This document shows, piece by piece, positions 1-64,000 of a DNA stretch of 64,000 bases. The translations under genes were made by a program, and so were the position numbers. Origin of the DNA: Novosphingobium sp. CECT 9465 (lineage in GTDB: Bacteria; Pseudomonadota; Alphaproteobacteria; Sphingomonadales; Sphingomonadaceae); NCBI RefSeq assembly GCF_920987055.1, contig NZ_CAKLBX010000001.1:1722501-1786500 (forward strand). The letters are read 5' to 3'. Below the pieces are notes generated by a model. The model was not told where the DNA came from, ran no database searches, and saw nothing but the letters and a program-made list of their open reading frames with translations. Within the stretch, counting starts at the first letter, position 1. Each line of letters opens with the position of its first letter.

Positions 1-1056
1 GCTGAGAATCCTGACGCTGGCGATGTGGCAAAGATCGAGGCTGCGGCTCCCAGGCTCACGCCAGACCCGGTCGTGTCGCAGGAAGTCGAGACACCGCGCG
101 CTCCGCCGACCCAAAGCGTGTCCGCCCATCCCAGCAAGAGTGTCTCGCCTTCGCTCGACACGAACGGGGGCGGTGCAAGGGGCGCGAAGGTTCTGGCGAG
201 TCCCGCCGTTCGTCAGCGCGCGAAGGATCTGGGGATCGATCTGAGCGAGGTACGGCCATCAGACGAAGGTCGCATCCGCCACGCCGATCTGGACCAGTTC
301 CTTTCTTACAATGCACAGGGCGGTTACCGCTCGGCAGGCGCAGAGCGCGGCGATGAGGTGATCAAGGTCATCGGGATGCGCCGCCGCATTGCGGAGAACA
401 TGGCGGCGTCCAAGCGCAACATCCCGCATTTCTCCTATGTCGAGGAGTGTGATGTAACCGCGCTGGAAGCCATGCGCGCGCAGCTGAACGCCAATCGCGG
501 GGAGAAGCCGAAGCTGACCCTCTTGCCGCTGCTGATCACCGCGACCTGCCGGGCGCTGCCGCAATTTCCGATGATCAATGCCCGCTATGATGACGAGGCT
601 GGTGTGGTCACGCGGTACGGCGCGGTGCATCTGGGAATGGCGGCGCAGACCCCTGCAGGACTGATGGTGCCGGTAATCCGCAATGCCCAGTCCCTGAACC
701 TGTGGCAATTGGCGCGCGAGATAGCCCGACTGGCCGACGCTGCCCGTAACGGTAGCGCCAGGTCCGACGAATTGTCCGGTTCGACGTTGACGGTGACGTC
801 GCTGGGACCGTTGGGGGGCGTCGCAACGACGCCGGTCATCAACCGCCCGGAAGTCGCGATCATCGGGCCGAACCGTATTGTGGAGCGTCCGATGTTCGTG
901 CCCGACGGGATGGGCGGGGAGCGGATCGAGAAGCGCAAGCTGATGAATATCTCGATCAGTTGCGATCACCGCGTCGTTGACGGTCATGATGCGGCCAGCT
1001 TTGTTCAGGCGGTTAAGATGCTGATCGAAACGCCGGTACTGTTGCTGGCCGATTGA
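1..1056 (+). CDS. Branched-chain 2-oxoacid dehydrogenase E2 (acyltransferase), 5' end missing
   Basis: The reading frame is open from the first base, so the start and the N-terminal lipoyl domain lie outside the window. What remains is a Pro/Ala-rich linker, a peripheral-subunit-binding domain at about nt 185-300 (LASPAVRQRAKDLGIDL), and the catalytic acyltransferase domain to the end. The active-site signature HRVVDG is at nt 967-984. The protein transfers acyl groups to CoA in a 2-oxoacid dehydrogenase complex. Assignment to the branched-chain rather than the pyruvate complex is inferred from the shape of the catalytic domain and from the presence of a separate, clearly PDH-type E2 gene at 30.6 kb. 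The E1 and E3 genes would be expected upstream. Confidence 0.85.
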   Translation, partial: AENPDAGDVAKIEAAAPRLTPDPVVSQEVETPRAPPTQSVSAHPSKSVSPSLDTNGGGARGAKVLASPAVRQRAKDLGIDLSEVRPSDEGRIRHADLDQFLSYNAQGGYRSAGAERGDEVIKVIGMRRRIAENMAASKRNIPHFSYVEECDVTALEAMRAQLNANRGEKPKLTLLPLLITATCRALPQFPMINARYDDEAGVVTRYGAVHLGMAAQTPAGLMVPVIRNAQSLNLWQLAREIARLADAARNGSARSDELSGSTLTVTSLGPLGGVATTPVINRPEVAIIGPNRIVERPMFVPDGMGGERIEKRKLMNISISCDHRVVDGHDAASFVQAVKMLIETPVLLLAD

Positions 1057-1084
1057 TTCGTCAGGATCGGAGGCGGAGGTAGCC

Positions 1085-1664
1085 ATGGCCAAGCTTGACC
1101 CGCGCATCGGTGACTATAGCCAAGGCAGGGGCATTCGCACAACCGATCCTTTCGCATTTCCGTGCGCTGGTGCATCGGACTGTCCCCGGCTGCGAAGAGG
1201 CGATCAAGTGGGGCATGCCGCATTTCACTCTGGGCGGGCGCAATCTGGCGGGAATGGCCGCGTTCAAAAAGCATGTTTCGATCTTTTTCCATCATGACGA
1301 GCAGCCCGGCGGGACCGGCAAGTTCCGCAAGATTGCATCGATCCAGGAACTTGCCGACGATTCGGTGATCGAGGAGCGCTTGCGCGCGGCGGTGGAGCGC
1401 TTGTCGTTGCCGCCTGCCGCAAGGACGACAAAGGCAGCAGCAGCGCCGAAGCCTGTGCCGGAAATTCCTGCGGCGTTCGCAGCGGCGTTGGGCGCAGCAT
1501 CGTTGACCGAGCGTTTTGCCGCAATGCCACCCGGTTATCGGCGGGAATACATCGAATGGATCGTCGATGCGAAGACCGAGGTGACGCGCGACAAGCGCAT
1601 CGTTCAAGCCGTCGCATGGATTGGCGAAGGCAAGCACCGCAACTGGAAGTACCGGAAGTGCTGA
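1085..1664 (+). CDS. YdeI/OmpD-associated (DUF1801-like) family protein with an apparent frameshift near the start
   Basis: A good ribosome binding site (GGAGG at 1075-1079) precedes the ATG at 1085, which opens with MAKLDPRIGDY, a typical beginning for this family. That frame then loses similarity. The rest of the family sequence (IAKAGAFAQPILSHFR, then EAIKWGMPHF) continues in the frame that begins at TTG 1095 and ends at 1664. Inserting TA at the TATA-like step near 1117-1121 would join the two frames. The frameshift is therefore either a real mutation (a pseudogene) or a sequence error; translation from TTG 1095 is possible but has no well-placed ribosome binding site. The family has no firmly established biochemical role. 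The C-terminal YdeI segment has EYIEWI and the basic KHRNWKYRKC tail. Confidence 0.75.
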
Positions 1665-1668
1665 TCGA

Positions 1669-2139
1669 TCAGCGCACCACCCCGCGATAGGTCAACTGCC
1701 CACTGCCGCGCAGGGCAATTTCGCCCGGAACGCGCCAGCGCAGATGCGTGACGTCCTCAGGCGTTGCGGATCGGAGCGATCCGTCACGGTCACGCAGGCG
1801 CATCGTTTCGATGTTGCCCCACGTGCGCCCGCCATCGACAGATACCTCTTCGGTGCCATCCATGCTGCGCTGGAATGCCACTGCGCGCGGCATCGGGTTG
1901 GTCACGGTAAATTCCTGGCCACGCAGCGCCGTCCAGTTGACGACGAATATCACACGGTCACCAGGGTTGAGGCGGTCGGCGCGGGCAAGGATTCGGCTGG
2001 TGCCGCCGCCCGGTGCCGTCACGAACTTCTCGACGAAGACGTCGCTGGCAAAGCGCACCGGCGCGGCTGCATGCGCCGCCATCGGCGTACAGACAGCCGC
2101 CGCGCTGGTCGCACCCAATGCGATCGATCTGGCAATCAT
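1669..2139 (-). CDS. Secreted hypothetical protein, conserved-repeat/DUF11-like fold
   Basis: A 156-residue protein from ATG 2139, preceded by a G-rich run about 7 nt upstream. A TTG seven codons further upstream is possible but less likely. The N-terminus is a clear signal peptide (MIARSIALGATSAAAV, with cleavage after AHAAA). The mature part has the look of a small beta-sandwich (GDRVIFVVNW, VTNPMPRAVAF, SVDGGRTW), the kind found in extracytoplasmic proteins of the conserved-repeat type. No catalytic motif is visible. It faces the YdeI-family gene tail to tail with only 4 bp between them. Function unknown; export to the periplasm or surface is inferred from the signal peptide. Confidence 0.7.
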   Translation of the reverse strand: MIARSIALGATSAAAVCTPMAAHAAAPVRFASDVFVEKFVTAPGGGTSRILARADRLNPGDRVIFVVNWTALRGQEFTVTNPMPRAVAFQRSMDGTEEVSVDGGRTWGNIETMRLRDRDGSLRSATPEDVTHLRWRVPGEIALRGSGQLTYRGVVR

Positions 2140-2259
2140 TGCGGCCCCCGTCGTGCGCAAACTGCGCGCATACAGGCTTTGTCACAGACAGGCTAAAACG
2201 TGGTTAACGGGCCGAAACCACGTTTTTCCGTATCGATGGGAATTGCTTCACGAACAGCG

Positions 2260-2288
2260 TTGACAGCCCGCCGAAGCTGCCATAGAGG
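2260..2288 (+). promoter_or_regulatory. Promoter of first tRNA-Asp
   Basis: A consensus -35 box TTGACA (2260-2265) is followed after exactly 17 bp by TAGAGG (2283-2288), 18 bp before the tRNA. The same arrangement occurs before the second tRNA-Asp copy, including the flanking words GCC and CTGCCA, so it appears to have been copied with the gene. Confidence 0.7.
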
Positions 2289-2306
2289 CGGCGCTCCCAA
2301 GGGTGA

Positions 2307-2383
2307 GCGGGTGTAGCTCAGTTGGTTAGAGTATCGGCCTGTCACGCCGAGGGTCGCGGGTTCAAGTCCCGTCACTCGCGCCA
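2307..2383 (+). tRNA. tRNA-Asp (GTC), copy 1
   Basis: A 77-nt gene with encoded CCA. Acceptor stem GCGGGTG pairs with CACTCGC with one G-U. The anticodon stem TCGGC/GCCGA carries loop CTGTCAC, giving anticodon GTC. The T-loop is TTCAAGT. The sequence is identical to the copy at 3199-3275. Confidence 0.97.
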
Positions 2384-2394
2384 TTGGGAAGATA

Positions 2395-2424
2395 AAAAAG
2401 GCGCCTGCGGGCGCCTTTTTCTTT
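2395..2424 (+). terminator. Rho-independent terminator after tRNA-Asp copy 1
   Basis: An A-rich leader, then stem GGCGCC (2400-2405), loop TGCG, stem GGCGCC (2410-2415), followed by TTTTTCTTT. It sits 16 bp after the tRNA CCA end. Confidence 0.85.
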
Positions 2425-2499
2425 GGTGGTTTCATCGCGTTGTAAATGTATTCACGCATGGGCAGGATCTGCTCCCGTCCTTGCACAGCGAGGTCCGTC

Positions 2500-3072
2500 A
2501 TGACGCCAGCGAAACTTCTTGTTCCGACATATGTGCAGTTGTTGAATGCCCTGTCGGGCTGGTTGGGCAAGGCTCAGGCGCAACTGTCTGCGGATGAGGC
2601 CGAAGCGCTTCTATCTGCGCGCCTTGCGCCGGACATGTTTCCGCTCTCCACCCAGATTCGGTTCGCTTGCGTTCAGGCGCAGGAGGGGATGGCCCGGCTG
2701 CAAGGCATGGGCTTTCCTGCTTCGATCGATGTCCTTCTGGATGAAGGGCGCAATGGGGGGACGCACCCCGGAACCATGGCTGACGCGCAGGACAGGATCA
2801 ATCAGACTGTGGCGCTGGTGCAGGCTGCTGAATCAGACCAGTTTGATAATGATGGGGAAAGACCGATCGAGCATAGCCTGCCGAACGGGATGATTTTCGA
2901 TCTCACGGCGGAAACTTACGCGCGGGACTGGACGCTCCCGCAATTCTATTTCCATGTGATGACCGCTTACGCCATTCTGCGCAGCGAAGGGATCAATCTG
3001 GGCAAGGCAGACTATGTCAGCCACATGTTCGCATATTTGCGCCCCGGCACCCTGCCTTCGCAACAGGACTGA
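2500..3072 (+). CDS. DUF1993 family protein
   Basis: A 190-residue protein. ATG 2500 was chosen because GAGG lies just upstream and the text from there (MTPAKLLVPTYVQLL) matches the normal DUF1993 beginning; an upstream ATG at 2446 would add 18 unlikely residues. The family is all-helical and resembles the DinB/four-helix-bundle fold. Visible family features are FACVQAQEGMARL, the HSLPNG stretch, and FYFHVMTAYAILRSEG near the C-terminus. No enzymatic function is established. The gene stands alone between two identical tRNA-Asp genes, each with its own promoter; the terminator behind the first tRNA separates it from that unit. Confidence 0.8.
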   Translation: MTPAKLLVPTYVQLLNALSGWLGKAQAQLSADEAEALLSARLAPDMFPLSTQIRFACVQAQEGMARLQGMGFPASIDVLLDEGRNGGTHPGTMADAQDRINQTVALVQAAESDQFDNDGERPIEHSLPNGMIFDLTAETYARDWTLPQFYFHVMTAYAILRSEGINLGKADYVSHMFAYLRPGTLPSQQD

Positions 3073-3149
3073 TGCCGAGCGATTTGCCTGCGCGGTTGTG
3101 CATGCTTCCGGTCGACGGTGGAATCGTGGATTTTCCTGCGCCGGGTATG

Positions 3150-3178
3150 TTGACAGCCCCGCGCGCCTGCCATAGATG
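3150..3178 (+). promoter_or_regulatory. Promoter of second tRNA-Asp
   Basis: TTGACA (3150-3155), 17-bp spacer, TAGATG (3173-3178). This has the same spacing and largely the same sequence as the promoter of copy 1 at 2260-2288. Confidence 0.7.
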
Positions 3179-3198
3179 CGCGGCTCCCCAAGGGGCGA

Positions 3199-3275
3199 GC
3201 GGGTGTAGCTCAGTTGGTTAGAGTATCGGCCTGTCACGCCGAGGGTCGCGGGTTCAAGTCCCGTCACTCGCGCCA
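3199..3275 (+). tRNA. tRNA-Asp (GTC), copy 2
   Basis: 77 nt with encoded CCA and anticodon GTC, identical in sequence to copy 1 at 2307-2383. It ends 58 bp before the convergent DUF2842 gene. Unlike copy 1, it has no clear T-tract terminator directly behind it. Confidence 0.97.
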
Positions 3276-3333
3276 CCTTGGGGAATTTTCCCTTTCATCG
3301 CAATACCTGCCACCATTCCAATAGGCGGATGGA

Positions 3334-3552
3334 TCATCCCCAGCGGCCGGTTTCCATCCAGATCAGGAAGCCCCGCAGCGGCAGCAGCCAGATGACGCCG
3401 AGCACGATATACGCGATGGTCTGCAACAGCACATGCCACTGGCCGATGATCGGCGATGCGGCGGCAATGGCAACCGCATAAAGCGTCAGCGCACACAACA
3501 ACGCGATTATGCCCACGGGCTTGCGCCAGGTCGGCTTGTAGTCGTGCTTCAT
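3334..3552 (-). CDS. DUF2842 small membrane protein
   Basis: A 72-residue protein with two hydrophobic segments (about residues 11-31 and 38-56) and the family ending WMETGRWG. The start ATG at 3552 overlaps the stop of the upstream cyclo-ligase gene by 4 bp (ATGA), which points to translational coupling. DUF2842 proteins are small two-helix inner-membrane proteins of alphaproteobacteria with no known function. The folate gene next to it gives no obvious functional clue. Confidence 0.85.
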   Translation of the reverse strand: MKHDYKPTWRKPVGIIALLCALTLYAVAIAAASPIIGQWHVLLQTIAYIVLGVIWLLPLRGFLIWMETGRWG

Positions 3553-4136
3553 GCTGCGATCTCCCAAGGGCCATAGATTCGCGTTGGCGTTATCACGGCA
3601 TGGAGCGGTCGATCGTGCGCCTCGCGCGGCAGATCGGCAATCATCTGGCAATCCCAGGCAAGACCGATGGGCAGGACGGAAGGATTTTCAGCCAGCCAGC
3701 GATCGTAGTGACCGCCGCCCTGGCCAAGTCGGTCACCGTTGGGCGTGAAGCCGACGAGCGGCACGAACAGCACATCGGGGACCAGTTCGGGCGCATCCGC
3801 TTCGGGTTGGGAAATGCGCTGCCACGGTCCGGGGGCCAGCATCTCCTCGACCCATGGCGACCCCCATTCCCGGAAGGTCATCGGAGAATCGCGGTCGGCG
3901 AACCACGGCAGCGCAATTCTGTGCCCCGCTTCGTGGAAATGGCGCGCATAGGCTGTGGCGGGCGCTTCACCCGGTCCGGCGAGATACACGCCGATGGTGG
4001 CTCCTTCAGGCACCAACGCCTTGACGGGGGAGGGGGGCTGTCTGAACATCAAAGCCCGAAAACGCGGGTCCATTGCGATAACGTGGGCATTGCGCTTCGC
4101 CCTGAGGTCTTTGCGCAGCGCTGATTTCGGGTCCAC
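3549..4136 (-). CDS. 5-formyltetrahydrofolate cyclo-ligase
   Basis: A 195-residue protein, normal for the family. It uses ATP to convert 5-formyl-THF to 5,10-methenyl-THF, so it recycles stored or inhibitory folate in the cytoplasm. Recognisable are the N-terminal basic segment (KSALRKDLRAKRN) and the conserved nucleotide/folate motif NGDRLGQGGGHYDRWL at about residues 138-153. Downstream it is coupled to the DUF2842 gene. Upstream is a stretch of about 200 bp resembling 6S RNA and then zapA, the arrangement known for ssrS in many proteobacteria. The common gene names are ygfA or fau. Confidence 0.92.
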   Translation of the reverse strand: MDPKSALRKDLRAKRNAHVIAMDPRFRALMFRQPPSPVKALVPEGATIGVYLAGPGEAPATAYARHFHEAGHRIALPWFADRDSPMTFREWGSPWVEEMLAPGPWQRISQPEADAPELVPDVLFVPLVGFTPNGDRLGQGGGHYDRWLAENPSVLPIGLAWDCQMIADLPREAHDRPLHAVITPTRIYGPWEIAA

Positions 4137-4154
4137 GCGATGCTCCGCAGCGGT

Positions 4155-4305
4155 TGTAAAGAGGGGGGTGACGGGCCCACCATGGGTCGTTAGCTCGGAA
4201 AATCCTCCGACGCCTCGACGTCAGGTGGGGACCGCTTGCCCAAGACCAGGATCAAGGACAGGGGCAGCCCCCTTGGATTGCTTATAGCCTCAGGGATATT
4301 CATGC
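4155..4305 (-). ncRNA. ssrS: Candidate 6S RNA (SsrS)
   Basis: The gap between zapA and the cyclo-ligase gene on the minus strand is the standard location of 6S RNA, which binds sigma-70 RNA polymerase in stationary phase. The minus strand contains ATCCCTGAGGC, which resembles the conserved CCCUGAG element. It also has arms able to pair around an open centre: GAATATCC (4301-4294) with GGATTTTC (4205-4198), and an inner CAAGG/CCTTG hairpin. There is no coding frame. The ends given are estimates; position and the CCCTGAG element are the main support, since I could not score a covariance model. Confidence 0.6.
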
Positions 4306-4338
4306 GGCTCGTGCCGGGCAGATCCCGTCGTCCCTTAT

Positions 4339-4680
4339 TTAGGCGTTCGCAGGCCCATGCTCAAGGGCGCCCCCAAGTTTTTCAAGCCGTTCGGCCAATT
4401 GATTGATGCGATCGATCGTTGCGGCGTCAATTGCGGGCGCTGGCGGAGCAACAGCGGGAGCATTCGCGGCCGGAGGCGGCGCCTGCCGGTGAGCTTCGTG
4501 CAATTCGTCGGCAAGCATCAGCGCAACAACCAGCAGCATCCGCGATTCGCTGGGCGCGCCGCCCATGCGTTGGGCGCGTTCGTCGATCATGCGGCCCAGC
4601 ATCTCGACGTGGGCTTCCTCACCCTCGGCGCATGACACGGCAAAAGACCGCCCGCCGATAGGCAGGTTTACGTTGCTCAT
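4339..4680 (-). CDS. zapA: Cell division protein ZapA
   Basis: A 113-residue protein. The N-terminal globular domain (residues 1-60) has the family pattern NLPIGGRSFAVSC, EEAHVEMLGRMIDERAQRMG and LLVVALMLADELHEA. An Ala/Pro-rich linker follows, then a C-terminal coiled coil (DRINQLAERLEKLGGAL). ZapA bundles FtsZ filaments at the division ring. The start overlaps the stop of the upstream coiled-coil gene by 4 bp, so the two are probably translated together. The 6S RNA candidate and folate gene follow downstream. Confidence 0.92.
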   Translation of the reverse strand: MSNVNLPIGGRSFAVSCAEGEEAHVEMLGRMIDERAQRMGGAPSESRMLLVVALMLADELHEAHRQAPPPAANAPAVAPPAPAIDAATIDRINQLAERLEKLGGALEHGPANA

Positions 4681-4889
4681 TTCGGCAGGCCTGCCAGCAG
4701 AAGGTCAAGCTGGTGCAATTCCTGCGCCACCGTGTCCTTCAGCTTGCGGTGACGGACTTTGAGAATCGCAAGTTCCTGCCCCGCCTCACCGTCATGATTG
4801 CCCTGTTGTGAAATCGCCCCCTCGACCTTCGCGAGCGCCTGCTCGAGCCGGTCCAGCGCGGCATCCAATGCTTCGGTCGCCATGGGCAT
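4677..4889 (-). CDS. Small coiled-coil protein upstream of zapA
   Basis: About 70 residues, predicted to be almost entirely helical with heptad-like spacing (ALDRLEQALAKVEGAI, then LKVRHRKLKDTVAQELHQLDLLL). The start is uncertain: GTG 4901, ATG 4889 and ATG 4883 are in frame and none has a strong ribosome binding site. The ATGA overlap with zapA suggests joint function in cell division, possibly as a ZapB-like partner or a DUF4164-type protein, but this rests on context and coiled-coil character only. Confidence 0.7.
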   Translation of the reverse strand: MPMATEALDAALDRLEQALAKVEGAISQQGNHDGEAGQELAILKVRHRKLKDTVAQELHQLDLLLAGLPK

Positions 4890-5108
4890 GGACGCTACCA
4901 CATTGTCCGTTTATCGCAACAGCGAAGCAGCCTGACGAATGGAGGAGCGTCGGACATTCACATTGCGGGACATTCCGAAACACTCTCACCATAGCCGCAG
5001 CCTTGACCGGGGGGGCTGCCGTGACCAAAGAGGCCGCGCTCCGAATCATCGGGAATCGTGCAATGGACTGTTGGATCCACCGCACGACATGGAAGGTCTT
5101 TTGCAAGC

Positions 5109-7097
5109 ATGACACGCGAATCCGCCGGGCTGGCGCATAATCAGGAACAATTGGTCCCGATGGCCAATGCAATCCGCGCGCTGGCCATGGATGCCGTTCA
5201 GGCTGCCAATTCCGGTCACCCAGGCATGCCGATGGGCATGGCCGATGTGGCGACTGTGCTGTGGACCCAGTTCCTGAAGCACGATCCGTCTGCACCGCAC
5301 TGGTCCGATCGCGATCGGTTCGTGCTTTCGGCCGGCCATGGATCGATGCTGATCTATGCGCTGCTGCACCTCACCGGCTATGCCAGCCCGACCATGGCCG
5401 ACATCGCCAAGTTCCGCCAGCTGGACAGCGTTTGCGCCGGTCACCCGGAAAACTTCCTGATCGATGGCGTGGAATGCACCACCGGCCCGCTGGGGCAGGG
5501 GCTTGCCATGGCGGTTGGCATGGCGATGGCCGAGCGTCATCTCAACGCGCAGTTCGGCGATGATCTTGTCGATCACAAGACCTGGGTTGTTGCCGGTGAC
5601 GGCTGCCTGATGGAAGGCATCAATCACGAAGCGATCGGACTTGCCGGTACGCTGAAGCTGGGTCGTCTCAACGTGCTGTGGGACGACAACAAGATCACCA
5701 TCGATGGCGACACCTCGCTTTCGACCACCGAGGACATTCTGGGCCGCTACACCGCCAGTGGCTGGCACGTTGCATCGTGCGACGGCCATGACTTTGCCGA
5801 TATCGCTCGCGCGCTCGCCGAAGCGTCCGCCGATCCGCGTCCGTCGCTGGTGGCCTGCCGCACCGTGATCGGCAAGGGCGCGCCCAACAAGCAGGGCGGG
5901 CACAACGTCCACGGCTCGCCCCTGGGCGCTGACGAGATCGCCGCCGCGCGCGATTATCTGGGCTGGACGGCAGCACCGTTCGAAGTGCCTGCCGATATTC
6001 TGGCCAACTGGCGCGCTGCCGGCATGGCAGGCCAGGCCGACCGTTCAGCATGGGAAGCCCGCGCTGCCGGCAATGCCAAGGCCGCCGAACTGGCGCGGCG
6101 CATGTCTGGTGAACTGCCTGCGGACACCGGTTATGACGCCTATGTCCAGTCGCTGATCGCCACCCCGCCCAAGGTCGCCACGCGCAAGTCGAGCGAAATG
6201 GCGCTGGAAGCCTTCACTGCAAACGTGCCGGAAATGGTCGGTGGATCGGCCGATCTTACAGGATCGAACAACACCAAGACCAAGTCGACGTTGCCGTTCA
6301 CGCCCGAAAGCTATGACGGTCGCTATGTCTATTACGGCATCCGCGAATTCGGCATGGCCGCCGCGATGAACGGCATGGCGCTGCATGGCGGGGTGATCCC
6401 CTATGGCGGCACGTTCCTGATCTTCTCGGACTATTGCCGCAACGCCATCCGCATGTCAGCGTTGCAGCGCCAGCGTGTCGTCTATGTGTTGACGCATGAT
6501 TCGATCGGTCTTGGCGAAGACGGTCCTACCCATCAGCCGGTCGAACATGTCATGTCCTTGCGCATGATCCCGAACCTGCTGGTGTTCCGCCCCGCCGATG
6601 CCATCGAAACGGCTGAAGCGTGGGCGCTGGCGCTGGCAAACAAGGATCGTCCTTCTGTTCTCGCGCTCACCCGCCAGAACCTTCCGCCGGTACGCTTCGA
6701 TGCCGAGATGAAGAGCGCGAAGGGGGCCTATCGTCTGGTTGAAGCCAAGGGCGACCGCAAGGTCGTGCTGCTGGCAACGGGTTCGGAAGTGGCGCTGGCC
6801 ATGGATGTGGCCGCCAGGCTGGAGGCACAGGGCATCGGCGTCGATGTCGTTTCGGCTCCCTGCTGGGAACTGTTCGACGAACAGGATGCCGCCTATCGCG
6901 CCGATGTGCTGCCTGCGGGCGTGCTCAAGGTTTCGATCGAGGCAGGTGTGACGCTTGGCTGGCAGAAGTATGTCGGCGATGGCCTGACCATCGGCATCGA
7001 TTCGTTCGGCGCGTCGGCTCCGGCCGAAGTGCTGTTCGACCACTTCGGTCTTTCGGCTGAAAAGATTGTTCCGCAGATTCTTGCGCGGGTTTCGTAA
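5109..7097 (+). CDS. tkt: Transketolase
   Basis: 662 residues, the same size as E. coli TktA. It transfers two-carbon ketol units between sugar phosphates using TPP and Mg2+ and links the pentose-phosphate and glycolytic pathways. Visible are the N-terminal [21 protein letters not shown], the TPP-binding GDGCLMEG with a following NVLWDDNKI, and the pyrimidine-binding region with [20 protein letters not shown] 5109 follows GGAAGG at about 11 nt. It heads a sugar-phosphate cluster: gap begins 19 bp downstream, followed by pgk and class I aldolase. thiE, a TPP biosynthesis gene, closes the cluster. Confidence 0.96.
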
Positions 7098-7116
7098 TCT
7101 AACAGGAGAACATCCC

Positions 7117-8124
7117 ATGGCGACCAAGGTTGCAATCAACGGTTTCGGACGCATCGGGCGCAATGTTGCACGCGCCATTCTCGAACGGCCCGAATGCGGC
7201 CTTGAACTGGTCTCGATCAACGATCTGGCAGACGCCAAGGCGAACGCCCTGCTGTTCAAGCGCGACAGTGTGCATGGTGCCTTCTCTGGCGACGTTTCGG
7301 TTGATGGCAATGACCTGATCGTCAATGGCAAGCGCATTCAGGTGACCGCCGAACGCGATCCCGCCAACCTGCCGCATGCCGCCAACGGCATCGACATCGC
7401 CCTGGAATGCACGGGCTTCTTCACCACGCGCGAAGGCGGCCAGAAGCACCTTGATGCAGGCGCAAAGCGCGTGCTGATCTCGGCTCCGGGCAAGAAGGTC
7501 GACCTGACCGTCGTGTTCGGCGTGAATGACGACAAGCTGACCGGCGATCACAAGATCGTGTCGAACGCATCGTGCACCACCAACTGCCTCGCGCCGATGG
7601 CCAAGGTTCTGCATGAAGCGATCGGTATTGAACGTGGCCTGATGACCACGATCCATTCGTACACCAACGACCAGAAGATCCTCGACCAGATCCACAGCGA
7701 TCCGCGCCGTGCCCGCGCTGCTGCGATGAACATGATCCCGACCAGCACCGGTGCTGCCGTGGCCGTGGGTGAAGTCCTGCCGGACCTCAAGGGCAAGCTC
7801 GACGGGTCTTCGATCCGCGTTCCCACCCCGAACGTATCGGTGGTCGACCTTACCTTCACGCCAAAGCGCGATACCACGCTTGAAGAAGTCAACGCCGTGC
7901 TCAAGGCAGCAGCCGAAGGCCCGCTCAAGGGTGTGCTGGGTTACACTGAAGAACCGCTCGTATCGATCGACTTCAACCACGATTCGCACTCGTCGACCAT
8001 CGACAGCCTCGAAACCGCGGTGCTCGAAGGCAAGCTGGTGCGCGTGCTTTCGTGGTATGACAACGAATGGGGCTTCTCGAACCGCATGCTCGATACTGCG
8101 GGCGTGATGGCGAAGTTCCTCTGA
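7117..8124 (+). CDS. gap: Glyceraldehyde-3-phosphate dehydrogenase, type I
   Basis: 335 residues. It oxidises glyceraldehyde-3-phosphate to 1,3-bisphosphoglycerate with NAD(P)+. The Rossmann motif [13 protein letters not shown] is at the N-terminus, the active site [12 protein letters not shown] has catalytic Cys153, and [12 protein letters not shown] is near the C-terminus. AGGAG lies 7 nt before ATG 7117, directly behind tkt. In cluster with pgk, only a small MOSC gene intervenes. Confidence 0.97.
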
Positions 8125-8131
8125 GGATAGC

Positions 8132-8605
8132 GTGACCATGGGGCGTCTTGGCGGGATTGCACGGCACGGCCGTTCTCGCGGACCGATCGAGACGCTCCAT
8201 CACGTTTCCGTGACGCAGGCCGAAGGCGTTCACGGCGATCTGCGCGGGGCGATTCGTCCCGGCAAATCGGGCCGTCGCCAGATTTCGCTCATCGAAGCCG
8301 AAAGCTGGGATGCCGCCATTGCCGAACTGGGCGACGGCGTTGACCGGGCGATGCCCTGGCATGTGCGCCGGGCAAACCTGCTGGTCGAGGGCCTGCGCCT
8401 GCCGCGTGAGGCCGGAAAAGTCATCGCCATCGGTGCCAGTCTGCGCATAGAAGTCACCTGCGAATGCGATCCGTGCAGCCGCATGGACGAAATCCTGCCC
8501 GGCCTGAAAACCGCGCTGCTGCCCGACTGGCGCGGCGGCGTGCTTGGTCGGGTGCTTACCGATGGCGAAATCGCCGTTGGCGACGAAGTGAGGATCGAGG
8601 AATGA
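8132..8605 (+). CDS. MOSC domain protein between gap and pgk
   Basis: 155-157 residues. GTG 8132 (4 nt after GAGGA) and ATG 8138 (about 10 nt after) are both plausible starts. It is a compact stand-alone MOSC domain: [10 protein letters not shown], the cysteine motif [11 protein letters not shown] with the presumed sulfur-carrying Cys, RGGVLGRVL, and the ending [15 protein letters not shown] domains bind sulfur or act on molybdenum cofactor and reduced N-hydroxylated substrates. Its stop overlaps the pgk start by 4 bp, so it is translated with the glycolytic genes. Why a MOSC protein sits there is unknown; a coupling role in glycolysis is not implied by the sequence. Confidence 0.88.
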
Positions 8606-9789
8606 GCTTCAAGACACTTGACGATATTGGCGATGTGACCGGCAAGGTCGTGCTGGTTCGCGAAGACCTCAATGTGCCGATGGCTGACGGCGTGGTGACG
8701 GACGATACCCGGCTGCGCGCCACGGTGGCGACACTGAACGAACTTTCGGACAAGGGTGCCAAGGTTCTGGTGCTGGCACACTTCGGTCGTCCGAAGGGGC
8801 AGCCTTCCGAAGAATTCTCGCTGAAAAAGCTGGCAACGCCGCTTTCGGGTGTGCTGGGCCGCCCGGTCAGCTACATCGACTGGGAAGGTGACAAGGCTGC
8901 CGTCGCCGCACTGGCTCCCGGCGCCATCGCCATCCTTGAAAACACGCGCTTCTTTGGTGGTGAGGAAAAGAACGATCCTGCCGTGATCGAACGCTTCGCC
9001 AGCCTTGGCGACATCTACGTCAACGACGCCTTCTCTGCTGCACATCGCGCCCACGCCTCGACCGAAGGCCTGGCTCATGCCCTCCCGGCCTATGCAGGTC
9101 GTGCGATGGAAGCCGAACTCACCGCGTTGGAAAAGGCGCTGGGCAAGCCAGAGCATCCGGTGGCAGCGGTTGTCGGCGGGGCCAAGGTTTCGACCAAGCT
9201 CGACGTGCTCAAGCACCTTGTCGGCAAGGTCGATCACCTGATCATCGGCGGCGGGATGGCCAACACCTTCCTTGCCGCGCGCGGCGTGGCGGTCGGCAAG
9301 TCGCTGTGCGAACACGATCTGACATCGACTGCCGACGAAATTCTCGCCAATGCCGAAAAGGCCGGATGCACCGTGCATCTGCCGTATGACGTTGTGGTGT
9401 CCAAGGAGTTCGCGGCCAACCCCGCCAGCTTGCGCACCTGCAACGTGCACGAAGTTGCGGCTGACGAAATGATCCTCGATGTCGGGCCGACCGCTGTCGA
9501 GGCGCTGGGCGACGTGCTGAAGACCTGCAAGACGCTGGTATGGAACGGGCCGATGGGCGCGTTCGAAACCGAGCCTTTCGATACGGCAACCGTTGCGCTG
9601 GCGCGGACCGCGGCAGCGCTCACCAAGGAAGGCTCACTGGTTTCGGTCGCGGGCGGCGGCGATACCGTGGCGGCCCTCAACCATGCGGGCGTGGGCGGCG
9701 ATTTCTCGTATGTCTCGACTGCGGGCGGGGCCTTTCTCGAATGGATGGAAGGCAAGGAATTGCCCGGCGTCGCCGCATTGCAGCGATAA
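8602..9789 (+). CDS. pgk: Phosphoglycerate kinase
   Basis: 395 residues, normal size. It makes ATP from 1,3-bisphosphoglycerate and ADP. Substrate-binding motifs VREDLNVPM and HFGRPKG are in the N-domain. [27 protein letters not shown] and the C-terminal nucleotide-binding WNGPMGAFE and [11 protein letters not shown] are all present. The ATG at 8602 overlaps the MOSC stop. A hairpin follows at 9796-9826, separating it from the aldolase gene. Confidence 0.97.
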
Positions 9790-9795
9790 TTTTTC

Positions 9796-9830
9796 AAGGC
9801 GCGTGTTGCACTGCGGCACGCGCCTTATTA
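9796..9830 (+). terminator. Hairpin behind pgk
   Basis: Perfect 10-bp stem AAGGCGCGTG (9796-9805) with CACGCGCCTT (9817-9826) around an 11-nt loop. The T-tract is weak (ATTATGG), so termination may be partial. Confidence 0.6.
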
Positions 9831-9943
9831 TGGCATGCAAAGGCATTGATATGCGTCGAGTTGCGGCGCATTATTTTTGGCGCGATTGCGCATAGGTATG
9901 CGAGGCCGGTTTTCCGCGCTTCCACGAGAAACAGGACGGGCTG

Positions 9944-10849
9944 ATGAACACGACCGAAATGACCGCAAAGATGGCCTCCGGTAACGGCTTCATTGCCGCT
10001 CTCGACCAGTCGGGCGGCTCCACACCGAAGGCTCTGGCCGGATACGGCGTGACCGAAGATGCCTGGACCACCGAAGAGGAAATGTTCGGCCTGATCCATG
10101 ACATGCGCGCGCGCATCATCCGTTCGGATGTGTTCACCGGCGAAAAGGTCATCGGCGCGATCCTGTTCGAACGCACCATGGACGGCACGGTTGACGGCAA
10201 GGGCGTTCCGGCCGCGCTGATCGAAAAGGGCGTCGTTCCCTTCATCAAGATCGACAAGGGTCTGGAAGATGAAGCCAACGGCGTCCAACTGATGAAGCCG
10301 ATGCCAACGCTCGATGCGCTGCTTGAAAAGTCGAAGGCGCTTGGCGTTTATGGCACCAAGGAACGCTCGGTCATCAACTCGGCCAACCGCGAAGGCATTG
10401 CCGCCGTGGTCGCGCAGCAGTTCGAGATCGGCAAGCAGGTCCTCAGCCACGGCATGATGCCGATCATCGAACCCGAAGTGAACATCAAGAGCGAGACCCG
10501 CGCCGAATGTGACGCGATCCTGCTCGACGAGATCCTCAAGGCTCTGGATGCGCTGCCTGAAGGCACGCAGGTCATGCTCAAGCTGTCGCTGCCGATCGTG
10601 CCGTGCACTTTCGATCCGCTGGTCGCGCACCCCAAGGTGCTGCGCGTGGTTGCGCTTTCGGGCGGCTACAAGCGCCCTGAAGCCTGCGTTGAGCTGGCAA
10701 AGAACACCGGCATCATCGCCAGCTTCAGCCGCGCCCTTCTGGAAGACCTGCGCCACCAGATGACCGATGCGGAATTCGACGCCGCGCTGGGCGCTGCGAT
10801 TGACGAAATCTACACCGGCTCGACGCAGAAGACGCTCGTCGCCGCATAA
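9944..10849 (+). CDS. Fructose-bisphosphate aldolase, class I
   Basis: 301 residues. It cleaves fructose-1,6-bisphosphate to dihydroxyacetone phosphate and glyceraldehyde-3-phosphate through a Schiff-base lysine, without metal. Family features are GFIAALDQSGGSTPKAL, RMIIRSDVF-type text (RARIIRSDVF), the acidic IEPEVNI and the lysine segment MLKLSLPIVPC, with LSGGYKRPEAC late in the barrel. Class I rather than metal-dependent class II is clear. A strong terminator follows. It is the likely glycolytic/gluconeogenic aldolase paired with the pgk-gap genes upstream. Confidence 0.94.
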   Translation: MNTTEMTAKMASGNGFIAALDQSGGSTPKALAGYGVTEDAWTTEEEMFGLIHDMRARIIRSDVFTGEKVIGAILFERTMDGTVDGKGVPAALIEKGVVPFIKIDKGLEDEANGVQLMKPMPTLDALLEKSKALGVYGTKERSVINSANREGIAAVVAQQFEIGKQVLSHGMMPIIEPEVNIKSETRAECDAILLDEILKALDALPEGTQVMLKLSLPIVPCTFDPLVAHPKVLRVVALSGGYKRPEACVELAKNTGIIASFSRALLEDLRHQMTDAEFDAALGAAIDEIYTGSTQKTLVAA

Positions 10850-10878
10850 ACCACCCGTTTGAGAGGACGGCAAAGGCG

Positions 10879-10917
10879 CGCCCCGTGCCCGGCAAAAGCC
10901 GGGGCGGGGCGTTTTTC
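10879..10917 (+). terminator. Rho-independent terminator after the aldolase gene
   Basis: Long GC-rich stem: CGCCCCG (10879-10885), two-nt bulge, CCCGGC, loop AAAA, GCCGGG, then CGGGGCG with one extra G, followed by TTTTTCTT (10912-10918). Confidence 0.9.
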
Positions 10918-10953
10918 TTGCGGTGCAGGCGGCGCAGCGATAAGGCGCGGGGC

Positions 10954-11598
10954 ATGACCGACCTTGCCAGCGAACTGTATCTGATTTCCCCCCTCGCCGT
11001 TGACGGGATTTTTCCCGAACGGCTCGCCCGCGCGCTCGATGCAGGGCCGGTGGCAGCGTTCCAGTTTCGCGTAAAGGGTCTTGACGATCACGCAGCAGCA
11101 CGGCTTGCCGAACCGCTCCAGCGCATCTGCGCAGACCGCGATGTTGCCTTCATCGTCAATGATTCCGTCAGCCTGGCAAAGCGTCTTGGTGCCGATGGCG
11201 TACATCTGGGCCAGAAAGACGGCGACGTGCGAGAGGCGCGCGAACGTCTTGGTCGCGATGCGCAGATCGGCGTGACCTGTCACGACAGCCGCCACCTTGC
11301 GATGGCTGCGGGCGAAGCGGGGGCAGATTACGTGGCTTTCGGCGCGTTCTTTCCGTCCGCCACCAAGGACACGGAATTTGTGGCGGCGCTGGACTTGCTG
11401 GAATGGTGGCAAGGGATCTTCGAACTGCCATGCGTGGCGATCGGCGGGATCACGCCAGCCAATTGCGGGCCGCTGGTGCAGGCCGGGGCAGATTTCATCG
11501 CTGCAAGCAATGCAGTTTGGGGTGGGGATGAAGCCGCAGCAATCGTTGCGTTCCACGAAGCCATCCGCGCCAATCCGCGTACAAGCGACGACGGCTGA
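10954..11598 (+). CDS. thiE: Thiamine-phosphate synthase
   Basis: 214 residues from ATG 10954. It couples the thiazole phosphate and HMP-pyrophosphate moieties to thiamine phosphate. ThiE features: FQFRVKG, the strand-loop VNDSVSLAKRLGADGVHLGQ at about residues 69-88, FGAFFPSATKDTE and AIGGITPANC. It lies just after the aldolase terminator and so is probably separately transcribed. No TPP riboswitch was recognised in the short upstream gap. Its product becomes TPP, the cofactor of the transketolase encoded 4 kb upstream. Confidence 0.9.
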   Translation: MTDLASELYLISPLAVDGIFPERLARALDAGPVAAFQFRVKGLDDHAAARLAEPLQRICADRDVAFIVNDSVSLAKRLGADGVHLGQKDGDVREARERLGRDAQIGVTCHDSRHLAMAAGEAGADYVAFGAFFPSATKDTEFVAALDLLEWWQGIFELPCVAIGGITPANCGPLVQAGADFIAASNAVWGGDEAAAIVAFHEAIRANPRTSDDG

Positions 11599-11654
11599 AG
11601 GGAACTGTCGGAGCAGGCGGAGCGTTCAGGCCGCACAGCTTTCCGGGAGTCCAG

Positions 11655-12773
11655 ATGTTTCGCCATGCCACAGTAGCCGCTCTCGCCCTCGTTTCCCTTG
11701 CCGCCTGCCAGTCCGAACAGCCCCAACCCGCTGCATCCGAAAAGGCGTCTTCAGCGGTTATCGACCCCATGGCGTCACGCGATCCAGCCCCTGGCGAACC
11801 CGGCGAAAAGGAGGATGTCGCGCGCCCGGTGATGCAGGCACAAGTCGTGCTGGAACGGCTCGGCTTTGCCCCCGGCGTGATCGACGGCAAGGAAGGACTC
11901 TCGACGCGTAACGCGCTGGAGGGATATCAGCAGGCGAATGGTCTGCCGGTAACGGGCAAGTTCGACCCTGCCACGATGACGTCGCTTGGCCGATGGTCGA
12001 ACATTCCGGCGACCCGCGTGGTCACGATCCCGGAAGACTTTGCGCGCGGACCATTCGCGCCACTGCCGAAGGACCCTGCGGCGCAGGCGAAGCTGCCAAC
12101 GCTTGGCTATGCGTCGTTTGAGGAAAAGCTGGCGGAGCGCTTCCACACCACGCCTGAGGTGCTGCGGGCGCTCAACGCCGCCGCCGCACCCCAGCCCACA
12201 GGCGCTTCGCAGGCCGCAGAACCTTCGCCAGCAATCTATGCTGCGGGCCAGAAGTTGCGTGTGCCCAATGTGGGCGCGGATTCATTCGATGCCGCGACCG
12301 TCGAGAACAAGGAATGGGCGGCCACATTGGTAAGCCTTGGCGTCGGCACGTCACAGCCCAAGGCGACGCGCATCGTCGTAAGCAAGCGCGCCGGGACATT
12401 AAAGGTCTTTGACGAGGCCGATAAACTGGTCGCTCTGTTTACGGTCACGACCGGGTCGGCCAAGGACCCGCTGCCGCTGGGCGACTGGAAGATCAACGGC
12501 AAGTCCTACAATCCGCAGTTCAGCTATGACGCCAGCCTGTTTTGGGATGTGCCCGACAGCAAGGGCGAGCACCTGTTGCCGCCGGGGCCGAACGGGCCGG
12601 TGGGTGTCGTGTGGATCGACTTGTCCAAGGAGCATTACGGCATTCATGGCACGCCCGAACCCCAGACCATCGGTCGTGCCGAAAGCCACGGGTGTGTTCG
12701 CCTGACCAACTGGGATGCGGCGCGCCTTGCGCAAATGGTCAGCGGTTCCACCAAGGTTTCGTTTGTAAGCTGA
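11655..12773 (+). CDS. L,D-transpeptidase lipoprotein with peptidoglycan-binding domain
   Basis: 372 residues. A lipoprotein signal peptide ends in the lipobox LAAC with Cys18. It is followed by a low-complexity segment, a PG_binding_1 helical domain (about 55-110: QVVLERLGFAPGVIDGKEG) and a C-terminal YkuD catalytic domain (about 240-370). The catalytic motif HGTPEP...SHGCVRLTNWD holds the nucleophilic Cys and conserved His. Such enzymes make 3-3 crosslinks or attach proteins in peptidoglycan. It is predicted to sit in the periplasm on a membrane anchor. The OPT transporter gene follows 64 bp later on the same strand. Confidence 0.93.
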   Translation: MFRHATVAALALVSLAACQSEQPQPAASEKASSAVIDPMASRDPAPGEPGEKEDVARPVMQAQVVLERLGFAPGVIDGKEGLSTRNALEGYQQANGLPVTGKFDPATMTSLGRWSNIPATRVVTIPEDFARGPFAPLPKDPAAQAKLPTLGYASFEEKLAERFHTTPEVLRALNAAAAPQPTGASQAAEPSPAIYAAGQKLRVPNVGADSFDAATVENKEWAATLVSLGVGTSQPKATRIVVSKRAGTLKVFDEADKLVALFTVTTGSAKDPLPLGDWKINGKSYNPQFSYDASLFWDVPDSKGEHLLPPGPNGPVGVVWIDLSKEHYGIHGTPEPQTIGRAESHGCVRLTNWDAARLAQMVSGSTKVSFVS

Positions 12774-12837
12774 TCGCGCTTCCCTCCATCGCCGTGCCGT
12801 GCAAGACAAGGCGCCTGTTGCATCGGATGGAGCGCGC

Positions 12838-14781
12838 ATGACGGGACTGGCCGCGAGAGAATTGACCCTTCGCGGCATCGTGCTGGGGGCGGTCCTCACC
12901 GTCGTATTCACCGCCGCGAATGTTTATCTGGGGCTTCGCATCGGTCTGACTTTTGCAACGTCCATTCCGGCGGCGGTCATATCGATGGCAGTGCTGCGGG
13001 GATTTTCCGGGACAACGATCCAGGAAAACAACATCGTCCAGACCATTGCCAGCTCGGCGGGGACGCTTTCGGCCATCGTCTTCGTGCTGCCAGGTCTGGT
13101 CATGGTCGGGTGGTGGGCCGATTTTCCATACTGGGAATCGGTCGCCGTCATCGCGGTCGGCGGCGTTCTGGGCGTGATGTATTCCGTGCCGTTGCGGCGC
13201 GCGCTGGTGACAGGCTCGGATTTGCCATATCCTGAAGGTGTCGCCGCTGCCGAAGTGCTGAAGGTTGGCGCGGGCGTTGGCGGTGCTGAAGAAAACCGCA
13301 AGGGTCTTGCCGCTGTCACCGCTGGGGGCCTGCTGGCTGCTCTCTATCCCCTGCTCGCCAAGATGAAGCTGGCGGTCGAGGAAGTGGGCGGCGTGTTCAA
13401 GGTGGGCACCGGCGGATCGATGCTGTTCGGCGGCCTTTCGCTGGCGCTGGTCGGGGTCGGGCACCTTGTCGGCATCGCCGTGGGCATCGCCATGCTGACC
13501 GGTATTGCGATCAGTTTCGGGCTGTTGTTGCCGCAATTCACGGCGGGGGGTCCTCCTGCGGGCACTGAACTCGCCGATTTCGTGGGCACCGTTTTCCGCC
13601 AGAAGATCCGCTTTGTCGGCGCCGGCACCATCGGTGTTGCCGCGATCTGGACGCTGCTGCGCGTGATCGGTCCGATTGTGCGCGGCATTGCGGGGGCGCT
13701 TGCCGCAAACACGGCGCGCAAGGGCGCCGGACTGGATAGCCTCGCCCTTACCGAACGCGACATTCCGATCGGCATTGTGGGCGCTACAATTCTCCTGTCG
13801 ATGATCCCGATTGCCTTGCTGCTGGCCGATTTTGCCGTCGGTGGGCCGGTGGCGGGCGCACTGGGCCTGACACTTGTTGCTTCGGTCATTTACGTGCTGG
13901 TGGCCGGGGTGATCATTGCATCGGTCTGCGGTTACATGGCAGGCCTGATCGGCGCGTCGAACAGCCCGATTTCAGGCGTCGGCATTCTGGCAGCGCTCGG
14001 CATTTCGCTTTTGCTGCTTGGCCTGTTCGGACAGGGTGGCAGTGAGGCGGACACCAAAGCGCTGGTCGCTTTCGCCCTGTTCGTCACCGCCATCGTGTTC
14101 GGCGTGGCGACGATTTCGAACGACAATCTGCAGGATCTGAAGACCGGCCAGCTTGTCGGCGCCACGCCATGGCGTCAGCAAGTGGCGCTGGTGCTGGGCG
14201 TACTGTTCGGGGCGCTGGTGATTCCGCCGATCCTCGATCTGCTCAATTCCACATTCGGCTTTCAGGGCGCGCCAGGCGCGGGTGAGAATGCCTTGTCGGC
14301 ACCACAGGCAGCGCTGATCTCGGCCATTGCGCAAGGCGTTCTGGGGGGCAGCCTTGACTGGAATCTGGTCGGGCTTGGTGCAGCCATCGGCGTGGGCGTC
14401 ATCAGTGTCGATGAACTGCTCAAGCGTTCCGGGCGCAGCCTTCCGCCGCTCGCCGTCGGCATGGGCATGTACCTGCCAACGCAAGTGACCATGCTGGTGA
14501 TCGTGGGCGCCGTGCTCGGCCATATCTACAATCGCTGGGCGGCACGTCAGTCCGCACCGGATTTTGCCGAACGCATGGGGGTACTAACCGCAACTGGACT
14601 TATCGTTGGGGACAGCCTGTTCAATATCGCCTACGCCGCCATCGTGGCAGCAACGGACAATCCCGATGCGCTGGCTGTGGTCGAGGATTTCCCCTTCAGC
14701 CTGCCGCTGGGTGTCGCGATTTTTGCAGCGATCCTGATTTACGCCTATTGGCGGATGCGGCGTGATGCCAGGTCGGCTTAA
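12838..14781 (+). CDS. OPT family oligopeptide transporter
   Basis: 647 residues, very hydrophobic, with about 15 predicted membrane spans. The start ATG 12838 follows GGA at a normal distance. OPT features include LTLRGIVLGAVLTVVFTAAN at the N-terminus, GTTIQENNIVQTIASSAG and DLPYPEGVAAAEVLK. The family takes up small peptides or metal-chelator conjugates by proton symport. The substrate cannot be read from the sequence. The gene ends in a 4-bp overlap with the convergent gene at 14778. Confidence 0.93.
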   Translation: MTGLAARELTLRGIVLGAVLTVVFTAANVYLGLRIGLTFATSIPAAVISMAVLRGFSGTTIQENNIVQTIASSAGTLSAIVFVLPGLVMVGWWADFPYWESVAVIAVGGVLGVMYSVPLRRALVTGSDLPYPEGVAAAEVLKVGAGVGGAEENRKGLAAVTAGGLLAALYPLLAKMKLAVEEVGGVFKVGTGGSMLFGGLSLALVGVGHLVGIAVGIAMLTGIAISFGLLLPQFTAGGPPAGTELADFVGTVFRQKIRFVGAGTIGVAAIWTLLRVIGPIVRGIAGALAANTARKGAGLDSLALTERDIPIGIVGATILLSMIPIALLLADFAVGGPVAGALGLTLVASVIYVLVAGVIIASVCGYMAGLIGASNSPISGVGILAALGISLLLLGLFGQGGSEADTKALVAFALFVTAIVFGVATISNDNLQDLKTGQLVGATPWRQQVALVLGVLFGALVIPPILDLLNSTFGFQGAPGAGENALSAPQAALISAIAQGVLGGSLDWNLVGLGAAIGVGVISVDELLKRSGRSLPPLAVGMGMYLPTQVTMLVIVGAVLGHIYNRWAARQSAPDFAERMGVLTATGLIVGDSLFNIAYAAIVAATDNPDALAVVEDFPFSLPLGVAIFAAILIYAYWRMRRDARSA

Positions 14782-15155
14782 CCCGGCGTTGCGATATTGA
14801 TGGGGCTGGCGTGAACGCAGCGAATGGCTGGTGCCTCGTCATCGCGGCCCTGCTCGCGCATGATTTCCTCACCATCCATGACAAAGCGCCGCCCCGAAAA
14901 CGAACCGCTGGTCAACATGAGTTCGCCAGCAAGGCGAAGATACGAACCACGTGTGCCATCGGGCGCGATATAGCTTGAATCGGGCACTGTGCGGAAGCTG
15001 AGTTCAGGCTTTGCTATGGGCATGACCGTGGCGTCGCCTGGAACTTCGCAAGTCCAGTTTCCCAGTTGAAGCGTTGTCAGCTTGCCGCCGGGAACGGCGC
15101 TTGCAGACGTCGCCACGGTCAGCAGCGCAAGCGCGGGGAGGGTCATCCGTTTCAT
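14778..15155 (-). CDS. Small secreted hypothetical protein
   Basis: 125 residues with a signal peptide (MKRMTLPALALLTVATSASA, predicted cleavage about residue 20). The mature protein has two cysteines (NWTCEVP and AIRCVH) that could form a disulfide, and beta-rich character. No family was recognised. It is convergent with the OPT gene, overlapping by 4 bp, and divergent from efp across about 90 bp that must contain both promoters. Confidence 0.65.
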   Translation of the reverse strand: MKRMTLPALALLTVATSASAVPGGKLTTLQLGNWTCEVPGDATVMPIAKPELSFRTVPDSSYIAPDGTRGSYLRLAGELMLTSGSFSGRRFVMDGEEIMREQGRDDEAPAIRCVHASPINIATPG

Positions 15156-15248
15156 GGAAAATGCGCTAGCATGCGACGCCCGCTTGAAGCAACGGCCACG
15201 AGCGGCTAAGGGCCGCGCTTCCCTTACTTAGGCAAGGCTCTTTCCATC

Positions 15249-15812
15249 ATGAAGATCAGCGGCGTGGACATCCGTCCGGGCAATATCCTGGAATACGAAA
15301 AGGGCATCTGGAAAGTTGCCAAGACGCAGCACACCCAGCCCGGCAAGGGCGGTGCGTTCATGCAGGTCGAGATGAAGAACCTCATCGACGGCCGCAAGAC
15401 GAACGTCCGCTTTCGTAGCCAGGACACGGTCGAGCGCGTCCGTCTCGACACCAAGGACTTCCAGTTCCTTTATGCCGAGGGCGACGACCTGGTGTTCATG
15501 GACGTGGAAAACTACGACCAGATCACGCTGCCTTCCGATCTTCTCGGCGATGCCGCAGCATTCCTGCAGGACGGCATGACCGTACTGCTCGAAATGTATG
15601 ACGAGCGCCCGATTTCGGTACAGTTGCCCGATCAGGTCGAAGCCACCATCGTCGAAGCCGATGCCGTGGTGAAGGGCCAGACCGCTTCTTCGTCGTACAA
15701 GCCCGCGATCCTCGACAATGGCGTGCGTGTGATGGTTCCGCCGCATATCGGCAGTGGCACCCGCATCATCGTCGACGTTTACGAACGCTCCTACGTCGGC
15801 AAGGTGGGCTGA
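15249..15812 (+). CDS. efp: Translation elongation factor P
   Basis: 187 residues, the usual EF-P length. EF-P relieves ribosome stalling at proline runs. All three beta-barrel domains are visible, with the family text [34 protein letters not shown], and C-terminal [21 protein letters not shown]. The tip carries Lys in PGKGG, the residue modified in some bacteria; no epmA/epmB genes are in the window. suhB begins 5 bp after the stop. Confidence 0.97.
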
Positions 15813-15816
15813 TTAG

Positions 15817-16641
15817 ATGGCTGCTATTACTGGCCTCATCCGGGTGATGGAGCGCGCCGCGCGGAAGGCTGGCCAACGCCTGCGCCGCGATTTTGGCGAA
15901 GTCGAACACCTTCAGGTCAGCAAGAAAGGCCCCGCTGACTTCGTGTCGAAGGCCGATCAGATGGCCGAGCGCATCTTGTGGGACGAACTGCGCGAGGCAC
16001 GTCCGGGCTGGGGCTTCCTGATGGAAGAAGGCGGCGAGATTCCGGGTGACGACGGCAAGCCGCGCTTCATCATCGATCCGCTCGACGGCACCAGCAACTT
16101 CCTTCACGGCATCCCCCACTTTGCGATTTCCATCGCGGTGCAGGAACCGACTCTGGACGGCAGGGGCTGGGGCGAAGTCACCGCCGGCATCGTCTACCAG
16201 CCGGTCACCGATGAAAGCTTCTGGGCGGAGAAAAGCCGGGGCGCGTGGTTGCAGGACCGCCGCCTGCGGGTTTCGGCGCGCCGCTATCTCGATGAAGCGC
16301 TGATCGCCACCGGCATCCCGTTTGCCGGGCGCGGTGATATCAACGAATGGGTGCGGATCTACGCCGAACTCGGTCCCCGGATCGCGGGCATCCGCCGCAA
16401 CGGTGCGGCGTCGCTCGATCTCGCGTGGGTGGCAGCGGGCCGTTATGATGGCTATTGGGAAAGCAGCCTGCAGCCGTGGGACAGCGCCGCCGGATGCCTG
16501 CTCGTGCGCGAAGCCGGCGGTTTCGTGTCCGATTACAAGGGCCGGTCGCTGCCCATCTGCGACGAAACGATCCTTGCCGGCAATGACGCGCTCCATTCAA
16601 AGCTGCACAAGCTTTTGGCAGGATCGCTTCGCAACACTTGA
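15817..16641 (+). CDS. suhB: Inositol monophosphatase family protein (SuhB-like)
   Basis: 274 residues. Metal-binding motifs of the IMPase/FBPase fold are intact: MEEGGEI with the catalytic Glu, IDPLDGTSNFLHGIP, and C-terminal WDSAAGCLLVREAGG. It hydrolyses inositol-1-phosphate in vitro; in E. coli SuhB also acts in rRNA transcription. It lies 5 bp after efp and is probably co-transcribed, followed by a hairpin and a tRNA-Leu. Confidence 0.92.
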   Translation: MAAITGLIRVMERAARKAGQRLRRDFGEVEHLQVSKKGPADFVSKADQMAERILWDELREARPGWGFLMEEGGEIPGDDGKPRFIIDPLDGTSNFLHGIPHFAISIAVQEPTLDGRGWGEVTAGIVYQPVTDESFWAEKSRGAWLQDRRLRVSARRYLDEALIATGIPFAGRGDINEWVRIYAELGPRIAGIRRNGAASLDLAWVAAGRYDGYWESSLQPWDSAAGCLLVREAGGFVSDYKGRSLPICDETILAGNDALHSKLHKLLAGSLRNT

Positions 16642-16646
16642 CGTGT

Positions 16647-16680
16647 CGTCAGGGGGCTGGCTAAGGCCCGTCCCCTGACG
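16647..16680 (+). terminator. Hairpin between suhB and tRNA-Leu
   Basis: Inverted repeat CGTCAGGGG (16647-16655) with CCCCTGACG (16672-16680), 16-nt loop, ending 8 bp before the tRNA. No T-run follows, so it may act as a processing or weak termination site. Confidence 0.45.
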
Positions 16681-16687
16681 ATCCCGT

Positions 16688-16771
16688 GCCCCTGTGGCGG
16701 AATGGTAGACGCGAACGACTCAAAATCGTTTGTAGAAATACGTGCCCGTTCGAGTCGGGCCAGGGGCACCA
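16688..16771 (+). tRNA. tRNA-Leu (CAA)
   Basis: 84 nt including encoded CCA. Acceptor GCCCCTG/CAGGGGC, anticodon stem AACGA/TCGTT with loop CTCAAAA (anticodon CAA), a long variable arm typical of leucine tRNA, and T-arm GCCCG/CGGGC with loop TTCGAGT. Confidence 0.97.
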
Positions 16772-16820
16772 TCCGCATAAAGCAGTTGTCTGTTCCGCCG
16801 CCGCCGGTAGCGTGCGCGCC

Positions 16821-18137
16821 ATGAAGACCTTGCTTGCTGCCGCATCGGCCATCGCGCTTTCCGCAACACCCGCCAGCGCAGATCCATTGCGCGAGGCGAT
16901 TGTGCGCGATTTGCCGGGCCTGATGGAAATTTACCGCGAATTCCACGCAAACCCGGAACTGAGCTTTCAGGAAATGCGCTCGGCCGGAAAGCTGGCGGAT
17001 GAGGCGCGCAAGGCTGGATTCGAAGTGACCGAAAAGGTGGGGCAGACTGGCGTTGTGGCCATACTGCGCAACGGTTCAGGGCCTGTTGTCCTGATTCGCG
17101 CCGATATGGATGGCTTGCCGGTCATCGAGCAGACTGGCCTTGCCTTTGCTTCGAAGGTGCGCGGCACCTCCACCGCCGGGGTTGAAAGCGGCGTCATGCA
17201 CGCCTGCGGCCATGATACCCACATGACGGCGTGGATCGAAGTGGCCCGGTTGATGGCCGCCAATCGCAAGGCATGGTCCGGCACCCTGGTAATGATCGGC
17301 CAGCCCGCAGAAGAAGTGGGGCTGGGCGCAAGGGCGATGCTTGCCGATGGTCTCTACACGCGTTTCCCCAAGCCGAAATACACTCTTGCCTTTCACGATA
17401 CCGGCGATCTGGCATCGGGTGTGATCGGCACTGTGCCGGGTTTTGCGCTGGCAAATGTCGATAGCGTGGACCTGACCGTGCCGGGCTTGGGCGGGCATGG
17501 CGCCTATCCGCACACCACGAAAGACCCGATCGTTCTGGCAAGCGCCATCGTCACCCGGTTGCAGACGCTGGTGAGCCGTGAGACCAGCCCGTTCGAACCT
17601 TCGGTGGTAACTGTGGGCAGCTTTCATGCCGGAGCCAAGCACAACATCATCCCCGATGAAGCACACTTGCAGCTGACCGTGCGCAGCTATGGCGACGCGC
17701 AGCGGCAGCGTCTGCTCGATGGCATTGCGCGGATCGCCAAGGGCGAGGCGATGGCCGCAGGAATGCCCGACGACCGCATGCCCGGCGTGGTCGTGCGCGA
17801 ACCACATACCCGCGCGACATGGAATACACCGGACTTCACCCGGAAGATTCATGCGATCCTGTCCGCAAGGCTGGGGCAGGACCGCGTCGTCGAAACAACG
17901 CCTACGATGGCCGGGGAAGACTTCGGGGAATTTGGCCGGGCGGACAGCGACAATATCGAAACGACGATCCTGTGGGTGGGCGGACGACGCGCCGACGATC
18001 TGGAAAGGGCGCGCAGGGACGGCCGCCCGCTACCGTCGCTTCACAGTCCGTTCTTCGCGCCTGAGGCCGACAAGGTCATTGCGGCAGGTGCCGAAGCGCT
18101 GGTTGTTTCTGCGATGGCGCTCATGCCGAAAGGCTAG
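16821..18137 (+). CDS. M20 family metallo-amidohydrolase, secreted
   Basis: 438 residues from ATG 16821, with a signal peptide (MKTLLAAASAIALSATPASA). This is a di-zinc peptidase/amidase of the M20D type, the IAA-amino-acid hydrolase or hippurate hydrolase group. Metal and catalytic residues: DMDGLPV, HACGHDTHM, the general base in GQPAEEVGLGA, a dimerisation segment GHGAYPHTTKDP, and GEDFGEFGR. The natural substrate, an N-acyl amino acid or peptide, cannot be told from sequence. Its stop overlaps by 4 bp the end of the convergent gene at 18134. Confidence 0.92.
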   Translation: MKTLLAAASAIALSATPASADPLREAIVRDLPGLMEIYREFHANPELSFQEMRSAGKLADEARKAGFEVTEKVGQTGVVAILRNGSGPVVLIRADMDGLPVIEQTGLAFASKVRGTSTAGVESGVMHACGHDTHMTAWIEVARLMAANRKAWSGTLVMIGQPAEEVGLGARAMLADGLYTRFPKPKYTLAFHDTGDLASGVIGTVPGFALANVDSVDLTVPGLGGHGAYPHTTKDPIVLASAIVTRLQTLVSRETSPFEPSVVTVGSFHAGAKHNIIPDEAHLQLTVRSYGDAQRQRLLDGIARIAKGEAMAAGMPDDRMPGVVVREPHTRATWNTPDFTRKIHAILSARLGQDRVVETTPTMAGEDFGEFGRADSDNIETTILWVGGRRADDLERARRDGRPLPSLHSPFFAPEADKVIAAGAEALVVSAMALMPKG

Positions 18138-18754
18138 TCGATTTCCTCTGACCCTGAACGCGCCGCCGACGATGCTGCGAGCGCTGAAACTTGCGCGGGG
18201 CTGGGCACTGTTGGCCCTTCGTTCATCCGGCGCTGCCGCTCTTCCTCAAGCCGCTTGAGATAGGCAGCGCGCTGTTCGGGTGTCATCCGGGCAAGCGCGT
18301 TCTGGTTGACCTCCACGATGATCGGCGGTGGTGCCAGCACAAGGCCTGCGGGTATCACACCGCTGTTCCCGCCTGCCGCCGACGATCCGTCCATCGGCGC
18401 GCCGAACTGGCCATGGAAGCCGCTGCCGCCCGATTTGCGTTTGCCGCCATCTTCGCGGTTATCCGCAAGGGTCGCTTTGCCGAACTTGGGCTTTTCGGCC
18501 TGCTTGATCTCGGCGGGCTTCCGGTTGTGCGCCATCGCCTGTTGCGATTCACCATCTGCAAACACCGCAACGATCGTTGAAATCGCGACGGTTGCCATCG
18601 CGAAATGACGATACATCTTCGGATCGATGCCGAGAAAGTGGGAGGATGCTACAGCCATGGTGAAGGGCCATAGCACCGCCGCGTTAACGATGATCGCAAG
18701 TCGTGTGGTTAGCGAAATCTTGCGGTTTTGGCGGCGTTTTCCGCTTGGGCGCAC
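18134..18754 (-). CDS. Hypothetical membrane-anchored protein
   Basis: 206 residues from a GTG start. Two hydrophobic segments near the N-terminus (about 18-40 and 49-66) are followed by a long polar, Lys/Gly-rich region. A C-terminal helical segment has the pattern ARMTPEQRAAYLKRLEEERQRR and the tail is Ser/Ala-rich and acidic. No domain recognised. It is divergent from radA (35 bp gap) and convergent with the M20 gene. Confidence 0.6.
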   Translation of the reverse strand: MRPSGKRRQNRKISLTTRLAIIVNAAVLWPFTMAVASSHFLGIDPKMYRHFAMATVAISTIVAVFADGESQQAMAHNRKPAEIKQAEKPKFGKATLADNREDGGKRKSGGSGFHGQFGAPMDGSSAAGGNSGVIPAGLVLAPPPIIVEVNQNALARMTPEQRAAYLKRLEEERQRRMNEGPTVPSPAQVSALAASSAARSGSEEID

Positions 18755-18789
18755 TTGTGTTCCAGATATGTTCCGAATAAGCAGGTGCC

Positions 18790-20157
18790 ATGGCCAAACC
18801 GAAACGCCGCTATGTCTGCCAGGCCTGTGGTAGCGTTACGCACCGCTGGCAGGGCCAGTGTGCCGATTGCAGCGAATGGAACACGCTGGTTGAAGAAGCG
18901 CCGGAAACGGTCTTTTCGGCCAAGCATGATTTGTCCAGCGGCGGTCGGCGGGTTGCGTTCGTCTCCCTCGATGCACCGATAGCGCTGCCGCAACGGCGCA
19001 AGACGGGCATCGCAGAGTTCGACCGCGCATTGGGCGGCGGCCTTGTGCCCGGAAGTGCGATCCTGATGGGCGGCGATCCGGGGATCGGAAAATCCACGCT
19101 GCTGCTCCAGGCGTCGGCCAAGGTTGCCATGGAAGGCGGTACGGCGGTTTATATCAGCGGCGAGGAAGCTTCCGATCAAGTGCGCCTGCGCGCAGATCGC
19201 CTTGGCCTTGGCAAGGCACCGATCCGTCTTGCGGCCGCCACTTCAGTCCGGGATATTCTGACCACGCTGGGCACGATGGAGCCGCCTGCGCTGCTGGTAA
19301 TCGATTCGATCCAGACGATGCATTCCGACCAGATCGAGGGTGCGCCCGGAACCGTCAGCCAGGTGCGCGGCTGCGCGTTTGAATTGATCCGTTATGCCAA
19401 GGAAACCGGTACAGCACTGGTTCTTGTCGGCCATGTGACCAAGGACGGTTCGATTGCCGGGCCGCGTGTGCTGGAACACATGGTCGATGTGGTGATGAGC
19501 TTCGAGGGAGAGCGGAGCCACCAGTACCGCATCCTGCGCGCGATCAAGAATCGCTTCGGGGCTATTGACGAAATCGGCGTGTTCGCGATGGCCGGGGCAG
19601 GGCTTGAGGAAGTGGGTAATCCTTCGCTGCTGTTCCTTTCAGGACGTGAACAGGAAGTGCCGGGCAGCGCCGTGTTTCCCGCGCTTGAAGGGACGCGCCC
19701 GGTGCTGGTGGAAATTCAGGCGCTGACCGTTCGCCTGGCCAGCGGGGCCACACCCCGTCGTGCGGTGGTGGGTTGGGACAGCGGGCGCCTTGCGATGTTG
19801 CTCGCCGTGCTTGAGGCGCGGTGCGGGTTGAATTTCTCTACGGCCGAAGTTTATCTCAATGTTGCAGGTGGTTACAGGCTGACCGATCCCGCTGCCGATC
19901 TTGCCGTTGCTGCGGCGCTGATTTCTGCGCTGTCGGACAGGCCGCTGCCCGCGGATTCGATCTGGTTTGGCGAGATTTCACTGTCTGGCGAAGTACGGCC
20001 CGTAGCGCATACCCCGGTGCGGATGCGCGAGGCGGCAAAGCTGGGATTCACCCGCGGTTGCGGCCCTGAAGCCGGCGCAGAAAAAGTCGATGGCCTTCGT
20101 TACGCCCCGCTCAGGCTGCTGCCAAATCTGGTTGACCGGGTCATGGGCGGATCATAG
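18790..20157 (+). CDS. radA: DNA repair protein RadA
   Basis: 455 residues. It is a DnaB-like/RecA-like ATPase that promotes branch migration in recombination. The N-terminal zinc finger CQACG...CADCSEW, Walker A GGDPGIGKSTLL at about residues 98-109, the RadA motif KNRFG (after RAIKN) and a C-terminal Lon-protease-like domain are all visible. It begins a co-directional group with cvpA and an IscU-like gene. ATG 18790 is the family-typical start (MAKPKRRYVCQACG). Confidence 0.97.
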   Translation: MAKPKRRYVCQACGSVTHRWQGQCADCSEWNTLVEEAPETVFSAKHDLSSGGRRVAFVSLDAPIALPQRRKTGIAEFDRALGGGLVPGSAILMGGDPGIGKSTLLLQASAKVAMEGGTAVYISGEEASDQVRLRADRLGLGKAPIRLAAATSVRDILTTLGTMEPPALLVIDSIQTMHSDQIEGAPGTVSQVRGCAFELIRYAKETGTALVLVGHVTKDGSIAGPRVLEHMVDVVMSFEGERSHQYRILRAIKNRFGAIDEIGVFAMAGAGLEEVGNPSLLFLSGREQEVPGSAVFPALEGTRPVLVEIQALTVRLASGATPRRAVVGWDSGRLAMLLAVLEARCGLNFSTAEVYLNVAGGYRLTDPAADLAVAAALISALSDRPLPADSIWFGEISLSGEVRPVAHTPVRMREAAKLGFTRGCGPEAGAEKVDGLRYAPLRLLPNLVDRVMGGS

Positions 20158-20168
20158 GCTCGGCTGCG

Positions 20169-20723
20169 ATGACCGGGTTCGATTATGCAGTTCTGTTACT
20201 TGTAGGCATCGGCGCGGTCGGCGGATTTTTCCGCGGTTTCGTCGAAGAGGTGCTGTCGCTGGCAGCATGGTGCCTGTCGCTGTTGGCAGTCCATTATTTC
20301 CATGAACGCGCGACGTATCAGGTCACCGATTTCATCTCGAACGAGACGGGCGCCGGTGTGCTCGCATTTTTCCTGTTGCTCCTGCTGCCTTACATCGTCG
20401 TGCGCTTCGTTGCGAGACGGATGGGGACGGCGAGCAGGGATTCCGTGATCGGGCCGATAGACCGGCTGCTGGGTTTCGGGTTCGGCGCAGTCAAAGGGTT
20501 TATCATCGTCGTCCTGGGCTATTCGGTCGTGGTGTTTGCCTATGACCTTGTCTGGGGCAAGGACGGGAGACCGGACTGGATTACGGAGTCGCGCAATTAT
20601 CCGTTCCTCAATGCCGCGAGCGAGGAGTTGCTGACCATGATCGGGGATCGCCGCGAAGAGGCCGCCGATCAGGCGCGCGAAGTCGCCAGGCGCAAGGCCC
20701 GTGCTGCTGCCTTGGGCGAATAG
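20169..20723 (+). CDS. cvpA: CvpA family membrane protein
   Basis: 184 residues with about four membrane helices in the first 125, then a charged C-terminal tail that includes EEAADQAREVARRKARA. CvpA proteins are required for colicin V production in E. coli plasmid systems and for envelope stress resistance in some bacteria; the mechanism is unclear. It lies 11 bp downstream of radA and 2 bp upstream of the next gene, so it is clearly in an operon. Confidence 0.9.
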   Translation: MTGFDYAVLLLVGIGAVGGFFRGFVEEVLSLAAWCLSLLAVHYFHERATYQVTDFISNETGAGVLAFFLLLLLPYIVVRFVARRMGTASRDSVIGPIDRLLGFGFGAVKGFIIVVLGYSVVVFAYDLVWGKDGRPDWITESRNYPFLNAASEELLTMIGDRREEAADQAREVARRKARAAALGE

Positions 20724-20725
20724 CA

Positions 20726-21139
20726 ATGGCATCCGCGGGGCTTTATACGCCCGAAATTCTCGCTGCGGCGATGACCTTGACACAATTTCCGTGGAACGAT
20801 GGTTTGGAGCGAAAAGGCTCTGCCCGCTCGCGCAGTTGTGGCAGCACGATTGAAATGGGGCTGGCATTGGACGTGCAGGGCCGGATCAGCACGATCGGGA
20901 TCAGGCCGCATGCCTGCGCGGTCGGACAGGCGGCCGCATCGCTTTTCGCAAGGAACGCGATCGGGCGCGATCAGGCACAGATCGCAGCGTCGAGACAGGA
21001 CCTGGCGGCGTGGCTGGCCAAAGCCGGTACGGCGCCCGATTGGCCCGGAATCGACCTGCTGGAACCTGCGCGAAACTATCCCGCGCGCCACGGGGCGATG
21101 ATGCTGGCGTGGGATGCCGCGCTTGATGCGCTTTCCTGA
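20726..21139 (+). CDS. IscU/NifU-like iron-sulfur scaffold family protein, third ligand cysteine missing
   Basis: 137 residues with the general layout of an IscU/NifU N-terminal domain: YTPEILAAAM at the start, SRSCGSTIEMGLALD (first ligand Cys), HACAVGQAAASLF (second ligand Cys) and a C-terminal helix LAWDAALDAL. The position of the third ligand Cys in IscU (the HC before EDAIKAAI) reads YPARHGAMM here, so no Cys is present. It therefore may not build clusters in the standard way. It directly follows cvpA. I consider the family relation good and the function open. Confidence 0.75.
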   Translation: MASAGLYTPEILAAAMTLTQFPWNDGLERKGSARSRSCGSTIEMGLALDVQGRISTIGIRPHACAVGQAAASLFARNAIGRDQAQIAASRQDLAAWLAKAGTAPDWPGIDLLEPARNYPARHGAMMLAWDAALDALS

Positions 21140-21274
21140 AAGGGGCTTCCTGAAAGATCTGGCCTGAAAGGGCTGGTCCGCAAGACACCGGGCGAATGCC
21201 GGGGCGGGGCTTTCGTCAGTCAGGGGTCTTCGCTAAGGCAGCAATCACAAGAGGACAATCCGGGGGATTCTGGT

Positions 21275-22903
21275 GTGAGCGTTGTTGAAGGAAAGGCCGG
21301 CGCGGTTGAGCCGAGCGCTTCGGACATTCGACTGGTCATTGCCGCCAGTTCAGCCGGTACGGTGTTCGAATGGTACGATTTCTTCATTTACGGGACGCTC
21401 GCCTCGATCATCGGCAAGACCTTTTTCCCGTCAGACAATGCGACCTTGCAGGTGCTGCTGGTGTGGGCGGGTTTCGCTGTAGGGTTCGGCTTCAGGCCAC
21501 TGGGCGCGATCCTGTTCGGCTATCTGGGCGACAAGCTGGGCCGGAAATACACGTTCCTTGTAACCGTCACGCTGATGGGCGTTGCCACCGCTGGCGTGGG
21601 GTTGATTCCGTCTGCGGAAACAATCGGTCTGGTTGCCCCTGCCATCGTCATCCTGCTGCGGGTGCTGCAAGGGCTGGCGCTGGGCGGGGAATACGGGGGT
21701 GCGGCGATCTACGTGGCCGAGCATGCGCCGGGTGGCAGGCGCGGGTATTACACCAGCTACATTCAGGCCAGCGTCGTGGGCGGCTTCGTGCTCAGCCTGA
21801 TCGTGGTGCTGTCCAGCAAGGCATTGATGACCGAGGCTGTGTGGCTTTCATGGGGCTGGCGCGTACCGTTCCTGGTCAGCATCGCTTTGCTGGCGGTGTC
21901 ATTGTGGATGCGGCTGAAGCTTTCGGAAAGCCCCGTTTTCCAGGCGATGAAGGAGCAGGGCGAACTCGCCGGCAATCCGTTTGTTGAAAGTTTCACTTAT
22001 CCCGGCAACAAGCGGCGCATCTTTATTGCCCTGTTCGGAATTGCCGCGGGCCTGACCGTGATCTGGTACACGGCGATGTTTACCGGCCTCAGCTTCCTCA
22101 AGTCTGCCATGCGGGTGGAAGACACGCTGGCCGAAATCATCGTCGGCATCGGTGCGGCGGTGGGGATGGTATTTTTCATCGTATTCGGCGCACTGTCGGA
22201 CCGGATCGGGCGGAAGAAGCCTATCGTGTTCGGGTATGCCGCCACGCTGCTGCTGCTCTTTCCCACTTTCTGGTTGATGGGTTCGGCGGCCAACCCCGAA
22301 CTGGCCGCCGCCGCTGCGCGCAATCCGGTGGTCGTCAGCGGCCCTGACTGCAATTACAGCCCTTTTGCCTCGGAACAGGACAGCAATTGCGGAAAACTGC
22401 TGGCAGACCTCGCGGCGTCGGGCGTTACCTACAAACTTGAACCAACATCGACCTTTACGGTCACGATCGGCGCTGAGCCTTCCGATCTTTCGGGTTACCC
22501 ATGGACGGAGAAGGCTGCCGTACGCGCCGATGCGCTTCAGGCCGAGTTGGGCGCCAGGGGGTATGATTTTGCGAAGGTCACGCCATCGCTGGGGCGGATC
22601 GCTGTCGTTGTCGGGGCGCTGCTGGCGCTTATGGCTTTGTCGGGCGCCACTTACGGTCCGGTTGCGGCCCTGCTTTCGGAAATGTTTCCCCCTCGTATCC
22701 GCTATAGCTCGATGTCGATCCCCTATCATCTCGGCACCGGATATTTCGGCGGCTTCCTTCCGCTCATCTCAAGCTACATCGTTGCGCGGACGGGCGACCC
22801 TTATTCCGGCCTGTGGTACACCTGGATCATCGTGCTGGTCGCACTCATCGTGTCCGTCTGGGGGCTGAAATCGGGCCTTCCCACAGATTTTACGGATGAC
22901 TGA
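21275..22903 (+). CDS. MFS transporter, metabolite:H+ symporter (MHS) type
   Basis: 542 residues from a GTG start. There are about 12 membrane helices. MHS signatures: EWYDFFIYGTLAS in helix 1, GYLGDKLGRKY between helices 2 and 3, RVLQGLALGGEYGGAAIYVAEHAP and the second-half DRIGRKKPI. A large soluble insertion (about residues 345-430, with two Cys in SGPDCNYSP and QDSNCGKLL) separates the later helices and is unusual for the ProP/KgtP core. The likely substrates are osmolytes or dicarboxylates; the sequence does not decide. It overlaps alr by 8 bp. Confidence 0.9.
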   Translation: MSVVEGKAGAVEPSASDIRLVIAASSAGTVFEWYDFFIYGTLASIIGKTFFPSDNATLQVLLVWAGFAVGFGFRPLGAILFGYLGDKLGRKYTFLVTVTLMGVATAGVGLIPSAETIGLVAPAIVILLRVLQGLALGGEYGGAAIYVAEHAPGGRRGYYTSYIQASVVGGFVLSLIVVLSSKALMTEAVWLSWGWRVPFLVSIALLAVSLWMRLKLSESPVFQAMKEQGELAGNPFVESFTYPGNKRRIFIALFGIAAGLTVIWYTAMFTGLSFLKSAMRVEDTLAEIIVGIGAAVGMVFFIVFGALSDRIGRKKPIVFGYAATLLLLFPTFWLMGSAANPELAAAAARNPVVVSGPDCNYSPFASEQDSNCGKLLADLAASGVTYKLEPTSTFTVTIGAEPSDLSGYPWTEKAAVRADALQAELGARGYDFAKVTPSLGRIAVVVGALLALMALSGATYGPVAALLSEMFPPRIRYSSMSIPYHLGTGYFGGFLPLISSYIVARTGDPYSGLWYTWIIVLVALIVSVWGLKSGLPTDFTDD

Positions 22904-23942
22904 CATTCCGCTGCCGCCTGCTGCACTGCGCTTGCGCATGGATGCTGGCGCCCTTGCTTCGAATTGGCGAACGCTCGATGTGATGTCCGGCACGGCTCGT
23001 GCAGGTGCAGCCGTCAAGGCCAATGCCTATGGGATCGGCGCCGCGCGCGCTTCGCGTGTGCTGGCAGATGCGGGATGCCGCGACTTTTTCGTGGCGCACT
23101 GGGGCGAAGCGCCTGATCTGCTGGCCCATGTCCCCGCGGAACACATTGCTGTTCTGCACGGCCCGACTACGATGCAGGACGCCGATTTTGCCCGCGCGAC
23201 GAGGGTGCGACCGGTTTTGAACACGCTGCGACAAGTCCATTTGTGGCATGAATCCGGCGGCGGCCCGTGCCATCTCATGGTCGATACGGGCATAAATCGC
23301 CTTGGGATCAGCCGGGACGAACTGGGCGATGCGGCTATCGCTGCGCTCGACCTGGATATCTGCCTCAGCCATCTCGCCAGCGCGGATGAAGACGTTTCGC
23401 AAAATGCTGCGCAACGGCTTGCGTTCGAATCGGTCCGCCAGTCAGTCAGTGCAAGACGCTACAGCCTGGCGAACAGCGCAGGAATTGCGCTTGGGCGCAC
23501 ATATCACGCCGATCTCACCCGGCCTGGGCTTGCGCTTTACGGAGGTGTTGCGCGTCCCGAACTTGCAGGCAGAATCGCGCAGGTCGCGTTCCCTGAAGCA
23601 GCGGTGATCCAGGTACGTTCGCTCAAACCCGGCGATCGTGTTGGCTATAATGCTACGTTTATTGCGCAACGGCCCATGCGAGCCGGTGTTCTCGCCCTCG
23701 GCTATGCCGACGGATACCTGCGCTGCTGGTCAGGGGCGGGGAGATTTTCGTGGCAGGGTCGCGATGTGCCGGTGCTGGGCCGGATATCGATGGATCTGAC
23801 GATCGTGGACCTGACCGATCTTGCGGAATGCCGCGAAGGTGATTGGCTGGAAGCGGTTTACGATCTGCCACTGGCTGCGAAAGCCAGCGGGCTATCCCAG
23901 TACGAATTACTGACGCTGATGGGCCAGCGATTTGCACGTTAA
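22896..23942 (+). CDS. alr: Alanine racemase
   Basis: 348 residues. PLP-dependent racemisation of L- to D-alanine for peptidoglycan. The PLP lysine is in AAVKANAYGIGA (about residue 37); ANSAGIALG and the tyrosine-bearing VGYNATF, plus the C-terminal ISMDLTIVDLTD, match the fold-type III family. The start overlaps the MFS gene by 8 bp, suggesting co-translation. It is slightly short but complete. Confidence 0.93.
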   Translation: MTDIPLPPAALRLRMDAGALASNWRTLDVMSGTARAGAAVKANAYGIGAARASRVLADAGCRDFFVAHWGEAPDLLAHVPAEHIAVLHGPTTMQDADFARATRVRPVLNTLRQVHLWHESGGGPCHLMVDTGINRLGISRDELGDAAIAALDLDICLSHLASADEDVSQNAAQRLAFESVRQSVSARRYSLANSAGIALGRTYHADLTRPGLALYGGVARPELAGRIAQVAFPEAAVIQVRSLKPGDRVGYNATFIAQRPMRAGVLALGYADGYLRCWSGAGRFSWQGRDVPVLGRISMDLTIVDLTDLAECREGDWLEAVYDLPLAAKASGLSQYELLTLMGQRFAR

Positions 23943-23976
23943 AAGGCGATTAACGATTTCTGTTAAGTTTTGTTGC

Positions 23977-23994
23977 GCTGCACATGCTGCACAT
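23977..23994 (+). repeat. Tandem 9-bp direct repeat upstream of phaR
   Basis: GCTGCACAT occurs twice without a gap (23977-23985 and 23986-23994), followed by another GC, 36 bp before the phaR start codon. PhaR-type repressors are known to bind TGC-rich sequences upstream of phaP and their own gene, so this is a candidate autoregulatory operator. That function is inferred. Confidence 0.5.
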
Positions 23995-24030
23995 GCTAAA
24001 AGACGAAATGTCGCAGTGGGGGCGTAAGCC

Positions 24031-24582
24031 ATGTCCAGTGAATCAAAGTCCGGCGAAGCGGTTATAATCAAAAAATACGCTAACCGTCGCCTCTATAATA
24101 CAAGTACGTCGAGCTACATAACGCTCGATCATCTCGCGCAGATGGTGAAGGAGAACGTCGATTTCAAAGTGATCGACGCGAAGACCGGCACCGATCTGAC
24201 ACATGCTATCCTGACGCAGATCATCATGGATGAAGAAGCGGCGGGCGAGCAGATCCTGCCAACCAACTTTCTTCGCCAGCTGATTTCGATGTATGGCAAT
24301 TCCATGCAGGCGTTCCTGCCCGGATACCTTGAAGCATCGATGGATCATTTCCGCGAGAACCAGGCCAAGATGCGCAAGGCGATCGAGGAGAGCATCGGCT
24401 CGAATCCGCTGGCGCAAATTGCCCAGCGCAACATGGAAATGTTCAAGGCTGCGGCAGCGGCCTTCGTTCCGGGCGGTGTCGTCAAGGATGAGGAAAAGCC
24501 TGCTTCCGAAGGTGGCGAGCTTGACGCCCTGCGCTCGCAGATGGCGGAAATGCAGAAGAAGCTCGACCAGCTTTCCAAGTAA
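24031..24582 (+). CDS. phaR: Polyhydroxyalkanoate synthesis repressor PhaR
   Basis: 183 residues. The N-terminal PHB/PHA-accumulation-regulator DNA-binding domain (IIKKYANRRLYNTSTSSYI, then LDHLAQMVKENVDF) is followed by the second PHA regulator domain (TDLTHAILTQIIMDEE) and a C-terminal coiled coil. PhaR senses PHA granules and represses phasin genes. No PHA synthase or phasin is in the window, so the targets lie elsewhere. The upstream tandem repeat may be its own operator. Confidence 0.93.
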   Translation: MSSESKSGEAVIIKKYANRRLYNTSTSSYITLDHLAQMVKENVDFKVIDAKTGTDLTHAILTQIIMDEEAAGEQILPTNFLRQLISMYGNSMQAFLPGYLEASMDHFRENQAKMRKAIEESIGSNPLAQIAQRNMEMFKAAAAAFVPGGVVKDEEKPASEGGELDALRSQMAEMQKKLDQLSK

Positions 24583-24587
24583 CGCAT

Positions 24588-24626
24588 CGTTTCCCGCAAT
24601 ACCCAATCTGGGCATTGCGGGAAACG
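24588..24626 (+). terminator. Long hairpin between phaR and proS
   Basis: Perfect 13-bp inverted repeat CGTTTCCCGCAAT (24588-24600) with ATTGCGGGAAACG (24614-24626); inside, CCC/GGG extends the stem around loop AATCT. It starts 5 bp after the phaR stop and ends 24 bp before proS. Only a TTT follows, so it may be a phaR terminator or an attenuating structure in the proS leader. Confidence 0.6.
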
Positions 24627-24650
24627 CGTTTGCGCCTTAACGCGCGAGCC

Positions 24651-26213
24651 ATGAACCAGCACTCCAAGAATTCTTCAGGCATCAAGCACGCGCTGAATGT
24701 AAAGCGCGCCGATGACTTCGCCCAATGGTATCAGGCGGTGATCGCAGAGGCTGAACTCGCCGAGGAATCCGGCGTGCGCGGCTGCATGGTCATAAAGCCG
24801 TGGGGCTATGGCATCTGGGAACGCATCCAGAAGCTGATGGATGCGCAGATCAAGGAAGCGGGCGTAGAGAACTGCTACTTCCCGCTGTTCATTCCGCTGT
24901 CCTATTTCGCCAAGGAAGCGGAACACGTTGACGGCTTTGCCAAGGAAATGGCGGTTGTCACGCACCATCGGCTGATCGCCGATGGCAATGGCGGGCTGAT
25001 TCCCGATCCTGAAGCGAAGCTGGAAGAGCCGCTGGTCGTGCGCCCCACATCGGAAACGGTGATCGGGGCGGCCATGGCGCGCTGGGTGCAATCGTGGCGC
25101 GATCTTCCGCTGATGGTCAACCAGTGGGCCAACGTCGTGCGCTGGGAGATGCGTACCCGCATGTTCCTGCGCACCAGTGAATTCCTGTGGCAGGAAGGCC
25201 ATACGGCTCACGCCGATGAAGCCGATGCCATGGCCGAAACCTTGCGCGCGCTGGAAATGTATCGCGCTTTTGCCGAAGGTCCGCTGGCCATGCCGGTCGT
25301 TGCCGGACCCAAGCCTGAAAACGAGCGTTTTCCCGGCGCGGTCGAGACGTTCTCGATCGAAGCGATGATGCAGGATGGCAAGGCGCTTCAGGCAGGTACG
25401 TCGCATTATCTGGGGACGACTTTCGCACAGTCGGCCGGGATCCGTTATCAGGACAAAGAAGGCCAGCAGGCGCTTGCGCACACCACCAGCTGGGGCGTGT
25501 CGACGCGGCTGATCGGCGGCGTGATCATGACGCATGGCGATGACGATGGTTTGCGGGTGCCCCCACAGGTGGCACCGCAGCAGATCGTGATCCTGCCGAT
25601 GTTGCGCGATAACGATGGCGATGAAGCTTTGCTCGCCTATTGCGAAGAAATTCGCACCGCGCTGGCCAGGCAGTCGGTGTTCGATGAGCGCGTCCGCGTT
25701 CTGCTCGACAAGCGTCCCGGCAAGGCGACGCAAAAGCGCTGGGCGTGGGTGAAGAAGGGTGTGCCATTGATCCTTGAGATCGGTGGCCGCGATGCTGAGG
25801 GCGGGCAGGTTTCGGTATTGCGCCGCGATCAGTTGTGGCGCGAAGATGCCAAGCCGAACTTCGTGGGGCAGGCCAGGGAAGACTTCATTGCCGGGGCTGC
25901 CGCGCAACTGGAAGCGATCCAGTCTGGACTGTTCGAAGAAGCGCGCGCGCGCCGCGATGCCCAGATCGTGCGAGACGTGACCGATCTTGCCGGGCTTGCC
26001 GCATACTTTGCCGAAAGCGCGAAGTTTCCAGGCTGGGTTCAGGTAGGCTGGTCCAAGCCGACTGGCGCCGCGCTCGACAAGGTGGTTGAACAGCTCAAGG
26101 CGCTGAAGCTGACCATCCGCAATACGCCGCTCGGTTCCGAAATGCCGACCGGCACTTGCCTGTTCACGGGCGAACCGGCGGTGGAGACGATCCTGATCGC
26201 GCGGTCATACTGA
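24651..26213 (+). CDS. proS: Prolyl-tRNA synthetase, archaeal/eukaryotic-like (type 3)
   Basis: 520 residues from ATG 24651. Class II motifs: motif 2 around RTRMFLRTSEFLWQEGHTAH and motif 3 later, then the anticodon-binding domain and a C-terminal extension ending in Tyr (LIARSY), typical of the type 3 enzymes. The insertion editing domain of the usual bacterial ProRS is absent, and KPWGYGIWERIQKLMD near the N-terminus is of the archaeal/eukaryotic style. It charges tRNA-Pro. No separate editing protein is seen nearby. Confidence 0.93.
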   Translation: MNQHSKNSSGIKHALNVKRADDFAQWYQAVIAEAELAEESGVRGCMVIKPWGYGIWERIQKLMDAQIKEAGVENCYFPLFIPLSYFAKEAEHVDGFAKEMAVVTHHRLIADGNGGLIPDPEAKLEEPLVVRPTSETVIGAAMARWVQSWRDLPLMVNQWANVVRWEMRTRMFLRTSEFLWQEGHTAHADEADAMAETLRALEMYRAFAEGPLAMPVVAGPKPENERFPGAVETFSIEAMMQDGKALQAGTSHYLGTTFAQSAGIRYQDKEGQQALAHTTSWGVSTRLIGGVIMTHGDDDGLRVPPQVAPQQIVILPMLRDNDGDEALLAYCEEIRTALARQSVFDERVRVLLDKRPGKATQKRWAWVKKGVPLILEIGGRDAEGGQVSVLRRDQLWREDAKPNFVGQAREDFIAGAAAQLEAIQSGLFEEARARRDAQIVRDVTDLAGLAAYFAESAKFPGWVQVGWSKPTGAALDKVVEQLKALKLTIRNTPLGSEMPTGTCLFTGEPAVETILIARSY

Positions 26214-26224
26214 CAAGGTTTGAC

Positions 26225-26253
26225 GGGTGGTGGCGCGTGTCGCCACCCTTGTT
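26225..26253 (+). terminator. Putative terminator after proS
   Basis: Stem GGTGGCG (26229-26235) with CGCCACC (26241-26247), loop CGTGT, followed by CTTGTT. It starts 12 bp after the proS stop. The T-run is imperfect. Confidence 0.5.
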
Positions 26254-26298
26254 GCGGCGCAGGCTTGGCTGGGCTGCGCGATGACGTAAGCTGGGACC

Positions 26299-27621
26299 AT
26301 GCGCTCCCTGATCCTTCTCGTCTCGCTGGCCATATCGCCATCGGCCTTTGCCGCCCCGCCCGAACAGGCAATCTCGGAAAGCAGGATGCGGGCCGACGTT
26401 GAACGCCTGATCGGTTTCGGCACCCGTCACACGCTGTCGAGCCAGACCGATCCTGCGCGCGGCATCGGCGCAGCGCGGGCGTGGGCGGAGGCGGAATTCC
26501 GCAAGACATCGGCAGCTTGCGGCGGCTGCCTTGAAATCGCGCTCCCCGAACGAATGGTGACGGGCGACCGTGTGCCGGTGCCGACCCGGCTCGTCAATGT
26601 GGTGGCGATCCAGCGCGGGGTCGAGCGGCCGGGCGAAGTCGTGATCGTGCAGGCGCATATCGACAGCCGGGTCAGCGCCATTCTTGATGCAACCAGCGAT
26701 GCGCCGGGCGCGAATGATGACGGCTCAGGCACTGCGCTGGTGCTGGAAGCCGCACGGATTTTGTCAAAACAGAAATTTGCAGGCACCATCGTCTATGCCG
26801 CGCTTTCCGGCGAGGAGCAGGGTCTGCTTGGCGGGAAATTGCTGGCCGATTACGCGGCGCAGCAAGGCTGGACGATCAAGGCCGTGCTCAACAACGATAT
26901 CGTCGGCGGGTCGCGCGGGTCGGACGGTTACCGCGATGATGCCCACGTCCGCGTCCTGTCCGAAGGGCCACGCGCCGATGCAACAGACGCCTTGCGGGCG
27001 CAGATGCGGCGCTATGGTGGCGAGAATGACAGCCCTTCACGCAATATCGCGCGCTGGATCGGTGGCCTTGCCACGCAAGATGCAAACGGTCTGGCAGTGC
27101 GGCAGATCTGGCGGGCGGACCGGATGGGGCGCGGCGGAGATCAATTGCCGTTTTCCGACAAGGGCTACCCCGCGATTCGTCTGACCGTGGCGGTGGAGGA
27201 CTACGAACATCAGCATCAGGACGTGCGGGTGGAGAAGGGCATAAAGTTCGGCGACACCATCGATGAGATGGATTTTGCATACCTCGCCAAGGTCACGCAG
27301 CTGAATGTCCGCGCGCTGGCAGCGCTGGCCGCTGCGCCGATGCCGCCCGGACCGACAATGAAAGGTGCAGTCCAGACCTCGACAGAGCTTGAATGGAAGG
27401 CAGTTCCCGGAGCGGTTCGCTATAGAGTATGGCAACGCCGCACCGATGCGGCAGCGTGGGAAGCAGTGGTTGCGGAGACTGCCATGCTTTCTGTCACCCT
27501 GCCTGGCGTACGGGCCGACGACTGGTTGTTCGGGGTGAGCGCGATCAGTGCCAGCGGCGCCGAAAGTCCGGTTGCTTCTGCGGTGCCAGGCGGACAATTC
27601 GCGCCGCTACCCAAGCCCTGA
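26299..27621 (+). CDS. Secreted M28 family zinc aminopeptidase
   Basis: 440 residues. A signal peptide (MRSLILLVSLAISPSAFA) precedes an M28 catalytic domain. Zinc ligands and catalytic residues are visible: His in VQAHIDSR, Asp in GANDDGSG, Glu-Glu in LSGEEQGLLG, Asp in NNDIVGG and a late His in YEHQHQD. A C-terminal fibronectin-III-like segment follows (about residues 350-435: YRVWQRRTDAAAWEA). AHIDSR replaces the more usual GHYDS. Extracellular or periplasmic peptide hydrolysis is inferred. It precedes rnr by 33 bp on the same strand. Confidence 0.9.
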   Translation: MRSLILLVSLAISPSAFAAPPEQAISESRMRADVERLIGFGTRHTLSSQTDPARGIGAARAWAEAEFRKTSAACGGCLEIALPERMVTGDRVPVPTRLVNVVAIQRGVERPGEVVIVQAHIDSRVSAILDATSDAPGANDDGSGTALVLEAARILSKQKFAGTIVYAALSGEEQGLLGGKLLADYAAQQGWTIKAVLNNDIVGGSRGSDGYRDDAHVRVLSEGPRADATDALRAQMRRYGGENDSPSRNIARWIGGLATQDANGLAVRQIWRADRMGRGGDQLPFSDKGYPAIRLTVAVEDYEHQHQDVRVEKGIKFGDTIDEMDFAYLAKVTQLNVRALAALAAAPMPPGPTMKGAVQTSTELEWKAVPGAVRYRVWQRRTDAAAWEAVVAETAMLSVTLPGVRADDWLFGVSAISASGAESPVASAVPGGQFAPLPKP

Positions 27622-27654
27622 TCACCGCTTGCCATAGCCGATGTGAGGGACCAC

Positions 27655-29997
27655 ATGCCGGAAATGGTAAATAGCAAATATCCGCCCAGGTCCGCAGCCA
27701 AGCCTGCGGTGAAGTTCGCGCAAGGTCTGCCATCGCGTGAACAGATCCTCGATTTCATTGCACAGTCGGATGAACCCGCAGGCAAGCGCGAGATATCCAA
27801 GGCATTCGGCCTTCGCGGGACGGAGAAGATTGCGCTCAAGGCCTTGCTCAAGGACATGGCCGAAGAGGGTCTGATCGACGGGAACCGCAGCGCGTTCCAC
27901 GCCATGGGCGGTGTTCCGCGGGTGACGGTGCTCCGCGTACTCGAAATCGAGGATGGCGAGGCTTATGCCATTCCTGAAACCTGGCAGCCCGATGACGCCA
28001 GCCCGCCGCCACGCCTGCGCATTGTGGAACCGCGCGGCAAAGTGCGTGACCGTCAGGCCGCGCTGAAGGTTGGCGACCGTGTGCTGGCGCGCACTGAGGA
28101 AGCAGGCAGGGGCTGGATTGCCCATCCGATGAAAAAGCTTGCTGTCGCCGATGAGCAGGTGCTGGGCGTGGTGGAGCTTGACGGTACGGGCAAGGGCTGG
28201 CTCGCTCCGGTAGACAAGCGTGTGCGCAATGCCGTGCAGATTTCCGATCTGGCCGGAGCGGAAGCCGGGCAACTGGTCCTTGCCGAACCTGCCGGTCGCT
28301 CACCGCGATCGGGCGTCCGGGTTACGGCTATTCTGGGCGATCCGCTGGCGCCGCGCGCGTTCAGCCTCATCGCCATCCACAAGCACGGCATCCCGTTCGT
28401 CTTTCCACAGGCGACGCTGGACGAGGGCAATATTGCCGCCAAGCTGCCACTCAGCGAAGAGCATCGGGAGGACTTGCGGCACCTGCCGATCGTCGCGATT
28501 GACCCCAGCGATGCCCGCGACCACGATGATGCCATCTGGGCAGAACCCGATGGCGAGGGTGGCTTCCGTGCGCTCGTCGCCATTGCCGATGTCAGCTTTT
28601 ATGTGCGCCCCGGCGGGCAGATCGACCGGGAAGCCCGCAAGCGCGGCAACTCGGTCTATTTCCCGGACCGAGTCGTTCCCATGCTGCCCGAAGTATTGAG
28701 CGCGGACGTCTGCTCGCTGAAAGCAGGCGCCGATCGTGCGGCCATGGCCTGCCATTTGTCCATCGATGCCCAAGGCCGGATCAAGGAATGGCGCTTCACG
28801 CGCGCGCTGGTGCGGATCGCTGAAGTCATCGCCTATGAAGAAGCACAGCGGCGAATCGATTCTGGCGAAGCTGCACCGCATCTGACGAATTTGTGGGACG
28901 CATGGCGTTTGCTGGAACAGGCGCGCAAGGATCGTGACCCGCTCGACCTTGACCTTCCTGAGCGCCGGGTCGTGCTCGATGCCAATGGCAAGATCGCCGA
29001 AATCGCGCTGCGCGAACGGCTCGACGCCCATCGCGTGGTCGAGGACTTTATGATCGCGGCGAACGTGGCGGCGGCCAAGGCGCTGGAGGCCAAGGTCGCG
29101 CCGGTGGTTTACCGCATCCACGAACCGCCGAGCCGCGAAAAGCTGATCGCGCTCAAGGAGTATCTCGCCACATTCGACCGCAAGCTGGCGCTGGGGCAGG
29201 TGATTACGCCGACCCTGTTCAACCGCATGCTGAAGGACGTTTCGGACGAAACCGAGAAGGCGCTGGTGATGGAGGCGGTCCTGCGCAGCCAGACCCAGGC
29301 CTATTACGGACCGCGCAACGCCGGGCACTTCGGGCTGGCGCTGGGCAGCTACGCGCATTTCACGTCACCCATTCGCCGCTATTCGGACCTGCTCGTCCAT
29401 CGTGCGCTGGTGGACGCCTACAAATTGGAGCAACCCCGTCCTCAGGCCGATGTGCCTGCGACATCGGGACTTTCCGATCGGGACAGGTCTGATCTCGGAC
29501 GGGTTTCGGATGCGCTCAGCGTGGCGGAACGTCGCGCGATGGAGGCAGAGCGCGATACGATCGACCGCTATGTGGCAGCATGGCTATCGGGCAAGGTCGG
29601 CGAGGTTTTCGACACCCGCATTACCGGCGTACAGAAGTTCGGTCTGTTCGCCACGATCATCGGCCTTGGCGGGGACGGGCTGGTGCCGGTTTCAACACTG
29701 GGTGCCGAACGGTTCGGTTATGACGAAAAGGCGCAGCGCCTGATCGGCGAATCGACCGGCGTACAGTTCAGCATGGGAATGATTCTCAAGCTGCGGCTTG
29801 CCGAAGCCAATCCATTGACAGGTGCGTTGAAGTTCGAGCCGGTCGACGCTGGCGAAGGCAGTCATCGGATCGAACGCCGCGGGACCCGCACCGAACACAA
29901 ACCGCGCGACAAGAGCGGCAAGTTCAAGGGTCCTCATGTCGCTGGAAAGCGCGGGCGGCCATCGAACATCCGGCATCAGGGAAAAGGCAAGCGCTAA
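27655..29997 (+). CDS. rnr: Ribonuclease R
   Basis: 780 residues. ATG 27655 was chosen because AGGGA lies 5 nt upstream; GTG 27643 is also in frame. Order of domains: N-terminal helix-turn-helix (EQILDFIAQSDEPAGKREISKAFGL), cold-shock domains, the RNB catalytic domain with IDPSDARDHDDAIWAE (metal-binding Asps) at about residues 280-300, S1 domain, and a basic C-terminal tail (HKPRDKSGKFKG...GKGKR). It degrades structured RNA 3' to 5'. It is convergent with the universal stress gene, with 8 bp between the stops. Confidence 0.95.
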   Translation: MPEMVNSKYPPRSAAKPAVKFAQGLPSREQILDFIAQSDEPAGKREISKAFGLRGTEKIALKALLKDMAEEGLIDGNRSAFHAMGGVPRVTVLRVLEIEDGEAYAIPETWQPDDASPPPRLRIVEPRGKVRDRQAALKVGDRVLARTEEAGRGWIAHPMKKLAVADEQVLGVVELDGTGKGWLAPVDKRVRNAVQISDLAGAEAGQLVLAEPAGRSPRSGVRVTAILGDPLAPRAFSLIAIHKHGIPFVFPQATLDEGNIAAKLPLSEEHREDLRHLPIVAIDPSDARDHDDAIWAEPDGEGGFRALVAIADVSFYVRPGGQIDREARKRGNSVYFPDRVVPMLPEVLSADVCSLKAGADRAAMACHLSIDAQGRIKEWRFTRALVRIAEVIAYEEAQRRIDSGEAAPHLTNLWDAWRLLEQARKDRDPLDLDLPERRVVLDANGKIAEIALRERLDAHRVVEDFMIAANVAAAKALEAKVAPVVYRIHEPPSREKLIALKEYLATFDRKLALGQVITPTLFNRMLKDVSDETEKALVMEAVLRSQTQAYYGPRNAGHFGLALGSYAHFTSPIRRYSDLLVHRALVDAYKLEQPRPQADVPATSGLSDRDRSDLGRVSDALSVAERRAMEAERDTIDRYVAAWLSGKVGEVFDTRITGVQKFGLFATIIGLGGDGLVPVSTLGAERFGYDEKAQRLIGESTGVQFSMGMILKLRLAEANPLTGALKFEPVDAGEGSHRIERRGTRTEHKPRDKSGKFKGPHVAGKRGRPSNIRHQGKGKR

Positions 29998-30005
29998 CCC
30001 GTGCG

Positions 30006-30464
30006 TCAGCTCACGCGGTCGATTGTCTCGTCATCTAGGCCGCCGGGCACGATCATCAGCGGGCAGGGGAGCTGCCCGGCGATTCCGGCAAAGTGCGTGA
30101 CCAGTGGACCCGGCCCACTATCGGTAGCCGCGCCAAGCACCAGTGCAGAAACTTCAGGATGTTCAGCCAGATAGGCGCGGACGACTTGCGGGCCATCGCC
30201 CTGCATGACCGAGATCACCGGGGTCAGACCCGATTCCGAGGCAAGGCTGCCTGCCGCGGTCATCGCCAGAACTTCGGCCCGATCGCGCGCCTCTTCCTCG
30301 ATTGTCGCCTGCACACCGCCAAAAGCGACGAATTCCTGACGTGGAACAAGCGCGAGGATGTGCACCGTGCCTGCGGTCCGCACGGCGCGGCGTGCGGCAA
30401 AACGCAATGCGGCGCGCGCTTCCTCGGTATCGTCCATGATCACGAGGTAGATGCGTTGTGGCAT
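30006..30464 (-). CDS. Universal stress protein (UspA family)
   Basis: 152 residues from ATG 30464 (MPQRIYLVIMDDTEEARAAL). A single Usp domain in the alpha/beta nucleotide-binding fold. The C-terminal part reads LVLGAATDSGPGPLVTHFAGIAGQLPCPLMIVP; the usual G-2X-G-9X-G-S/T ATP-loop is only partly recognisable (GAATDSGPGPL), so ATP binding is uncertain. It is divergent from the PDH E2 gene, with about 170 bp between them. Confidence 0.88.
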   Translation of the reverse strand: MPQRIYLVIMDDTEEARAALRFAARRAVRTAGTVHILALVPRQEFVAFGGVQATIEEEARDRAEVLAMTAAGSLASESGLTPVISVMQGDGPQVVRAYLAEHPEVSALVLGAATDSGPGPLVTHFAGIAGQLPCPLMIVPGGLDDETIDRVS

Positions 30465-30634
30465 GATCCTGATCCTTCCAGCGCACAGATATCGGCAAAT
30501 TCGTATGCGGCGCAAGCTGCAAGCCACTTGACCCGACGCGCCATGCTGGTGAAATGGGGGCGACAAAAGATGCAAGGGAGGTTTTCGTTCCGGCGGCCTT
30601 TCCCCTGCGCCATCAGGACACGGAAAAACAACCC

Positions 30635-31918
30635 ATGCCCATCGCAATCAAGATGCCCGCCCTTTCCCCCACGATGGAGGAAGGCACACTTGCAAAGTGG
30701 CTGGTGAAGGTGGGTGACAAGGTTGCCTCTGGCGACATCATGGCCGAGATCGAGACGGACAAGGTGACGATGGAATTCGAGGCGGTCGACGAAGGCACGA
30801 TCGTTTCGATAGACGTCGCCGAAGGCAGCGAAGGCGTCAAGGTCGGCACGGTGATCGCGATGATCGCTGGCGAGGACGAGGACGCCAGCGCGCCCGCCCC
30901 GGCAGCAAAGGCCGCTCCTGCCCCCACGCCCAAAGCAGAAGCCGCTCCCGCACCAGCCCCGGCACCCCCTGCGGCTCCCACAACGGCTGCTGCACCGAAG
31001 GGTGAACGCCTGATTGCCAGCCCGCTCGCCAAACGCATCGCGGCGGAAAAGGGCATCGATCTTTCGGGCGTGACCGGCTCCGGTCCCAACGGTCGGATTA
31101 TCCGTGCCGATGTGGAAGGCGCCAAGGCTGCGCCCGCACCAGCATCTGCACCTGCCGCTCCTGCCGTTGCACCGGCAGCGACACCTGCTCCTGCTCCTGC
31201 GGCTCCGGCAGCGGTTCCCGACTTCGGTATTCCCTACGAAGCGTCGAAGCTCAACAACGTGCGCAAGACCATCGCACGTCGCCTGACCGAGGCCAAGCAG
31301 ACGATCCCGCACATCTATCTTACCGTCGACATCCGGCTTGATGCCCTGCTCAAGCTGCGCGGACAGCTCAACACGGCGCTGGAAGCGCAGGGTGTGAAGC
31401 TTTCGGTCAACGACCTTCTCGTCAAGGCATTGGCCAAGGCGCTGATGCAGGTGCCCAAGTGCAACGTCAGCTTTGCGGGCGATGAACTGCGCAGCTTTAC
31501 CCGCGCCGATATCTCGGTTGCCGTGGCTGCGCCTTCGGGCCTGATTACGCCGATCATCGTGGATGCCGGGGCCAAGTCGGTCTCGGCCATCGCCACCGAG
31601 ATGAAGACGCTTGCGGGCAAGGCGCGCGAAGGCAAGCTGCAACCGCACGAATACCAGGGTGGCACCGCGTCGCTTTCCAACCTCGGCATGTTCGGCATCA
31701 AGAACTTCGATGCCGTCATCAACCCGCCGCAGGGCATGATCATGGCGGTCGGTGCGGGCGAACAGCGCCCCTATGTGATCGATGGCGCGCTTGGCATCGC
31801 CACGGTCATGTCGGCCACCGGCAGTTTCGATCACCGCGCCATCGACGGGGCAGACGGGGCCGAACTGATGCAGGCGTTCAAGGCGCTGATCGAGAACCCG
31901 CTTGGGCTGGTCGCCTGA
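30635..31918 (+). CDS. pdhC: Pyruvate dehydrogenase complex E2, dihydrolipoamide acetyltransferase
   Basis: 427 residues. One N-terminal lipoyl domain (residues 1-78; attachment Lys in ETDKVTMEF), an Ala/Pro-rich flexible linker, a peripheral-subunit-binding domain ([16 protein letters not shown]), a second Ala/Pro linker and the catalytic domain with [15 protein letters not shown]. It transfers acetyl groups to CoA. The first genes of the complex (E1 alpha and beta) are not adjacent. The ATG at 30635 has only a weak ribosome binding site (GGAAAAAC). lpd follows after 70 bp. Confidence 0.95.
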
Positions 31919-31988
31919 CATAACTGCGAGCGGCCTCGCGCCGCCCGCTTCGCTGGATCATGGGCCACTGGCCTGAAGGAGCATTTGC

Positions 31989-33401
<1,413 letters not shown>

Positions 33402-33429
33402 GGTTTGGCGAATAAAGCCCGCAAAACAA

Positions 33430-33467
33430 CTGGAGGACTGCGGAATTCTTTGTCCGCACTCCTCCAG
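33430..33467 (+). terminator. Hairpin downstream of lpdA
   Basis: Arms CTGGAGGA-C-TGCGGA (33430-33444) and TCCGCA-C-TCCTCCAG (33453-33467) form a 14-bp stem with one C-C mismatch and an 8-nt loop. It lies 28 bp after the lpdA stop. No T-tract follows on either strand, so it may end transcription from both sides inefficiently. Confidence 0.5.
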
Positions 33468-33487
33468 GGAAAACCTCCAGCAAACTG

Positions 33488-33577
33488 TCAGATTGCGAAC
33501 CGGACACCGACCAGCATCCCGTATTTCTGTCCGGTGCCACTGAGGGTGATAGCATTACATGGAAGCATGGTGCGCGT
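33488..33577 (-). pseudogene. Possible 3' remnant of an outer-membrane receptor gene
   Basis: A short minus-strand frame without a start ends with TGQKYGMLVGVRFAI. The alternating pattern and the late aromatic residue resemble the final beta strands of TonB-dependent receptors. It is closed upstream by a stop and lies about 45 bp from the IS5 element, as if the rest of the gene had been removed. This is a weak call resting on about 20 residues. Confidence 0.3.
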
Positions 33578-33621
33578 TCACTGGAAGCGAGGATCGCCAG
33601 TGTTTCGCTGGACGGGCTTCT

Positions 33622-34388
33622 CTAGGCCGTAGACTCATAAACGCGCAGCCACAGGCGCATTGAGGCGAGTTGGACCATGGCCAGAAAGTTTTCGGCCAAC
33701 TTGTCGTAGCGGGTAGCTACTCTGCGGAAGTGCTTCAATTTGGAGAAATAGCGTTCGATCAGGTTCCGCTCGCGGTACAGCCATGTGCTGAAGTACGGTT
33801 TCGACTTCCGGTTTGCCTTGGGCGGAATGTTGGCAAACGATCCCTTTTCGCGGAGAGACGCTCGGATACGATCGGCGTCATACGCCTTGTCTGCCAGCAC
33901 GATTGTTCCGGCGCCAACGTGATTGAGTAGATCGTCAGCCGCTTGCCCGTCGTGGCTTTGCCCGGCAGTCAGGCTGAGCCGGATCGGGAGGCCTTGCCCA
34001 TCGACGACCGCGTGGATTTTGGTGGTGAGCCCGCCTCGGGAGCGACCGAGACAATGATCTCGATCCCCCTTTTTGCCGTCGCAGCCTGTTGGTGCGCCCG
34101 GATGGAAGTGCTGTCGATCATCTGGATATCGCCATCATGGGCGGCGGTGATGGCGTCCATCATTCGATCCCACACACCGGCTTTTCGCCATCGCACGAAG
34201 CGATTGTAGCAGGTTGTGCGCGGGCCATAGCGTTCCGGCAAGTCTCGCCACGGCGCCCCTGACCGCAGCACCCAGAAGATGCCATTCAGCACACGCCGGT
34301 CATCGACACGTGGCACGCCTCTAGGCTTGTTGGGCAACATTGGTTCGATCACACGCCACTCGAAATCGGTCAGGTCATATCGGCTCAT
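33622..34388 (-). CDS. IS5-family transposase, two frames joined by -1 frameshift
   Basis: The first frame starts at ATG 34388 (MSRYDLTDFEWRVIEPMLP, then the first catalytic Asp in QMIDSTSIRAHQQ) and runs to 33969. The second frame supplies TTKIHAVVDGQG, the second Asp region VLADKAYDAD and the catalytic Glu in RERNLIERYFSKLKHF, ending at 33622. The frames join naturally by a -1 shift at A5G5 on the coding strand (34065-34074), where reading changes from K-R-G-I to K-K-G-D. This is the expression mode known for the IS427-type members of IS5. No inactivating stop is seen besides the shift. Confidence 0.88.
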
Positions 34389-34405
34389 CCAGTCCCTGAA
34401 TCAGC
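33622..34405 (-). mobile_element. IS5-family insertion sequence
   Basis: About 780 bp carrying a two-frame transposase. The ends are estimated from weakly related termini (GTAGACTCA at 33629-33637 and, reversed, GCTGATTCAG at 34396-34405) and from the end of the transposase. I could not find a matching target duplication; the left side has CTAG at 33622-33625 with no partner on the right. It lies between the lpdA downstream region and a foreign-looking toxin-antitoxin segment. Confidence 0.85.
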
Positions 34406-34434
34406 TTTCGCTCAACAAGGAAAGGCGTGTTACG

Positions 34435-34611
34435 ATGAACCCTATGAAGCCCTGGATGTCTTGGACGCTATTCTTCTTTGCCGCTGCCTTGATCGCATTC
34501 TTCAGCGGTGAGCAGTGGAACACCCGACTTATCGTGTTCCTGATTCTGACAATTCCGATTGTCATCTGGGCGGTGCGACAGATCAAGAAGGCTCAGACAC
34601 CGTCGCGTTAA
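34435..34611 (+). CDS. Small two-helix membrane protein
   Basis: 58 residues from ATG 34435, with AAGGAAAGG about 10 nt upstream. Two hydrophobic segments (about 10-24 and 32-47) and a basic C-terminus (RQIKKAQTPSR). No family recognised. It begins about 30 bp beyond the right end of the IS5 element, so the IS may supply or have displaced its promoter. Confidence 0.55.
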   Translation: MNPMKPWMSWTLFFFAAALIAFFSGEQWNTRLIVFLILTIPIVIWAVRQIKKAQTPSR

Positions 34612-34686
34612 TGGGTTCACGGCCTAGATGCAACCTGTCATCGGAAAGCTCTAGCGCCAAGTGCTCGGTCGGGGCATGGAGTGCAT

Positions 34687-35373
34687 ATGAGCGACGCGGC
34701 ATTCGGAGTTGGCATCTATACCGTCGGTGAGGCGGCGCGGATGATTGACATGCCCGCGCGCAATCTCAGGCGCTGGCTTTCCGGCTATGACCATGATGGC
34801 AAGCATGAAGCACCTCTTTGGCACCCTCAATATGACATTGAAGATGACGAATCGCTGATCATTGGTTTCCGCGATTTAGTCGAGGCTCGCATTGTAAATT
34901 CCTTGCGCGGGCTGCGAATTGGACTGCCCACGATCCGGCGCTGCATTGCTCGCGCGCGCGATCTCATTGGCGATGATCGTCCTTTCTCGACTAGGCAGTT
35001 CAAAACAGACGGAAAATCTCTGTTTCTGGAAATATGGCGCGACGTTGGCGAACCCGAATTGATAGATCTTCGGAGTCTCCAAGGTGTTTTCTCTCGCATT
35101 GTCGCCCCTAGTCTCACTGGACTAGAGTTTGACGATGAGGCTGCTCGCCGCTGGTGGCTTTTAGACGGAAAGCGAACAATTGTTGCCGACCCGGAGCGTT
35201 CGTTTGGCCAGCCGATTGTGGCCGAGTCTGGTATTCCAACAGAGCGGCTGGCGCAGGCTGTGAGAGCAGAAGGCTCTGTGGAGGCTGTGGCGAAGTTGTT
35301 TGAGTTGCGACCGAAATTGATCCGGGATGCACTTGAATACGAAATGACGCACGCTCCCCGTAAGGCCGCGTGA
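34687..35373 (+). CDS. VapB45-like antitoxin: MerR-type HTH plus DUF433
   Basis: 228 residues from ATG 34687. N-terminal MerR-like winged helix (YTVGEAARMIDMPARNLRRWL), then a long middle region (DLVEARIVNSLRGLRIGLPTIRRCI), and a C-terminal DUF433 helical domain (GIPTERLAQAVRAEGSVEAVAKLFEL, RDALEYE). This build matches the large antitoxins of VapBC45-type systems rather than the 70-residue DUF433 proteins. The stop overlaps the start of a PIN-like gene by 4 bp. The antitoxin would neutralise that protein and probably represses the operon through its HTH. The segment is visibly AT-richer than neighbouring genes, in keeping with lateral transfer. Confidence 0.82.
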   Translation: MSDAAFGVGIYTVGEAARMIDMPARNLRRWLSGYDHDGKHEAPLWHPQYDIEDDESLIIGFRDLVEARIVNSLRGLRIGLPTIRRCIARARDLIGDDRPFSTRQFKTDGKSLFLEIWRDVGEPELIDLRSLQGVFSRIVAPSLTGLEFDDEAARRWWLLDGKRTIVADPERSFGQPIVAESGIPTERLAQAVRAEGSVEAVAKLFELRPKLIRDALEYEMTHAPRKAA

Positions 35374-35762
35374 AACTGCTCGTTGATAACATGTTCCCGG
35401 CACGGCTGGGGCGCGGGCTAGGCCAGCTTTTTTCTGGCTATCACCACGTTGAGCACATCAAAGACAAATTCAACACTGGCTCTTTGACGGACGAAGAATG
35501 GATAGTCCGACTAGGCAAAGAAGGGGGCTGGGCGGTTCTGTCCGGTGATCGCCGGATTGTTTCTAAACGACCATCCCGCGATTTGTTTCTTAGGAACAAT
35601 CTTGTTGGATTTTTCCCGCTGCCAGCCGTCATAGACATGCCATTTACCAAGCAAACTGCCCGAATACTTACGGTATGGCCAGTAATGGAGGCGATCACGA
35701 CTTCAACCGATCGCGGATGCTTCACGATTGGTGCTTCCGGCTTGAAACTGCAAGGCCTCTAG
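35370..35762 (+). CDS. VapC45-like PIN-domain toxin (DUF5615-like)
   Basis: 130 residues from GTG 35370, overlapping the antitoxin stop (GTGA). The small PIN-like fold is suggested by an N-terminal Asp (KLLVDNMFP), an acidic turn TDEEWIVRLGKEGGWAVLSGDRRI with conserved Glu and Asp, and a hydrophobic core later. Such proteins cleave RNA. Residues 104-130 (VMEAITTSTDRGCFTIG) form the C-terminal strand region. With the upstream gene it forms a complete-looking toxin-antitoxin pair. Target RNA unknown. Confidence 0.8.
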   Translation: MKLLVDNMFPARLGRGLGQLFSGYHHVEHIKDKFNTGSLTDEEWIVRLGKEGGWAVLSGDRRIVSKRPSRDLFLRNNLVGFFPLPAVIDMPFTKQTARILTVWPVMEAITTSTDRGCFTIGASGLKLQGL

Positions 35763-35837
35763 CAACTGATCTATTGGGGAGCCTTTATGGGAACTGCACC
35801 CTCAAATTTGAAAAACTCTAATTAAATCAATAGGAAT

Positions 35838-35927
35838 TGGCGGACAGGGTGGGATTCGAACCCACGGTGAGCTTCCACCCACGACGGTTTTCAAGACCGT
35901 TGCCTTAAACCACTCGGCCACCTGTCC
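35838..35927 (-). tRNA. tRNA-Ser (TGA)
   Basis: 90 nt on the minus strand with encoded CCA at the 35838 end. Acceptor GGACAGG/CCTGTCC with G discriminator, anticodon stem ACGGT/ACCGT with loop CTTGAAA (anticodon TGA), long variable arm, and T-loop TTCGAAT. The 3' end faces the toxin-antitoxin segment, the usual orientation for integration at a tRNA. Confidence 0.97.
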
Positions 35928-36040
35928 GCACGATTTTGGCGCCCTGAATCAGCGACAGCCAGAATCGCTTTGCCGTTAGCGGCTTCGCGGTCGGTCGCAA
36001 AGGGGATTCCCATCGCAAACTATCCGTGCGACACCGAGGC

Positions 36041-37087
36041 ATGAAATTTTCAACGGGTATGAAGGCATTCCGAGCCGCGTTCGTGGCGGCGCTGGCGCTT
36101 GGGCTTGCTGGGCCGGCTTCCGGGCAGGTCGATGCGGAAGAAGCGGGTTTTCAGGGTTATCTTCAGCTTCTGGCCGCCAGAGCGCGGGGTGAAGGCGTAC
36201 GAGAATCGACAATCTCGCAAGTGATGGCCGGGCTGACGCTCAACCAGCGGGTGATCCAGCTCGATCGCAGTCAGCCCGGATCGACGACCGGCACGATTCC
36301 GGCGTTCGAACCCTACCGTCGCAGCCATGTCGACGCTTCGAGGATTGCGCGGGGCAGGCGACAATTTGCTGCGGCCGTAGGGCAGCTTGGCTCGATCGAG
36401 CGACGCTATGGCGTACCGGGACCGATCATGCTGGCGATCTGGGGCCACGAAACCGATTACGGCGGCTATACCGGGAACTTCGACCTTCCGCGCGCGCTGG
36501 CCTCGCTGGCCTATGAAGGCCGCCGCCGCGAACTGTTTGCCGATGAATTTATCGCGGCCATGAAAATGGTTGACCGGGGAGTGCCGCGTTCGAAGCTGGT
36601 GGGTAGCTGGGCAGGCGCCTTTGGCAACCCGCAGTTCCTGCCGTCTGTCTATCTTCGCGTTGCGCAGGACGGCGATGGCGATGGCTTTGCCGACATCTGG
36701 AACAATCGCACCGATACGCTTGCCTCGATCGCCAATTACTTCCGTGATGCCGGTTGGCGGACGGGCCAGCCATGGGGCGTGGCGGTGACCGTGCCGGACG
36801 GGCTGGATCGCACAAGCCTTGGCACAACATTGAAGAGTCCGCGTTGCGTCCGTGTTTTCGACCGGCACACAGGATGGAAGACCATCCGCGAATGGCGGGC
36901 ACTGGGACTCTTTCCAAAATCCGGCAATTGGCCTGCGGATGATGTGATGGCCAGCCTGCTCGAACCTGATGGGCGCGGGAAGACTGCCTATCTGCTAACC
37001 GGAAATTATAGGGTTATCCTCGATTACAACTGCTCGAACTTTTACGCCTTGTCCGTGGGACTTCTTGCAGATGAAATCAGCCGCTAG
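36041..37087 (+). CDS. Lytic murein transglycosylase (MltB/SltB family)
   Basis: About 348 residues. ATG 36041 and ATG 36059 are both possible; the latter would give a tidier signal peptide (MKAFRAAFVAALALGLAGPAS). The catalytic domain has the Glu in AIWGHETDYGG, the fold signatures GSWAGAFGNPQFLPS and DGDGDGFADIW, and a C-terminal family extension ending near LLTGNYRVILDYNCSNFYALSVG. It cleaves peptidoglycan glycan strands, forming anhydro ends. It overlaps the next gene by 17 bp and opens a cell-wall gene group. Confidence 0.93.
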   Translation: MKFSTGMKAFRAAFVAALALGLAGPASGQVDAEEAGFQGYLQLLAARARGEGVRESTISQVMAGLTLNQRVIQLDRSQPGSTTGTIPAFEPYRRSHVDASRIARGRRQFAAAVGQLGSIERRYGVPGPIMLAIWGHETDYGGYTGNFDLPRALASLAYEGRRRELFADEFIAAMKMVDRGVPRSKLVGSWAGAFGNPQFLPSVYLRVAQDGDGDGFADIWNNRTDTLASIANYFRDAGWRTGQPWGVAVTVPDGLDRTSLGTTLKSPRCVRVFDRHTGWKTIREWRALGLFPKSGNWPADDVMASLLEPDGRGKTAYLLTGNYRVILDYNCSNFYALSVGLLADEISR

Positions 37088-38006
37088 CTGGATTGCCCTT
37101 TCCGCCGTCGTTGCAACTGCCGCCTGTGGTGGCGCAAATGACGAAATTGCGCCAGTTTCCGCCGCGGAAGTGCGTGGGCCTGCGGGGGACTACCCCATGG
37201 TTCTGGGCGAGCCATTCATGATCGACGGCGTGACCTACACGCCCGCCGATACGCTCAATTACGATTCGGTCGGCTATGCCGAAACAGATGCAGCAGAGGG
37301 CATCAGCGGGTCGCACCGTACGCTTCCCTTGCCCAGCTATGTCGAGGTCACCTCGCTTGAGACCGGCCGAACGATCCTTGTGCGGATGACCCGGCGTGGC
37401 CCGATGCAGGGCAGCAACCTCGTTTCGCTGTCGCCTCAGGCATGGGCGCAACTTGGCGCGCCGCCAATGTCGCGGCTTCCCGTGCGGGTGCGCCGGGTCA
37501 ACCCGCCAGAAGTCGAACGCGCGTTGCTGCGCAGCGGATCGCAGGCGCCCGCGCGAATGGACACGCCGCCGGGCCTGCTCGCGGTATTGAAGCGCAAGCT
37601 TGGGATCGCGCCAGCGCCAGGTCTGGCTGCAACGCCGCCTGCCCCTGCCGAGGCGGGGAAAGCAGTTAGCGTGCCTGCGGCGGCGGCCTTACCAAGAGCT
37701 GCCGCGAAGCCATTGCCCAAATTGCCTGCTCCTGCGTCTACGGCAACAGCAGCGATGCCCGCGCCGAAACCGGAGGCAAAGCCGGTTGCCACTGCCGAAA
37801 CCGGTCTGTTCGTTCAGGTCGGCGCTTTTTCTTCGAAAGATCGTGCCGAAGCCGCAGCCAGAAGCGTTGGCGGTTCAGCCGCGCAGGCGGGAAAGTTCTG
37901 GCGTGTGCGAACCGGGCCGTACAAGGATCGTGGACAAGCAGATGCAGCGCTGGCGAAGGCGCGGCGGTCGGGCTATGCCGATGCCCAGGTCGTGACCGTG
38001 CCTTGA
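37071..38006 (+). CDS. RlpA-like septal protein with SPOR domain, degenerate active site
   Basis: 311 residues from ATG 37071. The signal peptide ends in ATAAC, a likely lipobox with Cys19. A double-psi beta-barrel (about residues 55-150) matches RlpA by GSHRTLPLPSYVEVTSLETGRTI and MTRRGPMQGSNLVSLS. Ala/Pro-rich linker, then a C-terminal SPOR domain (about 240-311: FVQVGAFSSKDRAEAAA...WRVRTGPY), which binds denuded glycan at the septum. The acidic residue in the usual NDRGP signature is T here (TRRGP), while the catalytic-region His is kept. It may be a binding rather than a cutting protein. Confidence 0.85.
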   Translation: MKSAASWIALSAVVATAACGGANDEIAPVSAAEVRGPAGDYPMVLGEPFMIDGVTYTPADTLNYDSVGYAETDAAEGISGSHRTLPLPSYVEVTSLETGRTILVRMTRRGPMQGSNLVSLSPQAWAQLGAPPMSRLPVRVRRVNPPEVERALLRSGSQAPARMDTPPGLLAVLKRKLGIAPAPGLAATPPAPAEAGKAVSVPAAAALPRAAAKPLPKLPAPASTATAAMPAPKPEAKPVATAETGLFVQVGAFSSKDRAEAAARSVGGSAAQAGKFWRVRTGPYKDRGQADAALAKARRSGYADAQVVTVP

Positions 38007-38052
38007 ATGCTTGAGGCGCTCGGCGGCCCTGGATGACGTCGGGGAATGTGTC

Positions 38053-39228
38053 TTGCCTTCTAAACTGGTTGCAACTGCGGTAAGTGCCAGCCTTGCGGCA
38101 ATCCCGGTAAAGGCCGCTGCGCCTCAACCTTTTGCCACACCGCCTGAACTGGCAATGCCGGTAATCGATGCGCCGATTGCATTGCTGGTCGATGTGGGAT
38201 CGGGTCGGGTGCTTTATGCGCGCGATGCACACCGTCGCTTTGTTCCAGCATCCATAACCAAGATCATGACCAGCTATGTCGCCTTCGACATGCTGACCAA
38301 GGGCAAGTTGCGGCTTGACCAGCGGATTCCGGTCCGCCCGGAAACATTCCGGCAATGGAACCATGTCGGCAGCACGATGTTCATACCCGCCAACGCCACG
38401 CCAACCGTCGCCGAACTGCTGGAGGGCATCGTCACCGTTTCGGCAAACGATGCCTGCGTCGTGCTGGCAGAAGGCGCAACCGGTTCTGTTCCGGCATTCA
38501 CGGCGCTGATGAACGCCGCTGCCGCCGACCTCGGCATGCGCGACAGCCATTTCAACACACCGAACGGATGGATGGACGAAGGCCAGACTTATGTCTCGGC
38601 GGCAGATCTGGCAACGCTCAGCAGTGCGTTGATGACCCGGTTTCCAGACCTTTATCGTCAGTTCTACGGTCATTCACAGATGACGTGGAATGGCATCACC
38701 CAGCCCAATCACAACCCGCTTTATGGCATTACCGAGGGCGCGGACGGGGTGAAGACCGGCTTCACCAATGAAGCGGGCTATGGCTTCGTTGGGTCAGCCG
38801 AGCGCAAGGGCCGCCGACTGGTGATGGTCCTTGGCGGGTATGACCGGCCGAAGGATCGTGGCCGGCAATCGCGCGATTTCATCGAGTGGGGGTTTTCGGC
38901 CTGGGCCGCGCAACCGCTTTTTGCCAAAGGTGCGCGCGTGGGCGAGGCGGAGGTGCAGGGCGGGCTTGAACGTACCGTCCCATTGATCGCGCCCCGTGCG
39001 CTTTCGGTAACCTCGCCAGCGGGGCGCAAAACGGCGTACACGCTGTCCATTCGCTACAAGGGTCCGCTGAAGGCTCCGATCGCGGCGGGAGAGACGGTTG
39101 CCAGCCTGCTTGTGCGGGTTCCGGGTGAACCTGTCCATGCCTTGCCGCTTGTCGCTGGCGAATCCGTGCCCAGGGGAGGCCTCTCCGCCCGGATGCGCGA
39201 TGGCGCGATGCGGATCGTGGGACTGTGA
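38053..39228 (+). CDS. dacC: D-alanyl-D-alanine carboxypeptidase (PBP5/6-like)
   Basis: 391 residues from TTG 38053. This start was chosen because GGGGA lies 7 nt upstream and the reading begins with a signal peptide (MPSKLVATAVSASLAAIPVKA). TTG 38011 is an in-frame alternative. Active-site motifs are complete: SITK (residues 67-70) with the acylated Ser, SAN in VTVSANDACV, and KTG in GADGVKTGFTNEAGY. A C-terminal beta-rich domain follows. It trims the terminal D-Ala from stem pentapeptides. The stop overlaps tmk by 4 bp. Confidence 0.93.
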   Translation: MPSKLVATAVSASLAAIPVKAAAPQPFATPPELAMPVIDAPIALLVDVGSGRVLYARDAHRRFVPASITKIMTSYVAFDMLTKGKLRLDQRIPVRPETFRQWNHVGSTMFIPANATPTVAELLEGIVTVSANDACVVLAEGATGSVPAFTALMNAAAADLGMRDSHFNTPNGWMDEGQTYVSAADLATLSSALMTRFPDLYRQFYGHSQMTWNGITQPNHNPLYGITEGADGVKTGFTNEAGYGFVGSAERKGRRLVMVLGGYDRPKDRGRQSRDFIEWGFSAWAAQPLFAKGARVGEAEVQGGLERTVPLIAPRALSVTSPAGRKTAYTLSIRYKGPLKAPIAAGETVASLLVRVPGEPVHALPLVAGESVPRGGLSARMRDGAMRIVGL

Positions 39229-39857
39229 TCGCAGGCCGTTTCATCGCGCTTGAAGGCGGGGAAGGCGTCGGCAAATCCACGCAGGCGCGATTGCTGGCGC
39301 AAGATTTGCGCGCGCGCGGTTTTGACGTGGTGATCACCCGCGAACCGGGCGGCACCGCCGGGGCAGAAACCATCCGCTCCCTGTTGCTCACCACCGAAGG
39401 CGAAGGCTGGGGTGCGCGGGCCGAGGCACTGCTGTTCGCAGCCGCCCGCGCCGATCATGTCGAAAAGCTCATCCGTCCCGCTCTGGCGCGCGGTGCATGG
39501 GTGATCTGCGATCGCTATGTGGACAGCAGCCGGGCCTATCAGGGCGGTGCAGGGGGCCTTTCCGATGCCGATGTGCTGGCGCTCCACGGCATCGGCAGCG
39601 AAGGCCTGCTACCGGACCGGACATTGTTGCTGACGATCGATCCGGCAGTTTCGGCGCAGCGTCTCGCACTGCGAGACGGCGACAGCGCGGATCGCATCGG
39701 CGGGCGCGATGCGCGGTATCACGCTGGCGTGGCGGCGGCGTTCCTTCGGTTTGCTGCCGAAGAATCGCGACGATTCGCCGTTATCAATGCGCAAGGCACA
39801 CCCGATGAAGTTGCCCGGCGCGCTTTCGCCGCAATTGCCGACCTGATTGCGCAATGA
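39225..39857 (+). CDS. tmk: Thymidylate kinase
   Basis: 210 residues from GTG 39225, overlapping the dacC stop (GTGA). The P-loop is EGGEGVGKSTQARLLA; the thymidylate-specific DR in VICDRYVDSSRAYQG and the lid region (RDGDSADRIGGRDARY) are present. It phosphorylates dTMP to dTDP. It passes translation to holB through an ATGA overlap. Confidence 0.96.
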   Translation: MIAGRFIALEGGEGVGKSTQARLLAQDLRARGFDVVITREPGGTAGAETIRSLLLTTEGEGWGARAEALLFAAARADHVEKLIRPALARGAWVICDRYVDSSRAYQGGAGGLSDADVLALHGIGSEGLLPDRTLLLTIDPAVSAQRLALRDGDSADRIGGRDARYHAGVAAAFLRFAAEESRRFAVINAQGTPDEVARRAFAAIADLIAQ

Positions 39858-40819
39858 CCGCGCTGATCGGCCATGATGACGCCTGGCGGGAATGGCATGC
39901 CGCGATGGCTGGCAGTCGCATGCATCACGGGTGGATACTTTCCGGGCGCGAAGGGCTGGGCAAGTCCATGTTTGCGCATGCAGCGGCGGCTGAACTGATG
40001 GCAGAGCAGGGCGTGTCACAGCCACCTGTCGAAATGCACCCGGACATTCTCACGCTGCGCCCGCTCCCCGCCAATGATGACGAGGTGAAGAAACGCGACG
40101 ACGGCAAGGCCTTCCTGACCAAGCGGAACATCTCGGTCGATCAGGTGCGCGAAATCCAGCGCCGCCTGAACACGCGGCCGACTCTGGGTTCGCGGCGCGC
40201 GGTAATCATCGACGCCGCCGATCAGCTTGAGAAGGGCGCGGTCAATGCCCTGCTCAAGAGCCTTGAAGAGCCGCCCCAAGGCACGTTTTTCCTGCTTGTC
40301 GTCCATGCGCTCGGACGCTTGCTGCCCACTGTCCGATCACGCTGCCAGATCCTGCGTTTCCACACGCTGACCGATGCTGAAGTGGCCCGCGCGCTCGACT
40401 CCGTGGCACCGCAACTCGACAGTGCGACAAGAACCGCCGCGCTCGCCGTTGCCGGAGGATCGCCGGGAGCGGCGCTCGCCTTCGCCGAACAGGATCTTGC
40501 CAAGGCACAGGCCATCTTCACCAGCCTTGTCGAACGTGGCGATCCCGACCTTGCATTGCGCGGAGCGTTGGCAGGGGCGCTCGGCGCTCGGCCGGATCGC
40601 GAACGGCAGATGGCTGCGATAGAGGCCGCACGGATGACCGTCGTGCGCGCTCTGGCTCATGCCAGCGATACGGCAACGCTGCGCCTGGTCGAGGCGCATG
40701 CGCGTCTGGTCAAGCTGGCGGCCGAGGCCCCGATCTACAACTTCGATACTGGAATGCTGCTGATGGAAATCGGCTCCTTGCTGGCATCGGCCGCGCCGAC
40801 TAGGGAAGACGTTCGATAA
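39854..40819 (+). CDS. holB: DNA polymerase III delta' subunit
   Basis: 321 residues. It belongs to the clamp-loader ATPase-fold family, with SGREGLGKSMFA as the P-loop and SLEEPPQGTFFLLVVH, LLPTVRSRCQ as the conserved core (SRC motif). It is a subunit of the sliding-clamp loader. Start overlaps tmk by 4 bp. metG follows after 29 bp. Confidence 0.93.
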   Translation: MTALIGHDDAWREWHAAMAGSRMHHGWILSGREGLGKSMFAHAAAAELMAEQGVSQPPVEMHPDILTLRPLPANDDEVKKRDDGKAFLTKRNISVDQVREIQRRLNTRPTLGSRRAVIIDAADQLEKGAVNALLKSLEEPPQGTFFLLVVHALGRLLPTVRSRCQILRFHTLTDAEVARALDSVAPQLDSATRTAALAVAGGSPGAALAFAEQDLAKAQAIFTSLVERGDPDLALRGALAGALGARPDRERQMAAIEAARMTVVRALAHASDTATLRLVEAHARLVKLAAEAPIYNFDTGMLLMEIGSLLASAAPTREDVR

Positions 40820-40848
40820 GACGCAGAATCCTTGCACGAGCGCGACGC

Positions 40849-42432
40849 ATGAAAGTGACCGGCCCGATGGGCGAACCCTTCTACATTACCACTGCCATTT
40901 CCTATCCCAACGGCAAGCCGCACATCGGCCATGCTTATGAAGCCATTGCGGCAGACGTCATCGCCCGGTTCCAGCGGGCGATGGGGCGCGATGTCCGGTT
41001 CCAGACCGGCACCGACGAACATGGCCTGAAGATGATGCAGAAGGCACGCGACCTCGGCATCACGCCAAAACAGCTGAGCGACGAAATGTCATCGCATTTC
41101 ATTGCGATGTGTGACGAACTCAATGTATCGTACGATGTCTTTCTGCGTACCACCGAAGATCGCCATCATGCGGCATCTCAGGAATTATGGCGCAGGCTCG
41201 AAGCCAATGGTGATCTCTACCTCGATCGCTACGAAGGCTGGTATTCGGTGCGCGATGAAGCGTTCTACGATGAAAGCGAACTTGTTGCAGGGGAAAGGGG
41301 TGAAAAACTTTCCCCGCAAGGCACCCCGGTCGAATGGACGGTTGAGGAAAGCTGGTTCTTCCGCCTGTCGAAATATACCGAACCGCTGCTTCAGCTTTAC
41401 AATGGCCAACCCCAGTTCATCCAGCCCGACGGCCGCCGCAACGAAGTGATGCGTTTCGTCGAAGGTGGTTTGCGCGATCTTTCGGTTTCGCGGACCAGTT
41501 TCGATTGGGGCGTGAAAGTGCCCGGCAGCGATGGCCATGTCATGTACGTGTGGGTCGATGCCCTGACAAACTACCTCACCGGCTTGGGCTTTCCAGACGA
41601 AAACGGCGATTTTGCAAGATATTGGCCTGCAAATCTCCATTTGATCGGCAAGGATATCGTCCGTTTCCACGCCGTGTACTGGCCTGCCATTCTGATGAGC
41701 GCGGGCCTGGCCGTGCCCGCGCAAGTGTTCGGCCATGGCTTCCTGCTCAATCGCGGCCAGAAGGAATCGAAATCGCTGGGCAATGTCACCGATCCGCTGG
41801 AACTGGCGGAGCGTTTCGGTGTCGACCCGCTACGCTATTTCCTGATGCGCGAAGTGGCATTCGGGCAGGATGGTTCCTATTCGCCCGAAGCGATCGTGAC
41901 CCGCTGCAACGCTGAACTGGCGAACAGCTACGGCAATCTTGTTCAGCGCGTTCTGTCCATGATTTTCAAAAACATGCATGGTGAACTTGAAGCGTTTCCG
42001 AGCATTGCTGCCGATGACGCGCTATTGGCAATGGTTTTCGCCGCCTGCCGCGAGGAACTGCCTTGTGCGTTTGCCGAACTCAATTTTTCCGGCGGGATCG
42101 ACGCCTGGATGCGCGCGGTGTTTGCGTGCAATGCCTATGTCGATGAACAAGCGCCCTGGACATTGCGCAAGACCGATCCCGACCGGATGAAGGCTGTCCT
42201 GCTCACGCTGTTCATGGCCATCCGCGATCTTACCATCGCAATTTCCCCTGTTGTTCCAAGTTCCGCTGCGAAGGTGTTGGATCAAATCGGAATTCCGCTG
42301 GAGGAACGTGGGTTCCCCGCCCTGACCGATGCCGATTGGTTCATGGCGCGTGTCGCCACAGGGGAGAAGCTGGGCCAGCCGACACCGGCATTCCCGCGCC
42401 TGGAACTGCCTGAGGATGCGACCGCCGCATGA
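40849..42432 (+). CDS. metG: Methionyl-tRNA synthetase
   Basis: 527 residues. Class I signature PHIGHAYE close to the N-terminus and, in the KMSKS position, KESKSLGN, which replaces the second-position Met with Glu. Catalytic-domain text FQTGTDEHGLKM is standard. It lacks a C-terminal EMAP-II-like tRNA-binding domain and is the short form. It charges initiator and elongator tRNA-Met. An ATG at 40867 is a possible alternative start. tatD starts in a 4-bp overlap with the stop. Confidence 0.96.
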   Translation: MKVTGPMGEPFYITTAISYPNGKPHIGHAYEAIAADVIARFQRAMGRDVRFQTGTDEHGLKMMQKARDLGITPKQLSDEMSSHFIAMCDELNVSYDVFLRTTEDRHHAASQELWRRLEANGDLYLDRYEGWYSVRDEAFYDESELVAGERGEKLSPQGTPVEWTVEESWFFRLSKYTEPLLQLYNGQPQFIQPDGRRNEVMRFVEGGLRDLSVSRTSFDWGVKVPGSDGHVMYVWVDALTNYLTGLGFPDENGDFARYWPANLHLIGKDIVRFHAVYWPAILMSAGLAVPAQVFGHGFLLNRGQKESKSLGNVTDPLELAERFGVDPLRYFLMREVAFGQDGSYSPEAIVTRCNAELANSYGNLVQRVLSMIFKNMHGELEAFPSIAADDALLAMVFAACREELPCAFAELNFSGGIDAWMRAVFACNAYVDEQAPWTLRKTDPDRMKAVLLTLFMAIRDLTIAISPVVPSSAAKVLDQIGIPLEERGFPALTDADWFMARVATGEKLGQPTPAFPRLELPEDATAA

Positions 42433-43208
42433 TGCTGATCGATTCGCACTGTCATCTCAATTACAAGGGTCTGGTCGAAGATCAGGCCCAGGTGCTTGGC
42501 CGTGCGCGCGAAACCGGGGTGCGCGGGTTCCTCAACATCTCGACCCGGCAGAGCGAATGGGCCGCCATCGTCGCAACGGCAGAACGCGAAAGCGATGTAT
42601 GGGCCAGTATCGGCATTCATCCGCATGAAGCCGATGCCCATGCCGATCTTGGTGAAGCGGCATTGCTGGACGCTGCTTGCCATCCGCGTGTGATCGGTAT
42701 TGGCGAAACCGGGCTGGATTACTATTACGATCATTCAGACCGCCAGGTTCAGCAAGACCTGTTCCGGGTGCATATCCGGGTCGCGCGCGAAACCGGACTG
42801 CCGCTGATCATTCACACGCGCGAAGCCGAGGATGACACGACGCGGATCATCGAGGACGAAATGGGGAAGGGGGCCTTTCCTGCACTGATCCACTGCTTCA
42901 CCGCATCGGCAGACTTTGGCAAGCGCATGCTGGAACTTGGCCTCACAATTTCGATTTCCGGGATCGTGACATTCAAGAATGCTAAAGACTTGCAGGCCAT
43001 TTCTGCTGAACTTCCTGAAGACCGGCTACTGGTGGAAACGGATGCGCCATTCCTCGCGCCGGTGCCGCATCGCGGTAAGACCTGCGAGCCTGCCTTTGTC
43101 GCCGATACGTGCGCCTTCGTGGCCGGACTTCGTGGCATGACCAGCGGAGCGCTCGCCGATGTGACCGGAGCAAACTTCTTTCGCCTGTTTTCAAAGGCGT
43201 CACTGTGA
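42429..43208 (+). CDS. TatD family hydrolase (YcfH-like)
   Basis: 259 residues, a metal-dependent TIM-barrel hydrolase. Metal-binding motifs DSHCHLNY, GETGLDYY, HTREAEDDT, HCFT and the Asp of LLVETDAPFLAP are all present. Members of this group act as 3'-5' exonucleases or D-aminoacyl hydrolases. metG-tatD is a very frequent pairing. Start overlaps metG and the stop overlaps the MBL-fold gene. Confidence 0.94.
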   Translation: MMLIDSHCHLNYKGLVEDQAQVLGRARETGVRGFLNISTRQSEWAAIVATAERESDVWASIGIHPHEADAHADLGEAALLDAACHPRVIGIGETGLDYYYDHSDRQVQQDLFRVHIRVARETGLPLIIHTREAEDDTTRIIEDEMGKGAFPALIHCFTASADFGKRMLELGLTISISGIVTFKNAKDLQAISAELPEDRLLVETDAPFLAPVPHRGKTCEPAFVADTCAFVAGLRGMTSGALADVTGANFFRLFSKASL

Positions 43209-43972
43209 AGTTGCTTGTTCTGGGATCGGGTACATCGACAGGTGTACCGCGCATCGGCAACGACTGGGGTGATTGTGATCCTGCCGAACCGCGCAACCGG
43301 CGCAGTCGGGTCGCCATCATGGTCCAGGGCAATGACGGCAGCCGCCTGCTGGTCGACACGCCAACCGACTTGCGCCAGCAATTCCTGTCGTGCGGGATCG
43401 ACAGTGTTGACGGCGTATTGTGGACGCACGATCACGCCGATCATTGTCACGGAATCGATGACCTGAGGCCGCTGCGCTATGGCCGTGCCGGACCGATTCC
43501 GGGCTATGCCGCAGCGGAGACGGTGCGCCGCTTGCGCCAGCGCTTCGGCTATGTGTTTGCTGGGCAGCATGGCTATCACACGCTGTGCGAGATCGATAAC
43601 CTTGATCGGGTACGCATGATTTGCGGCATTGGGATCAACCACTGCCAGATGCCGCACGGTCCCGCGCAATCGACGGCGTTTCGTTTCGATCAAGACGGAA
43701 AATCAATTGGTTACGCGACGGACTTCAGCGAGATTACCGCCGAGATGGTCGCGTTGTTCGATCGCGTGGACGTACTCGTCGTGGATTGCCTGCGTCGGAA
43801 ACCGCATCCCACGCACGCGCATCTCGACATGTCGCTCGAATTGATCGAGGCTGCGCGCGTCGGCCAGGGCATCCTCACGCATCTCGACAAGTCGATGGAT
43901 TATCGGACACTGTGTGCCGAAACGCCCAGTCATGTTCAGCCGGCATTCGACGGGATGGAGATCGAGATTTGA
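43205..43972 (+). CDS. MBL-fold metallo-hydrolase (PhnP-like)
   Basis: 255 residues from GTG 43205, overlapping the tatD stop. The beta-lactamase-fold motif WTHDHADHCHGIDD supplies zinc ligands, and LVLGSGTSTGVPRIG at the N-terminus, YATDFSEI and the late ILTHLDKSMD fit the PhnP/phosphodiesterase subgroup. The likely activity is cyclic or linear phosphodiester hydrolysis, substrate unknown. metG-tatD-MBL forms an operon often seen in alphaproteobacteria. Confidence 0.9.
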   Translation: MKLLVLGSGTSTGVPRIGNDWGDCDPAEPRNRRSRVAIMVQGNDGSRLLVDTPTDLRQQFLSCGIDSVDGVLWTHDHADHCHGIDDLRPLRYGRAGPIPGYAAAETVRRLRQRFGYVFAGQHGYHTLCEIDNLDRVRMICGIGINHCQMPHGPAQSTAFRFDQDGKSIGYATDFSEITAEMVALFDRVDVLVVDCLRRKPHPTHAHLDMSLELIEAARVGQGILTHLDKSMDYRTLCAETPSHVQPAFDGMEIEI

Positions 43973-44139
43973 GCGGCGACGACATCGTCAGGATGATCGG
44001 GATCATCGGGGCGCTGGTGCTTGTTTCAGCGGGGCTCCGCGGACGCCAGATCGGGTTGTCGGATGGGTTGCGCATGGCAGCGCTTTGGGCATTCGTGTTC
44101 GTAGCAGCGGCTTTGACGTTTTCAGTTCTGGGCTGGTAA
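43969..44139 (+). CDS. Small two-helix membrane protein at end of the metG-tatD operon
   Basis: 56 residues if it begins at TTG 43969, overlapping the MBL gene stop; ATG 43993 is the alternative. Two hydrophobic helices (about 8-23 and 37-54) separated by a basic turn (RGRQIGLSDGLR). No function is known. I suspect it is the last gene of the operon; the IS30 element begins about 86 bp after it, so a longer original gene cannot be ruled out. Confidence 0.5.
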   Translation: MSGDDIVRMIGIIGALVLVSAGLRGRQIGLSDGLRMAALWAFVFVAAALTFSVLGW

Positions 44140-44282
44140 ATCGGCGACAAAGTCGATGTTAATTTTACATAATCTCTATTATCAATCCGCTGGACATGGA
44201 TCGGGGCGCGGTGGATTCTATCTGGAAGTGCGAATTTCGAGGATTTCTGGGACTTTGAGAGTCCCTCTCGGAAGGATGCCCC

Positions 44283-45278
44283 ATGTCGCGAAGCTACCAC
44301 CAACTGGACCTGGACGAGCGCGAACTGATTTTTCGCATGCGTGATGCGCGTACGCCGGTACGGCAAATTGCCGCTCGCCTCGGGCGGCACGTCTCGACGA
44401 TTTATCGCGAGTTGAAGCGGAACTTCTTCTACGATGAAGACGCATGGTTTCGGGGTTACTTTCCCCGGGTCGCGCATCGCATAGCGCGATCGCGACGGAT
44501 GTGCGGCGGCAAGATCGCGCGCAATGCAGTCCTGGCCACCAGCATTGCCGAAGGCCTGCGCCTGGCGTGGTCGCCTGAGCAAATAGCCGGTCACGCCCGG
44601 ATGGCCGATGGTGACGCCAAGGTCTGCCACGAAACGATCTACCAGTACGTCTACAGCCCCGAAGGTCGCCGGCAAGATCTGTGGCGGCACCTGCCTCGAG
44701 CTCGCAAGAACCGGCGAAGGCGTTATGCGCGAAAACCCCGGGGTCTCAACATACCTCTCGCCAATACCATTGCGGAGCGTCCCGTGGAGATCGGCTCACG
44801 AGCCAGTTACGGTCATTGGGAGGGTGATCTGGTCGCGTTCCGCAAGGAATTTGGCAAGGCGAACCTCACCTCACTGGTCGAACGGCGGAGCCGATTTATC
44901 GTGCTCATCCGCAACCCAAGTCGGCACTCTTCCGGCGTGATGACCGGTATCGAACGCTGTTTGCGCCCCCTTCCCCCCGCATTGCGGCGCTCGATCACAT
45001 TCGATCGCGGCACGGAGTTCTCAGGCTACAGAGCGCTCAAGACAAGCCTTGGCGTCGATGCCTACTTCTGCAAACCGTCGGCACCCTGGCAGAAGGGCAG
45101 CGTTGAAAACGGCAATGGCCGCCTAAGGCGTTTCCTGCCTCTCGATACGGATCTGGCAGAAATCCCGGACAGCCATCTGCAATCCGTAGCCGACCGCCTC
45201 AATCGCACGCCGAGGAAGTGCCTTGGCTACAGAACACCTTTGGACGTCCTGACCGAGGAGATCATCAGAGCCGGATGA
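44283..45278 (+). CDS. IS30-family transposase
   Basis: 331 residues, an apparently intact reading frame. N-terminal helix-turn-helix DNA-binding region (YHQLDLDERELIFRMRD, RQIAARLGRHVSTIYREL) and a DDE integrase core: Asp in GHWEGDLV, Asp in TFDRGTEFSGY and Glu in KGSVENGNGRLRRFLP. It moves the element by cut-and-paste through a circular intermediate, as known for the family. The element may therefore still be mobile. Confidence 0.95.
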   Translation: MSRSYHQLDLDERELIFRMRDARTPVRQIAARLGRHVSTIYRELKRNFFYDEDAWFRGYFPRVAHRIARSRRMCGGKIARNAVLATSIAEGLRLAWSPEQIAGHARMADGDAKVCHETIYQYVYSPEGRRQDLWRHLPRARKNRRRRYARKPRGLNIPLANTIAERPVEIGSRASYGHWEGDLVAFRKEFGKANLTSLVERRSRFIVLIRNPSRHSSGVMTGIERCLRPLPPALRRSITFDRGTEFSGYRALKTSLGVDAYFCKPSAPWQKGSVENGNGRLRRFLPLDTDLAEIPDSHLQSVADRLNRTPRKCLGYRTPLDVLTEEIIRAG

Positions 45279-45287
45279 AATTTTGCC

Positions 45288-45317
45288 GCCGGGGGTGGGG
45301 CTCGCCCCACCCCCGGC
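45288..45317 (+). repeat. GC-rich palindrome inside the right end of the IS30 element
   Basis: Arms GCCGGGGGTGGGGC (45288-45301) and GCCCCACCCCCGGC (45304-45317) pair perfectly over 14 bp around TC. No T-run follows on either strand. It probably blocks or ends transcription leaving the transposase gene toward mazG, which is an inference. Confidence 0.75.
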
Positions 45318-45404
45318 AAAGTGCTACCCAACCAATCGACTTTCGCACCTCAAATGGAAATCACACCGTTCTTCTTCCCAATGCCCGTTTCACGAGGCCC
45401 CTAC

Positions 45405-46181
45405 ATGGCAAATTCCAACCTGATCCGCTTGCTCTCGATCATGGCGCGCCTGCGTGATCGGGAACGCGGCTGCGAATGGGACTGCGCGCAGACCTTCGAG
45501 ACCATCGCACCTTACACGATCGAGGAAGCTTACGAAGTCGCCGATGCCATCGCACGTGCTGACATGCCGTCGCTCCGTGAGGAATTGGGTGATCTGCTGC
45601 TCCAGGTCGTGTTCCATTCTCGCATGGCCGAAGAACAAGGTCTGTTCGCCTTTGACGATGTGGCCGCAGCCATTGCGGACAAGATGGAAGCGCGCCATCC
45701 CCACGTCTTTGGTGGTGAGACCGACGCGGGCCAATCGCGTGACGAGCGCTGGGAAGCAGCCAAGGCCGCCGAACGTGCAGCCAAGGGAGCGTCGAGCGCA
45801 ATGGATGGCGTCGCTATAGCGCTCCCGGCCTTGATGCGCGCCGAAAAGCTGCAAAAGCGCGCTGCACGGCAGGGCTTCGATTGGGCGGACGCTCATGGTG
45901 CTGCAGAAAAGGTCACCGAGGAACTGGAGGAATTGCATGATGCCCGTTCTCACGAAGACCGTGTGGCCGAGGCCGGCGACCTGTTGTTTGCTGCCGTCAA
46001 CGTCGCGCGGAAGTATGGCGTAGCGCCCGAAGATGCCTTGCGCACAGCCAATGCCAAGTTCGAGCGTCGCTTCCGGGCTATGGAAGCCTTGGCCGAGGGC
46101 GGTTTCGCCACCCTTTCGCTCAACGATCAGGAAGCGCTGTGGCAGGCCGTAAAGCGATCAGAGGCTGGTGAAGCGGCCTAG
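45405..46181 (+). CDS. mazG: Nucleoside triphosphate pyrophosphohydrolase MazG
   Basis: 258 residues. ATG 45405 was chosen for the GAGG 7 nt upstream and the family beginning ANSNLIRLLSIMARLRD; an in-frame TTG at 45321 would start inside the IS30 element. Two MazG domains are visible, the first with EEAYEVADAI and REELGDLLLQVVFH and the second with TEELEELHDA and EAGDLLFAAVNVARK, carrying the metal-binding Glu/Asp residues. It hydrolyses NTPs to NMP and PPi. It converges on hflX with a 24-bp overlap of the two 3' ends. Confidence 0.94.
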   Translation: MANSNLIRLLSIMARLRDRERGCEWDCAQTFETIAPYTIEEAYEVADAIARADMPSLREELGDLLLQVVFHSRMAEEQGLFAFDDVAAAIADKMEARHPHVFGGETDAGQSRDERWEAAKAAERAAKGASSAMDGVAIALPALMRAEKLQKRAARQGFDWADAHGAAEKVTEELEELHDARSHEDRVAEAGDLLFAAVNVARKYGVAPEDALRTANAKFERRFRAMEALAEGGFATLSLNDQEALWQAVKRSEAGEAA

Positions 46182-47507
46182 TTCCCTGGGCGTGAGGCGC
46201 ACCTTTATCCGCATGGCCGGTTCGCCCCCCTCACCATCCAGTTGATGTTCTTCAACGATATCGCCGTGCGCGTGAAGCCATGCGAGCCGCTGTCCGTCTG
46301 AAAGCGGAACAGTCAAATCGAGCGTCTGGGCAGCGCCGGTCAGCATTTCACCGAGCTTTTCCAGAAACGCCTCCACCCCCTCGCCCGTCAGTGCCGAAAG
46401 CGGGGCGGTCGGAATGTCGGCGACCTTGGCGGCGATGATGTCCTTGCGCATCGCCTGCTCTTGCGCCGTCAGCAAGTCCCACTTGTTCCATACCTCGATG
46501 ACCGGAATGGCGGTGCCGCCATCGGCATTCACGCCAAGGTCCGCTAGGATCTGCTCGACTTCGGCCTTCTGGTCAGCCGTCGCCGGATTGGCGACATCGC
46601 GAACGTGCACGATAATGTCGGCAGCGGTCACTTCTTCCAGCGTGGCGCGGAAAGCGGCGACGAGTTGTGTCGGCAAGTCGGAGATGAACCCGACGGTGTC
46701 CGACAGGATGGCCTTGTCCACACCGGGGAGCCGGATCGCGCGCATCGTGGGATCAAGTGTGGCGAACAGCAGATCCTCGGCCATGACCGTTGCGCCAGTC
46801 AGGCGGTTGAACAGCGTCGATTTTCCAGCGTTGGTGTAGCCGACCAGCGCAACTACGGGCCACGGCGCACGCTGGCGTCTTTCGCGATGCAAGCCGCGCG
46901 TACGGCGAACCTGTTCGAGTTCCCGACGCAGGCGCGCCATGCGGTTTCGGATCAGGCGACGGTCAGCCTCGATCTGGGTTTCGCCCGGCCCACCCAGAAA
47001 GCCGAAGCCGCCGCGCTGGCGTTCAAGGTGCGTCCATGATCGGACCAGCCGCCCCGCCTGATAATCGAGATGAGCGAGTTCGACTTGAAGCCGACCTTCC
47101 GCAGTCGCCGCGCGCTCCCCGAATATTTCAAGGATCAAGCCGGTTCGGTCGATCACCTTGCGCTTGAGCTTGTCTTCCAGATTGCGCTGCTGGATGGCTG
47201 AAAGCGCCCCGTCCACAATCACGAGTTCGGCATCGGACTGATTGCAGGCAACGCCGATGCGCTCCACCTGCCCTTCGCCGAACAGTGTTGCAGGCCGGAC
47301 GGCACGGATCGGCAGGATGAACGAATCCACCACCTCGATGCCGATCGCACGGGCAAGGCCCTGCCCTTCTTCGAGCCGGGATTCAGCATCTGTGCCGAAG
47401 CCGCCCCCCCGTTGCTTGATATCGGGGAGGACGACTACGGCACGCGCGCCACGGGTGACTTCACCGGCAACGTCGCCGGTATTATTGCCAAATTCGAAAG
47501 TGCTCAG
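46158..47507 (-). CDS. hflX: GTPase HflX, apparently CTG-initiated
   Basis: 449 residues from CTG 47507. Homology-like text ([30 protein letters not shown]) continues upstream of the first conventional start (GTG 47333), and no ATG, GTG or TTG lies in frame before it. The CTG forms a CTGA overlap with the hfq stop and has GAGG upstream. GTPase motifs G1 [13 protein letters not shown]3 DTVGF, G4 NKWD and the N-terminal glycine-rich [13 protein letters not shown] are present. HflX splits stalled or stressed 70S ribosomes. It is the last gene of the ntr-hfq operon. Confidence 0.85.
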
Positions 47508-48085
47508 GAATCCTCGCCATCCCAGTCGCCGGTAAGATCAACGTGACCGGCAGGCTGAATTGTAGAAACGGCATGCTTGTAGGCGAGTTGGACATAGCCT
47601 TCGCGCTCAAGCAGCATGCAGAAAAGATCGTAAGACGCCACTTTGCCCTGCAGCATCACGCCGTTGACCAGGAACATGGTCACCTGAACGCCGGAATCGC
47701 GCACACTCGACAGGAACACTTCCTGTAGCAAACGCGCCTTCTTGCCGTTTTCCTCGCCAGATGTCTGGAAGTGGGCAACCGACAACTGCTGACCCGGCAT
47801 GATCGTGGAAATGGCATGCTTGTAAACAAGCTGAGACTGGCCATCCCTGCGTAAAAGGATCGAGAAATTGTCGAACCAGGTGACGATTCCCTGTAGCTTG
47901 ACGCCCTTTACCAGGAACATCGTGACAGGAACCTTGTTCTTGCGGAGATGATTGAGGAACAGATCCTGAAGGTTCTGGCCCTTGCCGCCGGTAGGTCCCG
48001 ATGCAGGGGCAGGCGTTGCGCCTTCCACTACAGGAGCAGGTTCAGCCTTCGCGCGCGGGCGTGCGGTAAGCGTTTTTCCGGTCAT
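47504..48085 (-). CDS. hfq: RNA chaperone Hfq, two fused Sm domains
   Basis: 193 residues where a normal Hfq has about 80. A Pro/Ala-rich N-terminus (1-36) is followed by Sm domain 1 at about 38-102 ([29 protein letters not shown]) and Sm domain 2 at about 119-183 ([29 protein letters not shown]). Both keep the proximal-site YKH motif (88-90 and 169-171). Domain 1 keeps NHLRK on the rim; domain 2 has SSVRD. Three such chains could make a six-domain ring. Hfq assists sRNA-mRNA pairing. It lies between ntrX and hflX, to which it is coupled. Confidence 0.96.
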
Positions 48086-48253
48086 TTCTCGTGACTCCGT
48101 TTTCTATTGGCTTGGCCCGTTAAATAGGCCTCGCGATCTGGCCGTTACAGCTTGCGCTGCAATTGCCGGGTTCATCATGATTGTATGTCGCCATTCGCTT
48201 CAGGTAAACCTGGGAAATGGCGCATGGCTCCTAATTCATGCGTATGCGCACAC

Positions 48254-49639
48254 CTACTCGTCATCCTCGCCTTCACGCCGATCAGCCATGCCGAGCAGCT
48301 TGAGCTTGCGATGCAGGGCTGATCGCTCCATCCCGATAAAGCTCGCCGTCTTCGAAATATTGCCCGAAAACCGCCTGATCTGGACCTTCAGGTACTCCCT
48401 CTCGAAGTTCTCGCGCGCCTCGCGCAGGGGCACACCCATCAATGCCGAGCCGCCGGATTCGCCGCCCATCGGCGTGGCCACAATTTCCGACGGGAGCATA
48501 TCGCCATCGATCCGCGCCAGCCTGTCACGCGGGGCAAGGATGATCGTGCGCTCTATCACATTGCGCAACTGGCGGACGTTGCCCGGCCAGTCGTAGCTTT
48601 GCAGCGCCGCCATGGCTTCAGGCGTAACCGCGGGGGGGGCAACGCCCTGTTCATTGGCATATCGCGCGAAGAAATGGTCAACCAGTGGCGGAATATCCTC
48701 GCGCCGCTCAATCAGTGACGGAATCGCAACGGGTACGACGTTCAGCCGATAATAGAGATCCTCACGGAAGCGCCGCTCGGCAATTTCCTTTTCCAGCGGT
48801 CGCGAAGAGGATGAGACGACCCGCACATCGACGCGCAACTGCCGATGCCCCCCGACACGCGCAAACGCCTGTTCGGTCAGCACCCGCAGGATGCGCGCCT
48901 GGCTCGATGCAGGCATGTCCGAAACCTCGTCGAGGAACAGCGTTCCACCGTCGGCCATTTCCAGAAGGCCCGCGCGGACGAGTTTGCCGTCCACTTCCTC
49001 GCCAAACAGTTCCTGCTCGAAACGCTCTGGTGTTATCCGCGCGGAATTGACCGTGACAAAGGCATTCTGCGCACGTGGGCTCCATGAATGGAGCAGGCGC
49101 GCGGCCACCTCCTTGCCCGATCCGGCAGGCCCCGTGATCAGCAGCCGACTGCCGGTATTGGCAACCCGCTTCAGCGTGGCCCTGACCTGGTTGATCGCCG
49201 TGCTGTTGCCGGTGAATTCGTCAGCCATGACGAAACCCTGGCGAAGGCGCGCGTTTTCGCGGCGCAAGCGCTCTGTCTCGGTCGCGCGCTCCACCAGCAG
49301 CAACAGACGTTCGGCTTCGAAGGGCTTTTCGAGAAAGTCCATCGCGCCGCGACTGATCGCCGAAACCGCGGTGTCGATATTGCCATGGCCCGAAAAGATG
49401 ATCACCGGGAGTTCGGGTTCGCGCTTCTTGATCTCGTCGAGCACTTCCAAGCCGTCCATCGGACTGCCGTGAAGCCACACGTCGAGCAGCACGAGACTGG
49501 GGCGACGCTCATCGATTGCGGCAAGGGCTGCGGTGCTGTCGGCCGCCAGGCGGCAGCCATAGCCTTCGTCGCTCAGCACACCCGCCACCAGTTCCCTGAT
49601 GTCGCGTTCATCGTCGACGATGAGGATATCGAGTGCCAT
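48254..49639 (-). CDS. ntrX: Response regulator NtrX, sigma-54-type ATPase without GAFTGA
   Basis: 461 residues. An N-terminal receiver domain (phospho-acceptor Asp in LVLLDVWLHG), AAA+ domain with Walker A GPAGSGKEVAA and Walker B TLFLDEV, and a C-terminal Fis-type HTH (NISKTASFIGMERSALHRKL). The GAFTGA loop that contacts sigma-54 is absent (LFGEEVDGKLVRAGLLE instead), as known for several alphaproteobacterial NtrX proteins. It probably regulates without sigma-54. It forms a pair with NtrY upstream (11 bp gap). Confidence 0.92.
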   Translation of the reverse strand: MALDILIVDDERDIRELVAGVLSDEGYGCRLAADSTAALAAIDERRPSLVLLDVWLHGSPMDGLEVLDEIKKREPELPVIIFSGHGNIDTAVSAISRGAMDFLEKPFEAERLLLLVERATETERLRRENARLRQGFVMADEFTGNSTAINQVRATLKRVANTGSRLLITGPAGSGKEVAARLLHSWSPRAQNAFVTVNSARITPERFEQELFGEEVDGKLVRAGLLEMADGGTLFLDEVSDMPASSQARILRVLTEQAFARVGGHRQLRVDVRVVSSSSRPLEKEIAERRFREDLYYRLNVVPVAIPSLIERREDIPPLVDHFFARYANEQGVAPPAVTPEAMAALQSYDWPGNVRQLRNVIERTIILAPRDRLARIDGDMLPSEIVATPMGGESGGSALMGVPLREARENFEREYLKVQIRRFSGNISKTASFIGMERSALHRKLKLLGMADRREGEDDE

Positions 49640-49650
49640 GTTGGGTCCTG

Positions 49651-51891
49651 TCAGTCCTGTTCGGTGCCGGTGTTGGCAGAGTTCAATAGCGGGTCGCGGG
49701 CGAAGGTCATGGTAACGCGGGTGCCCCCGGCAGGCTCGGCAATGAAGGCCATCTCGCCGCCATGTTCCTCCACGATCTTGTGGACGATTGCGAGGCCGAG
49801 GCCGGTGCCCTTCTCACGGGTCGTCATGTAGGGTTCCAGAATGCGTTCGCGCTCTGCGGGCAAACCGATGCCATTGTCCGTCACGCTGACGGTTACAGCC
49901 TCATCGTTGCCGGAAAGTGCAACCGTGATCTTTCCACGGTAATCAACATCCGCAGTTTTTGATTTTGTTTCAATCGCTTCAACGGCATTCTTCAGGACGT
50001 TGGTCATGCACTGACCAAACTGGTGTCGATCACATTGAAGCGGATAGTGCGGCTCTTCGCCGGAAAAGCTGTAGGCGATCCGGGTGTGTGCGACTTCTTG
50101 CAGGAACAGCGATTGCCGCACCAGGTCACTGGCGTCTTCCGCACGGAACACAGGCTTGGGCAGCCGCGCGAATGAGGAGAATTCATCGACCATCTTGCGC
50201 AGGTCACCCACCTGCCGGATGATGGTGGCGGTCAGTTCCTCGAACAGTTCGGGGTCGGTCTCGATCTGGCGGCCATAGCGTCGGCGCAAGCGTTCCGTAG
50301 CCAGCTGGATCGGCGTCAGAGGATTCTTGATCTCATGCGCGATGCGCCGCGCCACGTCTGACCACGCCGCGCGCCGCTGGTCCAGCAACTGACGCGTGAT
50401 GTCCTCGAACGTGATGACATGCCCGTTGCTGTCCTTGGCCACGCGGACCGCCAGAGTCCGCAGGTCCCCGGCCAATGGATGCTGGATCACGTTGTTGGGC
50501 TGGCCCGATGCGACCAGTTGGGCGAACACCGGCGAAACTTCGGCGAGGGGCTTTCCGATCGGCGTCTCGGCGTCGGGTGCCAGCAGCAAACGTGCGGCGG
50601 AAGAATTGATCAATTGGATACCACCGTCGCGCCCGATCGAGACGATTCCGGCGGTGATCGATTCCAGCACCGCTTCGATGAAGGCGCGACGGACTTCAAG
50701 CTGCGCGTTGGCCGACACGAGCGCCTGCGTCTGCCCCTCCAGTTGCCGGGTCATGCGGTTGAATGCGCGGGCCAGCAGGCCGATCTCATCAGTGCCGCTG
50801 CTTTGCGCCACGCGCATCGCGAAATTGCCGCTGCCGATGGTGCGCGCAGCGGATACGAGTTCGGCCAGCGGGGCCACCTGCCGGTCGGCAAAGCGCAATG
50901 CGGCCCACACCGCCACCCCGACCAGGGCGAGGCTGATGAAGAACAGCGCAATGTTGAACCGCAATTGCAACGCGCGCGCGCGCGTCGTCAGCATGTCATA
51001 GGCCTTGAGCACGGTCTGCGCCCGTTCCCACTGCTCAAGCGCCAAGGCGTTCGAATTGCGCGCCGCGTAAAGGTAGATGCCCCTGCTCTTGTCGACCGGC
51101 GTGACCGCTTCGATCCTTTGCGCGGACGCGTTCACCACCACCGCCTCACCCGCATCGAGCCGCTTGAGATCGGCCGCCGAAACGCGCTGCCGATTGTCCG
51201 ACTTTTCGGGATCGACGATCGCTGCCGTCCGCAGCGAGCCATCGGGCGCACGTTCGAGAATGGCGGATTCGTTCAACTGGCGACTGAGAACCTGGAATGA
51301 ATAGCCTTCGGCAAATTCGGTAGAGGTGATCGCAGCCTGATCGAGATAGTCGCGGATGTCGCCGGCCATGGTGACGGTCTCGTTGCCGACATCGCGCAAC
51401 TTGTCTTCGTAATAGCCGCGCGCAAGCTGATTTGCATTTTCCAGCATCCCGCGCGAATTGTCGGAAAACCAGAACTCGACGCCCGATTGGAACAGGATCG
51501 AGGCAAAGACCACGACCAGCAGCGTCGGCACCGCCGCAATGAGGGAGAACAGCCAGACGAGCCGAACGTGCAATCGGCCGCTGGAACCCAGGACGCTGCG
51601 CGTCGCCCGATGAATGGCGAGGCGCCGGCCGCCAAGCACGAGCAATCCCATTGCCGGAACCAGGGTGCCGATCAGCAATGTGGATGTCAGCCGCGAAGGC
51701 AGTATCTGGCCTTCGCCGCTCGATCCCGTCAGGGTCAGCCAGCTGACCGCGATCATCAGGGCAAAGACAGCCGATGTGGCAAGTTCGAGCAGCAGCAGGA
51801 TATTGGCGCGCCTGAGGCTGACAAGCACACGCCGCCACCACCGTGGCATGCGACGTACTTTTGCTGACCCCTTTTGCTGCATAGTTGCCAT
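49651..51891 (-). CDS. ntrY: Membrane sensor histidine kinase NtrY
   Basis: 746 residues from ATG 51891, about 9 nt after AGGGGG; a longer frame exists upstream. N-terminal membrane segments frame an extracytoplasmic domain, then HAMP (FADRQVAPLAELVSAARTIGSGNF), a PAS domain, the dimerisation/phospho-His motif [19 protein letters not shown], and HATPase boxes NVLKNAVEAI, GIGLP and GTGLGLAIVHKI. It phosphorylates NtrX. The signal is unknown; redox and nitrogen roles are reported in other alphaproteobacteria. Confidence 0.93.
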   Translation of the reverse strand: MATMQQKGSAKVRRMPRWWRRVLVSLRRANILLLLELATSAVFALMIAVSWLTLTGSSGEGQILPSRLTSTLLIGTLVPAMGLLVLGGRRLAIHRATRSVLGSSGRLHVRLVWLFSLIAAVPTLLVVVFASILFQSGVEFWFSDNSRGMLENANQLARGYYEDKLRDVGNETVTMAGDIRDYLDQAAITSTEFAEGYSFQVLSRQLNESAILERAPDGSLRTAAIVDPEKSDNRQRVSAADLKRLDAGEAVVVNASAQRIEAVTPVDKSRGIYLYAARNSNALALEQWERAQTVLKAYDMLTTRARALQLRFNIALFFISLALVGVAVWAALRFADRQVAPLAELVSAARTIGSGNFAMRVAQSSGTDEIGLLARAFNRMTRQLEGQTQALVSANAQLEVRRAFIEAVLESITAGIVSIGRDGGIQLINSSAARLLLAPDAETPIGKPLAEVSPVFAQLVASGQPNNVIQHPLAGDLRTLAVRVAKDSNGHVITFEDITRQLLDQRRAAWSDVARRIAHEIKNPLTPIQLATERLRRRYGRQIETDPELFEELTATIIRQVGDLRKMVDEFSSFARLPKPVFRAEDASDLVRQSLFLQEVAHTRIAYSFSGEEPHYPLQCDRHQFGQCMTNVLKNAVEAIETKSKTADVDYRGKITVALSGNDEAVTVSVTDNGIGLPAERERILEPYMTTREKGTGLGLAIVHKIVEEHGGEMAFIAEPAGGTRVTMTFARDPLLNSANTGTEQD

Positions 51892-51966
51892 ATAACAACA
51901 CCCCCTGTTGCAAGATTGCAAGAGGAAACCGACGAGCGTCGGTGGCGGTGCTGCAAGGCGAGTGAA

Positions 51967-53399
<1,433 letters not shown>

Positions 53400-53403
<4 letters not shown>

Positions 53404-54521
53404 ACCACGTCTACCGATCCAGCCACGGGCAAATGCACGCGAAAGTGGGTCCATCCGCCCAGTTCATCGCGATCATGGGTGATGCGGCCGTTCATCTCGC
53501 GCACCAGTTTCTGCACCAGCGCCAGCCCCAGCCCCTGTCCATTCTTCTTGCCGGTCACGAAAGGTTCGAAAATGTGATCGCGCAATGCCTGATCGATGCC
53601 CGGTCCGTTATCGGAAACGCGCAGTTCGATCGGCAGGCGCAACGGTTTTCCACCCGGCCCTGCATGCAACTGGATACCGCTGGCAAAGCGTGTGCGAACC
53701 ACAATCCGTGGCGCCGATTGCTCGTGGCAGGCCTCGCGTGCATTGCTCATCAGGTTCAGCAGCACCTGAACCAGCGAATCCGGGTTGGCCATGATCGGCG
53801 GCAGCGAAGGATCGAACTCTTCCTCGATGGCCACGGGTCCCGGAGCGCCAGCGGCGATTACCGCCTGTGCCCGTCGCACGGCTTCATGCAGGTTGCACGA
53901 TTGCGCAGGCTCGGTGCGGCGGCGCGAGAGCGATTGCATCTGGTCGATCAGCTTGGCGATACGGTCCACCTCGGCCGTGATCAGGCCGGTCATTGCACGG
54001 TCCCGCTCGGACAGTTTGCGATCAAGCAACTGTGCCGCGCCGCGAATGCCTGCCAGCGGGTTCTTGATCTCATGCGCCAGCACTTCAGGCGCGCGCAGGG
54101 CTATGCCTTCCCCCCCGCCCGCGCCCCGCCCGTCACCGGATAGGGCTTCCACGCCGACGCCTTCGTGGAGCATCAGCAATTGCCAGCCAGGACAATAATT
54201 CACGGGGCTGGTCATCACGTCGAACCGGCGCGGTGCCTGCCCCCTGATCTGCACGCGCACCCCGCGCGCGAACAGCTGCGCCTCGCCCTCGGCCAGACGG
54301 CCCAGGATCAGCGGTTCGTCGAATTCGAACAGCTCAGCCACCGATTTGCCAAGAAGGCGCCGGGCGCCCTGCCCCATCAGTTGCTCCGCTGCAGGGTTCA
54401 CGGCCGCAACGATCAGGTCTGGATCAAGCTGAAGCAAGGCCAGCGGCAGGCTGGCCACAACGCGCTTCGGATCGGGCTTCTGGCTCGGTTCCTGCCGTCG
54501 CCAATCCGGGAGCGCTATCAT
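53400..54521 (-). CDS. ntrB: Nitrogen sensor kinase NtrB
   Basis: 373 residues. A cytoplasmic kinase without membrane spans: N-terminal PAS domain ([27 protein letters not shown]), phospho-His motif [20 protein letters not shown], and HATPase boxes [15 protein letters not shown] and [12 protein letters not shown]. It (de)phosphorylates NtrC in response to PII. Overlaps of 4 bp both with dusB upstream and ntrC downstream indicate one transcript. Confidence 0.94.
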
Positions 54522-55573
54522 GCCGCTGCGCGCCGCTCCGCCGGAGCATCCGCGCCATGCGCCAGCTGGTGTTCGATAGCGCGGCCATAGAAGTCTGCAA
54601 GGCTGGCAAGAACTGCGTCAGGATCGTCGATGAAGTTCACCTTGTTGCGGAAGTCGGCCGATCCATGCAGCCCCTTGGTGTACCAGCCAAGGTGCTTTCG
54701 CGCCATGTTTACACCCGTCACCGCGCCATAATGCGCCTGCATCGCGTGATAGTGCTCCACGATCAGTGCGTATTGTTCGGGCAAGGTCGGGTCGGACATC
54801 CGCTCACCCGTTTGCAGCCAGTGCATCATCTGCCCCAGCAGCCAGGGACGGCCATAGGAACCGCGCCCGATCATCACGCCATCGGCCCCGCTCTGCTCTA
54901 TTGCAAGTGCCACATCCTCGATCGTGCAGATGTCGCCATTGACGAGCACCGGCACCGAAACCGCATCCTTCACCCGGCGCACAAAGCCCCAATCGGCATT
55001 GCCCTTGTAAAGCTGGTTGCGGGTGCGGCCATGGACCGTGATCATCTTCGCGCCCAGATCCTCGGCAATCCGCGCGAGTTCGGGCGCGTTGAGGCTGTCA
55101 TGGCACCAGCCCATGCGCATCTTGACCGTGACTGGTACGTTCACGGCCTTCACCGTTGCCTCGATCAGCCGCGTGGCCAGCGGAATATCGCGCATCAATG
55201 CCGAACCCGCATCGCCGTTGACGACCTTGCGCACCGGACAGCCCATGTTGATGTCGATGATCGCCGCGCCCTTGTCTTCCGAAAGCTTGGCAGCCTCGCC
55301 CATCTGAACCGGATCGCAGCCGACAAGCTGCATCGAAACCGGCTCCTCGGTCGGATGCCAGGCGGCCTTCTGGATCGACTGGCGCGTTTCGCGGATCGCG
55401 GCGGGACTGGCGATCATCTCGGTCACGTTCAGCCCCGATCCGAAGCGGCGAACGATGGTGCGGAATGGCAGGTCCGAAACCCCGGTCATCGGGGCGAGCA
55501 CCACCGGCCAGTCGACGGTGACGGGACCGACCTTGATGGGCTTGAGCTGAGGAGGAACCGGAACTTCGGACAT
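54518..55573 (-). CDS. dusB: tRNA-dihydrouridine synthase B
   Basis: 351 residues. FMN-dependent TIM-barrel enzyme that reduces uridines in the tRNA D-loop. Family features: [21 protein letters not shown], the active-site segment [21 protein letters not shown] with catalytic Cys, [18 protein letters not shown], and [11 protein letters not shown]. It is the first gene of the ntrBC cluster (known as nifR3 in this position) and is divergent from ispDF. Confidence 0.96.
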
Positions 55574-55673
55574 GCGTAAATCTGCCTAAAAAACAGGCAC
55601 GCGCATAGTCGATTGCAGGCAGGACGGCAAGGCTGTTGCTCCTTGCCGCCCTGCGCTGGTAGAGGCGCGCCGA

Positions 55674-56834
55674 ATGAACGCGTCATCCTCACTTTCCGCC
55701 GGAAGCACCGCAGCCATCGTCGTGGCAGCCGGCAAGGGCTTGCGCACCGGCGGTGACGTGCCCAAGCAATTCGTGTCATGGCGCGCAAAGCCCTTGCTGC
55801 GCCATTGCGTGGAAGCGCTGGCCAAAGCCGGAATCTCGCCCATCGTCATCGCCATCCCGCCAGGCTGGGATGATGTAGCGGCGGCTTCAGTGATCGGAAT
55901 TGCAGGCGTCCGTTTTGTCCATGGCGGTGAGACCCGGCAGGAATCGGTCCGTCATTCGCTGGAAGCCCTCACCGCAGAATTCCCTGCCCGCGTGCTTATC
56001 CACGATGCCGCTCGTCCAGTGCTGCCTGCCCATGTGATCGATGGTCTGCTTGCCGCGCTGGCCGAACATGATGCCGCGATTCCCGTGTTGCCGACAGTTG
56101 ACAGCATGGTCCGCGGCGAACATGGCCTGAGGGCGGAAACCGTGAACCGCGATGGACTCTATCGCGTACAGACCCCCCAGGCCTTTGCGTTCAAGGCGAT
56201 TCTCGAAGCGCATCGCCAGTGGGATGGTGCACCTGATGCCGGAGACGACGCGCAAGTCGCCGTCGCGGCGGGGCTGGCCGTTGCTCTTACCCCCGGTGAT
56301 GAAGCCTTGCGCAAGGTGACGTTCGCAGCAGACTTGCAGGAGCAACCGATGAACCGCCCGCCCCGCACCGGCATGGGTTTTGATGTCCATCGCCTTGTCG
56401 AAGGCGAAGACTTGTGGCTGTGCGGGGTCAAGGTTCCCCACGCAAAGGGCCTTTCCGGCCATTCCGATGCCGACGTTGCCATTCACGCGTTGGTCGATGC
56501 ACTGCTCGGCGCGATAGCGGCGGGCGACATTGGCGATCACTTTCCGCCTTCCGATGCACAGTGGAAAGGCGCCTCGTCCGATCGTTTCCTTGTCCATGCC
56601 CATCAGCTTGTCATCGAAGCGGGCTATCGCATCGCCAATGTCGATGTGACGATCATCTGCGAGGCACCCCGGATCGGTCCGCACAAACTGGCAATGCGCC
56701 AGGCGCTTGCCCGCATTCTCAGGATTGCCTTGGGGGCCGTCTCGGTCAAGGCGACGACCACCGAACGTCTGGGCACCACCGGGCGCGGCGAAGGAATTGC
56801 AGCGCAGGCCGTTGTCACCGTTTTTGCGGATTGA
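55674..56834 (+). CDS. ispDF: Bifunctional IspDF (MEP pathway)
   Basis: 386 residues. The N-terminal IspD cytidylyltransferase (AIVVAAGKGLRTGGDVPKQF, HDAARP, YRVQTPQAF) makes CDP-methylerythritol. After about residue 230 the IspF cyclodiphosphate synthase follows (TGMGFDVHRLVEG with metal-binding Asp-His, LSGHSDADV, AGDIGDHFPP). They catalyse the second and fifth steps of isoprenoid precursor synthesis. The fusion is common in alphaproteobacteria. It stands alone, divergent from dusB. Confidence 0.96.
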   Translation: MNASSSLSAGSTAAIVVAAGKGLRTGGDVPKQFVSWRAKPLLRHCVEALAKAGISPIVIAIPPGWDDVAAASVIGIAGVRFVHGGETRQESVRHSLEALTAEFPARVLIHDAARPVLPAHVIDGLLAALAEHDAAIPVLPTVDSMVRGEHGLRAETVNRDGLYRVQTPQAFAFKAILEAHRQWDGAPDAGDDAQVAVAAGLAVALTPGDEALRKVTFAADLQEQPMNRPPRTGMGFDVHRLVEGEDLWLCGVKVPHAKGLSGHSDADVAIHALVDALLGAIAAGDIGDHFPPSDAQWKGASSDRFLVHAHQLVIEAGYRIANVDVTIICEAPRIGPHKLAMRQALARILRIALGAVSVKATTTERLGTTGRGEGIAAQAVVTVFAD

Positions 56835-56853
56835 CCGTGCAGGAGTTGAACCG

Positions 56854-57402
56854 ATGAAGCTTTCCCGGACCATATTTGCAACAGGTGCCCTCATCGCACT
56901 CGCGCAGGCGCAGGTTGCCCACGCAGCCGCAAACAACGCCTGCCTCAGCGAGGCCGAAGTGGGCGGCATGATCAGCTACGCCCTGCCTTCGGTGCTTGAC
57001 GGGGCGATGAAGGCCTGCAAGCCGCACTTGTCGTCCAGCGGCTTTTTCGCCACGCGCGGCAGTGCCTTCGCCGGGCAATATGCCGCGCGCAAGGATACAA
57101 GCTGGCCGATCGCCAAGAACGCATTCCTCAAGCTTGGGGGCACCAAGGACGCCTCGCTGAACAACACGCTCAAGGCGCTGCCCGATAGCGCCCTGCAACC
57201 TTTCGTCGAAGCGATGGTTTCGGAAATGGTCGGTGGTGAAATCAAGCCGGATCAATGCACCGCCATCGAACGTGGCGTACGCATCCTGTCTCCGCTTCCT
57301 GCTGAAAACACCGCGGAACTGATCACGTTCGTGGTCGTGCTGGCGGACAAACCGAAAAACGGCAAGCCGTCGTCGCTGCCGATCTGCAAGGCTGCGAACT
57401 GA
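56854..57402 (+). CDS. Secreted hypothetical protein
   Basis: 182 residues from ATG 56854, with AGGAG 8 nt upstream. A signal peptide (MKLSRTIFATGALIALAQAQVAHA) is followed by a mature domain with three to four Cys (NNACLSEAE, MKACKPHL, PDQCTAIE, PICKAAN), suggesting disulfides in the periplasm. No family recognised. It lies between ispDF and pncC and starts 19 bp after the ispDF stop. Confidence 0.7.
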   Translation: MKLSRTIFATGALIALAQAQVAHAAANNACLSEAEVGGMISYALPSVLDGAMKACKPHLSSSGFFATRGSAFAGQYAARKDTSWPIAKNAFLKLGGTKDASLNNTLKALPDSALQPFVEAMVSEMVGGEIKPDQCTAIERGVRILSPLPAENTAELITFVVVLADKPKNGKPSSLPICKAAN

Positions 57403-57406
57403 TATC

Positions 57407-57910
57407 ATGGACAGTATTCTTCCCGCCGAAATCGGCAATCTTGCGCGCCGCGTGATCGAGGAAAACGCCAAGCTCGGCCGCAAACTTGCCGTGGCCGAAA
57501 GCTGCACCGGCGGGCTGGTTGCTGCTGCGCTGACCGAAATTCCGGGAAGCTCTGCGGTGCTCGATCGCGGATTTGTGACCTATTCTAACGAATCGAAGAT
57601 GCAGGTTCTGGGTGTGTCCGAAGACGTGATCGACACGTTCGGCGCGGTTTCCATCGCGGTTGCATGGTCGATGGCGCAAGGCGCGCTCAAGAAGTCGGGC
57701 GCCGATGTTGCCGTGGCCATTACCGGCGTGGCGGGGCCGGATGGCGGCTCGGATCAGAAGCCGGTCGGCACGGTCGTCTTTGCCTGCGCCCGCAAGGACG
57801 AAGATCCTGAAGCGACCAATGCCGAACTGAAGTTCTTCGATGGCGTCAAGACGCGCGCCGACGTGCGTTATCAGGCGACGCTGGTAGCGCTGGAACTGCT
57901 GTTGCCGTAA
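57407..57910 (+). CDS. pncC: CinA-C family nicotinamide-nucleotide amidase
   Basis: 167 residues, the stand-alone C-terminal CinA domain. Motifs: AESCTGGLVAAALTEIPGSSAVL (with catalytic Ser region), GFVTYSNESKMQVLGV and AITGVAGPDGGSDQKPVGTVVFA. It deamidates NMN to nicotinate mononucleotide in NAD recycling. It starts 4 bp after the upstream gene. Its last 40 bp overlap the convergent ratA-like gene. Confidence 0.93.
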   Translation: MDSILPAEIGNLARRVIEENAKLGRKLAVAESCTGGLVAAALTEIPGSSAVLDRGFVTYSNESKMQVLGVSEDVIDTFGAVSIAVAWSMAQGALKKSGADVAVAITGVAGPDGGSDQKPVGTVVFACARKDEDPEATNAELKFFDGVKTRADVRYQATLVALELLLP

Positions 57911-58332
57911 AGCTGCTCCGCCCGCTTTTCGAACGCGGCCACCATCTTGCGAAATGCGCTGTCGAGATACTGGCCCGCCAGCTTTTCGAAGATGGCGTTG
58001 CGAAAAGCGAAATCGACGCAGAAATCGACGGTACACCCGCCATTTGCAGCCGGAGTGAACGTCCAGTCGTTTTCTAGGCTCTTCAGCGGGCCTTCGATAT
58101 ATTCGACCTTGATCGTGCGCGGGCGATCCTTGACCACGCGCGAGGTGAACTTTTCGCGCAGCGCGCTGAACCCCACCAGCATATCGGCAATCATCACCGT
58201 CTCGCTGTCAGACTTGATCCGAGTGGCTACCACCCAGGGCAGGAATTCGGCATAGCGGCGCACGTCGGCGACCAGATCGTATATCTGTTCGGCCGACCAT
58301 GGCAGTTCGCGCGTTTCGACGATGTGCGGCAA
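57871..58332 (-). CDS. RatA/COQ10-like ubiquinone-binding SRPBCC protein
   Basis: 153 residues from TTG 58332, chosen because AAAGGA precedes it and the product then begins PHIVETRELPWSAEQIYDLVADV, the normal family start. The START/SRPBCC fold is visible (ADMLVGFSALREKFTSRVV, LENDWTFTP, DFAFRNAIFEKLAG). Family members bind coenzyme Q in the membrane (COQ10) or, in E. coli, are annotated as RatA. It follows lipA after 16 bp, so it probably shares a transcript with it. Confidence 0.88.
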   Translation of the reverse strand: MPHIVETRELPWSAEQIYDLVADVRRYAEFLPWVVATRIKSDSETVMIADMLVGFSALREKFTSRVVKDRPRTIKVEYIEGPLKSLENDWTFTPAANGGCTVDFCVDFAFRNAIFEKLAGQYLDSAFRKMVAAFEKRAEQLYGNSSSSATSVA

Positions 58333-58348
58333 GGGACTGTCCTTTGCC

Positions 58349-59287
58349 TCAGGCCTTTTGCGAAGCCTTGGCGAGCTGTGCTTCACGCGCGGCGCGCATC
58401 TGCCGAAAATCGTCGCCGGCGTGATAGCTCGATCGTGTCAGCGGGCTTGCCGCAACTTGCAGGAATCCCTTGGCGCGGGCAATTGCGCCATAAGCGTCGA
58501 AGGCTTTCGGCGTTACGAATTCGATCACCTTGGCATGCTTGGGCGTGGGCTGGAGGTATTGCCCCATGGTCAGGAAATCGATCTGCGCGCTGCGCATGTC
58601 ATCCATCACCTGATGCACTTCGAGACGCTGTTCGCCCAGCCCCAGCATCACGCCCGACTTGGTGAAAATGCGCGGATCATGCCGCTTGACCTGCTCCAGC
58701 AGTCGCAACGAGGCATAGTAGCGCGCGCCGGGGCGGATCGTCGGATAGAGGCGGGGAACCGTTTCAAGGTTGTGATTATACACATCCGGCCCGGCATCGA
58801 CGATCGCCTCGACGGCGGCCTCCATCTTGTTGCGGAAATCGGGCGTCAGGATTTCTATGGTTGTGTCCGGCGTCATTTCCCGCAGCGCCTTGATCACCTT
58901 GACGAAGTGGCCCGCACCGCCATCCGGCAGATCATCCCGGTCGACCGACGTGATGACGATGTGCGTCAGCCCCATCTTGGCCGCTGCCGTGGCGACATTG
59001 ATCGGCTCCAGCGGGTCGACCGCGCGGGGCATCCCGGTCTTGACGTTGCAGAACGCACAGGCGCGTGTGCACACATCGCCCAGTATCATCACCGTGGCGT
59101 GCTTCTTGGTCCAGCATTCCCCGATATTGGGACAGGCTGCCTCTTCACAGACCGTATTCAGTCCCAATTCGCGCATCAGGGTGCGCGTTTCGCCATAGCC
59201 CTTGCTGGTAGGGGCCTTGACGCGGATCCAGTCAGGCTTGCGCTGGCGTTCGGGGCGCGGAACGGGGTTGGAGGCTAAGTCGTTCAT
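58349..59287 (-). CDS. lipA: Lipoyl synthase
   Basis: 312 residues from ATG 59287 (MNDLASN). Radical SAM enzyme that inserts two sulfurs into octanoyl groups on E2 subunits. Both clusters are represented: the auxiliary cluster ligands in [12 protein letters not shown] and the radical [13 protein letters not shown] (CX3CX2C). It supplies the lipoyl cofactor needed by the E2 proteins encoded at 1 and 30.6 kb. Confidence 0.96.
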
Positions 59288-59332
59288 CACGACCAGATAG
59301 GCGCAACTTCCAGCACTTGAAAGTCCCAATCT

Positions 59333-60007
59333 ATGCGAGCATTAGCGCAAGGCATGAACCATGAAGTCACACCCGAACTCGATCGGCTGATTGCCGGATA
59401 CCGCCGCTTCCGTGAACAGGCCTGGCACCCCAGGCTTGAACGCTGGGCGGAACTGAACGACGGCCAGCAACCGCAAACCATGGTTATCGCCTGTTCAGAC
59501 AGCCGGGTAGATCCGGCGCAGATATTCGATGTCGATCCCGGCGAGATATTTGTCGTTCGCAATGTCGCGGCCATGGTCCCGCCATTCGAGACGACACCGG
59601 GCCATCACGGCGTTTCAGCGGCATTGGAATTTGCGGTGCAGGTCCTGAAGGTCAAGGAAATCCTCGTCATGGGACACGGCCTTTGCGGGGGCTGCAAGGC
59701 GGCCCTGACGCAGGATCTCAAAGGCACAGAGCCAGGCGAAGGCGGCTTTATCGCTGACTGGATTTCGTTGCTCGACGGCGTCCGGGACGAGGTCGTCAAC
59801 ACGCATGGCACCACTGGCCGAGACGCGGAACGGGCGATGGAGCACGCCGGCGTTCGCGCCAGCATCGCCAACCTGCGCACGTTTCCCTGCGTGAAGCGCA
59901 AGGAGTCGCGTGGCGAATTGCGCTTGCGCGGGGCATTTTTCGCCATTTCCGACGGCCTGTTGCACATTCTTGATGAATCGACCGGAGATTTTTCTCCGGT
60001 AAGGTAA
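59333..60007 (+). CDS. Beta-class carbonic anhydrase
   Basis: 224 residues if started at ATG 59333; ATG 59354 is also possible (MNHEVTPEL). Zinc ligands are visible in ACSDSRVDP (Cys and Asp-Arg dyad) and [14 protein letters not shown] (His and Cys). It interconverts CO2 and bicarbonate in the cytoplasm. It is divergent from lipA over 45 bp and is followed by a strong terminator. Confidence 0.93.
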
Positions 60008-60038
60008 GGCGGCAGCGCATCGCTATTCAAATCAAACA

Positions 60039-60066
60039 GGGCGGCCCGTGCAGGCCGCCCTTTTCA
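60039..60066 (+). terminator. Bidirectional rho-independent terminator
   Basis: Stem GGGCGGCC (60039-60046), loop CGTGCA, stem GGCCGCCC (60053-60060), then TTTTC. It ends transcription of the carbonic anhydrase gene. The convergent gene at 60088 ends 28 bp away, and the A-rich left side (AAATCAAAC) gives a moderate T-run on the other strand. Confidence 0.85.
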
Positions 60067-60087
60067 TTCACTACGCTTTGGAACCGA

Positions 60088-61413
60088 TCAAGGCATCGCC
60101 TGTGTGGTGGCAAAGGCCGACCACAACCGGGCCAGCGGTGCGCGAACGCCGCCAACCTGTGCGAACGAAGCCTTGGCTTCTTCGAACTTGTCCAGATCGA
60201 CTTGCGCGATGCCCAGGCGGGTCAGCGCGCGATCCTTGTCGATACCGCCTTTTTCGATCGCCATCTTGTACATTTCCTCAGCCTTTGCGGCTTCGTCGTA
60301 CGAGAGGTAGGCGTCGGCCATGGCCATCGCGCTCTTGCCGTCCTTGCCCGCGCGGGCTTCACGATCCAGTGCAGGCAGCGAAGCCTTGTCCGGTCCGATA
60401 CGGCCCTTGGCCTGCGACATGGCGTCCGCCAGGAATGGGTCGTTCGCCTTCAGCACACCGGCCTTGAGACCCATGTCACCAACCTTGACCACTTCGCCAG
60501 GCAGACGACGAGGGTCAGCTGCTTCGATGTATTCGACATATTCGCGCTCAACGTACTTCGGATCGTTCTGCAGCCCGCCCGAACGCAGCAGCAACCGGCC
60601 CAGATCCAGTGATTCCTGATTGGTGAAGGTGCCGAATTCGCGCACCAACTGCGCAGCCGCCAGCCAGTTGAGTGCGTTCGGATAGTTTTCGACCATCATC
60701 GTCGACCATGCGACAGCCTGCGGCCCCAGCTTGTTCTGATACGCGATCACGTTGGCGCGCTTGAACCAGCCTTCGGGAACCGGTGCACCAGCAGCCTTGC
60801 GCGCAGTGACAGCCATGTTGAGCGCCTCGAGCGCCTGCGGGTACTGCTTCTGCTGGGCATAGGCGTCAGCCAGCAATTCGGCGGCGCTTTCATCCTGGTA
60901 GTTTGCCTGGACGACCGGAGTCAGCGCAGCAATCGCGGCAGGAAAATCCTTGTTGCCATAGGCAAAGTTACCAAGGAAGAACTGGTATTCCATCATCTTG
61001 TCAGCCGGAACCAGTCCGCTGTCGAGCATGTTCTTCATGCCGCGCTGGCGCATGGCAACATCGTTCAGCGTGCCGCCGATGCTCACACCCCAGCCACCAG
61101 CGGCCATGCGATCAAGCGGGGTCTTCACGGCTGCTTCCGCAGCGCCCAATTCCGCCGTCGCATTGGCAAGAAGCGCCTTCTGCTCATCGGCCGAAGCGCC
61201 CTTCTTCTTGGCTTCGTCCAGCGCGGTCATGGTTTTCTGGATAGGGCCGGCCGCTGCAACGAACTCCTTCGAGTACGATCCCTTGGCGTCCTTCTTTTCC
61301 TTTTCCTTGGCAACCGCTGCGGTCGCGCCGACGGTCAATGCGCCTGCGCCGATGCCGGTGGCGAGCACAAGGGCCATGGCCGTCTTGCCGATCAACCCAA
61401 AAGTAGCACGCAT
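60088..61413 (-). CDS. Secreted TPR-repeat protein
   Basis: 441 residues from ATG 61413 (MRATFGLIGKTAMALVL), preceded by AGGAGA at about 10 nt. Signal peptide to about residue 35, a Lys-rich segment (KEKEKKDAKG), then helical repeats. TPR-like units appear at QFFLGNFAYGNKDFPAAIAALTPVV, LADAYAQQKQYPQALEALNMAV and near the C-terminus MADAYLSYDEAAKAEEMYKMAI. It probably acts as a periplasmic protein-interaction scaffold. Function unknown. Confidence 0.75.
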   Translation of the reverse strand: MRATFGLIGKTAMALVLATGIGAGALTVGATAAVAKEKEKKDAKGSYSKEFVAAAGPIQKTMTALDEAKKKGASADEQKALLANATAELGAAEAAVKTPLDRMAAGGWGVSIGGTLNDVAMRQRGMKNMLDSGLVPADKMMEYQFFLGNFAYGNKDFPAAIAALTPVVQANYQDESAAELLADAYAQQKQYPQALEALNMAVTARKAAGAPVPEGWFKRANVIAYQNKLGPQAVAWSTMMVENYPNALNWLAAAQLVREFGTFTNQESLDLGRLLLRSGGLQNDPKYVEREYVEYIEAADPRRLPGEVVKVGDMGLKAGVLKANDPFLADAMSQAKGRIGPDKASLPALDREARAGKDGKSAMAMADAYLSYDEAAKAEEMYKMAIEKGGIDKDRALTRLGIAQVDLDKFEEAKASFAQVGGVRAPLARLWSAFATTQAMP

Positions 61414-61726
61414 AAAATCTCGTCTCCTGTTCGACCGGATGCGGCGGCGGGGGAACTTGCCCCGCACCATGGCGCACCCTGTGTCCTCTCACCTTCAGAC
61501 GTTCCGCATGTGGCGCGGAATTTCGGCCTTGGCAACGGGGTGAGCGCTATCCTTTTCACCTTGAACGTCAATTGAATGACACCTCGTCCGAATATTCAGG
61601 CAATCCGTCGCAAGTGTGGAAAACCGGGGCCAAAACCGGGGCATCCGGCCGGTCTTGCTGGTCATCGCGGGTCATTTGTCCTAGGGCCTGACGCATCCTT
61701 GAAACAAAAACGAAAAAGCCACCACA
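61414..61726. other. Intergenic region between the TPR gene and gyrA
   Basis: Divergent spacer of 313 bp that must contain both promoters. I see a direct repeat AAACCGGGGCCA (61621-61632) followed by AAACCGGGGC (61633-61642), and an A-rich stretch (61701-61720) just before gyrA. No open frame or RNA gene recognised. Confidence 0.6.

Positions 61727-64000
<2,274 letters not shown>

Follow-up and report, generated by a model that had tools for sequence, protein, structure and literature searches.

Solved Hfq cores are single hexamers (PMC6561178), and a gene that places two Hfq domains in one chain raises the question of what ring such a chain would build. We addressed this question with hfq of Novosphingobium sp. 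CECT 9465, which lies on the reverse strand at 47504..48085 of the 64,000-nucleotide stretch of DNA that was analyzed (the window) and encodes a protein of 193 aa with two Hfq/Sm domains. The ORF starts with ATG and runs for 193 codons without internal stops. Searched with PF17209, the whole chain scored 182 bits and gave two matches, the first to profile positions 1-63 (residues 39-101, window 47783-47971; 107.1 bits) and the second to positions 1-62 (residues 120-181, window 47543-47728; 80.3 bits), both above the curated cut-off of 27 bits. A profile search of the 4.4 Mb genome returned no PF17209 match beyond these two domains, and 47504..48085 encodes the sole recognisable Hfq of the cell. 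These matches bear out the initial annotation, which had read two complete Hfq domains in one chain; the motifs it listed are all present (NHLRKNK in domain 1, SSVRDSG in domain 2 and YKH in both). The possibility it had raised of two genes parted by a missed stop is rejected, because the ORF is uninterrupted and 485 related two-domain chains are continuous across both domains. It had also pointed to an earlier record of doubled Hfq in Novosphingobium, and Yang et al. 2010 (PMC2877685) describe a Zymomonas mobilis Hfq with two Sm-like domains and report the same for six other Sphingomonadales species. Tandem Hfq as a kind has been on record since 2010 or earlier, and the host protein is a real and conserved one.

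The chain opens with an N-terminal extension (residues 1-38; 47972..48085, reverse strand) that is predicted to be mostly disordered (pLDDT below 50 at residues 10-30 and 32-35). This extension of about 38 residues begins near TL(S/T)ARPR and is common to many Novosphingobium and Erythrobacter-type relatives, Zymomonas being without it; ‘ARP’ occurs within the first 20 residues of 109 of the 350 listed relatives. In domain 1 (residues 39-101; 47783..47971, reverse strand) the rim residues Asn13, Arg16, Lys17 and Lys19 are kept and Lys28 and Lys31 form a derived pair, residues being numbered here and below as in E. coli Hfq. A linker follows (residues 102-119 between the Pfam matches, or 14 aa by the boundaries of our comparison; 47729..47782, reverse strand) and leads to domain 2 (residues 120-181; 47543..47728, reverse strand), which has an eroded rim, Asn28/Met31 and Gln63, and keeps the pore residues Gln8, Lys56 and His57. 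The proximal pore residues, YKH together with Gln8, are found in both domains. The chain ends with an acidic C-terminal tail (47507..47542, reverse strand) whose final residues are GDWDGEDS.

Upstream of hfq lie ntrY and ntrX (the latter at 48254..49639, reverse strand), as well as a promoter-like site, TTTACC-17-TACAAT, recognized by consensus match only (48180..48208, reverse strand). Downstream lies hflX (46158..47333, reverse strand), for which the start given is that of the listed ORF and the true start may be further upstream. The ORF at window 45321-46181, which we presume to encode a MazG-like pyrophosphohydrolase, is convergent with hflX and overlaps its end. Among the matches listed, the closest named records are Novosphingobium genomes, at 91-92% identity. 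In 60 doublet stretches from other genomes of the host family, hflX was present in all 60 and ntrX in 59, the Zymomonas stretch L160 being the exception.

A single-sequence structure prediction of the host protein reached a mean pLDDT of 39, and an alignment-based monomer model gave two confident Hfq/Sm folds (block pLDDT 90-97, pTM 0.71). With Foldseek and VIA-align, each predicted domain, taken singly, matched solved Hfq chains. The best solved-structure match was Caulobacter crescentus Hfq, 6gwk (E 1.2e-30 over domain 1), and TM-scores against the listed 6gwk chains, normalised by those chains, ranged from 0.82 to 0.99.

Spread and origin of the doublet

We counted PF17209 matches in a draw of 396 Sphingomonadales genomes. 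In the host family, for which the matches listed were counted by eye and the total of 313 was obtained by subtraction, 300 genomes had two matches and 13 had one. All 61 of the two-match genomes that were read, host included, carry both domains in one frame; the other 239 contribute a match count only. In the 83 genomes from other families of the order we found one match in 76, none in six and two in one (G001), whose ORF read, L123, is single-domain. A class-wide draw of 114 genomes included 112 from outside the host family, of which 96 had one match, 15 none and one two. In this last genome, G443, the two matches sit on different contigs, and no independent fusion was seen in the 83 order genomes and 112 class genomes. 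The phyletic survey of Hfq by Sun et al. 2002 reportedly mentions Novosphingobium.

The initial annotation had suggested aligning related sphingomonad genomes to date the fusion. In a tree of ntrX and hflX from 85 genomes, some of them without one of the two proteins, all 61 doublets fell in one clade (support 0.992), and an IQ-TREE analysis of 50 rows gave a single change from single-domain to doublet (SH-aLRT 100). We found no reversion to one domain: 12 of the 13 single-domain genomes of the host family were read (the thirteenth, G245, was left out of the reading), and all 12 branch outside the doublets. One of them, L113, is placed beside an outgroup genome, and the remaining 11 come together with weak support (0.517). 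On these trees, one origin is the best supported reading for the tandem Hfq, and judged by sequence the host protein shares descent with the tandem Hfqs of Sphingomonadales, including that of Zymomonas, L160.

Linkers are 12-16 aa long in 134 chains and 7-15 aa in seven chains from the divergent genus g13. The medians for single-domain Hfq are 11 aa for the tail and 4 aa for the lead ahead of the domain. The linker is thus about as long as the tail plus the lead of a single, as expected if a whole hfq gene had been duplicated in tandem and the first stop lost. The Zymomonas linker reads MAERKSSLLQDVF and resembles an hfq start; Met is present in just 16 of 141 linkers, and as a trace of the duplication this start-like linker is suggestive only. 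We propose that an in-frame tandem duplication of hfq gave rise to the doublet in an ancestor of most of the host family.

Three Hfq domains were found in six of the 350 proteins listed by three homolog searches, at lengths of 241-248 aa, all of them on metagenome contigs of at most 1621 bases. By the signature at positions 28 and 31, described below, their order is domain 1, domain 1, domain 2 in P0111, P0122 and P0124, and domain 1, domain 2, domain 2 in P0070, P0085 and P0087. Five of the six carry long exact internal repeats (25-69 residues), and four of the five have a middle domain made of domain-1-like and domain-2-like parts, P0111 being ambiguous; either unequal crossing-over or misassembly could have produced the repeat-bearing forms. 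P0124, with domains 74, 54 and 56% identical to one another and a longest exact repeat of 12 residues, appears to be the best case and the least likely misassembly. All six may be real or misassembled. No genome in the 396-genome order draw has more than two matches. Among 61 genomes of genus g13, only G515 has three, and no match was found in three genomes, all less than 85% complete. G515 was rejected as a three-domain gene, since its match ranges (1-28, 27-62 and 1-61) amount to one broken domain plus another. If three-domain forms are real, with two chains per ring, they would indicate that the host family explores other divisors of six.

Differences and constraints in the two domains

We compared 485 doublet chains, which are kin and not independent, with a single-domain set of 50 rows, 40 of them distinct. 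The doublets comprise 141 loci and 344 database proteins, the latter being the best 120 of capped candidate sets and close to the queries. First, we observed that 479 of the 485 chains, host included, carry Lys/Lys at positions 28/31 of domain 1 and Asn/Met at those of domain 2, where all 50 single-domain rows have Asn/Lys. Counted one by one, Lys28 of domain 1 is present in 484 chains, and in domain 2 Met31 is present in 483 and Gln63 in 482. Positions 28 and 31 of both domains together carry two basic residues in 483/485 chains, as many as two single domains do. The six exceptions to the signature are L184-L187 from the divergent genus, the MAG L109 and protein P0063. In L109, domain 1 is without Lys31 and domain 2 has a new Lys28, and the total is kept, as if by compensation. 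L184-L187 come from small genomes of genus g13, and their doublets are strongly diverged in both domains, with Tyr55 of domain 2 replaced by Phe in three of the four; in the seven sampled members of the genus the median tail is one residue.

Second, the rim differs between the halves. Asn13 and Arg16 are present in domain 1 of all 485 chains, and in domain 2 Asn13 is found in 18 and Arg16 in 433. Position 17 of domain 2, the second basic rim position, is D in 158 chains, R in 129, K in 104, E in 29 and other residues in 65, that is R or K in 233. At position 19, the third basic rim residue, Gly is commonest (262/485) and R occurs in 54. The acidic rim residue that the initial annotation had pointed out in domain 2 is thus present here and is not a family trait, D or E being found at this position in just 187 of the 485 chains; by this comparison, the general rim losses of domain 2 are Asn13 and the third basic residue. 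The residue directly before position 47 is Arg in domain 1 of 482 chains, and domain 2 has Glu there in 296 chains, Arg in 106 and Gln in 66; we take this Arg to be Arg49 of Caulobacter Hfq. With Arg16 in 433/485 and R or K next to it in 233/485, the rim of domain 2 may be weakened rather than dead.

Third, the median net charge is +4 in domain 1 and -1 in domain 2 (134 chains, divergent genus excluded), compared to +4 in singles. The two domains are thus non-equivalent, the second with the weaker rim, as had been read from the host sequence alone. The tail after domain 2 has a median charge of -5 and the linker after domain 1 of +1. An acidic tail is kept after domain 2 while the linker is no longer acidic, which would preserve one acidic tail per full rim.

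Despite its eroded rim, domain 2 keeps near-invariant pore and A-R-N pocket residues, as judged by alignment. Gln8 and Lys56 of the pore are present in each domain of all 485 chains, and His57 in 484 for domain 1 and 485 for domain 2. The distal pocket residues Phe25, Gly29, Val30, Gln33, Gln52, Ser60 and Thr61 occur in at least 481 of 485 in each domain; in domain 2, Phe25 and Gly29 are invariant like the pore residues, and Gln52 and Thr61 are found in 484.

This conservation bears on whether domain 1 alone might form the working ring, with domain 2 as a pendant that inhibits, tunes or simply decays. Domain 2 is indeed the half further from singles (median identity 55%, compared to 75% for domain 1), and it is net acidic with rim residues lost. 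However, a pendant domain would not need its invariant Gln8, Phe25, Gly29, Lys56 and His57 (485/485), and a mutant of Z. mobilis points the same way. The Zymomonas protein L160 is identical to P0121, named for Z. mobilis ZM4, and the primers of Yang et al. match L160 exactly, so we took L160 as ZMO0347. Yang et al. generated their hfq mutant from a suicide plasmid into which an internal piece of hfq had been cloned (PMC2877685), presumably by single crossover. On L160 the primers span 2587-2748, that is codons 48-101 and a fragment of 162 bp, compared to 262 in the paper. The promoter-side copy should then retain the whole of domain 1 but no more of domain 2 than its first helix. Growth of the mutant was about 60% lower with sodium acetate and was partly complemented (PMC2877685). 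Should this truncated product be made, domain 1 by itself would be insufficient; polarity on hflX or instability may also explain the phenotype. Together, these observations make a pendant domain 2 very unlikely in our view.

Proposed arrangement of the domains in the ring

Two domains in one chain, one doublet clade, near-fixed differences and conserved pocket residues are all observed, and from the residue pattern we infer that a ring of three chains, with its alternation and its consequences for RNA, is most likely. Ring arithmetic is in favour, since solved cores are hexameric and six is three times two. We hold it to be likely that three tandem chains join into a single ring of six domains, with domain 1 and domain 2 in alternation, pockets in both domains and a full rim in domain 1 only. 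Proximal uridine pockets and distal A-R-N pockets would come from both domains, and the full basic rim patch for annealing would be found in domain 1 only, so the ring would have three full rims and three acidic tails where a ring of singles has six of each. Lys31 would have been lost from domain 2 and Lys28 gained in domain 1 on the distal face, which would keep six basic side chains per ring but place them with three-fold symmetry. The residue pattern suits such a ring, with pockets in all positions and with full rims and distal lysines in alternate ones. The comparison lends weight to the alternating, non-equivalent sites first proposed at the rim, and it extends the idea to the distal face (Lys28/Lys31 compared to Asn28/Met31).

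Conservation alone fits one alternating ring and two stacked rings alike. In the stacked arrangement, six chains would form a ring of domain 1 and a ring of domain 2, and the asymmetry would lie between rings. Both domains have complete folds and pocket residues, a linker of 12-16 residues might bridge the two rings, and fixed differences between the domains are expected there too. However, stacking would put twelve lysines at 28/31 in the ring of domain 1 and none in that of domain 2, the count of two basic residues per chain (483/485) is more readily understood if the residues share one face, and solved Hfq cores are, as stated above, single hexamers. We therefore regard stacked rings as unlikely and return to the alternating three-chain ring.

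What alternation would do to RNA binding can be judged from other Hfqs. In E. coli, the rim change R16A nearly abolished sRNA chimeras, and K31A cut chimeras about four-fold with mild effects in reporter tests (PMC12262471). In Pseudomonas Hfq, residues 28-31 contact the A and N nucleotides of A-R-N repeats, the contacts described for 28 and 31 being made via main-chain atoms and the N pocket at 28/30 being a simulation result (PMC8121710). Because these contacts are main-chain and the pocket is simulated, side-chain changes at 28 and 31 may matter less than supposed. Main-chain contacts would suit a neutral fusion that simply sped up the assembly of an ordinary, hexamer-like ring, with no specialisation of the halves and with differences that are relics of the stem branch. 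An ordinary sphingomonad Hfq role also agrees with it: according to a review, the action of SuhB on thnR in Sphingopyxis depends on Hfq, which may have one domain or two in that species (PMC6563040). Against it, Lys28 (484/485), Met31 (483/485) and Gln63 (482/485) persist through a clade that spans many genera, a pattern that resembles constraint and not drift, and we think a fusion devoid of specialisation improbable.

The chances are slightly short of even, in our judgment, that the ring has lost its six-fold symmetry and that the work is divided in a three-fold ring, one half of each chain bringing rim annealing and all the distal basic residues at 28/31 and the other a holding site. If this is true, the gain of Lys28 and the loss of Lys31 would have been the step by which the halves became committed to separate tasks. 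An alternating ring would also be a natural experiment on the number of functional rim and distal sites that an Hfq ring requires. This is difficult to study in E. coli, where one point mutation alters all six sites; here, mutating one half of one gene would change each kind of site at three positions.

Comparison with known systems

The nearest described system is that of Z. mobilis, for which Yang et al. 2010 raised the question whether the active ring is made of three chains (PMC2877685). Like the host protein, ZMO0347 combines two Sm domains in a single chain, is followed by hflX and shows the Lys/Lys and Asn/Met signature. Unlike it, ZMO0347 has no N-terminal extension and has Met16, Gln17 and Gln19 in the rim of domain 2; no ntrX was seen in the 5.2 kb around L160, which lies on a separate branch of the doublet clade. 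In the accessible part of the openly licensed literature, we found neither a discussion of the doublet beyond Yang et al. 2010 nor a mention of the reciprocal 28/31 change with the one-sided rim. In the available text of a spaceflight paper on N. aromaticivorans, Hfq appears only in the reference list (PMC10725011).

Caulobacter crescentus Hfq (6gwk) resembles the host protein in its acidic C-terminal tail, which in Caulobacter docks on the basic rim (PMC6561178), but it is single-domain, with six identical subunits, six rims and six tails. The eukaryotic Sm/Lsm rings are, like the proposed Hfq ring, assembled from Sm domains that are related to each other but not alike (PMC2877685). They consist of separate proteins and are seven-membered, whereas here two domains share one chain and six would make up the ring. 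If the alternating ring is true, it would mirror in bacteria the shift from rings of equal subunits to rings of unequal ones among eukaryotic Sm proteins.
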